This document shows, in pieces, positions 1 through 43,859 of a stretch of 43,859 bases of DNA (positions are counted from its first letter, which is position 1; each line of letters starts with the position of its first letter). A model generated the notes under the pieces. That model saw nothing but the letters and a program-made list of their open reading frames with translations. It did not search any database and was not told the DNA's origin. The translations under genes and the position numbers were made by a program. The stretch is from assembly GCA_021325235.1 (NCBI GenBank), contig JAJPHN010000037.1:1-43859 (forward strand), given 5' to 3'. This stretch comes from Terriglobia bacterium (GTDB taxonomy: Bacteria; Acidobacteriota; Terriglobia; Bryobacterales; Bryobacteraceae).

Positions 1-17
1 GCTGGAACCTAAATCCA
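1..17. repeat. attachment-site core, left copy
   Basis: The first 17 bases (gctggaacctaaatcca) are identical to the last 17 bases of the window. In the right copy they belong to the anticodon stem-loop of a tRNA-Leu on the minus strand, while the sequence following the left copy does not continue as a tRNA. This is the pattern of an att core left by a tyrosine integrase that recombines in a tRNA anticodon loop. A terminal overlap of a circular assembly would give the same picture. Confidence 0.85.
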
Positions 18-102
18 AACAGACTGGTTTTCAGTGGGTAGCTACGACCGAAAATCAACAGCTTACGGGATCTTAATTTCCACCGAACACCACAGGCCGG
101 AG

Positions 103-126
103 AAAATTGTGGCACGAATTGTGGCA
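103..126 (+). repeat. integrase arm-type repeat, left copy
   Basis: A 24-bp sequence made of two copies of aattgtggca (105-114 and 117-126) at a 12-bp period. The identical 24 bp recurs at 43703-43726, inside the 3' end of the integrase gene. In the circular form the two copies flank the att core, about 85 bp and 116 bp away. The arrangement is that of arm-type integrase binding sites; the binding itself is inferred. Confidence 0.7.
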
Positions 127-129
127 TGG

Positions 130-354
130 CTAGTCGCTGCTGTCTAATACTTGCGCGGCTTTCAATCGTGTCTCAACCCGCCTATATTCCTCACTCAGCC
201 GCGTCCAAAACGTCTTAGCACGGCGGCACTCCTCGATCGACATATCCTGCAGACTGGCGCGCTTGACACCGATCACGAGCAGGCGAAAGAGCGTGTCCCA
301 CTCGCTGCGGCTGAGCGCCAGCAGCACTTCTGTCTTTCCCCACTCGAGCTTCAC
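130..354 (-). CDS. small hypothetical protein
   Basis: A 74-residue charged, probably all-helical protein with a GTG start at 354. I see no named domain. It is the only minus-strand gene in the first 3 kb and lies between the integrase arm repeat and a plus-strand gene set, so it would be transcribed toward the att site. Upstream, tacaaa occurs twice about 15 bp apart (roughly 361-381), which may be regulatory. No clear Shine-Dalgarno sequence precedes the start. An accessory recombination protein is possible from position only; the gene could also be spurious. Confidence 0.45.
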   Translation of the reverse strand: MKLEWGKTEVLLALSRSEWDTLFRLLVIGVKRASLQDMSIEECRRAKTFWTRLSEEYRRVETRLKAAQVLDSSD

Positions 355-437
355 GCCGGTTTGTACCTAGAACATTTGTACACGGTCCTGTTCGTAAGCG
401 CCAGAACACTCCAATCGGGTCTGCCTATACTCGTGTT

Positions 438-650
438 GTGAGCGAACAAGGGCCGCCGCTCCAGCCGGGTTATCCGACCATCTGCCACGTCGATCTGGGG
501 AATTCCGACTGTCCCGGTTGCCTTGCGGTGCGCGAAGAGGGCGGTACCGCTGAGCTCGTCTGCAATGAGTGCGGACAGGTATTCGCCAAGGTGGCGCCGT
601 CGAAAATTGAGGAGGCGATCGCCGCACTGGGAAAAGCTGCGCAGTCCTGA
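438..650 (+). CDS. small putative zinc-ribbon protein
   Basis: A 70-residue protein with a GTG start. It contains Cys-Pro-Gly-Cys near residues 25-28 and Cys-Asn-Glu-Cys near residues 42-45, the spacing of a four-cysteine zinc ribbon. A short helical tail follows (residues 53-70). The stop is 6 bp before the next gene, so the two are probably cotranscribed. No specific function can be assigned; such small ribbons in phages usually mediate DNA or protein contacts. Confidence 0.55.
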   Translation: MSEQGPPLQPGYPTICHVDLGNSDCPGCLAVREEGGTAELVCNECGQVFAKVAPSKIEEAIAALGKAAQS

Positions 651-656
651 GCCCGT

Positions 657-896
657 ATGCCGGCCTCGATAGCGTTTTGCTCAGATGATGTCGAAGAGCT
701 TCGGCGCCGGCTGCAGCGGATGGATGATGACCAGCTCAAGCGATTCGGCCGAGCGGCTGCTTACATGAGCTCGCCGGAGGCGTATTCCGGTGGCTTGCCG
801 CGGCCAGAGTTTGTGACGCAGCTGGACGAAGCCCGGTCAGAGTGGAAGCGCCGCCGGGGAGATCGCTCCCCAGATGGCCACAATCCCGAAGCATAG
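657..896 (+). CDS. small hypothetical protein
   Basis: A 79-residue charged protein starting at ATG 657, just after the preceding stop. The N-terminal half (Asp-Asp-Val-Glu-Glu-Leu onward) looks helical and the C-terminus is Arg-rich. I do not recognise a family. It is followed by about 170 bp (897-1064) in which I see no convincing gene; overlapping frames there give only low-complexity translations. Confidence 0.5.
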   Translation: MPASIAFCSDDVEELRRRLQRMDDDQLKRFGRAAAYMSSPEAYSGGLPRPEFVTQLDEARSEWKRRRGDRSPDGHNPEA

Positions 897-1064
897 TTAT
901 CGCAAATCAGGGCAGCTTTGGCCCTGGACGTGCATACGTAAAATTGTGGGTCACGAGGATTCCAGATTTCGGCGTCACTGGTAAGTGGTTGAAATGCATG
1001 GACCTCGATTCAAATGGTACTGAGAGTACGGCAAAGTTCATGCGGCCAGAGCTACACTTGTTGA

Positions 1065-1478
1065 TTGTCGAACCCGGTTCCTTCGCTTTCAGCAATCTTG
1101 ATTTGCGAAAAGGTCATCGAAGAGGTTGGAACTAGAAAGAAAACACTGGTCGGAATCTTTGATAACGTTCAAGCCCAAGCTCTTCCGATCGGTCTTCCAC
1201 TCGGCATTTATGCACGGCTTGCGGATGGCGAAGGTGAGTATTCGCTGCTCGTTAGGATCTCAACAACTGATGCCGACGGAAACGAAATCAGAGTCTTTGA
1301 GGGTACGATGCAGGGCAGTGTTCCTTCCCGTCTGCAGGCGTTCGAGATCGCAATTAACTTTTTGTATCTACAATTCGACCGGCCAGGTCGATATGACATT
1401 CAGATCCATGCCGACGGAGTTTACGTCGGCCACGCTTCTTTCAACGTGAGTGTGGCTCCACAGCAGGAAGGCTTATAA
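1065..1478 (+). CDS. DUF6941-family protein
   Basis: A 137-residue protein with a TTG start. The opening pattern Ile-Leu-Ile-Cys-Glu-Lys-Val-Ile-Glu-Glu, then Gly-Thr-Arg-Lys-Lys-Thr-Leu-Val-Gly-Ile-Phe-Asp, and a beta-rich body ending in a Gly-Arg-Tyr-Asp strand are typical of DUF6941, a bacterial family of unknown function. The reading frame is richer in A/T than the virion genes, as are the next two genes. It lies immediately upstream of a toxin-antitoxin-like pair, so the three may be one acquired cargo cassette. The family call is from memory of the motif. Confidence 0.7.
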   Translation: MSNPVPSLSAILICEKVIEEVGTRKKTLVGIFDNVQAQALPIGLPLGIYARLADGEGEYSLLVRISTTDADGNEIRVFEGTMQGSVPSRLQAFEIAINFLYLQFDRPGRYDIQIHADGVYVGHASFNVSVAPQQEGL

Positions 1479-1483
1479 GGTCT

Positions 1484-1882
1484 ATGGCAGCAGTAGCTGA
1501 GAGGTCTCGAGTTTCCCCTTCAGGAACATCCGAAATCAATCCTGGTCCTACGACCACGGAAGTACGCCTTTTCGTCAGCCATGATGAATCGGTTCTGAGA
1601 CTTCCGCGAAAAATTAAGTATGCTGCTTTGACGGATGGTCGATTACGATTTAAGCGACCGATCGAAGTAGATCTTTTCAAAGACGCTGGAGCATTCGTGG
1701 CATACTGTCGAGAATTGGAAGAGTTTGGAATGGGGGATAGCCCTCAGCTCGCACTTGAAGATCTTAGTCGTACTCTTACTGAATCTTTCTTCGCATTGAC
1801 GGAAGAAAAAGACCGGTTGGGTTCAGATCTTAAGCATCAGCTTTCACGATACGAAGACATTCTTCAACCCCGAACCTTCTGA
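1484..1882 (+). CDS. putative HicB-like antitoxin
   Basis: A 132-residue protein. Residues of about 70-105 follow the partial RNase-H-like HicB pattern: a strand ending in Ala-Tyr-Cys-Arg-Glu-Leu, then Gly-Asp-Ser-Pro-Gln-Leu-Ala-Leu-Glu-Asp-Leu and a long helix. The N-terminus (1-30) is probably disordered, and no DNA-binding domain is evident. Its TGA stop is followed at once by the ATG of the HicA-like gene, so the two should be translationally coupled. Antitoxin-first order is the reverse of the hicAB locus at 30.6 kb. The role is inferred from the fold pattern and the neighbour. Confidence 0.55.
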   Translation: MAAVAERSRVSPSGTSEINPGPTTTEVRLFVSHDESVLRLPRKIKYAALTDGRLRFKRPIEVDLFKDAGAFVAYCRELEEFGMGDSPQLALEDLSRTLTESFFALTEEKDRLGSDLKHQLSRYEDILQPRTF

Positions 1883-2140
1883 ATGAAGGTTCACGAATTC
1901 CGTCGTCTTGAAACCAAATTAGATCTCAAAGTGCGAAACGCCGGAGATCGACTCGCTTGGTTTGAATACGAGGGCAAAGTGATCGCACGCACGAAGCGGT
2001 CTCACGGAAACAAGGATTTGCCAGCAAATCTGATCCGTCAACAGCTGAAAGTGAATGAGACTGAGTTTGCGGCACTGATCGGCTGTTCGCTTTCGCGTGA
2101 AGACTATGTCAAAATCCTGAGAACGAAAGGCCTTCTCTAG
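1883..2140 (+). CDS. putative HicA-like toxin
   Basis: An 85-residue protein starting at ATG 1883, directly after the upstream stop. It opens with Val-His-Glu-Phe-Arg-Arg-Leu and carries an Arg-Ser-His-Gly motif followed by Lys-Asp-Leu-Pro and a helix Leu-Ile-Arg-Gln-Gln-Leu. This parallels the catalytic His and following helix of the dsRBD-like HicA mRNA interferases. The last third (Asp-Tyr-Val-Lys-Ile-Leu) is longer than in classical HicA. Toxin activity is inferred. It may act as a stability module or a superinfection-exclusion module of the prophage. Confidence 0.55.
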   Translation: MKVHEFRRLETKLDLKVRNAGDRLAWFEYEGKVIARTKRSHGNKDLPANLIRQQLKVNETEFAALIGCSLSREDYVKILRTKGLL

Positions 2141-2207
2141 GCCGAGCAACTCGGATAATTCCAAACATTTCCTTGCAAAAGTGTTCCGCCGCTCCTACCA
2201 TCGCAGT

Positions 2208-2621
2208 ATGAGCCTCTGGTCGGCGATCGATCATTTTTTCAAGTCCGTGTTCGGTAAGGACAGCGATATCGCACAAAAGGTCCTGCACGACGCCTCGAGC
2301 TTCGTCCAGCTGGCCGAGCCGATCGTGACGGAAATCGATACGGACCTGAAGCCGGCCGCGGCCGCGAACCCGTCGGGAACGGTCGCGGCGGTTGAGAATT
2401 TCTTGACGAAGTACGAGTCGGACCTGGCGCGCGTGAAAACGGCAGCGTCTTCGTTCGCCGCGTTACCGGCTGCGGATCTGTGGCGGAATGTCGCGCAGTT
2501 CGCGCTGCAGGCAGTCGCGCCGAAGGGCGTGGCCTCGAGCCTGCTAAACCTCGCGATCGAACTCGCCTACAGCATTTCGAAGTCGAAGCGCTCGGTGAAT
2601 GCAAGCGCCCCGGCTGCCTAG
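2208..2621 (+). CDS. hypothetical Ala-rich helical protein
   Basis: A 137-residue protein from ATG 2208; a GTG at 2181 in frame would add nine residues. It is Ala- and Leu-rich and mostly helical, with amphipathic stretches around residues 15-45 and 95-125 but no clear membrane segment. I do not recognise the family. It sits upstream of a membrane-anchored coiled-coil gene and a micro-ORF, in a place where many phages keep lysis accessories, but nothing in the sequence proves that role. Confidence 0.55.
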   Translation: MSLWSAIDHFFKSVFGKDSDIAQKVLHDASSFVQLAEPIVTEIDTDLKPAAAANPSGTVAAVENFLTKYESDLARVKTAASSFAALPAADLWRNVAQFALQAVAPKGVASSLLNLAIELAYSISKSKRSVNASAPAA

Positions 2622-2728
2622 GCCTAACACTCACTCCCAATACGGGTCCCGAAGCGGAATCAGCTGGTCAGAAAATACTCGTCGGGATTTGATCGACTCT
2701 CGCGCCACTCTTCTCATGGGAAAGTCGC

Positions 2729-3055
2729 ATGAGTATGCCGCAGGATCTTTCAAAAATGAGCATTGGCGCGGTGAGCGCCCTCGGGCTCGTGTGGCTAGTC
2801 GCTCAAGTCTCCTGGGGCGGCGGCGGGAAAATCGCCGAAGCCGATACCAAGATGGCGAACATGAGCGCTCGCATGGATACGATCATCGCGTACCAGAAAA
2901 CCGCGGCCGAGGAGCGCACCGAATTGCGTAAGGAACTCGAGGCAAAGATAGCCGCCGACCACGACGAGATCGTGAAGATGAAGGCGGTCACCGATTCGCA
3001 CGCCCAGCTCGATCAGGTCGAGGCAGCCATCAAATTCGCGGAAAAAACCAAGTAA
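2729..3055 (+). CDS. membrane-anchored coiled-coil protein
   Basis: A 108-residue protein with ATG 2729 preceded by a gggaaag element. Residues of about 12-30 form one hydrophobic segment interrupted near its end by four glycines. The rest (35-108) is a charged heptad-like coiled coil. This is the architecture of an inner-membrane spanin or a holin-associated protein, although no lipoprotein partner is visible. It is followed 11 bp later by a micro-ORF with a strong ribosome binding site. Lysis involvement is a guess from architecture. Confidence 0.6.
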   Translation: MSMPQDLSKMSIGAVSALGLVWLVAQVSWGGGGKIAEADTKMANMSARMDTIIAYQKTAAEERTELRKELEAKIAADHDEIVKMKAVTDSHAQLDQVEAAIKFAEKTK

Positions 3056-3066
3056 TAGGAGGAACG

Positions 3067-3150
3067 ATGCACCACGTCATCGACATTCTGGTCCACGTCT
3101 CGCGCGCGGTCGCAGTAGCGATTGCGCTCGCTCTGCAACATCACAAGTAA
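3067..3150 (+). CDS. 27-residue micro-protein
   Basis: ATG 3067 is preceded by a near-perfect Shine-Dalgarno sequence (taggaggaacg), the best in this part of the window. The 27-residue product begins Met-His-His-Val-Ile-Asp, has a hydrophobic helix of about 15 residues and ends in His-His-Lys. It ends just before a hairpin that may terminate the plus-strand transcript. The strong ribosome binding site is the main argument that it is translated; the function is unknown, possibly a small membrane peptide. Confidence 0.5.
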   Translation: MHHVIDILVHVSRAVAVAIALALQHHK

Positions 3151-3158
3151 CTCAGGAC

Positions 3159-3187
3159 GCCGCGGAAACCTCAATCCGCGGCTTTCT
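3159..3187 (+). terminator. hairpin between convergent genes
   Basis: gccgcgga (3159-3166) and tccgcggc (3175-3182) form a perfect 8-bp stem with an 8-nt loop, followed by tttctg. It lies between the last plus-strand gene (ending at 3150) and the end of the minus-strand late operon, whose last stop codon falls in the stem-loop. The T tract is short, so it is a plausible but weak intrinsic terminator. Confidence 0.45.
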
Positions 3188-3422
3188 GCTTCTCGGGCGC
3201 GACCGTGATCGTTTCGGCCTGATTCACGACTTCCGGCCGGAAGTTGTAGGACCCGCTTCTCGGTAGCTGCAGCAGAGTCCAGAGGCTCCCGAGCGCGCCA
3301 GCCATCACTTCCTTGCCGTAATCGTAGTGGAACGCGTACAGCGCACAGCCGATGGCAAAGACCACCAGCGTGCAGACGATGTGGCCGTCAGGCGAATCCA
3401 GTTTCCAGCGGAACGTGGTCAT
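3171..3422 (-). CDS. small membrane protein, holin-like
   Basis: An 83-residue protein, the last gene of the late operon. Residues of about 14-33 form a clear membrane segment and residues 38-54 a weaker second one, followed by a polar tail. Size and topology fit a small class II-type holin, but no holin family motif is recognised. The start overlaps the stop of the preceding tail gene by one base, indicating cotranscription with tail-fibre genes. Confidence 0.5.
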   Translation of the reverse strand: MTTFRWKLDSPDGHIVCTLVVFAIGCALYAFHYDYGKEVMAGALGSLWTLLQLPRSGSYNFRPEVVNQAETITVAPEKQKAAD

Positions 3423-3970
3423 TATTGCGGTGACGTCGACAGACTCAGCACGCGCCAGCTATTCGTTGACTGCTGGTATCGGATCCACAGACACGCGAGC
3501 GCCGGCAGAGCGATGCTGTTCGCTGGAGCCGGTGAAGCTGCATTGCCGATCGGCACTGGCGCGCTGAGGCTCGTAGCTGCACCAGAGTTAACGATCTTCA
3601 GCTCGCGCGCATCTTCATCCACGGCCGGAAGCGTGACCGGCCCGCCGGGCACGACCAGCATGTATTCTTCGTCATTCTGCGAGAGCGGCATCCACCCGGA
3701 GCCGACCTTCGCCGCCCATTGACCGTTCACGAGTTCATCGAGCTGGAGTGTCCCGCCGTCCTCGAGCGTAATGTTGTGCAGCTGGACGAGCTCATTCTCG
3801 TACGTGCTGCTGTTGATCGACACCGGATCATAGGTGTCGCTTTCGGCGGTGCCGTTTATCGTTCCGTTCGTAATTGGAAGGTTAATCTGCCAGCCGAAGT
3901 AGATCGAGCCCTGGAGCGGCGTTCCGTCCTGATCGATCAGCTGAGTCGCGAGAATTGTGGTCGTTCCCAT
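3422..3970 (-). CDS. tail-fibre-associated protein
   Basis: A 182-residue beta-rich protein. Residues of about 10-28 (Leu-Ile-Asp-Gln-Asp-Gly-Thr-Pro, then Gly-Ser-Ile-Tyr-Phe) resemble residues 30-46 of the adjacent collagen-like fibre (Ile-Thr-Asp-Ser-Thr-Gly-Thr-Pro, then Gly-Thr-Ile-Tyr-Phe). The two neighbours therefore share an N-terminal domain and probably the same attachment site or partner. The C-terminal half is Ala/Ser/Pro-rich. A virion tip or receptor-binding role is inferred from position and this similarity. Confidence 0.55.
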   Translation of the reverse strand: MGTTTILATQLIDQDGTPLQGSIYFGWQINLPITNGTINGTAESDTYDPVSINSSTYENELVQLHNITLEDGGTLQLDELVNGQWAAKVGSGWMPLSQNDEEYMLVVPGGPVTLPAVDEDARELKIVNSGAATSLSAPVPIGNAASPAPANSIALPALACLWIRYQQSTNSWRVLSLSTSPQ

Positions 3971-3980
3971 AAGTCCTTTC

Positions 3981-6269
3981 CTATTGCTGCCCGATAACTG
4001 TTAAAGCGAGAGCCGCTCCGCTGCTCACCTGGTCGTTCGCTCCGATGGCGAGCCGCGTCGGAGCTCCGCTCGTGAAATACGCGCTCGCCGTGACGCTGCC
4101 GAAAAGGACGCAGTTATCGTAGTCAGCGCAGAGGTTCACGGTGAGCGTCGTGCCATCATTTTTGAGCTGCACGTACCGCACGTCATTCGGGCTATTAATC
4201 CAGGTCAGGTTTATGTTGCCAACCGTTCCGTTGTAGAGGCCCGTCATGGTCATGCCCATGATTCGGCAGCCGACCGCGGAGCTATAGGACCCGTTGCCGG
4301 TTCCGCATTGAAGGCCCTGATAGCCGATCGAACCGTCGCTCCAGCCGAAGAACCACTGCCGATAATTGCCGTTGTCCATGATGGGCGAGACCCAGAACGG
4401 CAGCGTGACGGTGTAAGGGGTGGCCGGCGCCGTCCAGTAGGCAAGGAACAAATTCGCGGAGCCGCCGATCGGCGCGTTGATGACCGCGTATCCGTTGGTC
4501 GTCGTGAGCGTCGGGCCGCTCGTTCCGCCAGCCGTCAGGCCGAGCTTCGACATCGGAATCACTGGTCGATGGTTGTAGTAGTACGTCCAGGTATTCGTGG
4601 CGGTGCAGATGGCCGGATCGAAGTTGCCGCTGGTGATGACGTACATCGCGCCGGTGGTACAGGTTGATGGAATCGCCGAGATTGCGCCGTACGTGATCGA
4701 GGTCCCACCGCCGGCATTGACGTCCTGCGTCCAGGTGTTGGTGGCGGTGCACTCGTACAGGTTCTGCCCCGCCGTGGCGCCCGTATTGAAGAACAGCTGA
4801 CCGACGCTGCAGGTCGACGGGTTCGTCGAGCCGTTCGGAATGCGCAGCGAAGACGTCGAAAAGTCGTAGAGGTAAGGACCGAACGTTTCGGCCTGGTCGG
4901 TGTAAACCGTGTTCGAATACTGCCGCGACTTGGCGAGCGCGTTCTGCCAGCCCATGGTCAGCGTTCCGCTCGAGAGCGTCGCCGTCACGTTCGTATCGTT
5001 TGCCGTATTCAGCACGCCGGCCGGCCCCTGCGGACCAGTCGCGCCGGTTGCACCTGTTGCTCCCGTCGCTCCCTGCGGACCAACCAACGACACACCTGTG
5101 CCTGGCCAGGCGCCGGATGCCTTAGGACCGTACAGCACATTGGTCGAAGTATTCAGGTAGAAATCGCCGTTTTGCCCGAGCGCGGCGGAGGGCGTGCCAG
5201 GGCCGTTCCAGAGCGTGTTGCCATTCGCCCCTGCAGGCCCGGTTGCTCCGGTGGCTCCGGTTGGTCCCGTCGGTCCAGCAGGCCCGGTCGCACCGGTGGT
5301 GCCGGCTGGTCCCTGCGCGCCGGCTGGACCGGTTGCACCTGTGGCGCCGGTCGGCCCGGCTGGGCCCTGTGCACCGGTTGCGCCTATCGCGCCCTGCGGG
5401 CCGATCATCGAAACGCCAGTTGTCGGCCAGGTGGCCGACGCTTTCGGTCCATAGAGTTTGTTTGCAGTCGTGTCGATGTAGAAGTCGCCGTTTTGCCCGA
5501 GCGCCGAAGCGGGTGCTCCGGTCCCGTTCCAGACGGTATTTCCGTTCGTTCCTGCCGCACCGGTTGGCCCGGCGGGACCTTGCGGTCCGGTGGCTCCGAC
5601 CGGACCCGTTGGCCCTTGCGGACCGATCGCGCCCGTAGCGCCAGGAGGCCCCTGTGCGCCGGTGGCTCCGGTCGGACCAGGCGGCCCTTGCCCACCTGTT
5701 GCGCCGTTCGCGCCGGCTGGACCTGCAGGACCTGCGGGCCCGGTTGGACCGGCAGGACCCGCCGGACCGGTCGCACCGGTTGGACCCGGAGGGCCTTGCG
5801 GTCCCTGGGGTCCGGTCTGAACAATAGCTTGCGCTGGCAGGTTCGGCGGATAGGCGTCGAAGCTACAGGTGCCGTTCACGCACCATGCCGGCGATACCTG
5901 AACACAGTTGTAGCCCGAGTTCGTCGACGCCTGCGGTGAACCGATTACGACCCGATGCAGGTTGTCGGTCGCCCAGACGCGATAGCAGACGTTGGCTGGC
6001 TGCGTCTGCGTTGTGTCGGCGATCTGCAGCGTGAACGATCCGTTGACAACTGGCGCGCTGACCGTCTGCGCCGTGACCTGACCTTTGCCGACGAGTCGAT
6101 ACGAAATAGGGCCGCCGCTGCTCGAACTCGGCTGGAAATAGATCGTGCCGTTGATCGGTGTTCCGGTCGAGTCGGTTATGTTCGAAGCGGTAACCGTAAC
6201 GAGCTGCGCAAACGCGCCGAGCGCGCCAAGGCAGACGAGGGCCGCGCCCCGTAAGAATCTCGCGAGCAT
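3981..6269 (-). CDS. collagen-like tail fibre with apparent signal peptide
   Basis: A 762-residue protein. Residues 1-22 look like a Sec signal peptide: positive N-terminus, hydrophobic core, and a Phe-Ala-Gln end. A beta-rich domain follows (about 25-150). Three Gly-X-Y collagen-like blocks lie at roughly 153-241, 290-350 and 397-418. They are separated by two near-identical inserts of about 45 residues (244-288 and 350-396) that share Trp-Asn-Gly, Gly-Gln-Asn-Gly-Asp-Phe-Tyr and Leu-Tyr-Gly-Pro-Lys-Ala-Ser. The C-terminal 340 residues are Thr/Gly/Asn-rich and probably the receptor-binding head. Collagen-like repeats are known in phage fibres; an N-terminal signal peptide is unusual for one. 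Confidence 0.8.
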
Positions 6270-6281
6270 GGAGTCGTTTTC

Positions 6282-6782
6282 CTAAGCCACCGCCAGGGCA
6301 CCGGATGCCAGCGTGCCGAAGGTCGCGGCGAGCGGACCGAGCGCCAGCACGTCCTGCTGGAAAGCGGGTAGCAGATAGCGTTGCGCGATGTAGTCCCAGG
6401 GCGTGTTGTACTGCAGTAGCAGGACGCCGGCCCCCGCCGCATGTGCATCCTTGGGTGCGGACGGCAGCATCTGCATGAACGGGAACGCCGCACGCCAGCG
6501 CTGGACGGTAGCTGTCAATCCGTCCGCACTCAGAGCCGTCACGATGACCGGCTCGTTATCGATCAGCAGCGTGCGTCCGACGATCGATTGTGCAGCCGGT
6601 TCGGCGAAAACGAGACTGGTGGCGGTTTGATCTGCAACCGCCTGCGCGAGAATCGCCACAGGACCGCCCGCCTGCCTGAGCCAGAGCGTGTTCATATCGA
6701 CGACGTTGGCCGGCTGCATCGTGAGCTGAATAGTCGCCTGAATGGAAGTGATGATGGGCGTGGACGAAGGTGTTGTACTCAT
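6282..6782 (-). CDS. hypothetical tail-tip protein
   Basis: A 166-residue protein within the fibre gene cluster, 12 bp from each neighbour. The N-terminus is Ser/Thr/Pro-rich. The middle has beta strands with Leu-Leu-Ile-Asp-Asn-Glu-Pro-Val and Ala-Thr-Val-Gln-Arg, a pattern seen in small phage proteins of unknown role. The C-terminus is Ala/Leu-rich. I do not recognise a named family. A virion-tip or fibre-assembly function is inferred from position only. Confidence 0.5.
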   Translation of the reverse strand: MSTTPSSTPIITSIQATIQLTMQPANVVDMNTLWLRQAGGPVAILAQAVADQTATSLVFAEPAAQSIVGRTLLIDNEPVIVTALSADGLTATVQRWRAAFPFMQMLPSAPKDAHAAGAGVLLLQYNTPWDYIAQRYLLPAFQQDVLALGPLAATFGTLASGALAVA

Positions 6783-6794
6783 AGAAGTCTTTCG

Positions 6795-7898
6795 TTAGGC
6801 AACGCGAACCCAGCCGGCAAGAATTACATTTACCGTGCCCGCCGTGAAATTCGCGCCGCCACTGATGGAAATCGAAATCGTGTTGGTGGCCGCGTTATTC
6901 GCAAATGCGACGGCGTTTTGCCAGGGACCGCTTGCGCCCGGAATATAACCCGCGTAGAGCCACACGTAGGGACCGACGGTCGATACAGGCAACGTCACGT
7001 TCAGGGTGGAGCTCATCGTTCCGCCAAGTGTCGTCGAGAACTGCAGACTGAAGACCAGGATCGGACCGATGCGGCAGTACTGTGCGCTCTGAAACGTCGT
7101 GCTCGAGGCCGTCATCGAGCCGCTGCCTGTCACCGTAGGTGTCCAGGTCTGGAAATTCGAGCCGAAGGAAATCGAGGCTGGGTTGGAGAAGGCCGCCGCG
7201 CCTGAAACCGCGAAGCTCGCGAGATTGACGCCGCTCTGAAAGGTGGTCGCCGGCGTAATCGTCAGTGCGCCGGTCTGCGCCGCGATGCTCAGCACGTTGG
7301 TCCAGCTATCGGTCCCGCCCGAGCTCGAGCGGGTGTTGTACTGCAACTGCAGCAGGTCGTTTGCGGCCGCCGCGCCCTTATACGTGCTGAGCTGAAACTC
7401 CTGCCAGGACGCATTGGCCGTTGTGAAGTACTCGGGCGAGTTTGCGTTCGAGTAACACGGCCCGTTAAACGTCGCCGATCCCGCGAATGAAGCCGCGCCG
7501 AAGGAGGCCAGGCCCTGAAACGAAGCCGTGCTGTTGAAATTCGCCGCGCCCAGGAACAGCGCCCCTGAGCCAAAAGTTACGCCGACGGCGACGTTCAGCG
7601 CGCCCGTCTGCGCCGCTACGCTCAGGACCGAGGACCACGAATCGGAGCCGGCGGGATTCGTGCGGGTGTTGTACTGAATCTGGAACGTATCGGCCGCCTG
7701 GTTGGCACCCGCGACGGCTGCGACCTGAAACTCCTGCCAGCTCGCGTTCGTCGTCCGCAGACCGGCCGATGGCAGATCGGTCAGCAGATTGCCGGCGGCG
7801 CTGACAGGGCCCAGCCACGAGGCAATCGCAGCCGACAACGCGTTGTACTGCGCTGCGAGCGCAGGCGTTTGCGACGATACGCTCGGCCAGCTAGGCAT
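6795..7898 (-). CDS. putative tail fibre with duplicated module
   Basis: A 367-residue protein with an internal duplication. Thr-Asn-Ala-Ser-Trp-Gln-Glu-Phe-Gln, then Gln-Tyr-Asn-Thr-Arg, Asp-Ser-Trp, and Ala-Ala-Gln-Thr-Gly-Ala-Leu occurs near residues 50-98 and again near 160-210. The region between is a Phe/Gly/Ala repeat typical of fibrous beta structures. The C-terminal 120 residues are beta-rich and end in a Trp-Val-Arg-Val-Ala tail. It lies among fibre genes and overlaps the start region of the preceding small gene by 8 bp. The receptor-binding role is inferred. Confidence 0.65.
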   Translation of the reverse strand: MPSWPSVSSQTPALAAQYNALSAAIASWLGPVSAAGNLLTDLPSAGLRTTNASWQEFQVAAVAGANQAADTFQIQYNTRTNPAGSDSWSSVLSVAAQTGALNVAVGVTFGSGALFLGAANFNSTASFQGLASFGAASFAGSATFNGPCYSNANSPEYFTTANASWQEFQLSTYKGAAAANDLLQLQYNTRSSSGGTDSWTNVLSIAAQTGALTITPATTFQSGVNLASFAVSGAAAFSNPASISFGSNFQTWTPTVTGSGSMTASSTTFQSAQYCRIGPILVFSLQFSTTLGGTMSSTLNVTLPVSTVGPYVWLYAGYIPGASGPWQNAVAFANNAATNTISISISGGANFTAGTVNVILAGWVRVA

Positions 7899-8139
7899 GT
7901 GCGGTCACTCCGTTGGGCTGCGGCTGCGCGCTCGTGGGCAGCGGCTGCGGCGGCGTGAAGGGCTGCAGGCCCGAGCCGTCCGGCTTCAGCTGCCAGGGAC
8001 CTTCGAGGCCCTGCTGCATGCAAATAAACTCGATGTCGTGATTCAGCGAGCCGGCGATCGCCTGCAGCTGAACACGGTAGCGCTCGAAATGCGCGCGTTC
8101 CCGTTCCGAGAACTCGTAAGTCTTTTGTTGGTTTGCCAT
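7891..8139 (-). CDS. small hypothetical protein
   Basis: An 82-residue protein from ATG 8139. A longer frame upstream would overlap the preceding baseplate gene and encodes unlikely sequence, so this start, 5 bp after the previous stop, is preferred. The first 50 residues form a charged helix, followed by a short patch with His-Asp-Ile-Glu-Phe-Ile and a Pro/Gln-rich tail. No family is recognised. Its place between a fibre gene and a baseplate wedge gene suggests a tail-fibre assembly or accessory role. Confidence 0.55.
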   Translation of the reverse strand: MANQQKTYEFSERERAHFERYRVQLQAIAGSLNHDIEFICMQQGLEGPWQLKPDGSGLQPFTPPQPLPTSAQPQPNGVTAHA

Positions 8140-8144
8140 CTCGA

Positions 8145-8618
8145 TTAACCCCACCGGAAGTCGTCCCAAACGGCGGCATTCCAATTGCTCACCAAAGCCG
8201 CGGCGGTGCCCATCGCGCTCTGTTTCAGAGGCGCGGTCTGCGAAGCGGGTGGCTGATTGGTCACAGTGATCGTGCCGAACTGCGTTTCCACCTGGCACGA
8301 GAACTGGAAGGCGCGGGTCGCCGGATTGTAGCTCGTCGCCACATTCGACACACCCTCAACGTAGGGCGTCGTCAGAATGCGCTGCGTAATCAGCAGCGCG
8401 ATCGCGTTCGGGCGTTTGCCGCTGCCGCCCACGCCGAGCATGCTCTGGAAAATCGGCGTGCCGGTATTCAGGTTTTCCCACCACTCGCCCTGCAGCAGTT
8501 TCAGCCGCGTTCCGATCGCCTGTGCAACCGCCGCGAGATCGCTGAGAAAGTTCGCTTGGCCCTGGCCCCAGATCGGGTCGCCATTGGCATCGAGCTGACG
8601 ATAGGTTATGGTCGCCAC
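8145..8618 (-). CDS. baseplate wedge protein, GpW/gp25 or Mu gp46-like
   Basis: A 157-residue protein with a GTG start at 8618. The opening Tyr-Arg-Gln-Leu-Asp-Ala-Asn-Gly-Asp and the middle pattern (Leu-Leu-Gln-Gly-Glu-Trp-Trp, Gly-Thr-Pro-Ile-Phe, then Leu-Ile-Thr-Gln-Arg-Ile-Leu and Val-Glu-Gly-Val) match small baseplate proteins of the gp25/GpW/Mu gp46 type. These build the wedge beside gpJ-like proteins. The gpJ-like and DUF2612 genes lie a short distance upstream, which supports the call; the exact family is uncertain. Confidence 0.65.
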   Translation of the reverse strand: MATITYRQLDANGDPIWGQGQANFLSDLAAVAQAIGTRLKLLQGEWWENLNTGTPIFQSMLGVGGSGKRPNAIALLITQRILTTPYVEGVSNVATSYNPATRAFQFSCQVETQFGTITVTNQPPASQTAPLKQSAMGTAAALVSNWNAAVWDDFRWG

Positions 8619-8621
8619 GCC

Positions 8622-9587
8622 TTAATGCCCGATCGCCAGCCAGCCAACCGAGGCCCCGATATAGCTGCCCGACTGATTCTTCACGTAAATCGTGAACTGC
8701 GTCGTCGGATTGGCCGGCACCAGGCCCGCCGAAACGATGTAGTCACTGTTGTTGCCGGCCGTGCCGTTATCGGTCGCCTGGATGCAGAACGGGTTGGCGG
8801 AAAACGGGACCGGGAAATTCACCGTGATCGAGCCGGAGTTCGGGACCGCGACGGTGCCCCACTGGATGAGCAGGCCGCCCGGTAGCTTCTGATATCCGTT
8901 CTGGCTGAGAGAATTCGGGAACTGAGCCAGCTGCGCGAAATTCGTCGTGACCCACTGCGTGTTTGTGACGCGGTTGCTGTTATCACCGTTGGGCGGCGCA
9001 TTGATGACGGCTGTACCGTTGATGTTCACCTGGCCGTTGAAGCCAGGGTTTGTCTGCGGCGCGAAGTTTTGCGCCACCCAGATGGTGTTTGGAATGCGCC
9101 CGCTGCTGTCGCCTGCGGCTGGCGTCGTCGTGCCTGGCGTGCCCTGGAATTGCGGACTGTTAAGCGGTGCGAAGTTCGCGAGTACCCAGGCGAGTGTCGC
9201 AAAGGAGGCCGCGACCCAACTGGTGTTTGCGATGGCTGCGCTCGAGTCGCCCGCGGGCGGCGTCGGCGTAGTCGGTGTCCCGCTGAGAGCAGGACTCGCG
9301 AGCGGCGCATAGGGCACCATATCGGCTTGCGTCATGATGGCCGCCAGCGCGGCCGCGAGTGCGTTCAGATTCGCATCGGTGACGGTGTAGCCCTTGGACG
9401 ACAGCGCCTGCGCGAGAGCCGCCACGAACGTCGACAGCTGATACAGCACCTTGTTGAGCGTGATGGACGGCAGAATCGAAGGGTTCGCTGCGCCATTTGT
9501 CCGGAGCGCATCGGCTGTATAGGCGGCGTCGGTCTCCTGGTTATTCGCATTCGGATTCCACTGTTGAAAATTACTGCTGCCTGGCAT
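8622..9587 (-). CDS. tail fibre protein with gp53-like C-terminal domain
   Basis: A 321-residue protein. Residues 100-230 contain a repeated unit (Pro-Ala-Gly-Asp-Ser-Ser, then Ile-Ala/Pro-Asn-Thr, Trp-Val-Ala, Phe-Ala) three times, as in many trimeric tail fibres. The C-terminus begins Asn-Gly-Tyr-Gln-Lys-Leu-Pro-Gly-Gly-Leu-Leu-Ile-Gln-Trp-Gly and ends Gly-Trp-Leu-Ala-Ile-Gly-His, the hallmark of the gp53-like fibre C-terminal domain. It lies directly after the baseplate genes and probably binds the host receptor. Confidence 0.8.
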   Translation of the reverse strand: MPGSSNFQQWNPNANNQETDAAYTADALRTNGAANPSILPSITLNKVLYQLSTFVAALAQALSSKGYTVTDANLNALAAALAAIMTQADMVPYAPLASPALSGTPTTPTPPAGDSSAAIANTSWVAASFATLAWVLANFAPLNSPQFQGTPGTTTPAAGDSSGRIPNTIWVAQNFAPQTNPGFNGQVNINGTAVINAPPNGDNSNRVTNTQWVTTNFAQLAQFPNSLSQNGYQKLPGGLLIQWGTVAVPNSGSITVNFPVPFSANPFCIQATDNGTAGNNSDYIVSAGLVPANPTTQFTIYVKNQSGSYIGASVGWLAIGH

Positions 9588-9596
9588 GGAAGCTCC

Positions 9597-10172
9597 CTAG
9601 ATGAGGTGGCCGCGATCGGGCCCGCCGATATATGCCGTGTTCTGGTCCGTGCCGAAGGCCGGCAGAACCGGGAATAGGTAGTTGTAAAGCACGCCCTCGG
9701 GCCGCGGGACGATATAGCCATTGACGATCAGGTCGATCATGATCGACGTGAACGCGCCGGTCAGAATGACGTTCGCGCTCATGTTCTGCGAGTCGATCAC
9801 GCTGATTTGGCCGCCCGGAAACAGGCGCGCCCAGATGCCCTGCAGCTCGTCAATCGTGCCTTGCCACTGGTTCTGCGCGATGCGCGCCTTGAGCAGAATG
9901 CGATACGAGGCGTCGTTGAGTGTCGGGCTGATGTTGTTCGATGGCTGGAAGGCTACCGTGCGGGACTGTCCGATGATCTGACCGAGCACGTCAAGCTGCG
10001 GCCCGATCGCCGTATCCAGATCAAAGCCGGCCGTAAACGAATCCAGGCAGATCGAGGCATCCTGCAGAAGCGAAAGCGGCGCGGCCAGCCAGGCGAGGAA
10101 CTTCGGCGAAAGCTGGTACTCGGATGTGATCAGCCCGAGATAGTAGCTCGTCGTGGGATAGGGTGCCGACAT
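9597..10172 (-). CDS. DUF2612 baseplate protein
   Basis: A 191-residue protein from ATG 10172; the longer upstream extension overlaps the gpJ gene in another frame and is rejected. Its pattern (Tyr-Leu-Gly-Leu-Ile-Thr-Ser-Glu-Tyr, then Phe-Asp-Leu-Asp-Thr-Ala-Ile-Gly-Pro-Gln-Leu-Asp-Val-Leu-Gly, Tyr-Arg-Ile-Leu-Leu-Lys-Ala-Arg-Ile) is that of DUF2612. These phage proteins follow the gpJ gene and link baseplate to fibres. It starts 4 bp after the gpJ stop, consistent with a stoichiometric baseplate partner. Confidence 0.8.
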   Translation of the reverse strand: MSAPYPTTSYYLGLITSEYQLSPKFLAWLAAPLSLLQDASICLDSFTAGFDLDTAIGPQLDVLGQIIGQSRTVAFQPSNNISPTLNDASYRILLKARIAQNQWQGTIDELQGIWARLFPGGQISVIDSQNMSANVILTGAFTSIMIDLIVNGYIVPRPEGVLYNYLFPVLPAFGTDQNTAYIGGPDRGHLI

Positions 10173-10176
10173 GATG

Positions 10177-11355
10177 TCAGACCATTGCCAACGAGATGTT
10201 TCCGATCGAACCGCTCGCCACCTGATAGAACAGCAGCGTAATATCGAGCGAGGTTGTCGGGTTCGGGCTGGTACCGGCAAACAGACCTTTGATCGAAAAC
10301 ATCGGCAGCGACAGGTTCGGCATGACAGACAGGGCGGCCCCATACAGCGCCGAGATCGTGATGGACTCACCGATCTGCAGGCTGTTCAGATAATTGGCAA
10401 CCGCCGTCTGGATCGCCGCACCGGTCGATGACGAATATCCGGCGAGCGGGTGAACATTCAGCGTGACGTAAATTGGCACGTAGGTCGGGCGATAGAAGCT
10501 GATCGGCATCGTCGCGCCGGTGTACGGATCGGTGACAGTAACGGTATCGGTGCCGTTCGTGTAGCAGCCGATCGAGCGGTTGTTGTAGATCGCCTGCGCG
10601 ACCGCCGCATCCGTGCCGTTTTCCACCACACACGTGATCGAGTGCGGCGGGTTGCCATAGCTGTCGGTCGCGTTCGTTGGGTTCTCGAGGATGTTGTAAC
10701 GCGTGACGCCTGGCACGGCCGCGATCCCGGCTTGCGTTCCTGCGAGCATGCTACGCGAGGGCAGGGCAACCGAGAGCGACTGGCGCGCGCGCAACTGTGC
10801 ATCGGTTTCGATCGGCTGACCGGCCGAAGCCGGTACGGTATTCGTAACCGCAGTCCAGCCGGCGGTGGGCGTAGCGATGATGGAGATCTGCCCAATCGCC
10901 GCGTTGATGTTGCCCGAGGTCGAGCACGTCGCGGTGACGGTCACGGTGCCGCCGGTTTGAATCGTGACCTGCGGCGGCAGATTCCACGTGTATCCGTTTA
11001 CGTCCCGGACGACGCCATTTGTGATCACCGTGCCGGTCGTTCCAGTGATGACTACCGGGCAGGTCGAGTAGGAAGCGACCTTACGCGTGAGGCCGTTCAG
11101 CTTGACGATGCTGTCCAGGTCGGCGCCAATCGCGGTCAGCGGAGCTCGCGCGTTATAGACCAGCTGCAGCGCCTGCATCGTGTCCGAGATCTTCAGCGCA
11201 ACGGCGCTGATGAACTGGTAGTCCGCCGAGTCCGGGCCCATGTACACGTTCTGCCCATAGATGGTTTGGAACTGGCCGAGCAGGTCGTTGAGGATATCGG
11301 CATAGGCCGGAATCGACAAGCCGGAGGAGCCGAGGTACGGAGGGATGTATGCCAT
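10177..11355 (-). CDS. baseplate J-like protein (Mu gp47 type)
   Basis: A 392-residue protein. The N-terminus (Asp-Ile-Leu-Asn-Asp-Leu-Leu, then Gly-Ala-Asp-Leu-Asp-Ser-Ile-Val) and the beta-rich middle with Thr-Asp-Ala-Gln-Leu-Arg-Ala-Arg are typical of baseplate J/gp47 proteins. The later Val-Thr-Arg-Tyr-Asn-Ile-Leu-Glu-Asn segment fits too. These proteins form the wedge of contractile tails. It is followed by DUF2612 and a wedge protein, as in other myoviruses. The start at 11355 faces a plus-strand gene about 50 bp away. Confidence 0.85.
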   Translation of the reverse strand: MAYIPPYLGSSGLSIPAYADILNDLLGQFQTIYGQNVYMGPDSADYQFISAVALKISDTMQALQLVYNARAPLTAIGADLDSIVKLNGLTRKVASYSTCPVVITGTTGTVITNGVVRDVNGYTWNLPPQVTIQTGGTVTVTATCSTSGNINAAIGQISIIATPTAGWTAVTNTVPASAGQPIETDAQLRARQSLSVALPSRSMLAGTQAGIAAVPGVTRYNILENPTNATDSYGNPPHSITCVVENGTDAAVAQAIYNNRSIGCYTNGTDTVTVTDPYTGATMPISFYRPTYVPIYVTLNVHPLAGYSSSTGAAIQTAVANYLNSLQIGESITISALYGAALSVMPNLSLPMFSIKGLFAGTSPNPTTSLDITLLFYQVASGSIGNISLAMV

Positions 11356-11406
11356 CGATGGTCTAGTACTGCAGGCGGAAAAGCCCTATTTCAAAACTGC
11401 CTGTTT

Positions 11407-11856
11407 ATGAGCGATAAGAGAGACGTCATGTCATTCATTACGCCGCGCGGAGGTTGGGATGCGCCGGGTGGGAACCAGCCCGGCGACGCTCAGCCACAGC
11501 AGTTCCCGAAGTACATCTATGATCCGGCCCAGCCGGCGCGCCAGCCCTCGCTGCTGAACGAGCTGCGCTCGATGAGCACGATGGAAACCGCTCGCCTCAG
11601 CTTTGGCGCCTCGGTGGGCGTTGCTACAGGTGTAGCCGCCGCCCGCCTGGCCACCGGCCTGCTTTTCACGATCGGCTTCGGGCTGTTTGTCGGCTGGTGC
11701 CTTTGGTTCTGCTTTCTGCCGTTTGTGGTCATCGCGCTCGCTGCCGGCAAAATCGCCGCTCCCTTCGTCTGGCTGGTCATCGGCGCGCCTGTTTGGGGTT
11801 CGACCATCTGGTTTGTTGGATACCTGCGGTGCCAGTTCCGCCGGCTGAGGCAGTAG
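11407..11856 (+). CDS. plus-strand membrane-protein moron
   Basis: A 149-residue protein from ATG 11407, read opposite to the surrounding late genes. The first 45 residues are polar with many Pro/Gln, followed by a short amphipathic helix. Then come about three hydrophobic segments (roughly 65-85, 88-110 and 115-138) and a basic C-terminus. It occupies the space between the gpJ and spike genes, with convergent stops 3 bp apart. A lysogenic-conversion (moron) role is inferred from orientation; the family is not recognised. A longer upstream frame is a shadow of the gpJ gene. Confidence 0.65.
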   Translation: MSDKRDVMSFITPRGGWDAPGGNQPGDAQPQQFPKYIYDPAQPARQPSLLNELRSMSTMETARLSFGASVGVATGVAAARLATGLLFTIGFGLFVGWCLWFCFLPFVVIALAAGKIAAPFVWLVIGAPVWGSTIWFVGYLRCQFRRLRQ

Positions 11857-11858
11857 TA

Positions 11859-12587
11859 CTAAACAACCGGTCCGCTCGTCGATCCGCCCGACTGCACGCC
11901 CGAGTGCGTATGCGTTAGAAAGTTGCGGCCCTCGATGATCGTATTACCGCTGCCCGATACATTCACCTGGGCGCTGCCCGTTACGTTCACGGTCGATCCG
12001 CTGACGGTAGCCTGGCCCGATGCATTCACCTGGACCGTTTGCGCCGTCACTGTAACCTGATTCGCGGCGACATCGATTTTCACCGTTCCGTCGTCCTTGC
12101 GCAGTTGCGCCGAGCTCGTCGAGTAGCTCGGCAGCACGCGCGGCTGGCTCCAGCAGCCCATAATGGCGAAGCCATCGGATAAATCATGACGCCTGGTCGT
12201 TGCCTGATCCTGCGGCTGCGAAGCGCCGGCCGAGCCCGCGCCCTGCTGCCACCAGGAATCGACGGACATATCAGCGAAAACAACCAGGCACTCATCGCCC
12301 GGCTCTATCGGCAGGGTCAGTGTAAACCCGCCGGCGCGCGGCAGCACGACGGGAACATCGGCGAGCAGTGGAAGCGGGCGCTTGGTCGGCACGCCGCCGA
12401 TCCGGACCTCCTCGTTCAGCGCCGGCAGAACCGTAACCGTCTGCTTTGCGGCGTTGAACGACTGCACGATACCCGGGATGGCCACGCGCAGGCGGCGGTT
12501 GATTGCCTCCTCGAGCTTATGAAAACGCGACGGCGAAGCGCCGATCCGCTCCGAGATCGTCAGGCCGTAGCCCTGCGTCGTACTCAT
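11859..12587 (-). CDS. baseplate central spike, Gp138-like
   Basis: A 242-residue protein. Residues of about 20-110 are an OB-like domain (Ala-Ile-Pro-Gly-Ile-Val, Val-Thr-Val-Leu-Pro, Pro-Gly-Asp-Glu-Cys-Leu-Val) matching the Gp138 N-terminal family. From about 165 it becomes a Val/Thr/Ser/Asn repeat, the beta-helical spike. It ends with His-Thr-His-Ser-Gly-Val-Gln, the usual metal-binding tip signature of contractile-tail spikes. Start and stop overlap neighbours by 4 bp or less, so it is part of the baseplate operon. Confidence 0.85.
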   Translation of the reverse strand: MSTTQGYGLTISERIGASPSRFHKLEEAINRRLRVAIPGIVQSFNAAKQTVTVLPALNEEVRIGGVPTKRPLPLLADVPVVLPRAGGFTLTLPIEPGDECLVVFADMSVDSWWQQGAGSAGASQPQDQATTRRHDLSDGFAIMGCWSQPRVLPSYSTSSAQLRKDDGTVKIDVAANQVTVTAQTVQVNASGQATVSGSTVNVTGSAQVNVSGSGNTIIEGRNFLTHTHSGVQSGGSTSGPVV

Positions 12588-13657
12588 CCGGTGGCTCCCA
12601 TCAACGGCTGATAGATGCGCGCATACTCAGGCGTGATTCCCTCGACCTCGGTATGCCAATCGTTTCCGCGCGTATCGCCGACGTGCCGCAGGCCGGCGAC
12701 GATAAACAGGCCGTCCTGATCGAGCAGCGATGGCACGCTCGTCGGGCCCGGCATTTTAGCCATCATGCGAACGACGGACATATCGAGCTTCACCAGCTGC
12801 CCGAGCTCCAGCTGTGAATCGAGCAGCACCCGGAACGACGCGCCGAGTTCGGTTTGCTGCGGTGCGCCGATGAGCGTTTGCTTGGTCAAGCCGGTCGAGC
12901 TCTGGGTGTTCGGCAGATTAGTGATAATCGGCGGCGCATACACGATATCCGGCGTCGTCGCCCGCGGCACGAGCGATCGCAAGTTCAGGCCCTTGGGACT
13001 GATCCACATGTTCAGTTTCTTTGTCGCGGCGATTTGCGCGAGCAGATACGACGGGCGGTTGAAAACCGACTGCGCGCGCGGAATGGCCACGGAGTTCAGC
13101 GACGGGTCGATGTACTCGACTGCCATGCCGGCCGCCGTCGCGATCTGTTGCGCCATGCTCGCAAGCGTCGTGCCTGCCGCGAAGGACTGGCTGATTTGGG
13201 TCGTTTCGTCCTCGTACAGCCCAAGCAGGCAGCGCAGACGCAGCCGCAGCTCGGTCGCATCGTTGCGTTCCCACATCACCTGAAACACGCGCCCTCGCCA
13301 AATCAGGTCCGTATCCGGGTTGAAGTACTTCTGATAGCCGGCGCTGATCGTTACCAGGTCGCTTTTCTGAATAGCGGTCGTGAAGGTGGGCCCGAAGTTG
13401 CCTACCACCCGGCCCGTCTGCGCCGTGGGAGCATCCGCGCCTAACGCCTGGCCGGCAGCGACCGACAGATTGTAAATCTCGATATCGGCGCACCAGTAGA
13501 TCGGCAGCGGTGACCGTTCGATCGAGAACGAAACGCGCAGCGCCTCGTTCTCCCAGGCGCTGTTGGAAACAACGATGTGGTCGCCCGCCTGCGTATCGAT
13601 CGTTACTTTCCAGGCGCGACCGAAAAAGGCAGGCTGTGCCGACACCGCGGCGCTCAT
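12584..13657 (-). CDS. baseplate hub protein
   Basis: A 357-residue protein. It has the two-domain layout of phage hubs: a beta-barrel N-terminal part with Asp-Ile-Glu-Ile-Tyr-Asn-Leu and Thr-Ile-Ser-Ala-Gly-Tyr. A middle part has Ala-Ser-Met-Ala-Gln-Gln-Ile-Ala-Thr-Ala-Ala-Gly and Leu-Leu-Ala-Gln-Ile-Ala. The C-terminal barrel ends near Gly-Asp-Thr-Arg-Gly-Asn-Asp-Trp. It overlaps the spike gene by 4 bp and follows the plug gene with the same overlap, an order seen in related myoviruses. The family identity is by position and pattern (gp44/gpD type). Confidence 0.75.
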   Translation of the reverse strand: MSAAVSAQPAFFGRAWKVTIDTQAGDHIVVSNSAWENEALRVSFSIERSPLPIYWCADIEIYNLSVAAGQALGADAPTAQTGRVVGNFGPTFTTAIQKSDLVTISAGYQKYFNPDTDLIWRGRVFQVMWERNDATELRLRLRCLLGLYEDETTQISQSFAAGTTLASMAQQIATAAGMAVEYIDPSLNSVAIPRAQSVFNRPSYLLAQIAATKKLNMWISPKGLNLRSLVPRATTPDIVYAPPIITNLPNTQSSTGLTKQTLIGAPQQTELGASFRVLLDSQLELGQLVKLDMSVVRMMAKMPGPTSVPSLLDQDGLFIVAGLRHVGDTRGNDWHTEVEGITPEYARIYQPLMGATG

Positions 13658-13995
13658 ACAGTCGGCGTGTCACTCCAAATCAGTTGAAAATCTGAGCCCA
13701 GGTTAGCCGAGGTCGGATACTCGGCGGCCACCCCACTCGCGTTCACGACGTAAGCACTGCCGATCGCCAGATACCGCTGCTGCTGCAGCAGGTTCGCCGC
13801 CGGATAAAAGCCGGTGAGGAGCGGAATGGAGTCAACGAGCAGGTTTCCCAGCCGGTCGCTGATCGTCATCACCCAATAGCGTGCCACCTCGTTGTAGCGC
13901 AACTGCAACCGAAGCGTTACGGTTCCGCCGTCGATCGAGAGCGCGACCGTGAGGGTTTGGTTCGGCGCCGATGTGAGCGGAATGACTTGATCCAT
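13654..13995 (-). CDS. phage baseplate plug protein
   Basis: A 113-residue beta-rich protein. Arg-Leu-Gln-Leu-Arg-Tyr-Asn-Glu, then Tyr-Trp-Val-Met-Thr-Ile, Gly-Asn-Leu-Leu-Val and Ile-Pro-Leu-Leu-Thr-Gly match the phage baseplate plug family (DUF6983). It lies between the Dit-like gene and the hub gene, as in other phages with this module, and overlaps the hub start by 4 bp. It probably closes the central channel of the baseplate. Confidence 0.75.
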   Translation of the reverse strand: MDQVIPLTSAPNQTLTVALSIDGGTVTLRLQLRYNEVARYWVMTISDRLGNLLVDSIPLLTGFYPAANLLQQQRYLAIGSAYVVNASGVAAEYPTSANLGSDFQLIWSDTPTV

Positions 13996-13998
13996 TTC

Positions 13999-14844
13999 TT
14001 ACGAAAACAGCTTCGACAGGCTCGAAACCGGAAAGCTAGACCACGAGCCCGCGCCCGGAATAGCCGGCATCGAGGGCACGTTCGGATAGCTCGTCGCGGC
14101 CACATTGTTCTGCTTCTCGATGGCGCCCGGCACGGGCTGCGCCTGCGCTGTGCCGGCTGCCGACTGTACGGTCGCGGCCGGGCGGCCCGAGGCAGTTCCG
14201 TCGATAATGTCGCCCGATACAATCCCGGAGCTCGTCGCGGTCGCGGTCGCTAGGAAGATCTCGCTAAAGGTAACAGTGGCCCGGAGCCCGTACAGCGTTT
14301 TGCTCGTATCAGTAGCCGAAACGCTTTCGACGAGCATGTTCTCGTAGGTCGCGAGCCGGGTTGTAAGCGTTACGAGCTGCCGCGACCGCTGCAGGTCGAG
14401 CAGCGTTTGAAACGCCGCGACCGACTTCGACGAGGCACTCTCCCAGCCGTTCGGCTGGTAGCTGTCCATCGCGTCGCTCATTCCGATTTCGAGCACAACC
14501 CGCGCCGGTAATTTATACGCATGATCGGTGATGTTGGCGCCGGTCTGCACCGGATGCTCCGTGCGGCGCAGCTCGTGCGCATGCTCGGCGTGCAGTATCG
14601 CGTCGAAAACATACACGGTCGGCGGGTCCTGAAAGGCCGCCGTAGGCGCCGTGGGATTGCCGAACATGTCCGGCGGGCCCGGAAGCGGCGGCTGGACCGT
14701 TCCAGGAACAGTAATGGCCGTCTGCGCCGGTTGATGCCAGGCCGCCGGCCGGTAGGGCCCGTTACCGGGCTGCGGCGCGCTTAGGGAGCCCATCACTTTC
14801 CCGACTAGCGGCGTGAGTTGGTTCAGTGCAAAAAACGTTGCCAT
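13999..14844 (-). CDS. Dit-like phage tail protein
   Basis: A 281-residue protein from ATG 14844; upstream extension would run into the tape-measure gene. A Pro-rich N-terminus (20-70) precedes a domain (about 70-200) with His-Ala-Glu-His-Ala-His-Glu-Leu, Pro-Ala-Arg-Val-Val-Leu-Glu-Ile, and Asp-Ala-Met. That domain carries Thr-Tyr-Glu-Asn-Met-Leu-Val-Glu and is typical of Dit-like tail proteins, which sit at the tube-baseplate junction. The Ala/Pro-rich C-terminus is probably flexible. It lies between the tape measure and the plug. Confidence 0.7.
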   Translation of the reverse strand: MATFFALNQLTPLVGKVMGSLSAPQPGNGPYRPAAWHQPAQTAITVPGTVQPPLPGPPDMFGNPTAPTAAFQDPPTVYVFDAILHAEHAHELRRTEHPVQTGANITDHAYKLPARVVLEIGMSDAMDSYQPNGWESASSKSVAAFQTLLDLQRSRQLVTLTTRLATYENMLVESVSATDTSKTLYGLRATVTFSEIFLATATATSSGIVSGDIIDGTASGRPAATVQSAAGTAQAQPVPGAIEKQNNVAATSYPNVPSMPAIPGAGSWSSFPVSSLSKLFS

Positions 14845-14848
14845 CGTG

Positions 14849-16654
14849 TCACTGCGCCGGCGCGAGTTGCGCCAGGTCGAGTTGCGTTTGCTGCTGCAGC
14901 GCACGGCGCACGCCGCGGACAGCGCCCTCGAGGGTCGCCTGCTGGATTTGCTCGGGCGTTGCGCCTGGCTGCGAAATCTGCACGGTTATTCCGCCTACAT
15001 CGATCTGCTGCGCCCGCCCAAGCACGCTGCTTGCGTAGCCGGCGACATCGCCGCGCAGGGACCGGTGGTAACGCAGGGCCGCGTCGACGTTCCCCGGGCC
15101 GGCGTTGTACGCCTCGAGCGCCGCCTGCCAGTTGCCCTGGTAGCGCCGGTATAGCTGCGCGAGGTACTGAACGCCTCCGTGGATGTTCTGATAAGGGTCG
15201 TTCGGGTCGACGCCGAGGTCGCGGGCGGTGCCCGGCTCCAGTTGCATGACGCCGAGGGCGCCGGCGTTGCTCGCTATCACGCGCCCGGCTCTATCGAACT
15301 GCCGAATACCGCTCTCCTGCAGGCCGACTGATAGCGCTACGCGCGGGTCGATGTTGGCCGCCTGCGCTTCGCGGATGATGGCATCGCGGTACTCGCGCAC
15401 AGCATTTCCCATTTCACGCAGCGGCATCGCCTCGGTGGCGCGCATCGGCTCAAGGTCACTTGGGTTTGACAGGCCGGGCAGCAGGGCCTCGCGCGCACGT
15501 CCTGCGCCATAGCCGGCCGCGCCGCCAAGGATCGCGCCGCCACCTACGCCGGCGGCTGTGCCGATACCGCCGAGCAGGGTGCCGAGCGCCGCGCCCGCCG
15601 CCGTGCCGGCACCCGGGAACAGCATCGTGCCGAGTGCGGCGCCGGCCATCGTTCCAAGCGTTCCGCCCGCCACGCCCAGGCCCGTACTGCCACCAATGGC
15701 GCCGAGGATCGCGCCGGCCTCGCCGGTCAGATCACCCAGGCCGGCCTTCAGCTCGCCGAACGCTTTCGAGAAATGCCCAAACAGCGCGTAGCTTATGGCG
15801 CTTACCAGATGCAGAACGATCTTTTCCACAAGCGTCATCGCCTGCGCGAACTCGGCCGCCCAATGCACGACGTGCTCGAGCGCGCCGGCCAGGCTATGAA
15901 AGCTTAACTCGGTGCCGCGGATCGAGTCATCGCCTGAAAACTCGGCCACTAGATTGACGAAGGCCTGCGCGGCGATGCCGAACATCTCGCCGAGCGATTT
16001 TACGATGAGCCAGGTATCCTTCAGCACCGGGACAAGCTCGGAGGCGACCGTATCGGCTATGTCCGGTATGTGCTCGGCGAGCCAGGCGCCGAACTGCTGC
16101 AGCCTCGCGTACACGTCGTCGATGGTCGTGCCGAACTTTTCAAACAGCGCGGAAACGAACTGCATCGACAGGAACTTCATCTCGGTGCCGAGCTTCCCGA
16201 GCTCGCCGCGAAAGTCGCGGATGCGTCGCATGCGGTCCTCAAAATCCGGGCCCAGCTGCTGCTGCAGCCGGTCGATCAGTTCGAACTGCTCGACGGCGCG
16301 GGCCCGCAGCTCCGGGTCCCAAATCATTTCTTCGAGCGAAACGCCGAGCGCGTCGGTAGCGATTGTCAGCTTGCGGGCCGTGTCCTGCGACGTGAACATG
16401 TGCAGGGCGAACAGCCGATACTCCTGATCGGCCATCGCGACATGATCGGCCAGGCCGAGAACAGCCGTGCTGACCGCAGCAAACGCGCCCGTTATGGCGG
16501 CCTGCCACTTCAGCATGTGCCCGGCGATGAGGCCGGTATGGCCCTCGACGAGCGAGGCCGCCTGCTTCAGCGCAGTATTGAACTGATTAAGCTGCGGCTG
16601 GTTGACCTGGAAGCCCAGCGAGACCAGGTAGCTGCGAAGAACGTTTGGGTCCAT
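14849..16654 (-). CDS. tape measure protein with lytic transglycosylase domain
   Basis: A 601-residue protein. The first 300 residues are helical and fit a tape measure. A Gly/Ala-rich hydrophobic region follows (about 310-385), likely membrane-active. Residues of about 425-535 form an SLT lytic transglycosylase domain with Gln-Glu-Ser-Gly (catalytic Glu447), Gly-Val-Met-Gln-Leu and Ala-Tyr-Asn-Ala-Gly-Pro-Gly-Asn-Val. The domain would cut peptidoglycan during DNA entry. If all 601 residues scale at 1.5 angstrom each, the tail would be about 90 nm, a rough inference. It follows the chaperone genes directly. Confidence 0.9.
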   Translation of the reverse strand: MDPNVLRSYLVSLGFQVNQPQLNQFNTALKQAASLVEGHTGLIAGHMLKWQAAITGAFAAVSTAVLGLADHVAMADQEYRLFALHMFTSQDTARKLTIATDALGVSLEEMIWDPELRARAVEQFELIDRLQQQLGPDFEDRMRRIRDFRGELGKLGTEMKFLSMQFVSALFEKFGTTIDDVYARLQQFGAWLAEHIPDIADTVASELVPVLKDTWLIVKSLGEMFGIAAQAFVNLVAEFSGDDSIRGTELSFHSLAGALEHVVHWAAEFAQAMTLVEKIVLHLVSAISYALFGHFSKAFGELKAGLGDLTGEAGAILGAIGGSTGLGVAGGTLGTMAGAALGTMLFPGAGTAAGAALGTLLGGIGTAAGVGGGAILGGAAGYGAGRAREALLPGLSNPSDLEPMRATEAMPLREMGNAVREYRDAIIREAQAANIDPRVALSVGLQESGIRQFDRAGRVIASNAGALGVMQLEPGTARDLGVDPNDPYQNIHGGVQYLAQLYRRYQGNWQAALEAYNAGPGNVDAALRYHRSLRGDVAGYASSVLGRAQQIDVGGITVQISQPGATPEQIQQATLEGAVRGVRRALQQQTQLDLAQLAPAQ

Positions 16655-16667
16655 TTATGCGTGCAGG

Positions 16668-17296
16668 CTACGGGAGGGACTGGCGCCGGTGATGCCAGGC
16701 CGCCGAGCGGCGTTCGTTTTCCTGCTGTACATCGAGGAGTTCGTGCGCATCGAGAAGATCGACAAAGGTATACGTGCCGTCGAAAACCTCATGGTGCCGC
16801 CAGATGCCAGCGAGCACCGGCCGGAAGGCAAAGCCGTCTAGTTCGGCGAAGGCGCAGGGTTCGAAGCCGGGCTCAGGCCCGACAGCATCTGTTGAAACCC
16901 GCCTTCGGTAAAAAAAGGGGCGAGATTGAAAATGAGCGCGTGGCAGGTCAGCGCCATGACGGCGACGAGGTCGTACTCGAGCTCCTTGATGGCAAAACCC
17001 CGGCCCGCCAAGAACACGGGCATCGGTACGTTGTCTTTTTCGTAGCGCCGGCAAACCGTGAGCGCATGCTCCTGAATGCGCCGGAACGTGTCCTCGTCAG
17101 TCTGGGCGATCTCCTCGATAACGCTGCTGATGAATGCGAGCGCGAACGTGTCGGGCTCGTCCTCACGGACCTGCTGCATGGCTTTCGAAATCTTGGGCGT
17201 GAGCTGCAGCAGAATCCAGCTTCCGTCGCGCGCCGTCAAACGCCCAATCTGATAGCGGGCGCCCTTCACCTCTACGTCTTTTGTCGCTTCGTGCAT
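16668..17296 (-). CDS. tail assembly chaperone GT, predicted -1 frameshift product
   Basis: Reading the 152-residue chaperone frame up to the T7 run (16910-16916) and slipping back one base gives a 209-residue fusion. After residues 1-129, tac begins at 16910 and 80 more residues follow to the stop at 16668. That extension contains Gly-Phe-Ala-Phe-Arg-Pro-Val and ends His-Glu-Leu-Leu-Asp-Val-Gln-Gln-Glu-Asn-Glu-Arg-Arg, the usual C-terminus of GT-type chaperones. It stops 14 bp before the tape-measure start, as expected. Frameshifting itself is predicted, not shown. Confidence 0.7.
16838..17296 (-). CDS. tail assembly chaperone G, unshifted product
   Basis: A 152-residue helical protein read without frameshifting, with a stop at 16838. 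It includes Glu-Pro-Asp-Thr-Phe-Ala-Leu-Ala-Phe and Glu-Leu-Glu-Tyr-Asp-Leu. It ends in a short Ser/Pro/Asn tail, as unshifted G proteins commonly do. Position between tail tube and tape measure is diagnostic for the chaperone pair that assembles the tape measure. The same gene yields the longer GT protein listed separately. Confidence 0.7.
   Translation of the reverse strand: MHEATKDVEVKGARYQIGRLTARDGSWILLQLTPKISKAMQQVREDEPDTFALAFISSVIEEIAQTDEDTFRRIQEHALTVCRRYEKDNVPMPVFLAGRGFAIKELEYDLVAVMALTCHALIFNLAPFFTEGGFQQMLSGLSPASNPAPSPN
16910..16916 (-). other. predicted -1 ribosomal frameshift slippery site
   Basis: On the minus strand the chaperone gene contains a run of seven T (heptamer T TTT TTT, codons cct ttt ttt acc). 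It allows both tRNAs to re-pair after a one-base slip backward. Downstream on the mRNA a small hairpin (cgggc/gcccg, 16868-16881) may help. The open frame after the slip runs to 16668 with a conserved GT-like end. The sequence is seen directly; slippage is inferred. Confidence 0.7.
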
Positions 17297-17302
17297 GCTT
17301 CG

Positions 17303-17746
17303 CTATTCGCTGATCACCGCGGCAGCCATGAGGTTCCAGGTCACGCGCTGGCCCTGCGCCTGATAGACCTTATCGGGCACTTTCGACGGCGAAACGCCGG
17401 TCAGCGTATGCACTGTGCCGTCCTCGAGGTTGCGCAGCGAGAGCACGCCCGCGGCCCATAGGCTGACGTCGCCCGAGTCGGCGAGGGTCTTCAGCTGGTT
17501 GAACCAGCCGAGCAGGAAGGAATGCAGATCGCTGGTCTGCTGCACTTCGATCGTAGCGGCACCGCTGTCGCCTGCAATGTATGAGACCATCACAGACCCA
17601 TCGGCCGCCGTGTCGTGCGCGGTGCGGTCGGTCGCGTTCGTGATCGTGATCTGGCCCAGGCCGACATTGCCGCCCGCGAGGATGTAGCTGCCGACGAGCG
17701 GGTGAACGAATGCGCCGGTCAGGTCTTTGAAAGAGTAAGTTGTCAT
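17303..17746 (-). CDS. tail tube protein, DUF3277 type
   Basis: A 147-residue beta-rich protein. The start Tyr-Ser-Phe-Lys-Asp-Leu-Thr-Gly, followed by Gly-Asn-Val-Gly-Leu-Gly-Gln-Ile-Thr-Ile and Asp-Gly-Ser-Val-Met-Val-Ser, matches DUF3277 tail-tube proteins. It lies between the sheath gene and the chaperone gene, the standard position. Cotranscription with the sheath is indicated by 11 bp spacing. It forms the inner tube of the contractile tail. Confidence 0.8.
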   Translation of the reverse strand: MTTYSFKDLTGAFVHPLVGSYILAGGNVGLGQITITNATDRTAHDTAADGSVMVSYIAGDSGAATIEVQQTSDLHSFLLGWFNQLKTLADSGDVSLWAAGVLSLRNLEDGTVHTLTGVSPSKVPDKVYQAQGQRVTWNLMAAAVISE

Positions 17747-17757
17747 CTGCTTTTACC

Positions 17758-18894
17758 TCACCTCTGCACGTACACGCCAACCGTAATCGAGTGCATTGCG
17801 CCCGCCTCGATCAGCGCCACATAAATTGGCATCGCTTTCCGCGCGGCCCGGTCCCCGGCGGACTGATTTGCAAACGTGTCGGACTGAACCAGGTAGCCCT
17901 TCGGCAGCGCGGTTCCGGCCGACAGGTTCAGAATCGTTTGACCTTCCCACACGCCTGGCGCGATGAACCCGCGGCTGACCGCGTTGTCGCACGCCTGATG
18001 CACGGCTGCGATCAGCTGCGATTCACCGGCGTTCGTCTGCGGGATCGACGGCTGGCTGATCAGCAGGTTCACCAGGCTGTACTGAATATCGGAGCTCAGC
18101 ATGTCGAGATTCAGAATCTCGTCCAGATACTGGCCGTTGGCCACCTGGCCCTGCTCGAGCCACGTGTACGTATTGGCGTAGGACAGGTACAGGTTGATGT
18201 TCAGCGCCTCGAGCGCGGTGATCTGGGAATTCGTCAGCGGCTCCGCCACAACCCCGGTGAGCGGTTTGAACTTCAGCGTGAAATACGAGTTCGCCAGGCC
18301 CGTGTTGCTGCCCATCGCGACACCCATCGCAGCGGCTGCGGCATAGGCATTGTTCGGCGCCGCGCCGCCCTGGGTGGTCGAGTACACACCGAAGACGCGC
18401 GAGTAACCGCCCGCCTGAAGCACGGACGCGACGTTACCCGTAGCGCCGGAGAGCACGTTAGCATCGGAAGTCGTGTAGAAGTAGCAGGACTGCGGCGTAG
18501 CGGCCTGAATCCAGGCTGCGATGGCCTCGTGATCCGCGGCGACGGCATCGGTGACCAGGCACGCCCACCAGTTCGGTGACGCAGCCCGGCAGGCCTGCAG
18601 CGCTTGCAGCGGCGTCTCGGGCACCGTCAAATCCTGCCGGCCGACCCACAGGTACTGCGGCGTCGGTGTCTGCCCGAAATAGAGCTGCGCTGCCAGATAC
18701 TCCGGCGACGTTGCGGTGAAGCCGTCCGACAGCATCGCCGCCAAGCTGGTGTATTGCCGGACGCGCTGCGAGGCCGGAATCACAGTCGATGGGCCGACGA
18801 TCAGACCCTGATTGAAGGTTGGCGTGGCGGCTGCGACGGGCGCGACCGTAACCGCCACATTGACGACAACCGAAAGCGGTTGAGTTGTGGGCAT
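17758..18894 (-). CDS. tail sheath protein, DUF3383 type
   Basis: A 378-residue protein. The N-terminal strand set, Ala-Tyr/Ser-Leu blocks, Tyr-Leu-Trp-Val-Gly-Arg-Gln and the C-terminal Met-Pro-Ile-Tyr-Val-Ala-Leu-Ile-Glu-Ala-Gly-Ala match DUF3383 phage sheath proteins. The size is small but usual for the family. It establishes that this is a contractile-tail (myovirus) phage. It is followed by the tube gene. Confidence 0.85.
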   Translation of the reverse strand: MPTTQPLSVVVNVAVTVAPVAAATPTFNQGLIVGPSTVIPASQRVRQYTSLAAMLSDGFTATSPEYLAAQLYFGQTPTPQYLWVGRQDLTVPETPLQALQACRAASPNWWACLVTDAVAADHEAIAAWIQAATPQSCYFYTTSDANVLSGATGNVASVLQAGGYSRVFGVYSTTQGGAAPNNAYAAAAAMGVAMGSNTGLANSYFTLKFKPLTGVVAEPLTNSQITALEALNINLYLSYANTYTWLEQGQVANGQYLDEILNLDMLSSDIQYSLVNLLISQPSIPQTNAGESQLIAAVHQACDNAVSRGFIAPGVWEGQTILNLSAGTALPKGYLVQSDTFANQSAGDRAARKAMPIYVALIEAGAMHSITVGVYVQR

Positions 18895-18912
18895 ACGTTT
18901 TCCTCTGAAGTC

Positions 18913-19530
18913 TTAGGTGATGGTCAAATCAGCAAGCTTGGCCGCGGCATCGTAGATGAGTACTTCGGAGCTCGCAATGGACGGAAGGATCAGTGTGTCA
19001 ACGACACGCTCGTTGAAGCGCAGCTCGAGATCCGTGCGTTTCCACCACTGGCCCTGGAAGCGTTCGGGCGCGTAAACCGGCCGCGCAAAATCGGTGATCA
19101 GAAACAGGCTCGAAGCCGCCAGCGCATCGTGCACCCAGTCCAGAAACATCGCGTCCGCGACCAGCCGGGCGTGATCGAAGCTGGCCGGCCCGTAGAACGT
19201 CAGGTGCACGCGCCAGACGCGAATATAGGTCATCGTCAGCCGGACGCTCTGCTGATCGTTGGTCGCGTACTTGGTGTCGCGCAGGTGTGCGTAATCGTCG
19301 TCGTCCTCGGTGGCGCGCAGAAAGACGTAATCGGAGTCGATCGTAAAGCCGGGCTGGCCTTCCTCGGGCCATTCGACGCGTACTGAGCTGTACGCGGCAT
19401 CGGTATTGCTTGTCGGGTTGAAGCCGAGTATCTGTGCTACCAGCTTCTGCAGCACGGTCAACAGACTGTCCGGCGTCAGCGCGGTGCTGGCAAGCGTCTG
19501 CTGGTTCGGGAATGTCGAAGTTGTTCCCAT
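18913..19530 (-). CDS. phage neck terminator protein, gp12-like
   Basis: A 205-residue protein. The pattern Ser-Val-Arg-Val-Glu-Trp-Pro-Glu-Glu-Gly-Gln-Pro, then Asp-Asp-Asp-Tyr and Trp-Arg-Val-His-Leu-Thr-Phe-Tyr-Gly-Pro, fits the LIC_12616 or gp12-type neck terminator family. It lies immediately before the sheath gene, which is the usual place. Such proteins join the head connector to the tail tube. The C-terminus with Arg-Thr-Asp-Leu-Glu-Leu-Arg-Phe-Asn-Glu also fits. Confidence 0.75.
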   Translation of the reverse strand: MGTTSTFPNQQTLASTALTPDSLLTVLQKLVAQILGFNPTSNTDAAYSSVRVEWPEEGQPGFTIDSDYVFLRATEDDDDYAHLRDTKYATNDQQSVRLTMTYIRVWRVHLTFYGPASFDHARLVADAMFLDWVHDALAASSLFLITDFARPVYAPERFQGQWWKRTDLELRFNERVVDTLILPSIASSEVLIYDAAAKLADLTIT

Positions 19531-19536
19531 GGTCCG

Positions 19537-19887
19537 CTAGTCGCCGCTCTTGCGTGCCGCGATCGCCTTCCAGTAACCGAAGTCGCCCGATGGCATCACC
19601 TGCAGCACGCGGTAATCGATGCCCTGATACGTCAGCACGTCGCTCGTTCCGGTGGCACTCGTCGTGTTCATTTCCGTCGCCGACCAGAACGTCATCATGC
19701 CGAGTGTGCGGTCGCCTTCCGGCACGATCTCGATATCCTGGGCGCCGGCCGGCCGGATGACGCCGACGGCCTGTATCTGCTGAACCGCAGCCTGGTATCC
19801 ACCTAGCGCAAACTGCCCGGTTGAGCGGTTGATCGTGAACGGACGAGCAAACTCCGGATCGCTGACGATATCGCTCAGGTCGATCAT
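19537..19887 (-). CDS. head-tail connector or neck protein, hypothetical
   Basis: A 116-residue protein from ATG 19887; a longer frame upstream overlaps the next gene and is rejected. It overlaps the preceding gene by 4 bp. It is beta-rich with Gly-Asp-Arg-Thr-Leu-Gly-Met-Met and Thr-Tyr-Gln-Gly-Ile-Asp-Tyr-Arg-Val. Small proteins with this profile occur in the neck modules of related phages, but I cannot name the family with certainty. It sits between the NlpC/P60-like gene and the neck terminator. Confidence 0.6.
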   Translation of the reverse strand: MIDLSDIVSDPEFARPFTINRSTGQFALGGYQAAVQQIQAVGVIRPAGAQDIEIVPEGDRTLGMMTFWSATEMNTTSATGTSDVLTYQGIDYRVLQVMPSGDFGYWKAIAARKSGD

Positions 19888-20348
19888 GCCGGTCGTTGCA
19901 GCAGGGCCTCTTCGCGCGCCTTCGCCATCAGATACAGCTCGCCGGGCGAGATGACCGACGGCTGGGCAAACCGGAAAACATTCGCTGCCTGCTGCAGGAT
20001 CTGCACGCACAGCATGGCGCAAAACGATCGCTCGCGCGCATCCGGGTCTTTGCAGTCGAGCAGATAGGCAACCAGGCCGAGCGCATCGTAGGAGCGCCCG
20101 CGCAGCAGGTCGCAGCGTTCACGGATGGCGTCCTCATCGAGCGGCCCGAGCTCAACGCACTCCCATTGCCCGGGCAGGAGCTGGCTCCCGTTGGTATAAC
20201 GGGCGCCCACGCTGAGCTCGGTACTGAACGTTTCACCGTTTGCAAACAGCAGTTCGGCATGGCATACCTGCGAGTTTGTGCGCCATTCTATGACAGCCTC
20301 GACCGGATGCAGCAGCGGATCGCCGCCGAGTTTGAACGCCAGGCGCAA
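19884..20348 (-). CDS. putative permuted NlpC/P60-like protein in the neck module
   Basis: A 154-residue protein. Its pattern resembles the circularly permuted NlpC/P60 (YiiX/YaeF-like) fold: Cys-His-Ala-Glu-Leu with His30, then Arg-Ser-Tyr-Asp-Ala-Leu-Gly near 85-91, then Ser-Phe-Cys-Ala-Met-Leu with Cys110. Such enzymes hydrolyse amide or ester bonds in cell-wall or lipid substrates. It lies between the completion-like gene and a small neck protein, overlapping one by 4 bp. Catalysis is inferred from the ordered His and Cys; the role in a virion neck is unknown. Confidence 0.55.
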   Translation of the reverse strand: MRLAFKLGGDPLLHPVEAVIEWRTNSQVCHAELLFANGETFSTELSVGARYTNGSQLLPGQWECVELGPLDEDAIRERCDLLRGRSYDALGLVAYLLDCKDPDARERSFCAMLCVQILQQAANVFRFAQPSVISPGELYLMAKAREEALLQRPA

Positions 20349-20840
20349 CTATTTTTCGCGAACGACGTACGTGATCGAGTTGCGCAGCTGCCCGGTATCG
20401 ATCAGCGGCTTCGTCCCGGTTCGGCCGCGGCGCCGGCGGGCGGCGAGCGTTGCCTGCGCGAGCGGCGCGAACGGGCCGGACGTGATGCGCGCGCGCACAG
20501 TGTTCTGTGCTATCAGCCCGGCCTTGTCCAGCGCCTGCACCGCAGCCGCCTCTTTGCCGTCGAGTGCCGCCTGTGCAGCCTTTTCGAACATGCCGGCAAC
20601 TCTCTCTTTTGCGGCCTGGATGCCTGGCTCGAGGAACGGCCGCGCCGGAATGTTTTGCACTGGCGAACCGTGCTCGTGGATGTAGGCCAACGAGGCGTTG
20701 CCGAGCGTCCCCGCCTCCGGATCATCCCGATCGCTGCGCTCTTCGGTTACGCCGACCAGCACATCGCGCCTGGCCAGCTCCTGAAGGGATCGCAGCAGTT
20801 CGCCCACGTTATCCTTCGTGACTTTCGTTGTTACATTCAT
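20349..20840 (-). CDS. head-tail completion protein, HK97 gp10-like
   Basis: A 163-residue protein. The patterns Asp-Val-Leu-Val-Gly-Val, Tyr-Ile-His-Glu-His-Gly-Ser and Ile-Pro-Ala-Arg-Pro-Phe-Leu, plus Pro-Leu-Ile-Asp-Thr-Gly-Gln-Leu near the end, are diagnostic for HK97-gp10/Mu-gpG-like completion proteins. It is about the usual family length. It is followed directly by the NlpC/P60-like gene. About 80 bp upstream (20841-20921) hold no evident gene. Confidence 0.8.
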   Translation of the reverse strand: MNVTTKVTKDNVGELLRSLQELARRDVLVGVTEERSDRDDPEAGTLGNASLAYIHEHGSPVQNIPARPFLEPGIQAAKERVAGMFEKAAQAALDGKEAAAVQALDKAGLIAQNTVRARITSGPFAPLAQATLAARRRRGRTGTKPLIDTGQLRNSITYVVREK

Positions 20841-20921
20841 GTGGAGGGCGGTATTGCGGTCCGGTAGCTGGAATGGAGTGCCCGCTCCTGGCTGCTGCGT
20901 CGAATCCGGGTCTTATCGCCC

Positions 20922-21308
20922 TTACAGCTGAATCGGACCCGAGCCGAACATCCGCGCCAACTGCAGGAACCGCACGCCATACTGCGTGAGATTCCAGAAC
21001 GCGCCATCGGTGAGCGTGGCGCTGCTCAGGTCATAGCTCACACTGACATCGCCCACTGACTTCGACGAGACCAGGCCCTTTGTTGCGCCTGGCTGCTGCC
21101 CGCCCGCTGCGGCTGCTTGATTCGCATTCGCCAGTAGAACCTGATGGGCGGTCGCCAGTTCCACCGCCATATCGGTCAGGTCCGTCCACCGGTCCGCGTT
21201 CACCAGGGCGGCCGACAAGTTGATCCAGAACGTGAGGGTTCCATCGGAATACAGATTGGTATCACTGAATTCCGGGAAGTCCGCCCGAAAGGACGCGGGC
21301 GTGACCAT
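20922..21308 (-). CDS. head-tail connector, DUF4054 type
   Basis: A 128-residue protein. The opening Phe-Arg-Ala-Asp-Phe-Pro-Glu-Phe and the following Leu-Thr-Phe-Trp-Ile, Ala-Val-Glu-Leu-Ala-Thr-Ala-His, Val-Ser-Ser-Lys-Ser-Val-Gly-Asp-Val-Ser and Gly-Val-Arg-Phe-Leu are typical of DUF4054 connectors. These join the portal to the neck. Its start overlaps the stop of the upstream gene by one base. Confidence 0.8.
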   Translation of the reverse strand: MVTPASFRADFPEFSDTNLYSDGTLTFWINLSAALVNADRWTDLTDMAVELATAHQVLLANANQAAAAGGQQPGATKGLVSSKSVGDVSVSYDLSSATLTDGAFWNLTQYGVRFLQLARMFGSGPIQL

Positions 21309-21535
21309 CAGGCTTTCTTCGTCGCCGGATGAACCACATGCGGTGAGCCGGTGTGGCCTTCGAACGGATGCGGCTTTACCGTGTTCACCGCATGTACGAC
21401 ATGCACGGGCGAGGCCGTGTCGCCTTCATGCGGATGATGTGCCGCCGTCTGCTCGAGATGCGCGAGAGCCGCCTGCTTTTCGGCGAGCGGCTGCTCTTTC
21501 TCGTCTGTTTCGCGTGCTTCTGCTGATTTGGGCAT
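21308..21535 (-). CDS. His-rich small protein
   Basis: A 75-residue protein, mostly charged and disordered, with two related segments: His-Pro-His-Glu-Gly-Asp-Thr-Ala-Ser-Pro-Val-His and His-Pro-Phe-Glu-Gly-His-Thr-Gly-Ser-Pro-His. They suggest an internal duplication with metal-binding potential. It lies between the capsid and connector genes. No family is recognised; small minor head proteins of this kind are often accessory. Confidence 0.5.
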   Translation of the reverse strand: MPKSAEARETDEKEQPLAEKQAALAHLEQTAAHHPHEGDTASPVHVVHAVNTVKPHPFEGHTGSPHVVHPATKKA

Positions 21536-21562
21536 AGGCTCCCTCCATTCTGATCGTTTTGA

Positions 21563-22570
21563 CTAAATGCCGTCCAGATAGGCCACCGTTTCCGGATAGA
21601 CTAGCTCGACCTGGCCGAGGCGCCCGAAGTACGTGGTGATCTGGTAAATCGAGCGGTTCTCAAGCGGCGTGCGCTGCAGCGGTACTAGCGGGTACCGTAC
21701 CCGGTTGCGATCTTTGGTGTAGGCGAGAGCGCGATCCGGCGCAGGTGTGGCCAGCGTCGGGTTATTCGTGCCACTCGTGCCCGCACCCTGCAGCCACTTC
21801 AACGGCTGGATGTTCAGCGGCCGGCCATTGATCGCATTCGAAAGTGAGTTCACTTTCAGGTACTCAATCACGCTCAGATTGCCCGCAGTCGAAACCTTGG
21901 TGGCCACCAGCTGCCCGAACTGCTGCGGGGGCAGGCGCAGCTCGCTCGGCATAACAGCCCAGCCGGAGGCTGCCCAGGCGCCCGTCAGCGCCGCATTCAC
22001 ATCGGCCAGAATCTCGTCGGCCGTCTTATCGGCCCAGCGGGTCGACGTTGAGTTGCCGGTCGGGCTGGCGGTTCCCGCCGTAGGCGCGGTCGTGACCGTC
22101 ACCTGTGGCGAATTGATCAGCCCGGTGACAGCGAGCGAACTGTCGCCCACGTACACCATCTCGTCGATGTCCATCTGGTGTTTCAGCTTGATCGCATCGA
22201 ACTTCTGCTGATCGATGGGCCGCCCGAGGCGTGCCGCGCTCTCGAGCTCGGGGATGGTGTAAGACAGCTCCATGCCCCACAGGTGCAGCCGGTTCGCTGT
22301 CTTGCCGATGTCGAGCTCGACGCCCGTGATGGCATTCGTTTTCTTCCCGATCCAGGCCTTGCCGGTCGGGTTGATGCCGCCGGGCGAAGCAAAGGTCGAA
22401 TTGGTGAACGACGAGAACTCATCGCCGATGGTCACGTCCTCGCGCAGGTCGATGTCACGGCCCCACGTGACGGAAACGAGCGGTTCATGTATAGTCGCAT
22501 CCAGCCGTTCCAGTTCGCCGATCAGAAAAGCGCCGGTAGAGTCAACGGTACGACGATCGAAAGTAAGCAT
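21563..22570 (-). CDS. major capsid protein, DUF2184 type
   Basis: A 335-residue protein. It has Val-Ser-Val-Thr-Trp-Gly-Arg-Asp-Ile near the N-terminus, then Leu-Trp-Gly-Met-Glu-Leu-Ser-Tyr and Glu-Met-Val-Tyr-Val-Gly-Asp. Further on come Pro-Leu-Asn-Ile-Gln-Pro-Leu and the C-terminal Gln-Val-Glu-Leu-Val-Tyr-Pro-Glu. All are typical of DUF2184 major capsid proteins with an HK97-like fold. It follows the cement protein gene, and it is the most abundant virion protein by expectation. Confidence 0.85.
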   Translation of the reverse strand: MLTFDRRTVDSTGAFLIGELERLDATIHEPLVSVTWGRDIDLREDVTIGDEFSSFTNSTFASPGGINPTGKAWIGKKTNAITGVELDIGKTANRLHLWGMELSYTIPELESAARLGRPIDQQKFDAIKLKHQMDIDEMVYVGDSSLAVTGLINSPQVTVTTAPTAGTASPTGNSTSTRWADKTADEILADVNAALTGAWAASGWAVMPSELRLPPQQFGQLVATKVSTAGNLSVIEYLKVNSLSNAINGRPLNIQPLKWLQGAGTSGTNNPTLATPAPDRALAYTKDRNRVRYPLVPLQRTPLENRSIYQITTYFGRLGQVELVYPETVAYLDGI

Positions 22571-22623
22571 TGTGTTTTGTCTCCAGTCCTGAAATTTCTG
22601 CTGCTTTCTCCGGGCGCCTTCGC

Positions 22624-23124
22624 CTAGATGTTGTAGGCAATCTCCACGTTGCCTTGTGCGTCCGCCGGTCCCATGAAGTAGGCGTTCGAGAGCTGAATGG
22701 TGTTTGTACCATCGGCTGCCGCTTCCACACCGCCGACCACTTTTCCGGTACTCGGATTCGCAATGCGCACAAACAGCGGCGCGTTTTTGACGGCGGCGGC
22801 CGTGCCGTTGAGCTTGATCGTCATATAGCCGCGGCGCATGACGTTGACTACGCCGGAGGTCGGCGGTGTCGCGGTTCCGACGGGCTCGTTAATCTGATTC
22901 CCAGTCGACGGGTACGGCCGGATCAGAAAGCCGTACACGGCCGCAGCCGCATCGCCGGCGCCGATCGGCCGGACCTGCAGAGCAGTGGCATCGATCGCAA
23001 CGGGCACGCCGAAGGCGGTCGGTGGATTCGTAGGCATCACAATCTGTGCTTCGACAGTCGCGATTTCGGTTCGGTTGAGCATGCCCGGGATCCCGGCAGG
23101 CATGCGGAAGGTAAATGCAGGCAT
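22624..23124 (-). CDS. structural cement/decoration protein, Gp24-like
   Basis: A 166-residue protein. The pattern Met-Pro-Ala-Gly-Ile-Pro-Gly, Thr-Val-Glu-Ala-Gln-Ile, Phe-Gly-Val-Pro-Val-Ala, Tyr-Gly-Phe-Leu-Ile-Arg-Pro and Arg-Arg-Gly-Tyr-Met-Thr-Ile fits the structural cement protein Gp24 family, which stabilises the capsid. It lies between the prohead protease/scaffold and the major capsid genes, the expected place. Confidence 0.8.
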   Translation of the reverse strand: MPAFTFRMPAGIPGMLNRTEIATVEAQIVMPTNPPTAFGVPVAIDATALQVRPIGAGDAAAAVYGFLIRPYPSTGNQINEPVGTATPPTSGVVNVMRRGYMTIKLNGTAAAVKNAPLFVRIANPSTGKVVGGVEAAADGTNTIQLSNAYFMGPADAQGNVEIAYNI

Positions 23125-23160
23125 TGTGTTCTCCTTGAGTTCAGCGTTCTTGCCGCCGGG

Positions 23161-24456
23161 TTAACTGCGGCTCCAGAATTCCTTGTTGCGTTTGTTGATC
23201 TCGACGATGGCGCTGGTGGTGGCGCGCGTCTGCGCGATCGCGTCCTTGCTCAACGCAGCTTCATAGTTGTTTTCGCGCTTGGCGATCTCGGATGCGGCGA
23301 CGAAGACGCCCTGCACGGCATCGCATGTCATCGTCTTGAAGTCCGGATCTTTCCCGCCAAAAAACGGCAGCACCACTTTGCGGCCGCGCTCGCCTTCGAC
23401 GAAACGCGTCAGCGCCAGGCGGCGAAGCGCACAGAGGCTATCGCGCACCGCCGCCGGCTTGGCTGCCTGGTCCATGGTGGGCAATTTGATGCCGGGGGCC
23501 AGGATCTCTGCACGCGCAAAGATGTCTTGAATCTCGCTGGCCGACGGTGCCTGGTCGCGAGTGGAAGCGGAGTCTTCGGACTTTTTTCGCTTCTTCTCGT
23601 CCTTCTCGTCCTCGTCGTCGTCCTCGTCTTCCTCGTTCTCGGACTCTTTACGCTCGTCTTTGGCCTTCCGGTCAACAGTTGCGCCCAGGCGCGCCTCGAG
23701 CGCGTCCAGGCGAGCAACAATGGCATCGACCTTCGCGGCCAGGCCGTTCTCGGAACTGTTCCCGTTGCTGTCTTCTTCTCTCGCTTCGCCTTTGGTCGGA
23801 TCGTCCGGCTCCGGCGCTTCGGTCAACAGCGTTTGCAGCTCTCCCTCATCGCGGGCCTTGAACGCTGCCGTAATGCGGGATTTGAAATCAGTCCAGCGAG
23901 TCTTTTTCGCTTTTGCAGACATGCTTTTATCTCCATCTCTTATGGCGCAGCGTTCCCCGCAACGCCCTTTTTCCACCAGGGCAACGTGATTGCCGATGAT
24001 GTTTCTTTGCCGGCCATAGCCGGGCTTAAGCTGTTCGTATTCGGCGTCGTAGCCACATGAGACCTGGCGCAGACCGTCGCGCACCGCGTCGATCGTCGCC
24101 TGATCGGTGATCAGCAGATCAGCGAGCAGCAGGCTGTCGCTCGTGCCTTCGCCGCGCCGCACATGCTGCACAACGCCCTTGGCGAGCGAGCACCAGTTGC
24201 GCGGCGTAACGTCAACGGGCGGATGATCGAGCGTGATCGGCTTGCCCTGGAAGCTGGCGATGGTGTCGTCATGGAAAACGGCGTCGGCATCGCGCGTGAT
24301 GCGGATCAGGCCGTCCGGGCCCGCCTCGACCGGCACCTCGCCCGGCGCGTAGACCATATCGCCCGTCCGCCCGATCGCGACGTCCTTGCAGACGAGAAAA
24401 CCCTCGGGCGTAAGATGTCGATTCGGCCCGAGTTGGTCGGTAGTATAAAACCGCAT
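23161..24456 (-). CDS. prohead protease and scaffold fusion, DUF2213 type
   Basis: A 431-residue protein from ATG 24456; a GTG at 24504 in frame would add 16 residues. Residues 1-175 are a DUF2213 domain with Leu-Thr-Pro-Glu-Gly-Phe-Leu, Leu-Asp-His-Pro-Pro and Val-Ser-Cys-Gly-Tyr, the maturation protease domain. Residues 230-310 are charged with a strongly acidic then Lys-rich stretch, a scaffold-like linker. The last 130 residues are helical. The start lies 2 bp from the start of a plus-strand gene, leaving no room for a promoter. Confidence 0.75.
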   Translation of the reverse strand: MRFYTTDQLGPNRHLTPEGFLVCKDVAIGRTGDMVYAPGEVPVEAGPDGLIRITRDADAVFHDDTIASFQGKPITLDHPPVDVTPRNWCSLAKGVVQHVRRGEGTSDSLLLADLLITDQATIDAVRDGLRQVSCGYDAEYEQLKPGYGRQRNIIGNHVALVEKGRCGERCAIRDGDKSMSAKAKKTRWTDFKSRITAAFKARDEGELQTLLTEAPEPDDPTKGEAREEDSNGNSSENGLAAKVDAIVARLDALEARLGATVDRKAKDERKESENEEDEDDDEDEKDEKKRKKSEDSASTRDQAPSASEIQDIFARAEILAPGIKLPTMDQAAKPAAVRDSLCALRRLALTRFVEGERGRKVVLPFFGGKDPDFKTMTCDAVQGVFVAASEIAKRENNYEAALSKDAIAQTRATTSAIVEINKRNKEFWSRS

Positions 24457-24458
24457 AT

Positions 24459-24782
24459 ATGACTCAGGAAGAAATAGAAATCCGAAAGCTACGGGTTGAC
24501 TCACTCAAGCATCTGGGAACGATCTCCCTTGGTGCTCTCGTTGCAATCGCCGCGGTTTACGACAAGTCGGTCCGTCATACCGTGTGGAGCGGGTGGATCA
24601 CTGCATTTTGTCTGGTCTCATTGACAACGGCCGCGTATGCAAGTTGGCGTGCCATTGACGCCCTAGTGGGCTGGCAGCCTAACGAGAAATCAGCGAAAGC
24701 TTGGACGAGACATGCGCGATGGACGCTTTGGCTCGGCCTTGGCGTTTTCGGCGGTGTCGTGGCATTTCTGAGAACTTTCTAA
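24459..24782 (+). CDS. plus-strand membrane-protein moron
   Basis: A 107-residue protein from ATG 24459. It has about three hydrophobic segments (roughly 20-35, 43-60 and 86-103) separated by short charged loops. Reading runs opposite to the virion operon. Its start is 2 bp from the protease start and its stop overlaps the MuF-like gene by 3-4 bases, so it fits exactly into the gap. The reading frame appears richer in A/T than neighbours. A lysogenic-conversion or superinfection-exclusion role is inferred; the family is not recognised. Confidence 0.6.
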   Translation: MTQEEIEIRKLRVDSLKHLGTISLGALVAIAAVYDKSVRHTVWSGWITAFCLVSLTTAAYASWRAIDALVGWQPNEKSAKAWTRHARWTLWLGLGVFGGVVAFLRTF

Positions 24783-25510
24783 GTCTCCGGAATCACCGGC
24801 TCCGGATAGCATCGGCAGTTCGGCAGCGCCCCCGCATGGCCGGTGAGATTGTCGAGCTTCGGTGGCTGGTCCCAGCGCACGAAGCGCCCGTTCATGCGCC
24901 GATGAGACGGCCGCACATCGGAATCCTCAGCGGTGCGCCAGATGTAGCCTTCCGAGCCGATATGCTGCGCCCGCGCCTGCGTCAGCACCGAAGCCGCCCG
25001 CGAGGTTTCCGTGCGCGCGATCGTGTTCGCACGGTTGCGGGTCACTTCGCCGGTTCGCATAATCTCGGCCACCAGCTCGCTGGACCGGCGGCTGTCCGAT
25101 AACCGCTCGACCGTCAAGTCCTGTATCCTTTGTGCGGCTTCCAGTGGCAGGCTTTTGATGAGCTGCACCTGCTCGGCCAGCAGCGAGCGCAGAGTCTGTC
25201 CTGTCGGCGCCTGATCGATTTCATTTCTCAGCTGGCGTGACATCTGCGCGGTGAGTACCTGCCAGCTCTGCCGGTCCTTCTGATTCACTTCTGCCAACAT
25301 CCGCGCCGCCGTTGCTTCAGCCCACGGTTCTAATGCCAATGCGTACTTCTCGAGCACATTGCGCAGCCGCGGCACCACGCCCGGATCCGTCACATCGAAC
25401 CCGCGCACCAGCGTCAGGACCTGGTCGGCCACCTTGCGCAGCGAAATCACATAACGGCGCTCGGGACCGGAAAATACTGGTCGGGCGATCGGACGTTTCA
25501 GGCGCGGCAT
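24779..25510 (-). CDS. phage head morphogenesis protein, Mu gpF-like
   Basis: A 243-residue protein. The C-terminal half carries the MuF signature: Arg-Ala-Asn-Thr-Ile-Ala-Arg-Thr-Glu, then Ala-Gln-His-Ile-Gly-Ser, Trp-Arg-Thr-Ala-Glu-Asp, Arg-Pro-Ser-His, Asn-Gly and Pro-Asn-Cys-Arg-Cys. This is the SPP1 gp7/Mu gpF family, a minor head protein acting with the portal. Unlike some MuF proteins it has no fused toxin; here the extra enzymatic domain is on the portal. About 120 bp upstream (25511-25634) hold no evident gene. Confidence 0.85.
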   Translation of the reverse strand: MPRLKRPIARPVFSGPERRYVISLRKVADQVLTLVRGFDVTDPGVVPRLRNVLEKYALALEPWAEATAARMLAEVNQKDRQSWQVLTAQMSRQLRNEIDQAPTGQTLRSLLAEQVQLIKSLPLEAAQRIQDLTVERLSDSRRSSELVAEIMRTGEVTRNRANTIARTETSRAASVLTQARAQHIGSEGYIWRTAEDSDVRPSHRRMNGRFVRWDQPPKLDNLTGHAGALPNCRCYPEPVIPET

Positions 25511-25634
25511 CTGGTCCCATTGCGATCGAAATCACGCTACGCTGGTAATTGAGCCGTTCCGAAGCTGCGGAGTCGAAAAGCTTCCTCTACGGAGCATCGG
25601 GGTAGCAATAGGGTCCCTCCGATGGGCACGGCCC

Positions 25635-27668
25635 TCACTCTCTTGGCTCGAAGGCCGAAATGAGCCAGTGCTCTTGCTTGCCGTACCAATCGAGCGAAAC
25701 CACCGCTCGATGATCAGGTGTTTCCATGATCAGGCGGTTTTCCCCTTCCACTCGCAGGAACTTCAATTTCGGTACCATGTCCGGCAAGTCCTCGAGCTTG
25801 AAGTCTTGTTGCGCTTCGACGTGTTTGGCGATGATGTGGGCAAGACCGTGACCGCCCCGCCACTTCTTCGCCGGGTTGCCGGGCACACCCCAGGCCAGTC
25901 CAATCTTTCCTGTGGGCACTTCCGGGTTGTCCCAGATGTCCGGTACCGCGCCCTTCTTCTCACTGAGCAATTTTGCGATGGCTTCGTGCGGCTTCCCAGA
26001 AACCTCACGGTAAAGCGGTCCCAGAGGATGGCTCGGCTCCGGCTCGCTGCTGCCTGAGGTCCCGCTGCCTTTTTCTGTAAACTCTCCGTCGTCTTTCCGC
26101 GGATGTTCCGACTCCTTCCAGTCCTCATCGCGAAACAGAGCCAGAAAACGATCGCGCCAGCTCCGCCGCGGTTTGTAAGCGCGGTCGTTCGTCGAGTCGC
26201 CGTCGTCCTCGTCATCCTCGCCGATCACGCTCGCCGCCGGCTTCGCCTCGCCGTTCTCGTCGAGCATCATGCCGTCGGGTACCGGCGGCGGCTCATTCTC
26301 CGCTTCCTCGATTTCTTCGTCGGTGATGTTCGACCAGAGCCCGGTGATGTGGCTCGATTGCCGCAGCTCCTTCAATGCCGTCGCGCGCCGCACCAGGCCG
26401 TTGCTCTCGGCCTGCGTCACCGCCTGCGTAATCGTGTTGCCGATCTGCGCCTTCTGCTCATCGGACATCACCCAGAGCGGCCGGAAACTGAAATTGCTGC
26501 CTTCGGGCAGATCGGAACCGTAGAGCGAGCGCCAGGTCACCCGCAGCAGACTGCTGATCGGGGACCGCAGCCGGTGCTCTTGCCGCTGCTGAATGCCGTC
26601 GTAGTAATTGCGGATGTCGCTTTCCCCGGTCGCGTTCAGGCCCGCGGGCGATTGGCCGAAGAGCCGCACGAGCGGGATCTGCAGCGCACCGGACAACTGC
26701 TGGCCGAACTGCAGTAGAACCGTGTCCAGCCCGCTGAAGGTGTAGCTGTGCGCCTCGAACTTGTCTTTGGCATCCATAAGCGTGATGCCTTCGTTCGACT
26801 GCATCATGCGTGCGAAATCGATCTGCGCGATTAGTCCCTGCCGGGCCGGTCCACCCGCCGCAATGATCTCGCGCAGGTTCTCGACGGCGTAGGTGCGCAG
26901 ATGCGCTTTGTAGACGAGCTGCGCCGCTCCCTGGGTGGTCGAATCGAATGCTAGCAGCCGGTCCCAGAGGCGCTCGATGACCGACTGGCCCCACAGGTTC
27001 TCGGTCATCCGCTGATAGTACGGAAGGTCGATGCCATCGATGCGAATCACGCGCGAGTAATGAATCCGCGCATTTGGCAGGACGTTGTTGTCCGCCATCA
27101 CGTCGTAGTACATCGGCTTGCCGAAGTCCGGGCCGTAGTCGCGTACCGGCAGAGAAAGCACCGGCTGCGCCGTCCAGCGGTCCAGCGGATACACGCCCTT
27201 GAATGCGCCAGGCGCCACCGTCTCGGGACGCAGCGGCGTATCGAAGCGCTGGCCGTCGATCAGCATGACGCCGATCGCTCCGCCATAGAGCCGGCCCCAC
27301 TTGATCGTGTCGCAGATCTGATCCCACAGGTGCAGGTCGCGCCAGGCGGCATGCAGGCCTTCCACCTGCGCCGGATCGGCCGAGGTAACGATCTCGATGC
27401 CGCGCTTGGTCATGTCTTCGGCTACCGAATCGACCGCCACGCCGCAGATCCAGGACGAGCGGTAGATATTGTCGAGCAGCGGCCGAAAGCGCGAGATGTA
27501 TTCAGCGGTGTAGGTTCCTGTTGCGCTCTGGTTCGATGCCGGCTGGCTGATGCCAACCGCGGCCATAAAGTTCGAGAAGCTGTCGTTCGTCGCGAAAGCT
27601 TTGCTCGAGGCAATCGGCACCGGAGCGGCTTGGGCCGGCGGTTTGCGAACGCTGCGATGCTTGCCCAT
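25635..27668 (-). CDS. phage portal protein with C-terminal barnase/colicin-E5-like RNase-like domain
   Basis: A 677-residue protein from ATG 27668, one base after the TerL stop. The first 500 residues match a DUF1073 portal, including Arg-Leu-Phe-Gly-Gln-Ser-Pro-Ala-Gly-Leu-Asn-Ala-Thr-Gly-Glu-Ser-Asp. A charged linker follows (about 515-555) with Glu-Ser-Glu-His-Pro-Arg and Gly-Glu-Phe-Thr. Residues 561-677 resemble the PBECR (phage barnase-EndoU-colicin E5/D-RelE-like) group: Gly-Leu-Ala-Trp-Gly, Gly-His-Gly-Leu-Ala-His-Ile-Ile-Ala-Lys-His, Glu-Asn-Arg and a Trp-Leu-Ile-Ser-Ala-Phe end. The family fold is inferred. It would place an RNase in each portal copy. Confidence 0.75.
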   Translation of the reverse strand: MGKHRSVRKPPAQAAPVPIASSKAFATNDSFSNFMAAVGISQPASNQSATGTYTAEYISRFRPLLDNIYRSSWICGVAVDSVAEDMTKRGIEIVTSADPAQVEGLHAAWRDLHLWDQICDTIKWGRLYGGAIGVMLIDGQRFDTPLRPETVAPGAFKGVYPLDRWTAQPVLSLPVRDYGPDFGKPMYYDVMADNNVLPNARIHYSRVIRIDGIDLPYYQRMTENLWGQSVIERLWDRLLAFDSTTQGAAQLVYKAHLRTYAVENLREIIAAGGPARQGLIAQIDFARMMQSNEGITLMDAKDKFEAHSYTFSGLDTVLLQFGQQLSGALQIPLVRLFGQSPAGLNATGESDIRNYYDGIQQRQEHRLRSPISSLLRVTWRSLYGSDLPEGSNFSFRPLWVMSDEQKAQIGNTITQAVTQAESNGLVRRATALKELRQSSHITGLWSNITDEEIEEAENEPPPVPDGMMLDENGEAKPAASVIGEDDEDDGDSTNDRAYKPRRSWRDRFLALFRDEDWKESEHPRKDDGEFTEKGSGTSGSSEPEPSHPLGPLYREVSGKPHEAIAKLLSEKKGAVPDIWDNPEVPTGKIGLAWGVPGNPAKKWRGGHGLAHIIAKHVEAQQDFKLEDLPDMVPKLKFLRVEGENRLIMETPDHRAVVSLDWYGKQEHWLISAFEPRE

Positions 27669-27669
27669 T

Positions 27670-28881
27670 TCAGCTCGCCAATTGCGCCCAGACACCCATT
27701 CCGCCGCGGCGCTGGATGTATCCGTCAAGCGAATAGCGGATGGCGTCCCAGCCGTGATTGTGCTTGTCGACAATAATCGGCAGCACCTCGCGCGTCTTCG
27801 GATCGACCTTGTACGAATACAGCCGGCGCTCTTCCTGCAAGTGCTTGCAGCGCTGGTGAATCACAATGCGGCGGAAACCCTTCAGATGGGCGATGCCGTC
27901 TTCGACCGAGCCTTCCCATTTCTCGGCTGGCATGATGTTGAAGCCGCGCCGGCGCATGTAGCTGATCGTCTCGGGACGTGACGAGTCCGCTTTGATCGGC
28001 CAGTAGCGAGCCGTCGGAATGGAATCGAAGAGCTGCGGTGTTTCGTCGATCTCGACACCGTAGCCGAAGGCCTCTTGATCGATATACAGGCAGTCGTCCT
28101 GAATGAAGCAGCGCACCAGTGCGGTCGGATCGTTGGCGAAGCCCCAGTCGGCGCCGTGGAAGAATCGCGCGCCGTCCGGCGTATCGAAGGCCTCGATCGA
28201 AACGCGCTTGGCGAAGATGACCGCCTCGCTGATCTTGCGGCAGTGCCCGCCCCAGATGTGCTCGTACGCTTCCAGATCGAGCTCGAGCATGTAGCGGCGC
28301 TCGGCGTCGAGGGTGGCCGGAAACCACGGATTGTCTTCCCAGCCGACCTTGCGCACGATCGCGTCCGGCGGCGGATGAAGGACGAAGCGCTGATAGGTGG
28401 GGTCGCTCTCTTCCACCGGGTTGAAGCTGATCCAGATCTCGCTGCTTTGCTTACGGATCGTCGGGATCAGGATCTCCCAGGAAGCCGCGCTGACGCTTTG
28501 CGCCTCTTCCACCCAGCAGATGTCGACACCCTCAAGCGATTTGATCTCCTGCACCGAATGGCGGATGCCTTTGAACAGGAACTCCGAGCCGGTGACGCTC
28601 TTGATCGAGTTCCGGGCCACTTCGAAGTACGGATCCAGATTCATCGCCTGGATCTGGTCGCTCAGCAGCCGGTGCACGGAATCGGCGATGCTGGTCTGCA
28701 GCTCGCGCGCGCAGAGGATACGGAGCTGGCCGGCAACGGCTTTGAGCAGCAACGCCCGGGCGAGTGCCCAGCTCTTGGCACCGCCGCGACCGCCCCAGTA
28801 GCACTTGTAGCGTGACGGCTGGAACAGGCCTTCGAAAGCCGCCGGAAACTGGATGTTATTAACTGGCACGCCGCTCGCCAT
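27670..28881 (-). CDS. terminase large subunit, PBSX-like
   Basis: A 403-residue protein. Walker A Gly-Gly-Arg-Gly-Gly-Ala-Lys-Ser lies at residues 30-37 and Walker B with Val-Asp-Ile-Cys-Trp-Val-Glu-Glu near 119-126. The nuclease half has Gly-Ala-Asp-Trp-Gly-Phe (Asp245), Lys-Ala-Asp-Ser (Asp299) and the C-terminal Gly-Trp-Asp-Ala-Ile-Arg-Tyr. This is the packaging motor and nuclease of the PBSX type. Its start overlaps the TerS stop by 23 bp. Confidence 0.9.
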   Translation of the reverse strand: MASGVPVNNIQFPAAFEGLFQPSRYKCYWGGRGGAKSWALARALLLKAVAGQLRILCARELQTSIADSVHRLLSDQIQAMNLDPYFEVARNSIKSVTGSEFLFKGIRHSVQEIKSLEGVDICWVEEAQSVSAASWEILIPTIRKQSSEIWISFNPVEESDPTYQRFVLHPPPDAIVRKVGWEDNPWFPATLDAERRYMLELDLEAYEHIWGGHCRKISEAVIFAKRVSIEAFDTPDGARFFHGADWGFANDPTALVRCFIQDDCLYIDQEAFGYGVEIDETPQLFDSIPTARYWPIKADSSRPETISYMRRRGFNIMPAEKWEGSVEDGIAHLKGFRRIVIHQRCKHLQEERRLYSYKVDPKTREVLPIIVDKHNHGWDAIRYSLDGYIQRRGGMGVWAQLAS

Positions 28882-29173
28882 CCGGTGATAAGAACTGCAC
28901 GTTGATCACGGGTGCGGGTTGAGGGATGAGGGCCGTGCCGCCAGGCCCAGACATCTCGACTGCCGCAAGCTTGGGGTGGACATAGGGTGCCGCATCTTTG
29001 GCGATTGCCGCCGCCGCATCCAACCGGCCTTCAATGTAATGCCGGCGCATGGCCTCAAGCATGGTGTCCAGTGGAGTTATGCCGGACTCGGCGACTGCAT
29101 TCTGCAGCTCAATTGTTTTTTGACTCGGAACGCCCTTTTTGCGACCGGCACCGAGCCGTGCGCCACCACGCAT
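28859..29173 (-). CDS. terminase small subunit-like
   Basis: A 104-residue protein from ATG 29173. An in-frame TTG at 29212 would add 13 residues but lies inside the U tract of a terminator, so I prefer the ATG. The basic start with Gly-Gly-Ala-Arg-Leu-Gly-Ala-Gly-Arg-Lys-Lys-Gly is typical of many small terminases, followed by helical segments and a Pro-rich end. It overlaps TerL by 23 bp, the usual context. No clear Shine-Dalgarno sequence is visible. Confidence 0.65.
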   Translation of the reverse strand: MRGGARLGAGRKKGVPSQKTIELQNAVAESGITPLDTMLEAMRRHYIEGRLDAAAAIAKDAAPYVHPKLAAVEMSGPGGTALIPQPAPVINVQFLSPDGERRAS

Positions 29174-29210
29174 TTTCAACGACTTAATTGAAAAACTTTG
29201 ATTCTTTTTC

Positions 29211-29247
29211 AAAAAATGGGGCCCGCCGGGAGTGAATCAGCGGGCCC
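29211..29247 (-). terminator. intrinsic terminator upstream of terS
   Basis: On the minus strand gcgggccc and gggcccgc (29240-29247 and 29219-29226) form an 8-bp GC-rich stem with a 13-nt loop, followed by catttttt. This is a good intrinsic terminator for the transcript covering the lysozyme and coiled-coil genes, and it lies just before terS. The terminase-to-fibre operon therefore needs its own promoter or antitermination. Confidence 0.7.
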
Positions 29248-29270
29248 TGAGAAGAGGGTCTAGGGAGCGA

Positions 29271-29717
29271 TTATGTGTTGGTGGTCGTGGAGGCCGCGGT
29301 CTGTGTTCCGGCCGGTGCGGTGCCTGTCGCGGCCGTCGTGCCGGTCGCAGGTGCCGTCTGTGTTCCGGCGCTCGAGTTCGCCGGCACGATCGCCTGCAGC
29401 GCCTGGTTCTGCTGCTTGAGCGCCGCAATCGAGCTCTCGAGCGACGAGAGGTCCAGATTCGCTCCGCCTTGCGACTGTAGCGTCGAGAGCTGTTGCTCCA
29501 GGTTCGTGATCTGCGCAGCCTGCGCCTGCGCGTACGACTGGACCGAAGCGATCGCCGCCTGGTCGTCTGAGACGGCCTGCTGCAGGCTGGCCAGGTCGGT
29601 GGTCAATTGAGAAACATCTGCCATAAGGTGTTTGTGCTCCTTAACGAATTGATGGATTTCGGGGGAAAGCCGCGCGAGGACATCGATTAGCGACGGCATG
29701 TGCTCAGACGAAGACAT
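29271..29717 (-). CDS. coiled-coil protein with Thr/Ala-rich tail
   Basis: A protein of up to 148 residues. Residues 32-110 form a long coiled coil (Leu-Thr-Thr-Asp-Leu-Ala-Ser-Leu-Gln-Gln repeats); the last 40 residues are Thr/Ala/Gly/Pro-rich and flexible. The start is uncertain: ATG 29717 overlaps the preceding stop, ATG 29699 is next, and ATG 29624 has an upstream aaggag at a rather long spacing. Small coiled-coil proteins of this kind are common phage virion accessories; no named family. Confidence 0.55.
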   Translation of the reverse strand: MSSSEHMPSLIDVLARLSPEIHQFVKEHKHLMADVSQLTTDLASLQQAVSDDQAAIASVQSYAQAQAAQITNLEQQLSTLQSQGGANLDLSSLESSIAALKQQNQALQAIVPANSSAGTQTAPATGTTAATGTAPAGTQTAASTTTNT

Positions 29718-30060
29718 CGTTCATGAGTGCATCGGCCAGGCTGTCGGTCGGCGCATGGCCGCTCCACTGACAGACCAGCTGGATATAACGGTCGGTGTCA
29801 TTCTCGTTCGGTGGCGCCCATCTGTGGATCGCTTGCGCCACCGTGAGGCCCTTGTAGGTCGGAGCCTGCAGCAGCGCCGACATGGCGCGAAAGCCGGTCT
29901 CGTCGTCCGGGAAATAGGCGAAGCGGCCGTTCGCTCGCGTAGCGCCATGCGCGACCGCGAAGCGCCCGTACTCGATGTTGCCGGGATTATGGTTGATCCG
30001 GCAGAGCGAGTCCGGTTCGAGCCAGCCCTCCATGCGCGCGATGGCCTGGAGCAGAGTCAT
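29704..30060 (-). CDS. lysozyme-like virion-associated protein, P5-type
   Basis: A 118-residue protein. The N-terminus with Ala-Arg-Met-Glu-Gly-Trp (candidate catalytic Glu11), Arg-Ile-Asn-His-Asn-Pro-Gly-Asn-Ile-Glu-Tyr-Gly and Tyr-Phe-Pro-Asp-Asp-Glu-Thr-Gly-Phe-Arg-Ala-Met fits small phage peptidoglycan-hydrolase-like structural proteins. The later Arg-Trp-Ala-Pro-Pro-Asn-Glu-Asn-Asp-Thr-Asp segment fits too. It is the only free-standing muralytic candidate in the window, so it may also act as the endolysin. A 28-residue membrane peptide gene lies just upstream in the same operon. Confidence 0.7.
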   Translation of the reverse strand: MTLLQAIARMEGWLEPDSLCRINHNPGNIEYGRFAVAHGATRANGRFAYFPDDETGFRAMSALLQAPTYKGLTVAQAIHRWAPPNENDTDRYIQLVCQWSGHAPTDSLADALMNDVFV

Positions 30061-30061
30061 G

Positions 30062-30148
30062 TCAGTTGATCCGGTAGAGCGCCCAGCCGACGATGACGAC
30101 GAACAGCAGCGCGAATAGAACGGCTAAGAGCGTAGGCTCCAACACCAT
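30062..30148 (-). CDS. 28-residue single-pass membrane peptide
   Basis: A 28-residue frame from ATG 30148: a short polar start, about 17 hydrophobic residues (Leu-Leu-Ala-Val-Leu-Phe onward), then Tyr-Arg-Ile-Asn. It overlaps the end of the upstream gene by about 25 bp and ends 2 bp before the lysozyme-like start, so it may be translationally coupled. The topology is like a micro-holin; real translation is uncertain. Confidence 0.4.
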   Translation of the reverse strand: MVLEPTLLAVLFALLFVVIVGWALYRIN

Positions 30149-30426
30149 TCAATCGAGGGCTGCAGCGCCGGAGCTTCGATGGTGCGATAGCAGGGTTCCC
30201 AGATAGTTTCTGGTTCGAGTGGTCGCATGCGCCGCACACGCTTGCGATTGCCAATCAGCACATAGCGGCCGCGGAGCACCATCTCGAGCGCCTGCTGTGC
30301 GGTAACTCTACGTACCGATCCACCCAGCAGGCGCACGTCCGGATGATCAGGCAGCGCGAGAACGGCGCGCAACTCTTCTTGATTTAGAGACAAAACGGAT
30401 ATGAGACGCCCTGTAGCCGGCGCCAA
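30124..30426 (-). CDS. hypothetical small protein at the head of the late operon
   Basis: A protein of up to 100 residues with a TTG start at 30426; a later TTG start within the frame is possible. A pattern Tyr-Val-Leu-Ile-Gly-Asn-Arg-Lys-Arg-Val-Arg, then Met-Arg-Pro-Leu-Glu-Pro, resembles small phage proteins of unknown role. It is the first minus-strand gene of the late block. About 170 bp upstream (30427-30597) hold no gene I can support. Confidence 0.5.
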   Translation of the reverse strand: MAPATGRLISVLSLNQEELRAVLALPDHPDVRLLGGSVRRVTAQQALEMVLRGRYVLIGNRKRVRRMRPLEPETIWEPCYRTIEAPALQPSIEWCWSLRS

Positions 30427-30597
30427 GCCTCAACCACCAATGCCCTTGGGGAAGCGGGGAACGCTACTACTGTTCATGTTCAGTAAAACACATTTCCACA
30501 GAAATGTTCTAGTACTTTCTGCGAATTTCGGCTTGATCGCCGGCACTCGCAACGGTTTACGTCGGGAAGATCTGACCCGAACCGCGCTCGTTTTCAT

Positions 30598-30626
30598 TTG
30601 TGATTCGTACAGATGTGTACGATAAT
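30598..30626 (+). promoter_or_regulatory. hicAB promoter with operator inside the spacer
   Basis: ttgtga (30598-30603) and gataat (30621-30626) are separated by exactly 17 bp. tcgtaca (30605-30611) and tgtacga (30616-30622) form a perfect 7-bp inverted repeat with a 4-nt centre, lying between the two boxes and over the edge of the -10. The hicA start is 7 bp downstream. HicB commonly represses its own promoter, so this is the likely operator; binding is inferred. Confidence 0.7.
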
Positions 30627-30632
30627 AGAGTT

Positions 30633-30851
30633 ATGAAATCGACCGAGCTTCTACGCAAGCTGAAGAAGCTGGCAAAGAAGCGCGGTCTTGAATTGACGAT
30701 CGCAGCAGCCAAGGGAAGTCACCGCAAGGTCTACTTCGGTGAAGCGCAGTCGGTGATACCTGAGCACGCCAACTCGGAGCTCAAAACGGGAACGCTCAAA
30801 GGCATTCTGAAACAACTCGGCATCGAGGAGAAGGATTTGTATGAAAGCTAA
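30633..30851 (+). CDS. hicA: HicA-family toxin
   Basis: A 72-residue protein from ATG 30633; the longer upstream frame would start inside the promoter. It has the HicA pattern: a helix at 3-17, then Ala-Ala-Lys-Gly-Ser-His-Arg-Lys-Val-Tyr-Phe with the expected catalytic His30, then Ile-Pro-Glu-His and a helix Gly-Thr-Leu-Lys-Gly-Ile-Leu. HicA cleaves mRNA. It overlaps the hicB start by 11 bp, so the pair is coupled. Confidence 0.85.
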   Translation: MKSTELLRKLKKLAKKRGLELTIAAAKGSHRKVYFGEAQSVIPEHANSELKTGTLKGILKQLGIEEKDLYES

Positions 30852-31287
30852 ATCATTGGTCTATCCAGCCGTTTTTTCCCCCGAAAAGAAGGGCTATAGT
30901 ATTTCATTTCCCGATTTTCCGGAAGCTAACAGTCAGGGCGACGACGATGAGGACGCGTTTCGCATGGCGGTTGATTGCTTGAATGCCGTGTTGGAGTACC
31001 GGATGGAAGAGAAAGCGGAGATTCCTGCACCCTCGCCGGTACGCAAAGGGCAACGCGCCATTCCGGTATCGCTCGATCTGGCACCGAAGCTGGCACTCTA
31101 CCAGCTGATGCACGATCAGAAGATCTCGAACGTAAAGCTCGCAAGAAAACTACGGATCAGCGAGGTCGTCGTTCGCCGCATGCTGGATCCGAATCACCAG
31201 AGCAAACCGGAGCAGTACACTCGGGCCCTGGCGGCACTGGACGCGGCTGTGCAGGTCTCGGTCGTCAAACTCCGCCGCTCGGCCTGA
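30841..31287 (+). CDS. hicB: HicB-family antitoxin
   Basis: A 148-residue protein. Residues 1-60 match HicB: Tyr-Pro-Ala-Val-Phe, Gly-Tyr-Ser-Ile-Ser-Phe-Pro-Asp-Phe, and an Ala-Phe-Arg-Met-Ala-Val-Asp helix. Residues 75-125 hold a helix-turn-helix (Lys-Leu-Ala-Arg-Lys-Leu-Arg-Ile-Ser-Glu-Val-Val-Val-Arg-Arg-Met) that should bind DNA, most likely the inverted repeat in the hicA promoter. It neutralises HicA. Confidence 0.85.
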   Translation: MKAKSLVYPAVFSPEKKGYSISFPDFPEANSQGDDDEDAFRMAVDCLNAVLEYRMEEKAEIPAPSPVRKGQRAIPVSLDLAPKLALYQLMHDQKISNVKLARKLRISEVVVRRMLDPNHQSKPEQYTRALAALDAAVQVSVVKLRRSA

Positions 31288-31305
31288 AATCTCAGGGAGC
31301 GCAAC

Positions 31306-31461
31306 ATGCCAACCTGCAAGACAGGTAAGGATTGCCACGCATCAAAAGCGGCTGCGTTGAAATCGCTCGGTCGCCGCATGAAACTTGCCAAGCCCGACGA
31401 ACGAGACAAGATTCGCCCTTACAGGTGTGAAATCTCTAAGACTTGGCACATCGGGCACTGA
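31306..31461 (+). CDS. small Cys/His-containing protein
   Basis: A 51-residue protein from ATG 31306 with an agggag element upstream. It has Cys4 and Cys10-His11 near the N-terminus, and Cys41 with Trp-His-Ile-Gly-His at the C-terminus, an arrangement compatible with metal binding. Similar tiny phage proteins ending in Trp-His-x-Gly-His exist. It follows hicB and may be in its operon; the role is unknown. A 59-bp non-coding interval then separates it from the convergent operon. Confidence 0.6.
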   Translation: MPTCKTGKDCHASKAAALKSLGRRMKLAKPDERDKIRPYRCEISKTWHIGH

Positions 31462-31520
31462 CAGTCGCGATGCGGACTGCCGTCAACGTCCGGTACTCCC
31501 GAACGTAACCTCTGCCTTCG

Positions 31521-31796
31521 CTATGACTTCCCACCCTGTGCAGCGTCTACAAACCCCTGATCATCGGCGCGCCCCGGCTTCTTAATGAAATTCGGATCGG
31601 TGTGAAAGGCTGCTAACTGCTCGGTCGTGAAATCGCCGAGAGCCTGACGGAGTTCGGCGCCCGTCGCACGCATCTCGCCGAGTACGGCAGCCTTTTCCTC
31701 CAGATTTGAGCCCCAGCGCTTATGTAGGCTGCCCAGATTGCGCAGACACTCCTCAACTTTCAGGCTGCAAGTAATTAGTTCTTTTTCCTCAATCAT
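31521..31796 (-). CDS. hypothetical helical protein of the PAS operon
   Basis: A 91-residue, largely helical, charged protein. Its start overlaps the stop of the PAS gene by 4 bp (ATGA), so the two are translationally coupled. No family is recognised. It may act together with the PAS-domain protein. It is the last gene of the three-gene minus-strand operon and faces the hicAB transcript. Confidence 0.55.
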   Translation of the reverse strand: MIEEKELITCSLKVEECLRNLGSLHKRWGSNLEEKAAVLGEMRATGAELRQALGDFTTEQLAAFHTDPNFIKKPGRADDQGFVDAAQGGKS

Positions 31797-32449
31797 CCCG
31801 CGACGATCCTCGGCTTGCTATGCGCGGCAGCGGGCTGCACAATCCCTGCGAAATAGCGTAGCCGGCGAGCACGATCCCGAACGGCCCAGACCTGAATGGT
31901 AGCCCACACGATATTACCTTTTCGGTGCAGATAGCGTTTCCGCATCCAGTACGAGTCGCTGGCACCGCTGATGAGTTCCAGCACGTTCTCCCAATCCTGC
32001 TGCACATCGTCTGGGTGCGTGATATCTGCAAATGTCATTTTCTCCAGCTCAGTAGGCGTGTATCCGAGCATTCGCGAAAAGACCGGATTACACACTAAAA
32101 TTTTTCCATCGAGAGCCACTTTGGCCATCCCGTAGCCGGCGAATTGCATCAACGATCGAATTTCGTTGTCGTCCTCAGCTCGGGAGCTCTCGGAGAATCC
32201 AGGTGGTCGGCGTCTTACCTTCTCTTGGGAACATGCCTCACCCAGTCTTTCGATTTCGCTTCGAATTTCGTCTAGGATTTCGGTCCCAGCTGTCAAGCTC
32301 TTGCTCCAAAGCGTTTGCTGCCTCTTCAGCATTTCGCATAACTCGTCTATCCTCTCGTACGGTTTGTCCCCGGTCGGCGTTTTGGCCCGATCGGACCGGC
32401 GTCTCCCTCGCAGCGGAGCGGGCGCCGGCATCTGAATGATGTTCGACAT
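31793..32449 (-). CDS. PAS-domain protein without an enzymatic output domain
   Basis: A 218-residue protein. Residues 1-90 are charged and helical with Ile-Asp-Glu-Leu-Cys and Glu-Ile-Leu-Asp-Glu-Ile-Arg-Ser-Glu. Residues of about 95-205 are a PAS domain with Asn-Pro-Val-Phe-Ser-Arg-Met-Leu-Gly-Tyr, Glu-Leu-Glu-Lys-Met-Thr-Phe and Ile-Thr-His-Pro-Asp-Asp. No kinase, GGDEF, EAL or HTH part follows. PAS domains sense ligands, redox or light and mediate dimerisation. Here the operon lies beside the control region, so a signal-responsive regulatory role is inferred. Confidence 0.8.
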   Translation of the reverse strand: MSNIIQMPAPAPLRGRRRSDRAKTPTGDKPYERIDELCEMLKRQQTLWSKSLTAGTEILDEIRSEIERLGEACSQEKVRRRPPGFSESSRAEDDNEIRSLMQFAGYGMAKVALDGKILVCNPVFSRMLGYTPTELEKMTFADITHPDDVQQDWENVLELISGASDSYWMRKRYLHRKGNIVWATIQVWAVRDRARRLRYFAGIVQPAAAHSKPRIVAG

Positions 32450-32897
32450 CGGCCTGTACGGCCACTTGAGTATTTAGACTCTGCGCTACGATCTGGCGCA
32501 TGGCCGGGTCATTCAAGACCACGGACAAAAAGGCTCGCAGCGACTCGGGATCAGTACGTACCGTACTGAGTATCTCTGGCCACACAGCCAAAAAATTGTT
32601 GACGCTTTGTGGAAAGTCTGTGGATTCAGAGACTTCACTAACATTTTCACGTGAGTGAGCAAGTTTCTTCGCTTCCTCGCCGGCCAGCATCACGAGATCC
32701 CCGCCGAACTCCACGTAATGCTCTATGAACTGGAGCAGCACCTCTTTGATGCCCAGCCCGCGCCGATCCAGAACCTGGATGAAGCGCTTCTTGAGCTCCT
32801 CCTCGGGCCCGGTGAGCGCAAAGGAGATCTGCTCCTTCTTCGGCTTGGCTTTTTTTTTCGCTTCAAATGCAATAAGTTGCGGGGATCTGTTGGACAC
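32238..32897 (-). CDS. putative RHH-type regulator, first gene of the PAS operon
   Basis: A 219-residue protein with a GTG start at 32897. A short basic N-terminus is followed near residues 22-65 by Ile-Ser-Phe-Ala-Leu, then two helices (Glu-Glu-Glu-Leu-Lys-Lys onward and Gly-Ile-Lys-Glu-Val-Leu-Leu-Gln-Phe). This is a possible ribbon-helix-helix fold. The rest is helical with an Arg-rich C-terminus (about 150-219) that overlaps the PAS gene by about 210 bp in another frame. It reads away from the CTAG array, so it may be a repressor. The domain call is tentative. Confidence 0.5.
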   Translation of the reverse strand: MSNRSPQLIAFEAKKKAKPKKEQISFALTGPEEELKKRFIQVLDRRGLGIKEVLLQFIEHYVEFGGDLVMLAGEEAKKLAHSRENVSEVSESTDFPQSVNNFLAVWPEILSTVRTDPESLRAFLSVVLNDPAMRQIVAQSLNTQVAVQADVEHHSDAGARSAARETPVRSGQNADRGQTVREDRRVMRNAEEAANALEQELDSWDRNPRRNSKRNRKTG

Positions 32898-32915
32898 GGG
32901 TGTAAAATTCCCTTG

Positions 32916-32985
32916 ACTAGCGAACTAGTTTGCTAGAAACTAGTTGTATACCGCACTAGCGATACAACAAATGAGCGCACTAGTT
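32916..32985. promoter_or_regulatory. CTAG operator array in the divergent control region
   Basis: ctag occurs at 32917, 32925, 32933, 32940, 32956 and 32980. The steps are 8, 8, 7, 16 and 24, so the sites lie on an approximately 8-bp grid. Five of six are preceded by A; aactagtt occurs twice (32923-32930, 32938-32945). The array lies between the two divergent start codons 32897 and 32971, the last site being just inside the rightward gene. gttgtat (32943-32949) and atacaac (32962-32968) form an inverted repeat within it. RHH repressors often bind such tandem short sites; binding is inferred. Confidence 0.7.
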
Positions 32986-33168
32986 CACCACCCAGATGTA
33001 CCACAGGAAGCACCTACCCCGCCGTACCGTTACCTGCAGGTTCGGTTTCCTATCGAGATCTACAACCGAATCCGAACTCTGGCGTTTGAGCGGGAAACGT
33101 CGCGGCAGGCGATCATCCTCGAGGCCGTCGAGCGCGCACTGAAAAGCTCGTCGAAGGGCGGCCGCTGA
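32971..33168 (+). CDS. ribbon-helix-helix DNA-binding protein
   Basis: A 65-residue protein from ATG 32971; a longer frame from 32944 would run through the control region. It has Tyr-Arg-Tyr-Leu-Gln-Val-Arg-Phe-Pro followed by two helices (Ile-Glu-Ile-Tyr-Asn-Arg-Ile and Ser-Arg-Gln-Ala-Ile-Ile-Leu-Glu-Ala-Val), the ribbon-helix-helix (CopG/Arc) layout. It is the first gene of the rightward early operon and sits on the CTAG array, so autoregulation is likely. It overlaps the next start by one base. Confidence 0.75.
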   Translation: MSALVHHPDVPQEAPTPPYRYLQVRFPIEIYNRIRTLAFERETSRQAIILEAVERALKSSSKGGR

Positions 33169-33554
33169 TGCCGTTCGACGAAGCCTATCCCTGCGACGAC
33201 TGCCGCTGCCGGACCTTTGCCTCTGAGGTCGTCGGCGACTGCCAGGCGCCGAACTGCTGGCGCACGTGGCTGTGCGAAGACTGCGGCTTCGAATGCCAGT
33301 ACTGTCACGAGATCTTCTGTGAACAGCATTCGACCGTCATCTCCGGCGACGACGAATCGAAGCTGCGCTATGCGTGCGACCGCTGCATCGCACGCCGGTT
33401 CGATAGCGAGCTGCTGCTGCACCTGCAGAACATCGCGATTCACGCTCTGAGCTCCGGCTGGGACGTGATCTCGCTTCGAAACCAGAAGGGCATTCTGCAC
33501 CTGATCGCCGAGACGAAGAACCAGGTGCTGCTGGGCGGACGAAAGGCCGCCTGA
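33168..33554 (+). CDS. Cys-rich putative zinc-binding protein
   Basis: A 128-residue protein. The first 80 residues contain thirteen cysteines, including Cys-Asp-Asp-Cys, Cys-Glu-Asp-Cys, Cys-Gln-Tyr-Cys-His and Cys-Asp-Arg-Cys, typical of a multi-zinc module. The C-terminal 45 residues are helix and strand without cysteines. It starts at the overlap TGATG with the RHH gene, indicating coupled translation. No family is recognised. Confidence 0.6.
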   Translation: MPFDEAYPCDDCRCRTFASEVVGDCQAPNCWRTWLCEDCGFECQYCHEIFCEQHSTVISGDDESKLRYACDRCIARRFDSELLLHLQNIAIHALSSGWDVISLRNQKGILHLIAETKNQVLLGGRKAA

Positions 33555-33590
33555 GTTTGCATTACTTACTTCATTCAAAAAGGAAAAACT

Positions 33591-34679
33591 ATGAATCTGC
33601 AATTTAAACGCGCCGTCAAGTACGGTGCCAAAGGACGGCTCGCTTTGATCGGCCCTTCAGGGTCCGGCAAGAGCATGTCCGCACTGAAGGCAGCCCGCCG
33701 CCTGGCTGGTCCGAACGGGCGAGTCGCTTGCATCGATACCGAGCATGGCTCGCTTTCGAAGTATGCCGACTTGTTCGAGTTCGACGTCATTGAGCTGAAC
33801 AACTACTCGCCCGAGAACTTCTTCGCCGCTTTCGATGCGGCCGAGCAGGCTGGCTACGACGTGATTGTGATCGATTCGATGTCCCACTTCTGGATGGGTG
33901 CCGGAGGCGCGCTCGAGTACGTCGATATGGCGCGCAAACGATCGGGATCACGCGATGACATGGCCGGTTGGAAGGACTTTCGTCCGGTTGAACGGCAGAT
34001 GCTCGAGCGCATGATCGGATCGCCGATGCACGTCATCGTCACCATGCGCACGAAGACTGCGTATGAGGAACAGATCAACGAGCGGACCGGCAAGAAGCAG
34101 CGCGTGAAAATCGGCCTGGCGCCGGTGCAGCGCGAAGGCCTCGAGTACGAATTCGATTTCGTGGGCCTGATGAACGAAGACAACGAACTGATCACGGACA
34201 AAACTCGCTGCCCGGCGTACGCCGGCAAAGTCATTGCCAAGCCGAGCGAAAAGGACTTCGACGCGTTTGCCGAGTGGCTAAAAGGCGAAGAGCGCGCGCA
34301 AGCGCCAGCCGCGGCACCGATCGAGCACCCGCAGCCATCTGCCAAACCTGCGCCGGCGAGTGCTCCGGCAGCGGCCGCCAACTCTGAAGTACCCGAGCTG
34401 GTCCAGGATCTCTGGAAGCAAATGAGCGATAAGCCCGGCTTCGCACGAGTATTCGGCGGTTTCCTGCAGACGTTTCAGCGCCTGCTCGGCGAAGAAGCCG
34501 GCAACGAGGCATTTAACCAGGTGCTCGGACTGCATGGCGTCGACAGCTGGCAACACTTCAAGGGCATGCAGGCCGCGCGCCGCTGCGTGCTGGCACTGTA
34601 CAACAAAGCCCTCGAGCTGAGCGAAGGCAGTCAGCTCGATCTGTACGCCGAGAGCGTTTCTGAGCGAGGTGCGGCATGA
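33591..34679 (+). CDS. RecA-like AAA ATPase, Sak4-like recombinase
   Basis: A 362-residue protein. Walker A Gly-Pro-Ser-Gly-Ser-Gly-Lys-Ser at 21-28 follows Leu-Ala-Leu-Ile; Val-Ile-Val-Ile-Asp-Ser with Met-Ser-His-Phe-Trp near 90-101 is Walker B. Gly-Arg-Val-Ala-Cys-Ile-Asp-Thr-Glu and Ile-Val-Thr-Met-Arg-Thr-Lys also fit Sak4-like phage ATPases that aid single-strand annealing. A Pro/Ala-rich linker (235-265) and a helical C-terminal domain follow. It is coupled to the Gp157 gene by a 4-bp overlap. Confidence 0.75.
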   Translation: MNLQFKRAVKYGAKGRLALIGPSGSGKSMSALKAARRLAGPNGRVACIDTEHGSLSKYADLFEFDVIELNNYSPENFFAAFDAAEQAGYDVIVIDSMSHFWMGAGGALEYVDMARKRSGSRDDMAGWKDFRPVERQMLERMIGSPMHVIVTMRTKTAYEEQINERTGKKQRVKIGLAPVQREGLEYEFDFVGLMNEDNELITDKTRCPAYAGKVIAKPSEKDFDAFAEWLKGEERAQAPAAAPIEHPQPSAKPAPASAPAAAANSEVPELVQDLWKQMSDKPGFARVFGGFLQTFQRLLGEEAGNEAFNQVLGLHGVDSWQHFKGMQAARRCVLALYNKALELSEGSQLDLYAESVSERGAA

Positions 34680-35314
34680 GCGCCGCCCTTGCACCGCGGG
34701 CGCCATCGCTGTTTGAGCTCGAGCACGAGCTCGAGTCGCTGCTCGATACGGAAGCGCTGGTCACCCCGGAACAGGAGGCCGAATTTCGTCGGGAACTCGC
34801 CTCTGCGCTCGAGGCTTCCGTCGAGAAGCGCGACCGTGTGTACGCCTTCCTGCGTCACTGCGAACTGCAGGCCGAGAACTGTGACGCCGAGATCGCGCGC
34901 TTATCCGAGCGCAAGCGCACCTTCGAAGCAGCCCACAAGCGCATGCGCCAGTACGTGCAGAGCGTGATCGAGTCGCTCGGCACGGATGCCAAAGGCAAGC
35001 CGAAGAAGTTGGAAGGCAAGACCGTCACGTTCTCGTTGCGCGCGAGACCGGCATCGGTCGAGATCACCGACGAGTTGCTCGTGCCCGAGGAATACAAATC
35101 AGTCGTCGTGAAGCTACCGCTCGAGGCCTGGCAGCTCATCTGCGACGAATTCGAAAACGACGAGGATGATCCGGTTTGGCACGACCTGAAAAAGGCCAGC
35201 GAGTCGGCCAGCTGCACGGTGAGCAAGACTGCGATCCGGGAAGCGATCGAAAGCGGCGTCGATGTGCCGGGTGCAGACCTGGCGATCGGCGGACACACGT
35301 TGGTAGTCAAATGA
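34676..35314 (+). CDS. Siphovirus Gp157-family protein
   Basis: A 212-residue protein. The first 110 residues are a long coiled coil (Leu-Glu-His-Glu-Leu-Glu-Ser, then Ala-Glu-Ile-Ala-Arg-Leu-Ser-Glu-Arg-Lys). Next come Lys-Lys-Leu-Glu-Gly-Lys-Thr-Val-Thr-Phe-Ser-Leu-Arg and Ser-Val-Glu-Ile-Thr-Asp, then the C-terminal Lys-Thr-Ala-Ile-Arg-Glu-Ala-Ile-Glu-Ser-Gly. This is the Gp157 family of phage recombination modules. It sits beside the RecA-like ATPase, as commonly seen. Confidence 0.8.
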   Translation: MSAALAPRAPSLFELEHELESLLDTEALVTPEQEAEFRRELASALEASVEKRDRVYAFLRHCELQAENCDAEIARLSERKRTFEAAHKRMRQYVQSVIESLGTDAKGKPKKLEGKTVTFSLRARPASVEITDELLVPEEYKSVVVKLPLEAWQLICDEFENDEDDPVWHDLKKASESASCTVSKTAIREAIESGVDVPGADLAIGGHTLVVK

Positions 35315-35463
35315 GACTCGCCTTCCTGAGCACTCACCCGCGTTTCCGGCCGGTGTTCGTCCATCGGTTCCTTTTCCGCCGCGCCAGCCTGCTGCGCGCC
35401 GGCGGTTTCCCGGGAGCGCGGATGAGTTTTCAGGAAGGCCGAAAGGGTAGAGATGTTTTCTGA
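35311..35463 (+). CDS. small basic hypothetical protein
   Basis: A 50-residue frame from ATG 35311 that overlaps the Gp157 stop by 4 bp (ATGA) and overlaps the next gene by 11 bp. It is rich in Arg and Phe. The tight coupling supports expression, but sequence quality is only moderate and no family is recognised; it may be a non-functional bridge. Confidence 0.35.
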   Translation: MRLAFLSTHPRFRPVFVHRFLFRRASLLRAGGFPGARMSFQEGRKGRDVF

Positions 35464-36031
35464 TCAGGTCATTTTTCGTGACGCTGTAATTGACTCGATC
35501 CACTGCAAAACGCAGGACGGCAAAGTGCAGAGCCGCATTCTCGCGCACGTGTCGCTCTCGCAGGAAGCAGCCGAGGTTCTGGGCGTGAAGTCGCTTGTCT
35601 TCGCAGAGAACGGCACGCCTAAGGAAGGGTTTCACTCACTGGCGCTCGACACCGGCTGCGCTGCGTTCCGGGCCCTCTTTGAGCACCCCGAGCTGAAGCA
35701 GTCCTTCGAGATCGCGACCGGCGACTCAACGGATTCATACGTCGTGCAGCGAATGGAGGAGGGCCGGCTGAAGCTGAAGCTGCGCCTGAACTACCACGGC
35801 GATCCGCATCCAGCGATCGCGTTCATCAACTCCGTAGGAAATGCGGAATCGAAGCTGAAAATCATTCCGCTCCAGGGCGAACTATCCGAAGACAACGATG
35901 AAGATGAAGCCCGCCCGAGGAAGAACCACGAGTATCCGCCCGAGGAGCAAATGGTGATGTCGGCCGATGCCGTGCGCCAGCGCATCATCACGCATCGCGG
36001 GCGCGGCAAGCAGGCGAGCGGAGCCAGGTAG
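35453..36031 (+). CDS. hypothetical protein of the recombination module
   Basis: A 192-residue protein. The first 140 residues are beta-rich, with Val-Gln-Ser-Arg-Ile-Leu-Ala-His-Val and Lys-Leu-Lys-Leu-Arg-Leu-Asn. The C-terminal 45 residues are acidic then basic (Asp-Glu-Asp-Glu-Ala-Arg onward). It follows the RecA-like ATPase and Gp157, so a single-strand-binding or recombination-accessory role is possible, but no family motif is recognised. Confidence 0.55.
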   Translation: MFSDQVIFRDAVIDSIHCKTQDGKVQSRILAHVSLSQEAAEVLGVKSLVFAENGTPKEGFHSLALDTGCAAFRALFEHPELKQSFEIATGDSTDSYVVQRMEEGRLKLKLRLNYHGDPHPAIAFINSVGNAESKLKIIPLQGELSEDNDEDEARPRKNHEYPPEEQMVMSADAVRQRIITHRGRGKQASGAR

Positions 36032-36219
36032 TGTTCTGCCGGCACAGTTTCGGATGGCCGCGGCGCGTCGACGGCCGCGACATTCAAACCTGCACTCGTT
36101 GCAGTGCAGTGCGGATCAGCAAAATTCAATTCGAAAGAAAGGACGAGCGTGATGAACCAGGTCTTGCGCGACTCGAGGAATCACTACCTGCTCGAAAGAA
36201 TCGATTCGCTGCGGTTTGA
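36031..36219 (+). CDS. small zinc-ribbon protein
   Basis: A 62-residue protein with a GTG start that overlaps the previous stop (TAGTG). It has Cys3-Arg-His, Trp-Pro-Arg-Arg, Gly-Arg-Asp and Cys-Thr-Arg-Cys, then Ile-Gln-Phe, the form of a common small phage zinc-ribbon protein. The last 20 residues overlap the next gene in another frame and may be less reliable. Confidence 0.6.
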   Translation: MFCRHSFGWPRRVDGRDIQTCTRCSAVRISKIQFERKDERDEPGLARLEESLPARKNRFAAV

Positions 36220-36364
36220 AAACCGGATCATACACGAGAGCAACCGCACGCTCGAGGCGCGCTGTGCAACGCTGCGCCGTTGGGTCTGTGTGCTCGGCGT
36301 GAGCGCTGGATTGTCGGTTGCCGCCCTGGCCGGCCTGGTGGCCGCCGGAGGTGCGCTGCGATGA
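36152..36364 (+). CDS. coiled-coil single-pass membrane protein
   Basis: A 70-residue protein from ATG 36152. A charged coiled coil (residues 5-40) is followed by one hydrophobic segment (45-66) and ends Gly-Ala-Leu-Arg. It lies in the early operon and overlaps the next start by 4 bp. No family is recognised; the topology would place the N-terminal coiled coil in the cytoplasm. Confidence 0.5.
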   Translation: MNQVLRDSRNHYLLERIDSLRFENRIIHESNRTLEARCATLRRWVCVLGVSAGLSVAALAGLVAAGGALR

Positions 36365-36606
36365 TCGCCGGTACCAAACAAGCCCTCGAGCGGGCGTGGC
36401 ACGCCGGCGCCGATCGGCTGCATGGCGCACCGCTGCCACCGGGTTTGAAGCCGCGGCCGACGATGTACGAGCTGAAGGCCGTCGACAGCAAAGGCCGCGT
36501 CTACTTTCGGCGGGAACTGCACTGGTCCGCTTACATCGAAGCCGTGACGTACTGGCAGCAGCTCGGGACACCGAATCGAACGCTGGTTGCGGAGGACGCC
36601 GCATGA
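36361..36606 (+). CDS. small hypothetical protein
   Basis: An 81-residue protein from ATG 36361. It has Arg-Ala-Trp-His-Ala-Gly-Ala, then Met-Tyr-Glu-Leu-Lys-Ala-Val-Asp-Ser-Lys-Gly-Arg and Arg-Arg-Glu-Leu-His-Trp, a mixed alpha/beta pattern. It overlaps both neighbours by 4 bp. I cannot name it; it is part of the early operon's series of small proteins. Confidence 0.55.
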   Translation: MIAGTKQALERAWHAGADRLHGAPLPPGLKPRPTMYELKAVDSKGRVYFRRELHWSAYIEAVTYWQQLGTPNRTLVAEDAA

Positions 36607-37031
36607 TCGACTACGCCGAAGTGTTGGCCGATCTCGAGGAGCGTGCCCAGCGCTTGCAGGGTGTGATCTCGAGCATTCGAGAGCTGATGGAAATGCCGGA
36701 TGCACAGCCGCCCGCGCCAGTCCCCCAACGGAAGAAACCGGGGCCGAAGGAGAAGGTGAAAGCAAAGGTCGCGCGGCAGATTTCGAGGCCGGCAAGCAAG
36801 GGGCCACGCACCGGCATGACCATTCGCGAAGCGATCCGCACCGTCGCAGCCGAGCATCCGGGCACATCGATCGAAGTGGCCGATCGCGTTCAGAAGATCC
36901 TGCCCGAAGCGAATCGCAACAGCATTTCAGCCCAGATCGGCCAGCTCGTCACGGAGGGGCATTTGCGGAAAGACGATCGGCTGATCGTTCACCTGGCGGC
37001 GAATGGTACCGCGGCGGGAGCGAGAGCATGA
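36603..37031 (+). CDS. putative winged-helix DNA-binding protein
   Basis: A 142-residue protein. A helical N-terminus (1-35) and a Pro/Lys-rich linker (38-68) precede a region with Met-Thr-Ile-Arg-Glu-Ala-Ile-Arg, Val-Ala-Asp-Arg-Val, Ser-Ile-Ser-Ala-Gln-Ile-Gly-Gln-Leu-Val and Gly-His-Leu-Arg-Lys-Asp-Asp. This is compatible with a winged helix. A regulatory role in the early operon is inferred. Confidence 0.55.
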   Translation: MIDYAEVLADLEERAQRLQGVISSIRELMEMPDAQPPAPVPQRKKPGPKEKVKAKVARQISRPASKGPRTGMTIREAIRTVAAEHPGTSIEVADRVQKILPEANRNSISAQIGQLVTEGHLRKDDRLIVHLAANGTAAGARA

Positions 37032-37249
37032 ACCTGCCGCCTGTCGAAGATCGTTTGCGCCGGATTCTCGAGCTGACAGCCGAGGAGAGCCGGAAGTGCA
37101 AAGCCTGTGGCGCGCTGCTGTTTTTCGTGCGCCACTGCAACGGCAAGCTGGCGCCCTATACCGCCGATGGCGTGAATCACTTCGTGAACTGCCCATCAGC
37201 GGAACGATTCCGGAAAGGAGCCCCGCATGCCGCGTCAGCTTCGGCTTGA
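37028..37249 (+). CDS. small zinc-binding protein
   Basis: A 73-residue protein overlapping the previous stop by 4 bp. Cys-Lys-Ala-Cys at 24-27 and later His and Cys (Val-Asn-His-Phe-Val-Asn-Cys) suggest one zinc ion, with Tyr-Thr-Ala-Asp-Gly between. Similar small proteins with a Cys-x-x-Cys, Gly-x-x-x-Pro and His-Phe-x-x-Cys pattern occur in other prophages. Its end overlaps the next gene by 23 bp. Confidence 0.6.
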   Translation: MNLPPVEDRLRRILELTAEESRKCKACGALLFFVRHCNGKLAPYTADGVNHFVNCPSAERFRKGAPHAASASA

Positions 37250-37445
37250 GCCTTCCGACTCCTGCCTGCAACCTACCGGATTTTCCTCGCTCATCGTCAC
37301 GCGCGCGCAGATCCCGGCCGATCTCAGCGATGCCGACAAGCAGATCCTGCGCGCGAATCTCGAGATCAACTGCGAGGGCCGGAGCTTCTTTTTCCGCGAC
37401 TGCGAGGACGTGCGGCGCGTGCTGCGGATGAGGTCGAAGCCATGA
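37227..37445 (+). CDS. small hypothetical protein
   Basis: A 72-residue protein from ATG 37227. The middle (Ser-Asp-Ala-Asp-Lys-Gln-Ile-Leu-Arg-Ala-Asn-Leu-Glu) is helical and the end has Phe-Phe-Phe-Arg-Asp-Cys. It is coupled to both neighbours. No family is recognised. Confidence 0.5.
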   Translation: MPRQLRLEPSDSCLQPTGFSSLIVTRAQIPADLSDADKQILRANLEINCEGRSFFFRDCEDVRRVLRMRSKP

Positions 37446-37708
37446 ACCAGTGCCGCTTCTGCGGGTGCACAGACAACAACGCGTGCGTCGACATGGAAAC
37501 CGGTATGACGTGCGGCTGGGCCACTGCTGACGTTTGCACGTTCTGTAGCGAGCACGACCCCGTCGCTGACTTCGTGCTGCAGGCCCGGTTCGCGCATCTG
37601 CTGGCGGAACGAACGATACCGGAGTTCACGGCCGAAGAACACGCACGCGCAGCGCGCTTATATCAAGACCTCACGCTTGAAACTACCTCGCTCGGAGTCG
37701 TGCAGTGA
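37442..37708 (+). CDS. small Cys-rich protein
   Basis: An 88-residue protein. The start Cys-Arg-Phe-Cys-Gly-Cys, then Cys15, Cys25 and Cys32-Thr-Phe-Cys35, gives a zinc-ribbon-like module. The C-terminal half is helical, with Phe-Thr-Ala-Glu-Glu-His-Ala-Arg. It is coupled to the neighbouring genes by 4-bp overlaps. Such proteins are frequent in phages but not assigned a role. Confidence 0.6.
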   Translation: MNQCRFCGCTDNNACVDMETGMTCGWATADVCTFCSEHDPVADFVLQARFAHLLAERTIPEFTAEEHARAARLYQDLTLETTSLGVVQ

Positions 37709-38193
37709 AACACCCACCGTCGCCGGCGAAACTGCTGGAAGCCGAGGTCACAAAGCAAATCCGCGGATTTATGGAGTTCCGCGGCTGGCGCGCTATACGC
37801 ATGCAGCGTACCGTCGTGCCTGGCGCGTTCCAGAGCGGTGAGCCGGGCATTCCGGACTTTCTGTTCATCCGCTACCTTCCGACCGAGTTCAGCGGCCTCT
37901 CAGTCGCCTGCTGGGTCGAGATGAAACGCGCCAAGTATGGCAAGCTCAGCGAGGACCAGAAGCGCTGGCGCGATCGAGAAACGCACCGCGGCGCCGTTGT
38001 TCTGAAGGCGGACAACATCGCTGATTTTGCCGACCAGTACGAAGAGTTGTTCGGTTGGCTGCACACAGAAACGTGGGTGCAGGGCCAGCAGCAGATCAGT
38101 TTTGAACAGGCCGGTGATTTGCAGCGCCTGAATCAATCCCTTGGGAAAGGAGGCCCGGCGATTTGCCAAACCGAATCCTGCGCGAAGGGATAA
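37705..38193 (+). CDS. VRR-NUC nuclease
   Basis: A 162-residue protein with a GTG start. It has the PD-(D/E)xK core in VRR-NUC form: Gly-Glu-Pro-Gly-Ile-Pro-Asp (Asp51) and Trp-Val-Glu-Met-Lys (Glu72, Lys74), preceded by a helix with Glu-Val-Thr-Lys-Gln-Ile and followed by Gln-Lys-Arg-Trp. It probably acts as a structure-specific or Holliday-junction endonuclease in phage replication and recombination. It overlaps the replication gene by 31 bp. Confidence 0.8.
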   Translation: MKHPPSPAKLLEAEVTKQIRGFMEFRGWRAIRMQRTVVPGAFQSGEPGIPDFLFIRYLPTEFSGLSVACWVEMKRAKYGKLSEDQKRWRDRETHRGAVVLKADNIADFADQYEELFGWLHTETWVQGQQQISFEQAGDLQRLNQSLGKGGPAICQTESCAKG

Positions 38194-39038
38194 ACGACAG
38201 CGAATCTGTCAATGCCGTCTCGGAGGCCGCCGAGCTCTTTTACCGCAAGTTGATGTCGATCGTGGACGACTACGGGCGCTGTGAAGCCAACGCAGCAATT
38301 CTGCTCGGAAAATTGTACGCTCTGCGTTCAGATCGCACGACTAGCGACATCGAGGCGTTCCTGAACGAGTGCTCTGTGGGACCTGATCCGCTGCTGACCA
38401 TATACCGCGTCGGGCGGAAAAGGTACTTACAGATCAACAAGTTTGGCCAGCCCATACGGAGCCGAACCAAGTACCCGGAACCTGTGGAAAACAACCCCGG
38501 AGAGAGAGTGCTGCAAACATCTGAAAGCAATTGTCAGCAATTGCTTTCTCTCGCGCGCGCGACGAATACGCACTCGCATACGAATACGAATACGCAGGAG
38601 GGGGGTGCAGGGGGGAACCACGCCTGCCCCGGCTTCGACGAGCAAGCGCTCGCGGCGATCGTCGAAGCGTACCCGGTGCCAGGCCGCGGACGGGTCAAGC
38701 CGAGCGATGTCGCGGCCGCTATCGCAGCCGAGGCCGAGAGCCGCGGCGTAGCCCCGGAGGAAGTGCTCGAGGAAATTCTGGCCGGCATTCGGCGCTGGAA
38801 AGCCGAGGATTATCGCTGGCAGTCGGGACGCGTGCACTTGCTGAAAAACTTTCTCGCCGATCGCATGTGGCTCGACCAGCCGCTGCCGGTACACACGGGC
38901 TCAGCTGCCGGCAAGCGCTCGAAGACGGCCTGGCTTGAGTCGCGTCTGGCCGAGCTCAAGGGCCGGCCGCCGCCCGAGGCCGAACATGCGGCGAGCGGGA
39001 ATGGGAGCGAGCGAAAAACAGCAGGGAGGAAGCATTGA
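38163..39038 (+). CDS. phage replication initiator-like protein
   Basis: A 291-residue protein with a TTG start. The first 110 residues (Asn-Asp-Ser-Glu-Ser-Val-Asn, Leu-Phe-Tyr-Arg-Lys-Leu-Met-Ser-Ile-Val-Asp-Asp-Tyr-Gly) match phage replication initiators with a winged-helix N-terminus. A Thr/Asn/His-rich linker (about 135-155) is encoded by a repeat region that may be an origin. The C-terminal part (155-240) has Arg-Arg-Trp-Lys-Ala-Glu-Asp. It is the best candidate for the origin-binding protein. Confidence 0.7.
   Translation: MPNRILREGINDSESVNAVSEAAELFYRKLMSIVDDYGRCEANAAILLGKLYALRSDRTTSDIEAFLNECSVGPDPLLTIYRVGRKRYLQINKFGQPIRSRTKYPEPVENNPGERVLQTSESNCQQLLSLARATNTHSHTNTNTQEGGAGGNHACPGFDEQALAAIVEAYPVPGRGRVKPSDVAAAIAAEAESRGVAPEEVLEEILAGIRRWKAEDYRWQSGRVHLLKNFLADRMWLDQPLPVHTGSAAGKRSKTAWLESRLAELKGRPPPEAEHAASGNGSERKTAGRKH
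38523..38618. other. candidate replication origin inside the initiator gene
   Basis: A perfect 10-bp inverted repeat (gaaagcaatt at 38523-38532 and aattgctttc at 38539-38548, 6-nt spacer) is followed by a cgcgcgcg tract. Next come three copies of cgaatacg (38563-38570, 38581-38588, 38587-38594) and a G-rich run (38596-38618). The block lies in the part of the initiator gene that codes for a low-complexity linker, as in lambdoid origins. Origin function is inferred. Confidence 0.5.
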
Positions 39039-39682
39039 TCGCCGAAGATTTCGCCATCGGGCAGGTGCTGCGCTTGAGCGGGCTGCCAGGTTTCCCGGAC
39101 GAAGCTGGACAGCAGGAGCTCGTACGGGCGCTGCTCAAGATCGCGCTCGGGTTCGACCACTGCGCGATACTGATCGACCGCTGGCTGGAGGCGAACGAAA
39201 AAGCGCCCACCCCCGCTGGCCTCTACCAGCTCGCCGCGGTGATGGCGGCCGAGGAAGCAGCCAGCCGCCCGAAGGGCTTCGGCCGAACGTTCCAAGACCT
39301 GGTAGTGAACGGGTTTCTGTACTCGGTCTGGACGGATCGCGATGTGGCGATTCATCGCGCGCTCTCCATCGACGGCGCGACCGAGTACGCGCGCAAGTAT
39401 GCGCAGCAAGTGCTGGCCGGCTGGGAACAGTACTGCGCGAAGCAGTCGGATGCGTGGGAGGTGCCCCGCTATGCGCCGAGCGGCGTCAGCGAGCCCGGAA
39501 TATGCGCTCGCTGCTCGAACTGCGGTTGGGAGTACCTCGGGCCATTTCGCGTTCGCCGCTGCGCGTGCAAAGTGGTGTCCCGGCCGGGCCGTCGCCGCTT
39601 GGTCAGCGCCGCCACGACGCCGAAGCCGCCGCAAACCGAAACACTGCCGCCGCCGCAAGCTGCGGCCCATGGGGAGAACTGA
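39035..39682 (+). CDS. hypothetical replication-associated protein with C-terminal zinc ribbon
   Basis: A 215-residue protein with a TTG start overlapping the initiator stop. The first 125 residues are helical. A four-cysteine ribbon (Cys-Ala-Arg-Cys, then Cys-Gly-Trp and Cys-Ala-Cys) lies at about 155-180, followed by a Pro/Thr-rich tail. Position after the initiator suggests a helicase-loader-like role, but there is no family match. Confidence 0.55.
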   Translation: MIAEDFAIGQVLRLSGLPGFPDEAGQQELVRALLKIALGFDHCAILIDRWLEANEKAPTPAGLYQLAAVMAAEEAASRPKGFGRTFQDLVVNGFLYSVWTDRDVAIHRALSIDGATEYARKYAQQVLAGWEQYCAKQSDAWEVPRYAPSGVSEPGICARCSNCGWEYLGPFRVRRCACKVVSRPGRRRLVSAATTPKPPQTETLPPPQAAAHGEN

Positions 39683-39684
39683 AA

Positions 39685-39852
39685 ATGCTTTTGCTGATTG
39701 TGCTGATTTTGCTCGTGCTGCTGCTGACCGGCGCTGCGCCTGTTTGGCCGTACTCACGCGGCTGGGGTTACTACCCGGCCGGCGGCCTGGGTGTTGTCCT
39801 GCTGATCGTGATCGTGCTGTGGATGCTGGGACTGATCGGAGGGCGGCCATAG
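39685..39852 (+). CDS. DUF3309-family small membrane protein
   Basis: A 55-residue protein with a gggga element upstream. Two hydrophobic segments flank the motif Trp-Pro-Tyr-Ser-Arg-Gly-Trp-Gly-Tyr-Tyr-Pro-Ala-Gly-Gly-Leu-Gly, which is the signature of DUF3309. Members are usually host membrane proteins of unknown function. Here it is an odd presence between replication and small early genes. Confidence 0.8.
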   Translation: MLLLIVLILLVLLLTGAAPVWPYSRGWGYYPAGGLGVVLLIVIVLWMLGLIGGRP

Positions 39853-39858
39853 CAGCGC

Positions 39859-40092
39859 ATGCCGAAGCTTCGTTACACGCGGCAGGAGCACAACGACGTG
39901 CTCGAGCTGTTCCTGGGCGGTGTCGACCGGGTGAACCTGGAGGCGCTGCGGGAGGCGGTGCGCGGTCTGCGGGCCGATCGCGTGCGTCTCGATCGGCTCG
40001 AGTCGATGGCCAAACTCAATCAGCAGATCGTTGTCGATTTCGGGCCCCAGGCGGCCTCACTCTCGTTGCGCGAAGCGCTGGATCTGTTGTGA
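39859..40092 (+). CDS. small hypothetical helical protein
   Basis: A 77-residue protein. Helical with Arg/Leu repeats (Arg-Glu-Ala-Val-Arg-Gly-Leu-Arg-Ala-Asp) and a beta/loop end Val-Val-Asp-Phe-Gly-Pro. Its stop overlaps the GTG start of the following gene. No family is recognised. Confidence 0.5.
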   Translation: MPKLRYTRQEHNDVLELFLGGVDRVNLEALREAVRGLRADRVRLDRLESMAKLNQQIVVDFGPQAASLSLREALDLL

Positions 40093-40412
40093 AGCGAAGG
40101 AATGGAGCGGGATTGCCGGAACAGGAACTCAACCGGATGATGGCGGAATTGGAAGAGCTCGAGGCGAAGGCGCAGCCGGGACCGTGGCAGTGGTCCTGCG
40201 ATTTTCGCGTCGGCAACGCCTGGCACTGGAACGTGCACCGCGCCGGCCACGACGAGAGCTCGGTGTGCCTGGGCCTGGTCTCGATCGCGAATCGAGACTG
40301 GTCCATCGGGCGCTATCCGACGTCCGAGATGCAGCTGCTGATTGCGGCGCGGAATGCGGTGCCGGTGTTGATCGCGGAGATACGGCGGCTGCGGGCGCAG
40401 CAGGAGGTGTGA
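40089..40412 (+). CDS. small hypothetical protein, Ea22-like pattern
   Basis: A 107-residue protein with a GTG start that overlaps the previous stop (GTGA). Glu-Leu-Glu-Ala-Lys-Ala-Gln-Pro-Gly-Pro-Trp near 24-34 and, at the end, Leu-Leu-Ile-Ala-Ala-Arg-Asn-Ala-Val-Pro-Val-Leu-Ile resemble the repeats in Ead/Ea22-like phage proteins of unknown function. It is coupled to the next gene. Confidence 0.55.
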   Translation: MKRRNGAGLPEQELNRMMAELEELEAKAQPGPWQWSCDFRVGNAWHWNVHRAGHDESSVCLGLVSIANRDWSIGRYPTSEMQLLIAARNAVPVLIAEIRRLRAQQEV

Positions 40413-40582
40413 TGACGCACTTGCCGTGCCAGTGGGTGCTCAAGCTTAAGCCGTCGTCGACCAACGACACCCGGCTTGCGTTGCTAGAGGTCTGGTTTCG
40501 GTACTGGAGGGAGAAAACCGTGAGGCTTGAGATCACTGACGAAGCGCTGCAGGATGTGCTCGAAAGGCTGAGGAGACGATGA
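40412..40582 (+). CDS. small hypothetical protein
   Basis: A 56-residue protein from ATG 40412 with an upstream caggagg. The sequence is helical with Trp-Phe-Arg-Tyr-Trp-Arg-Glu-Lys and Glu-Ala-Leu-Gln-Asp-Val-Leu. It is coupled to the next gene by 4 bp. No family is recognised. Confidence 0.5.
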   Translation: MTHLPCQWVLKLKPSSTNDTRLALLEVWFRYWREKTVRLEITDEALQDVLERLRRR

Positions 40583-40926
40583 CGATTGATCGTGCCATGG
40601 ATCGAGTACTGCAGATGCTCGAAGAAGCGCGCGAAGCGCTCAATTCGGCGCAGACGGACATGGAACGGCTCGCGCGGGCCAACCGCGAATTGGCGGTGGC
40701 GCTCGATGTGGCGACCTTGGGCGGGTTGATGATGCCCTGGGTGGAAGACAATCGCAAGCGCGAGCGGGTAGTGGCCGAGCGGTGTATCAAGACGTTCAGG
40801 GAAGCCATGACGGAGCTCATAGCGCAAGGCGGCGCGGTACATGTCCAGCACGTACACGACATCGCTGCGGATAGAATTCGCGCTCGCGTCGGTTGTTCGC
40901 CGGCCGATTTGGAGGTGGAGGCGTGA
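40579..40926 (+). CDS. hypothetical coiled-coil protein
   Basis: A 115-residue protein with a coiled coil at residues 5-45, a short hydrophobic patch (46-58) with Thr-Leu-Gly-Gly-Leu-Met-Met-Pro-Trp, and a mixed C-terminus with one Cys. Its ends overlap neighbours. No family is recognised. Confidence 0.5.
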   Translation: MTIDRAMDRVLQMLEEAREALNSAQTDMERLARANRELAVALDVATLGGLMMPWVEDNRKRERVVAERCIKTFREAMTELIAQGGAVHVQHVHDIAADRIRARVGCSPADLEVEA

Positions 40927-41132
40927 GCAGGCGCATCGAGACACAGGGCACGATGCTCGTCGACCCGAGAAAAGAAAAAGCGCTGCTCGAAGCCATGCGC
41001 GACTATTTGGACGAACTCGGCTGGAACGCGCTCGTTGGGAGCGTCGATCGCATTCAGCAGCTGGAACCAAGTGTCGGTAATTATGAGCTCGTGCTCAAGT
41101 TTACCGGCGGCAAGCGGGAGGTGAGCGCGTGA
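40923..41132 (+). CDS. small hypothetical protein
   Basis: A 69-residue protein with a GTG start at 40923, overlapping the previous stop (GTGA). It has Ala-Leu-Leu-Glu-Ala-Met-Arg-Asp-Tyr-Leu and a beta end Tyr-Glu-Leu-Val-Leu-Lys-Phe. It is coupled to neighbours. No family is recognised. Confidence 0.5.
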   Translation: MSRRIETQGTMLVDPRKEKALLEAMRDYLDELGWNALVGSVDRIQQLEPSVGNYELVLKFTGGKREVSA

Positions 41133-41350
41133 AAGCCAAACGTTACGAGGGCACGATGGTGTACTTCGATTTCGTCTGCCCGGGTTGCAAAAGCGAAGGC
41201 GAGCTCGGGATCGACACCACGGAAGGCTACAAAACATTCGGCTGTCCAGCAGGCTGTGGCGCGACGTTTCTTCCGTATCGGGACCGGAGGCAGCGATGGG
41301 TGTTGCGATGCGTCGTGCAGCCGGTGTTCGAACCAGAGGCTAACGCATGA
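41129..41350 (+). CDS. small zinc-ribbon protein
   Basis: A 73-residue protein with a GTG start. Cys-Pro-Gly-Cys (17-20) and Cys-Pro-Ala-Gly-Cys (39-43) form a classic ribbon around Phe and Gly residues. It is coupled to its neighbours by 4-bp overlaps. The role is unknown. Confidence 0.6.
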   Translation: MKAKRYEGTMVYFDFVCPGCKSEGELGIDTTEGYKTFGCPAGCGATFLPYRDRRQRWVLRCVVQPVFEPEANA

Positions 41351-41715
41351 AGATCAACTGCGCCGATGCCATCACGATGATCGCCGGCAAGCTGTGCGTG
41401 TCCGTCGACCGGCTATACGCGCTCTACAACGAGTTTCTCGACGACAATCTCTACACGCACCAACTGCACCGCGCAGGGCGGTTTGCTCAGCCGATCGTGC
41501 GCAAGCAATTGCCGGAACTCGCCGCGTATCTCGACGGCCGCAGGATCACTGAGGACAACTGGCAGTTGGAGTTGAACGCCGCGCGTGCTCGTTTTGGCGA
41601 TGAGTTTCAGATCGAGAAGCCAGGCTACGCCTGGCAGCACATACATCCGATGCACGAGCCGATACTCCAGGGCAAGAAGGTCATTGCCGTCGAGATCTCG
41701 GAGACGAGGCCGTGA
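41347..41715 (+). CDS. hypothetical protein
   Basis: A 122-residue protein starting at ATG 41347 with a 4-bp overlap. It has helical stretches with Val-Asp-Arg-Leu-Tyr-Ala-Leu-Tyr-Asn-Glu-Phe-Leu, then Arg-Lys-Gln-Leu-Pro-Glu-Leu-Ala-Ala-Tyr-Leu. This resembles small phage proteins (DUF7736-like, tentative). No enzymatic motif is visible. Confidence 0.5.
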   Translation: MKINCADAITMIAGKLCVSVDRLYALYNEFLDDNLYTHQLHRAGRFAQPIVRKQLPELAAYLDGRRITEDNWQLELNAARARFGDEFQIEKPGYAWQHIHPMHEPILQGKKVIAVEISETRP

Positions 41716-41843
41716 GCGTTTTCTTTCTGGCCATGGTTGTCGCCGCTCTGGTCATCGGTTATCTGATCGGCTGGCGCGACGTTTCGCGATTCGAACGCCG
41801 GCGGATGCTGCTGAACATGCGGCGCAGTGAGGTCAGCGAATGA
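41712..41843 (+). CDS. small single-pass membrane protein
   Basis: A 43-residue protein with a GTG start at 41712, overlapping the previous stop. Residues 3-19 are hydrophobic (Val-Phe-Phe-Leu-Ala-Met-Val-Val onward) and the rest is basic. It overlaps the next start by 4 bp. No family is recognised. Confidence 0.5.
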   Translation: MSVFFLAMVVAALVIGYLIGWRDVSRFERRRMLLNMRRSEVSE

Positions 41844-42061
41844 GCGCTGCTGAATACGTGGTCACGATTCCGCTCGAGGACTTGCACTGGCATCACCCGC
41901 GCGCCGACTACACGCGCCGGTGCGAGCGTTGCGGTACAGCGGTCGTGCTGATGCCCTCCTCGCTGAGATATCTGTCCGATCACACGGCTCGAGTGGTTTG
42001 CTGCTTCTGCGGTGCCGCGATCGCAAAGGAGGAATGCGCATGCTCGAAATCACAGTTCTGA
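41840..42061 (+). CDS. small zinc-ribbon protein
   Basis: A 73-residue protein. Cys-Glu-Arg-Cys-Gly near 28-32 and Cys-Cys-Phe-Cys-Gly near 54-58 form a ribbon, followed by Glu-Glu-Cys-Ala-Cys. It starts at ATG 41840 in a 4-bp overlap, and its end overlaps the next gene by 22 bp. The role is unknown. Confidence 0.6.
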   Translation: MSAAEYVVTIPLEDLHWHHPRADYTRRCERCGTAVVLMPSSLRYLSDHTARVVCCFCGAAIAKEECACSKSQF

Positions 42062-42345
42062 TCCTGGTTGCGGGATTCTTCTATGCCCTGGGCTGGCGCC
42101 TTGCGACGCGCCGCCATGAGCGGGTCGAAGAGATTGCGCAGGAGTTGCGCGCGGGCGTCATCAATGGTTGGCCGCCACTACCGAGACCGCTGCCGAAAAT
42201 GCCCACGCCACCGGCTCCGCCGCGGTCCGAGCCAATCGACTCCAGCTGGCAGAGGAATCATGCCTACGCGGTGCCGAAATTCACGAATGCGGTGCCGGCG
42301 TATGTGGTCGTCGGAGAGAACAGTTTGAGAGGGGAAGGGAAATGA
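42040..42345 (+). CDS. membrane-anchored Pro-rich protein
   Basis: A 101-residue protein. I chose ATG 42040 over ATG 42034 because an aaaggagga element gives proper spacing only to the former. One hydrophobic segment (3-19) is followed by a charged helix and a Pro-rich region (48-70). It overlaps the excisionase-like gene by 4 bp. No family is recognised. Confidence 0.5.
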   Translation: MLEITVLILVAGFFYALGWRLATRRHERVEEIAQELRAGVINGWPPLPRPLPKMPTPPAPPRSEPIDSSWQRNHAYAVPKFTNAVPAYVVVGENSLRGEGK

Positions 42346-42623
42346 GTGCGTTTGCAGTGAACCGGGCGACCGAAGACAATACTCGCGGTTCCGTCGACGA
42401 AGCCATTGCGCGTGTAGTGCGTGAGGAGATTGCAAAGATCAGCCTGCGTCGGAAGCAGGTGCTCGACATAGACGAAGCGGCCGAGTACCTGGGTGTCAGC
42501 GTCAACCAAGTGCACAACTTCATTGCCGACGGAAAGCTTACGCCGGTGCGTTACGACCGCCGGCTGCGTTTTGACATCGATGACCTGAACCGGCTGATTC
42601 ACGAAAGCAAACGCCGGTCCTAG
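42342..42623 (+). CDS. excisionase-like HTH protein
   Basis: A 93-residue protein from ATG 42342; the longer frame upstream is a shadow. Val-Leu-Asp-Ile-Asp-Glu-Ala-Ala-Glu-Tyr-Leu-Gly-Val-Ser, then Val-His-Asn-Phe-Ile-Ala-Asp-Gly-Lys-Leu-Thr-Pro-Val, and Arg-Phe-Asp-Ile-Asp-Asp-Leu form a MerR/excisionase-type helix-turn-helix. It lies just upstream of the integrase, so it is the best candidate for the recombination directionality factor. Confidence 0.75.
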   Translation: MSAFAVNRATEDNTRGSVDEAIARVVREEIAKISLRRKQVLDIDEAAEYLGVSVNQVHNFIADGKLTPVRYDRRLRFDIDDLNRLIHESKRRS

Positions 42624-42662
42624 TACTGTGCGGAGCTGGGCTCGTCGGCTATCATCAACGCT

Positions 42663-43787
42663 GTGAAAAAGCGCACATACGGCACTGGCTCATTCCGGCA
42701 ACTGCCGAGCGGAAAATATCAGCTCCGCTATCACGGAAAAACCAAAGTCGTCGAGGCGAAGAACGACAAAGCCGCCGACCGGGAGCTCGACAGATTCGTT
42801 GACGAACTCGACCGTGAAGAGCGCGATGGGCCAGCGGTTTCGATGAACAAGCTCTTCGATTTGCATCTCGCTGACCTCCGTCGGATGAAACGCGACTCGC
42901 TGGCGATTACGCAACAACGCCTGGAGAAACACCTGCGCGCTATATTCGGCGACCGCGATGCCACTGCGATCAGCCGGCGCGATATCACAGCCTATGTCGA
43001 TGCGCGGCTGCAGGCCGGCGCCGCGAATGCGACGGTCAACCGCGAGCTCGCCATTGTCCGGCGCGCCTTTAAGATCGGCATCGAGGAAGAATACATTTTC
43101 AAGATGCCGAAGGTCACGAACCTGCCCGAAGATAACGCGCGCCAGGGCTTTGTCGAGGAGGATGTTTACCGGACGATGCTGCGCGAACTGCCGCAGCACG
43201 TTCAAGCACCCTGGGTGTTTAGCTACTTCACCGGCATCCGCAAGGGCGAATTGCTGAGCCTGCTCTGGGACTGGGTGGATTGGGACCGCTGGGTGATCGA
43301 GGTGCCCGGCTCGATTACCAAGAACAAAAAAAAGCGCATTATCCCGGTGTACTCGGACATGCGGCAGTTTCTGCGCCTGGCGTTTGAAAACCGCAACCCG
43401 GCGTGCCCTTACATTTTCCAGAAGGACGGAGCGCGCCTGCGCAGCTTCCGAACCGCCTTCGACAATGCGCGTGAGCGGGTGAACCTGCCCGCGCTGCTGT
43501 TTCATGATCTGCGGCGTACGGCGGTCCGGAACATGGAACGCGCTGGCATCCCGCGCACGATGGGGCGCCAGGTCAGTGGCCACCTAACGGAGGCGGTCTA
43601 CATCCGTTACGCGATCGGCGCGGAACGCGACGCGGTCGAGGTGGGCGACAAGATGCGGGCCTTCCACGAACAGGAGCGCGCGCGGCAGTCCGCGGAGTGG
43701 GAAAAATTGTGGCACGAATTGTGGCACGACGATTCCGGAGACAAACGACAAGGCTCGCCCCAAGGCGGCCCTAAGTATAAGCAATAG
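42663..43787 (+). CDS. int: tyrosine-family site-specific integrase
   Basis: A 374-residue protein with a GTG start. It has an N-terminal arm-binding-like region (1-45), a core-binding domain (about 55-150) and a catalytic domain with Arg193 (Thr-Gly-Ile-Arg-Lys-Gly-Glu), Lys near 220-224, His281-x-x-Arg284, His307 and the nucleophile Tyr316. The C-terminal tail (Trp-His-Glu-Leu-Trp-His) is encoded by the same 24-bp repeat found at 103-126, so part of the gene doubles as a binding site. It integrates at the tRNA-Leu site. Confidence 0.9.
   Translation: MKKRTYGTGSFRQLPSGKYQLRYHGKTKVVEAKNDKAADRELDRFVDELDREERDGPAVSMNKLFDLHLADLRRMKRDSLAITQQRLEKHLRAIFGDRDATAISRRDITAYVDARLQAGAANATVNRELAIVRRAFKIGIEEEYIFKMPKVTNLPEDNARQGFVEEDVYRTMLRELPQHVQAPWVFSYFTGIRKGELLSLLWDWVDWDRWVIEVPGSITKNKKKRIIPVYSDMRQFLRLAFENRNPACPYIFQKDGARLRSFRTAFDNARERVNLPALLFHDLRRTAVRNMERAGIPRTMGRQVSGHLTEAVYIRYAIGAERDAVEVGDKMRAFHEQERARQSAEWEKLWHELWHDDSGDKRQGSPQGGPKYKQ
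43703..43726 (+). repeat. integrase arm-type repeat, right copy, inside int
   Basis: The identical 24 bp of 103-126, with aattgtggca at 43705-43714 and 43717-43726, lies within the 3' coding end of the integrase. It is about 116 bp from the right core. The position inside a gene is unusual for an arm site; binding is inferred from its repetition on both sides of the core. Confidence 0.7.
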
Positions 43788-43798
43788 ATGTATTTATT

Positions 43799-43859
43799 TG
43801 GTGCGGATGGAGGGATTTGAACCCTCACAGAACGTCAGTTCTGCTGGAACCTAAATCCA
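43799..43859 (-). tRNA. tRNA-Leu(UAG), 3' part
   Basis: Read on the minus strand this is the 3' part of a class II tRNA-Leu: an anticodon loop with UAG, a long variable arm (cagaac/gttctg stem), a T arm (gaggg/ccctc around ttcaaat) and an encoded CCA (tgg at 43799-43801). The 5' half lies beyond the window. The first 17 bases of this segment are the att core, so the phage supplies the 3' half and restores the host tRNA after integration. Confidence 0.85.
43843..43859. repeat. attachment-site core, right copy
   Basis: The 17 bases at the end of the window are identical to 1-17 and cover the tRNA-Leu anticodon loop and adjoining stem. With the integrase upstream they form the right att core. 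In the circular form this and the left copy are the same sequence. Confidence 0.85.

Follow-up and report, generated by a model that had tools for sequence, protein, structure and literature searches.

Four genes and the short region from which they diverge form the locus described here (Table 1). Three of them, P1, P2 and P3, are coupled on the minus strand and are read leftward, away from the plus-strand RHH gene P4, which stands at the start of a recombination/replication operon. Both the divergent layout and the place of P4 at the head of that operon had been proposed in an earlier note on this DNA, and both are confirmed by our analysis: all the open reading frames (ORFs) are present, and P4 is followed by P5, for which no family was found in Pfam, PHROGs or NCBIfam, by an AAA_24 ORF (Pfam AAA_24, E = 4.5e-26; PHROG 1366, E = 7.2e-75; Sak4-like PHROG 124, E = 5.3e-15) and by a Gp157-like ORF (Pfam Sipho_Gp157, E = 4.9e-25; PHROG 253, E = 2.1e-23). 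The P2 and P3 genes share 4 nt (ATGA), and the overlap of the P1 and P2 ORFs is 212 nt long. In this longer overlap, base composition favors the frame of P2 only mildly, and the start of P2 is therefore uncertain; an overlap of this length hints at a bond between P1 and P2 that is tighter than that of mere cargo. No sigma-70 promoter-like site was found between positions 31200 and 33700, where 0.9 would be expected by chance.

Table 1. Position of the genes and other features of the locus and of the phage element that contains it.
Feature	Position	Strand	Description
P3	31796-31521	minus	91 aa, no assigned family
P2	32449-31793	minus	218-aa PAS protein (PAS_3, S-box and DgcE-type PAS matches)
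P1	32897-32238	minus	219 aa, GTG start, first gene of the leftward operon, putative RHH regulator
Candidate operator, six CTAG boxes	32917-32983	none	P1-P4 intergenic region and first codons of P4
P4	32971-33168	plus	65-aa Arc-like RHH protein, heads the rightward early operon (PHROG 2639)
P5	33168-33554	plus	128-aa Cys-rich protein, second in the rightward operon; shares 1 nt with P4
AAA_24/Sak4-like recombination ATPase	33591-34679	plus	Pfam AAA_24, PHROG 1366
Gp157/Gam-like protein	34676-35314	plus	same operon as P4-P5-AAA; Pfam Sipho_Gp157, PHROG 253
HicB-type antitoxin with HTH	30841-31287		beside the P1-P2-P3 genes
Excisionase-type HTH_17 ORF	42168-42623		
Integrase	42663-43787	plus	adjoins the att site; PHROG 1
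att region	43799-43859	none	tRNA-Leu gene (3' part), with an identical copy on host contig C45

The window, by which we mean the whole stretch of 43,859 bp that was analyzed, is contig C39 of a 60-contig, 5.03-Mb bin whose kin include one genome of the same genus (G004) and one of the same family (G069); the host of the phage is probably an uncultured soil bacterium of the Bryobacterales, in the phylum Acidobacteriota, whose phages have to our knowledge been little studied. The integrase ORF is recognized with confidence (PHROG 1 integrase, E = 8e-46), host contig C45 ends with a complete tRNA-Leu gene and has 107 identical bases in common with the end of the window, and the first 17 bases of the window are the same as its last 17. 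Together, the integrase, the att site in tRNA-Leu and the repeated 17-base ends fit a temperate phage that was present in the sample as an integrated element, as a circular one, or as both. The IMG/VR entry UViG 3300027965_000196 also contains stretches of this contig; since the four loci compared are all 100% identical, the entry does not count as an independent relative.

P1 and P4

The RHH character of P4 can be recognized at a modest level. The best match is to the 'Arc-like repressor' family PHROG 2639 (E = 0.0012), followed by Pfam Antitox_RHH (E = 0.01, below the cut-off); there is no RHH chain among the PDB matches up to E = 10, and a search against phages gave no useful match. The gene ends at 33168 and may start at ATG 32971 or at TTG 32944, from which the ORF is open. 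Ten further matches of P4, with E values from 0.0016 to 0.0095, cover 40-54 residues inside frames of 131-276 codons, five of which have 142-145 codons; these longer frames may represent a real host RHH family.

P1 had been described in the earlier note as a possible RHH protein. This reading agrees with the strand-helix-helix pattern that can be seen by eye in the core of the protein (about residues 20-66), but its database support is sub-threshold, as the only Pfam match of the core is to RelB, at E = 0.067-0.17. RelB is itself an RHH antitoxin. At full length P1 has one Pfam match, a DUF at E = 0.24, and nothing in PHROGs; a profile search of the PDB did not find an RHH chain, and the PADLOC scan yielded a single methyltransferase match (E = 0.048). 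P1 and P4 are not clearly similar to each other (351 of 500 shuffles score as well), and no HTH match was found in either of them in Pfam, PHROGs or NCBIfam. At E<=0.001 P1 occurs only in its own genome and in G004, both in a set of 150 relatives and among 237 genomes of the family. Phages searched with P1 or P2, and plasmids searched with P1, gave no useful match, and viral contigs searched with P1, P2, P3 and the P1 alignment returned only the window's own contig. We regard P1 as a candidate lysogeny repressor, which would have the RHH fold, bind DNA and act by repression.

A candidate operator

Between P1 and P4 lies a feature absent from the earlier note: six CTAG boxes, which form an array at positions 32917, 32925, 32933, 32940, 32956 and 32980, with spacings of 8, 8, 7, 16 and 24 bp; the last box falls within the first codons of P4. 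Local shuffling of the 93-bp region from 32898 to 32990, whose composition is already rich in the letters of the box, never produced more than four CTAG, and thus six were reached in 0 of 2000 shuffles; with shuffles of the whole window, six CTAG within 75 bp were obtained in 0 of 300, and the maximum of five was seen once. The window contains in total 33 CTAG versus 74.4 expected, and the 27 that lie elsewhere are at least 84 bp apart, such that the window has no second cluster like that at P1/P4. An 8-bp register of equal quality was found in 85 of 20000 random placements, although this test was picked after the spacing had been seen. Boxes of 8 bp in tandem are a typical feature of MetJ, an RHH repressor. 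As a set of repeated short boxes near a gene start, mostly in 8-bp register, the array is a candidate for an RHH-type operator, predicted from the sequence.

The PAS protein P2 and its neighbor P3

P2 had been described as a PAS protein without an output domain, and this description is borne out. A single PAS domain is identified with confidence at residues 97-206 (approximately) by the PAS_3 model (E = 3.6e-13; 50 bits versus a curated cut-off of 25.6) and by the sensory_box (S-box) model (E = 2e-16; 60.2 bits versus a curated cut-off of 22.9). The protein ends 12 residues past the PAS match, neither HTH nor GGDEF was found in it, and the N-terminal region of about 90 residues matches no family. 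The best family match of the domain is to the DgcE-type PAS (E = 1.6e-30), with the whole-protein cut-off for DgcE not being reached. DgcE of E. coli is described as a membrane diguanylate cyclase that has three PAS domains (PMC6510439), whereas P2 has one PAS domain and no GGDEF. According to the same source, the PAS region of DgcE is thought to act in dimerization and in the passage of signals, rather than in their first perception; for this reason the likeness to DgcE alone predicts no ligand for P2. With P3, searches of Pfam, PHROGs and PADLOC were empty at E<=0.1, and NCBIfam gave one weak match (E = 0.021); P2 is likewise unmatched in PADLOC.

That the PAS domain is a recent copy of a host gene from the genomes compared was considered and rejected: the best non-self match in 120 related genomes is 38% identical and lies inside a 788-codon open frame, and in its own genome the identity is only 25-27%. 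Against phages, the PAS part of P2 gave a best match of E = 7 in a search at E<=10. The N-terminus of P2 and P3 were also rejected as clear duplicates, as 24 of 500 shuffles were as good, and their matches at E = 0.008-0.1 among 237 genomes, in 29 others for the P2 N-terminus and in 16 for P3, were treated as noise. Some of these matches reach E = 1e-4 when re-scored within the fetched loci alone, which provides no independent support.

The same position in related elements

Loci related to the one studied here were collected from genomes and from viral contigs, and part of them were examined gene by gene; searched with the AAA alignment, the viral contigs yielded 32 loci, including that of the window itself. 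The only convincing relative of P1 is a 91-aa protein in G004 (RYN_17), which is 43% identical to the first 82 residues of P1 and, like P1, is encoded divergently from the AAA-Gp157 operon. At 13-32 bp upstream of its start there are two AGCTAGCT boxes, with a CTAG spacing of 12 and not 8; shuffling of the G004 contig produced two 8-mers of the AGCTAGCT type once in 300 trials, but a close CTAG pair also appeared in 85 of 2000 shuffles when only the 283-bp intergenic region was used. No P4-like gene was seen at this locus, nor did the locus search give a P4 match, and therefore the CTAG boxes appear tied to P1 rather than to P4 (n = 2). The earlier note had made its proposal depend on conservation of the three-gene order, and in G004 this order breaks down immediately behind the P1 homologue: in place of PAS and P3 there are two unrelated genes, one polynucleotide-kinase-like (E = 2.5e-16, below the model cut-off) and one encoding 87 aa. 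By eye, the G004 contig passes into host-looking genes on both sides, and the locus may be a prophage remnant. In L134 the G004 protein gave a match (E = 2.4e-4) that was discarded, as it comprises two weak segments of an Arg-rich frame and was not recovered with P1.

Relatives of P2 and P3 were found in 0 of 31 loci at E<=0.1 and, in a second set, in 0 of 31 loci at E<=0.01; the two sets share some contigs, and in several loci (e.g. L060, L117, L119, L131, L135) less than 2.5 kb of DNA is available upstream of the AAA gene, so that a divergent operon could fall outside them. Among the loci brought in by P2 itself, P2 matches two host PAS proteins.

A divergent pair comparable to P1 and P4 is present on the viral contig L115, where the AAA protein is 61% identical over residues 3-243. 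The pair consists of a 67-aa protein on the minus strand (6672-6875) and a 77-aa protein on the plus strand (6966-7199), separated by a gap of 90 bp, and both are RHH-like when read by eye. Of the two, the plus-strand protein is similar to P4 (0 of 1000 shuffles score as well), while the minus-strand protein has no likeness to P1 (367 of 1000). In the PDB the former finds RHH chains only at high E values, namely CdbA (E = 0.23) and a chain of the CopG family (E = 0.82), its other matches being unrelated, and the latter matches no RHH chain. At L115 there was no P2 match, and no PAS gene was seen. An 81-aa minus-strand protein of L116 reads by eye as a Cro-type HTH. Ten of the 19 genome loci each contributed one divergent ORF, and these ten comprise three with HTH_3/HTH_31, one UPF0102 nuclease and six with no match; they were picked with a simple gene caller that overlooked the plus-strand gene of L115 and may have overlooked others. 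No divergent regulator was recognized at L113 and L114 (by eye) or at the SJ270 locus L047/L059 (two ORFs scanned).

Among named phages the Myxococcus phage Mx8 ranks first by its AAA protein, with 48% identity over two thirds of the length. The genes annotated as 'primary repressor Imm' in Mx8 and as 'immunity protein' in Mx9 are divergent from an operon with an AAA relative, just as P1 is here, and a review (PMC6070905) notes that a role of imm in superinfection immunity has been described. The likeness is one of position: Imm has no clear similarity to P1, and the 432-bp intergenic region of Mx8 contains one CTAG. Homology of P1 to Mx8 Imm was considered and not accepted, since 78 of 500 shuffles were as good (11 of 500 for the G004 relative), and the hhalign E value of 0.0055 was associated with a probability of 6.6% over 28 columns.

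A predicted RHH switch and its alternatives

These results can be viewed in the light of the proposal that the locus occupies the place of a lysogeny switch. The position of the pair, the CTAG array, the G004 relative of P1 with its divergent position and CTAG boxes, the pair at L115, the HTH matches in three of the ten divergent ORFs and the Imm genes of Mx8 and Mx9 all argue for this part of the proposal, whereas the inclusion of the PAS gene in the switch is not supported. A predicted lysogeny switch made of two RHH proteins is thus supported by position and by the candidate operator. In such a switch, P1 (leftward) and P4 (rightward) would both act on the CTAG array between them. P1 would be the repressor that maintains lysogeny, shutting off the P4-P5-AAA-Gp157 operon and controlling its own operon, and P4 would be its Cro/Arc-like partner on the lytic side; the pair would work like cI/cro but would consist of RHH proteins, similar to mnt and arc in the control region of P22. 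Being behind the repressor gene, P2 and P3 would be made along with P1 in the lysogen. Most likely they would be accessory genes that swap freely between relatives, in the position that rexAB has behind cI, and not a fixed part of the switch. Several observations speak against this model: the sub-threshold RHH evidence for P1, its lack of clear similarity to Mx8 Imm, to P4 and to the minus-strand protein of L115, the missing sigma-70-like site, the CTAG spacing of 12 in G004, the absence of a recognized divergent regulator at L113, L114 and the SJ270 locus, and, for the accessory role of P2, its 212-nt overlap with P1. The RHH pair acting at the CTAG array, with P2 and P3 as accessory genes expressed in the lysogen, has in our estimate an even chance of being correct, and a further share of probability, smaller but still sizable, goes to the same pair with the PAS protein as its sensor. 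Because relatives of P2 and P3 are lacking in the related loci, PAS and P3 are at least as likely to be passengers as to be the sensor of the switch.

The sensor alternative can be stated more precisely: P2 would bind P1, perhaps with P3 as an adaptor, and would alter the hold of P1 on the CTAG boxes in response to a ligand, to redox state or to oxygen, such that lysogeny would follow the state of the host. It draws on the tight packing of P1, P2 and P3 with their overlaps of 212 and 4 nt, on the consideration that a PAS domain without an output domain must work through a partner protein, and on the precedent of VqmA in the vibriophage VP882 (PMC8284805). Yet behind the G004 relative of P1 both PAS and P3 are missing, there is no shared gene order to mark a functional unit, and no P2 relative occurs in either set of 31 loci, some of them short upstream; we consider this form of the model possible but doubtful. 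A different concern is whether P1 and P4 merely tune the early operon in an Arc- or Cro-like fashion, with lysogeny held by another regulator, such as the HicB-type HTH protein or a gene of the late region. The claim that no CI-, CII- or Cro-like gene exists elsewhere does hold among the 36 window ORFs scanned with Pfam (some of them overlapping non-genes), in which HTH matches were limited to the HicB antitoxin and the excisionase-type HTH_17 ORF, but it does not extend to the late leftward ORFs (3422-30426), and the ORFs at 35453-36031, 37705-38193 and 42663-43787 were scanned by PHROGs only. HicB has weak matches to HTH_26 (Cro/CI-like, E = 0.19) and to a CII-like HTH (E = 0.033), and the lack of a recognized divergent repressor at L113 and L114 would also fit with control from another site. 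On the other hand, HicB and the adjacent HicA (HicA_toxin, E = 1.2e-10) constitute an ordinary toxin-antitoxin unit, and the sole CTAG cluster of the window is located at P1/P4, where a classical CI/Cro HTH repressor pair was not found. Control of lysogeny by another regulator appears to us unlikely.

Even less probable, to the point that we give it very little weight, is that P1, P2 and P3 represent a self-contained defence, exclusion or toxin-antitoxin-like unit in which the RHH protein only regulates itself. The resemblance of the P1 core to the antitoxin RelB (E = 0.067 at best) and the adjoining HicAB genes could be read in this sense, but PADLOC leaves P2 and P3 unmatched and finds for P1 only the methyltransferase match mentioned above, and the CTAG array also covers the start of P4.

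Relationship to known systems

Mnt and Arc of P22 are both proteins of the RHH fold, and their promoters are divergent. Within immI of P22, mnt and arc are described as controlling the antirepressor gene ant (PMC8022706). The locus studied here is similar to immI in having two small divergent regulators at a phage control region, with the proviso that the RHH match is modest for P4 and sub-threshold for P1. It differs in that immI is located in the late region and provides secondary immunity, whereas the present pair stands at the head of the recombination/replication operon, and the scanned ORFs contain no CI; P1 exceeds the P22 regulators in length and has a PAS gene behind it; and the rightward operon goes on with P5, AAA_24 and Gp157, with no match to an antirepressor gene in any of the rightward ORFs that were scanned. 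If the model is correct, a main immunity switch that pairs two RHH proteins with a phased CTAG operator would be an extension of the design known from the secondary immunity of P22, and it could be tested with two small proteins and a single 93-bp DNA.

Just as RHH regulators are already known in immunity from P22 mnt/arc (PMC8022706), PAS sensing by phages is already known in lysogeny from VqmA of VP882, which is reported to bind DPO, to need its PAS domain for dimerization and to bring about induction through the antirepressor Qtip (PMC8284805). VqmA and P2 are alike in that each is a phage-encoded protein with a PAS domain, which in VqmA is tied to the lysis-lysogeny decision (PMC8284805). 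The difference is that VqmA carries its own HTH output, whereas P2 has no HTH match and its link to a switch is putative. The combination of RHH and PAS proteins in the lysogeny of a prophage was not found in print in the open-licence full texts searched, a body of literature that leaves subscription papers outside. We put forward, slightly more tentatively than the sensor alternative itself, the idea of an Acidobacteriota phage in which an RHH pair replaces CI/Cro and a free-standing DgcE-like PAS protein binds the RHH repressor, with sensing and DNA binding placed on separate proteins; if the PAS protein does feed into the switch, the phage would sense the state of its host with two proteins, unlike the one-protein VqmA.

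For the reading of P2 and P3 as accessory genes, the nearest parallels are lambda cI-rexAB and genes 45-44-43 of Gordonia phage CarolAnn, in which genes coexpressed with the repressor are described as giving defence (PMC6426606); P2 and P3 differ from these in having no counterpart in PADLOC. Finally, in Mycobacterium phage Wee a divergent pair annotated as transcriptional repressors is present about 7 kb upstream.

Phage ends and integration region

The first 17 bases of the window (1-17) overlap its right end, inside the 3' part of a tRNA-Leu (43799-43859), and the 107 terminal bases of C45, a host contig of the same genome (77816-77922), are identical to the right end of the window. This looks like a host-phage junction. 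On both sides the att region is flanked by a 28-base near-identical repeat (96%), which is built from two AATTGTGGCA units; these repeats are possibly integrase arm sites. The left end of the window has a lower GC content (53%), with ORFs on the plus strand that mostly lack a family match.

Features of the window and of compared loci
Feature	Location	Context	Match
Excisionase-type HTH_17 ORF	window 42168-42623	directly upstream of integrase	Pfam, E 6.5e-11
DUF6941 protein	window 1065-1478	left end	E 4.7e-18
HicA toxin and HicB antitoxin genes	window 30600-31287	adjoin P1-P3 operon	
Polynucleotide-kinase-like gene	L046:1971-2438	behind P1 relative in G004	TIGR01663, E 2.5e-16, below model cut-off
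Cys-rich small proteins	window 33168-33554 (P5); L048:11835-12119; L114:7333-7803	close to AAA gene	
Small minus-strand ORFs	L113:5636-5854; L114:7100-7288	upstream of AAA	
28-base repeat	window 99-126; 43700-43726	flanking att region	

Control region and its counterparts in relatives

Across the whole window CTAG is about twofold depleted (33 observed vs 74.4 expected), the exception being the P1-P4 array of CTAG boxes, a candidate operator. HicB, beside the P1-P3 operon, has a weak HTH match in its C-terminal part. The kinase-like gene of G004, a genome of the same genus with a convincing relative of the putative RHH regulator P1, is perhaps another lysogen-expressed gene. For P4, the Arc-like RHH protein, five matches at E 0.002-0.009 among the family genomes searched come from different genomes, each within a frame 142-145 codons long; these frames perhaps represent a host RHH family.

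The three Cys-rich small proteins are alike by eye, and the two scanned against Pfam (P5 and that of L048) gave no match. Also by eye, the small ORFs of the viral contigs L113 and L114 have a similar GG-A-A / ARKAA-ARW pattern, and could be regulators of those relatives. A phage AAA (ATPase) relative is carried by L076 (DYOB01000022.1), a contig whose record is titled as a Borreliella garinii MAG; set against the sample label this title looks out of place, and it may be wrong.
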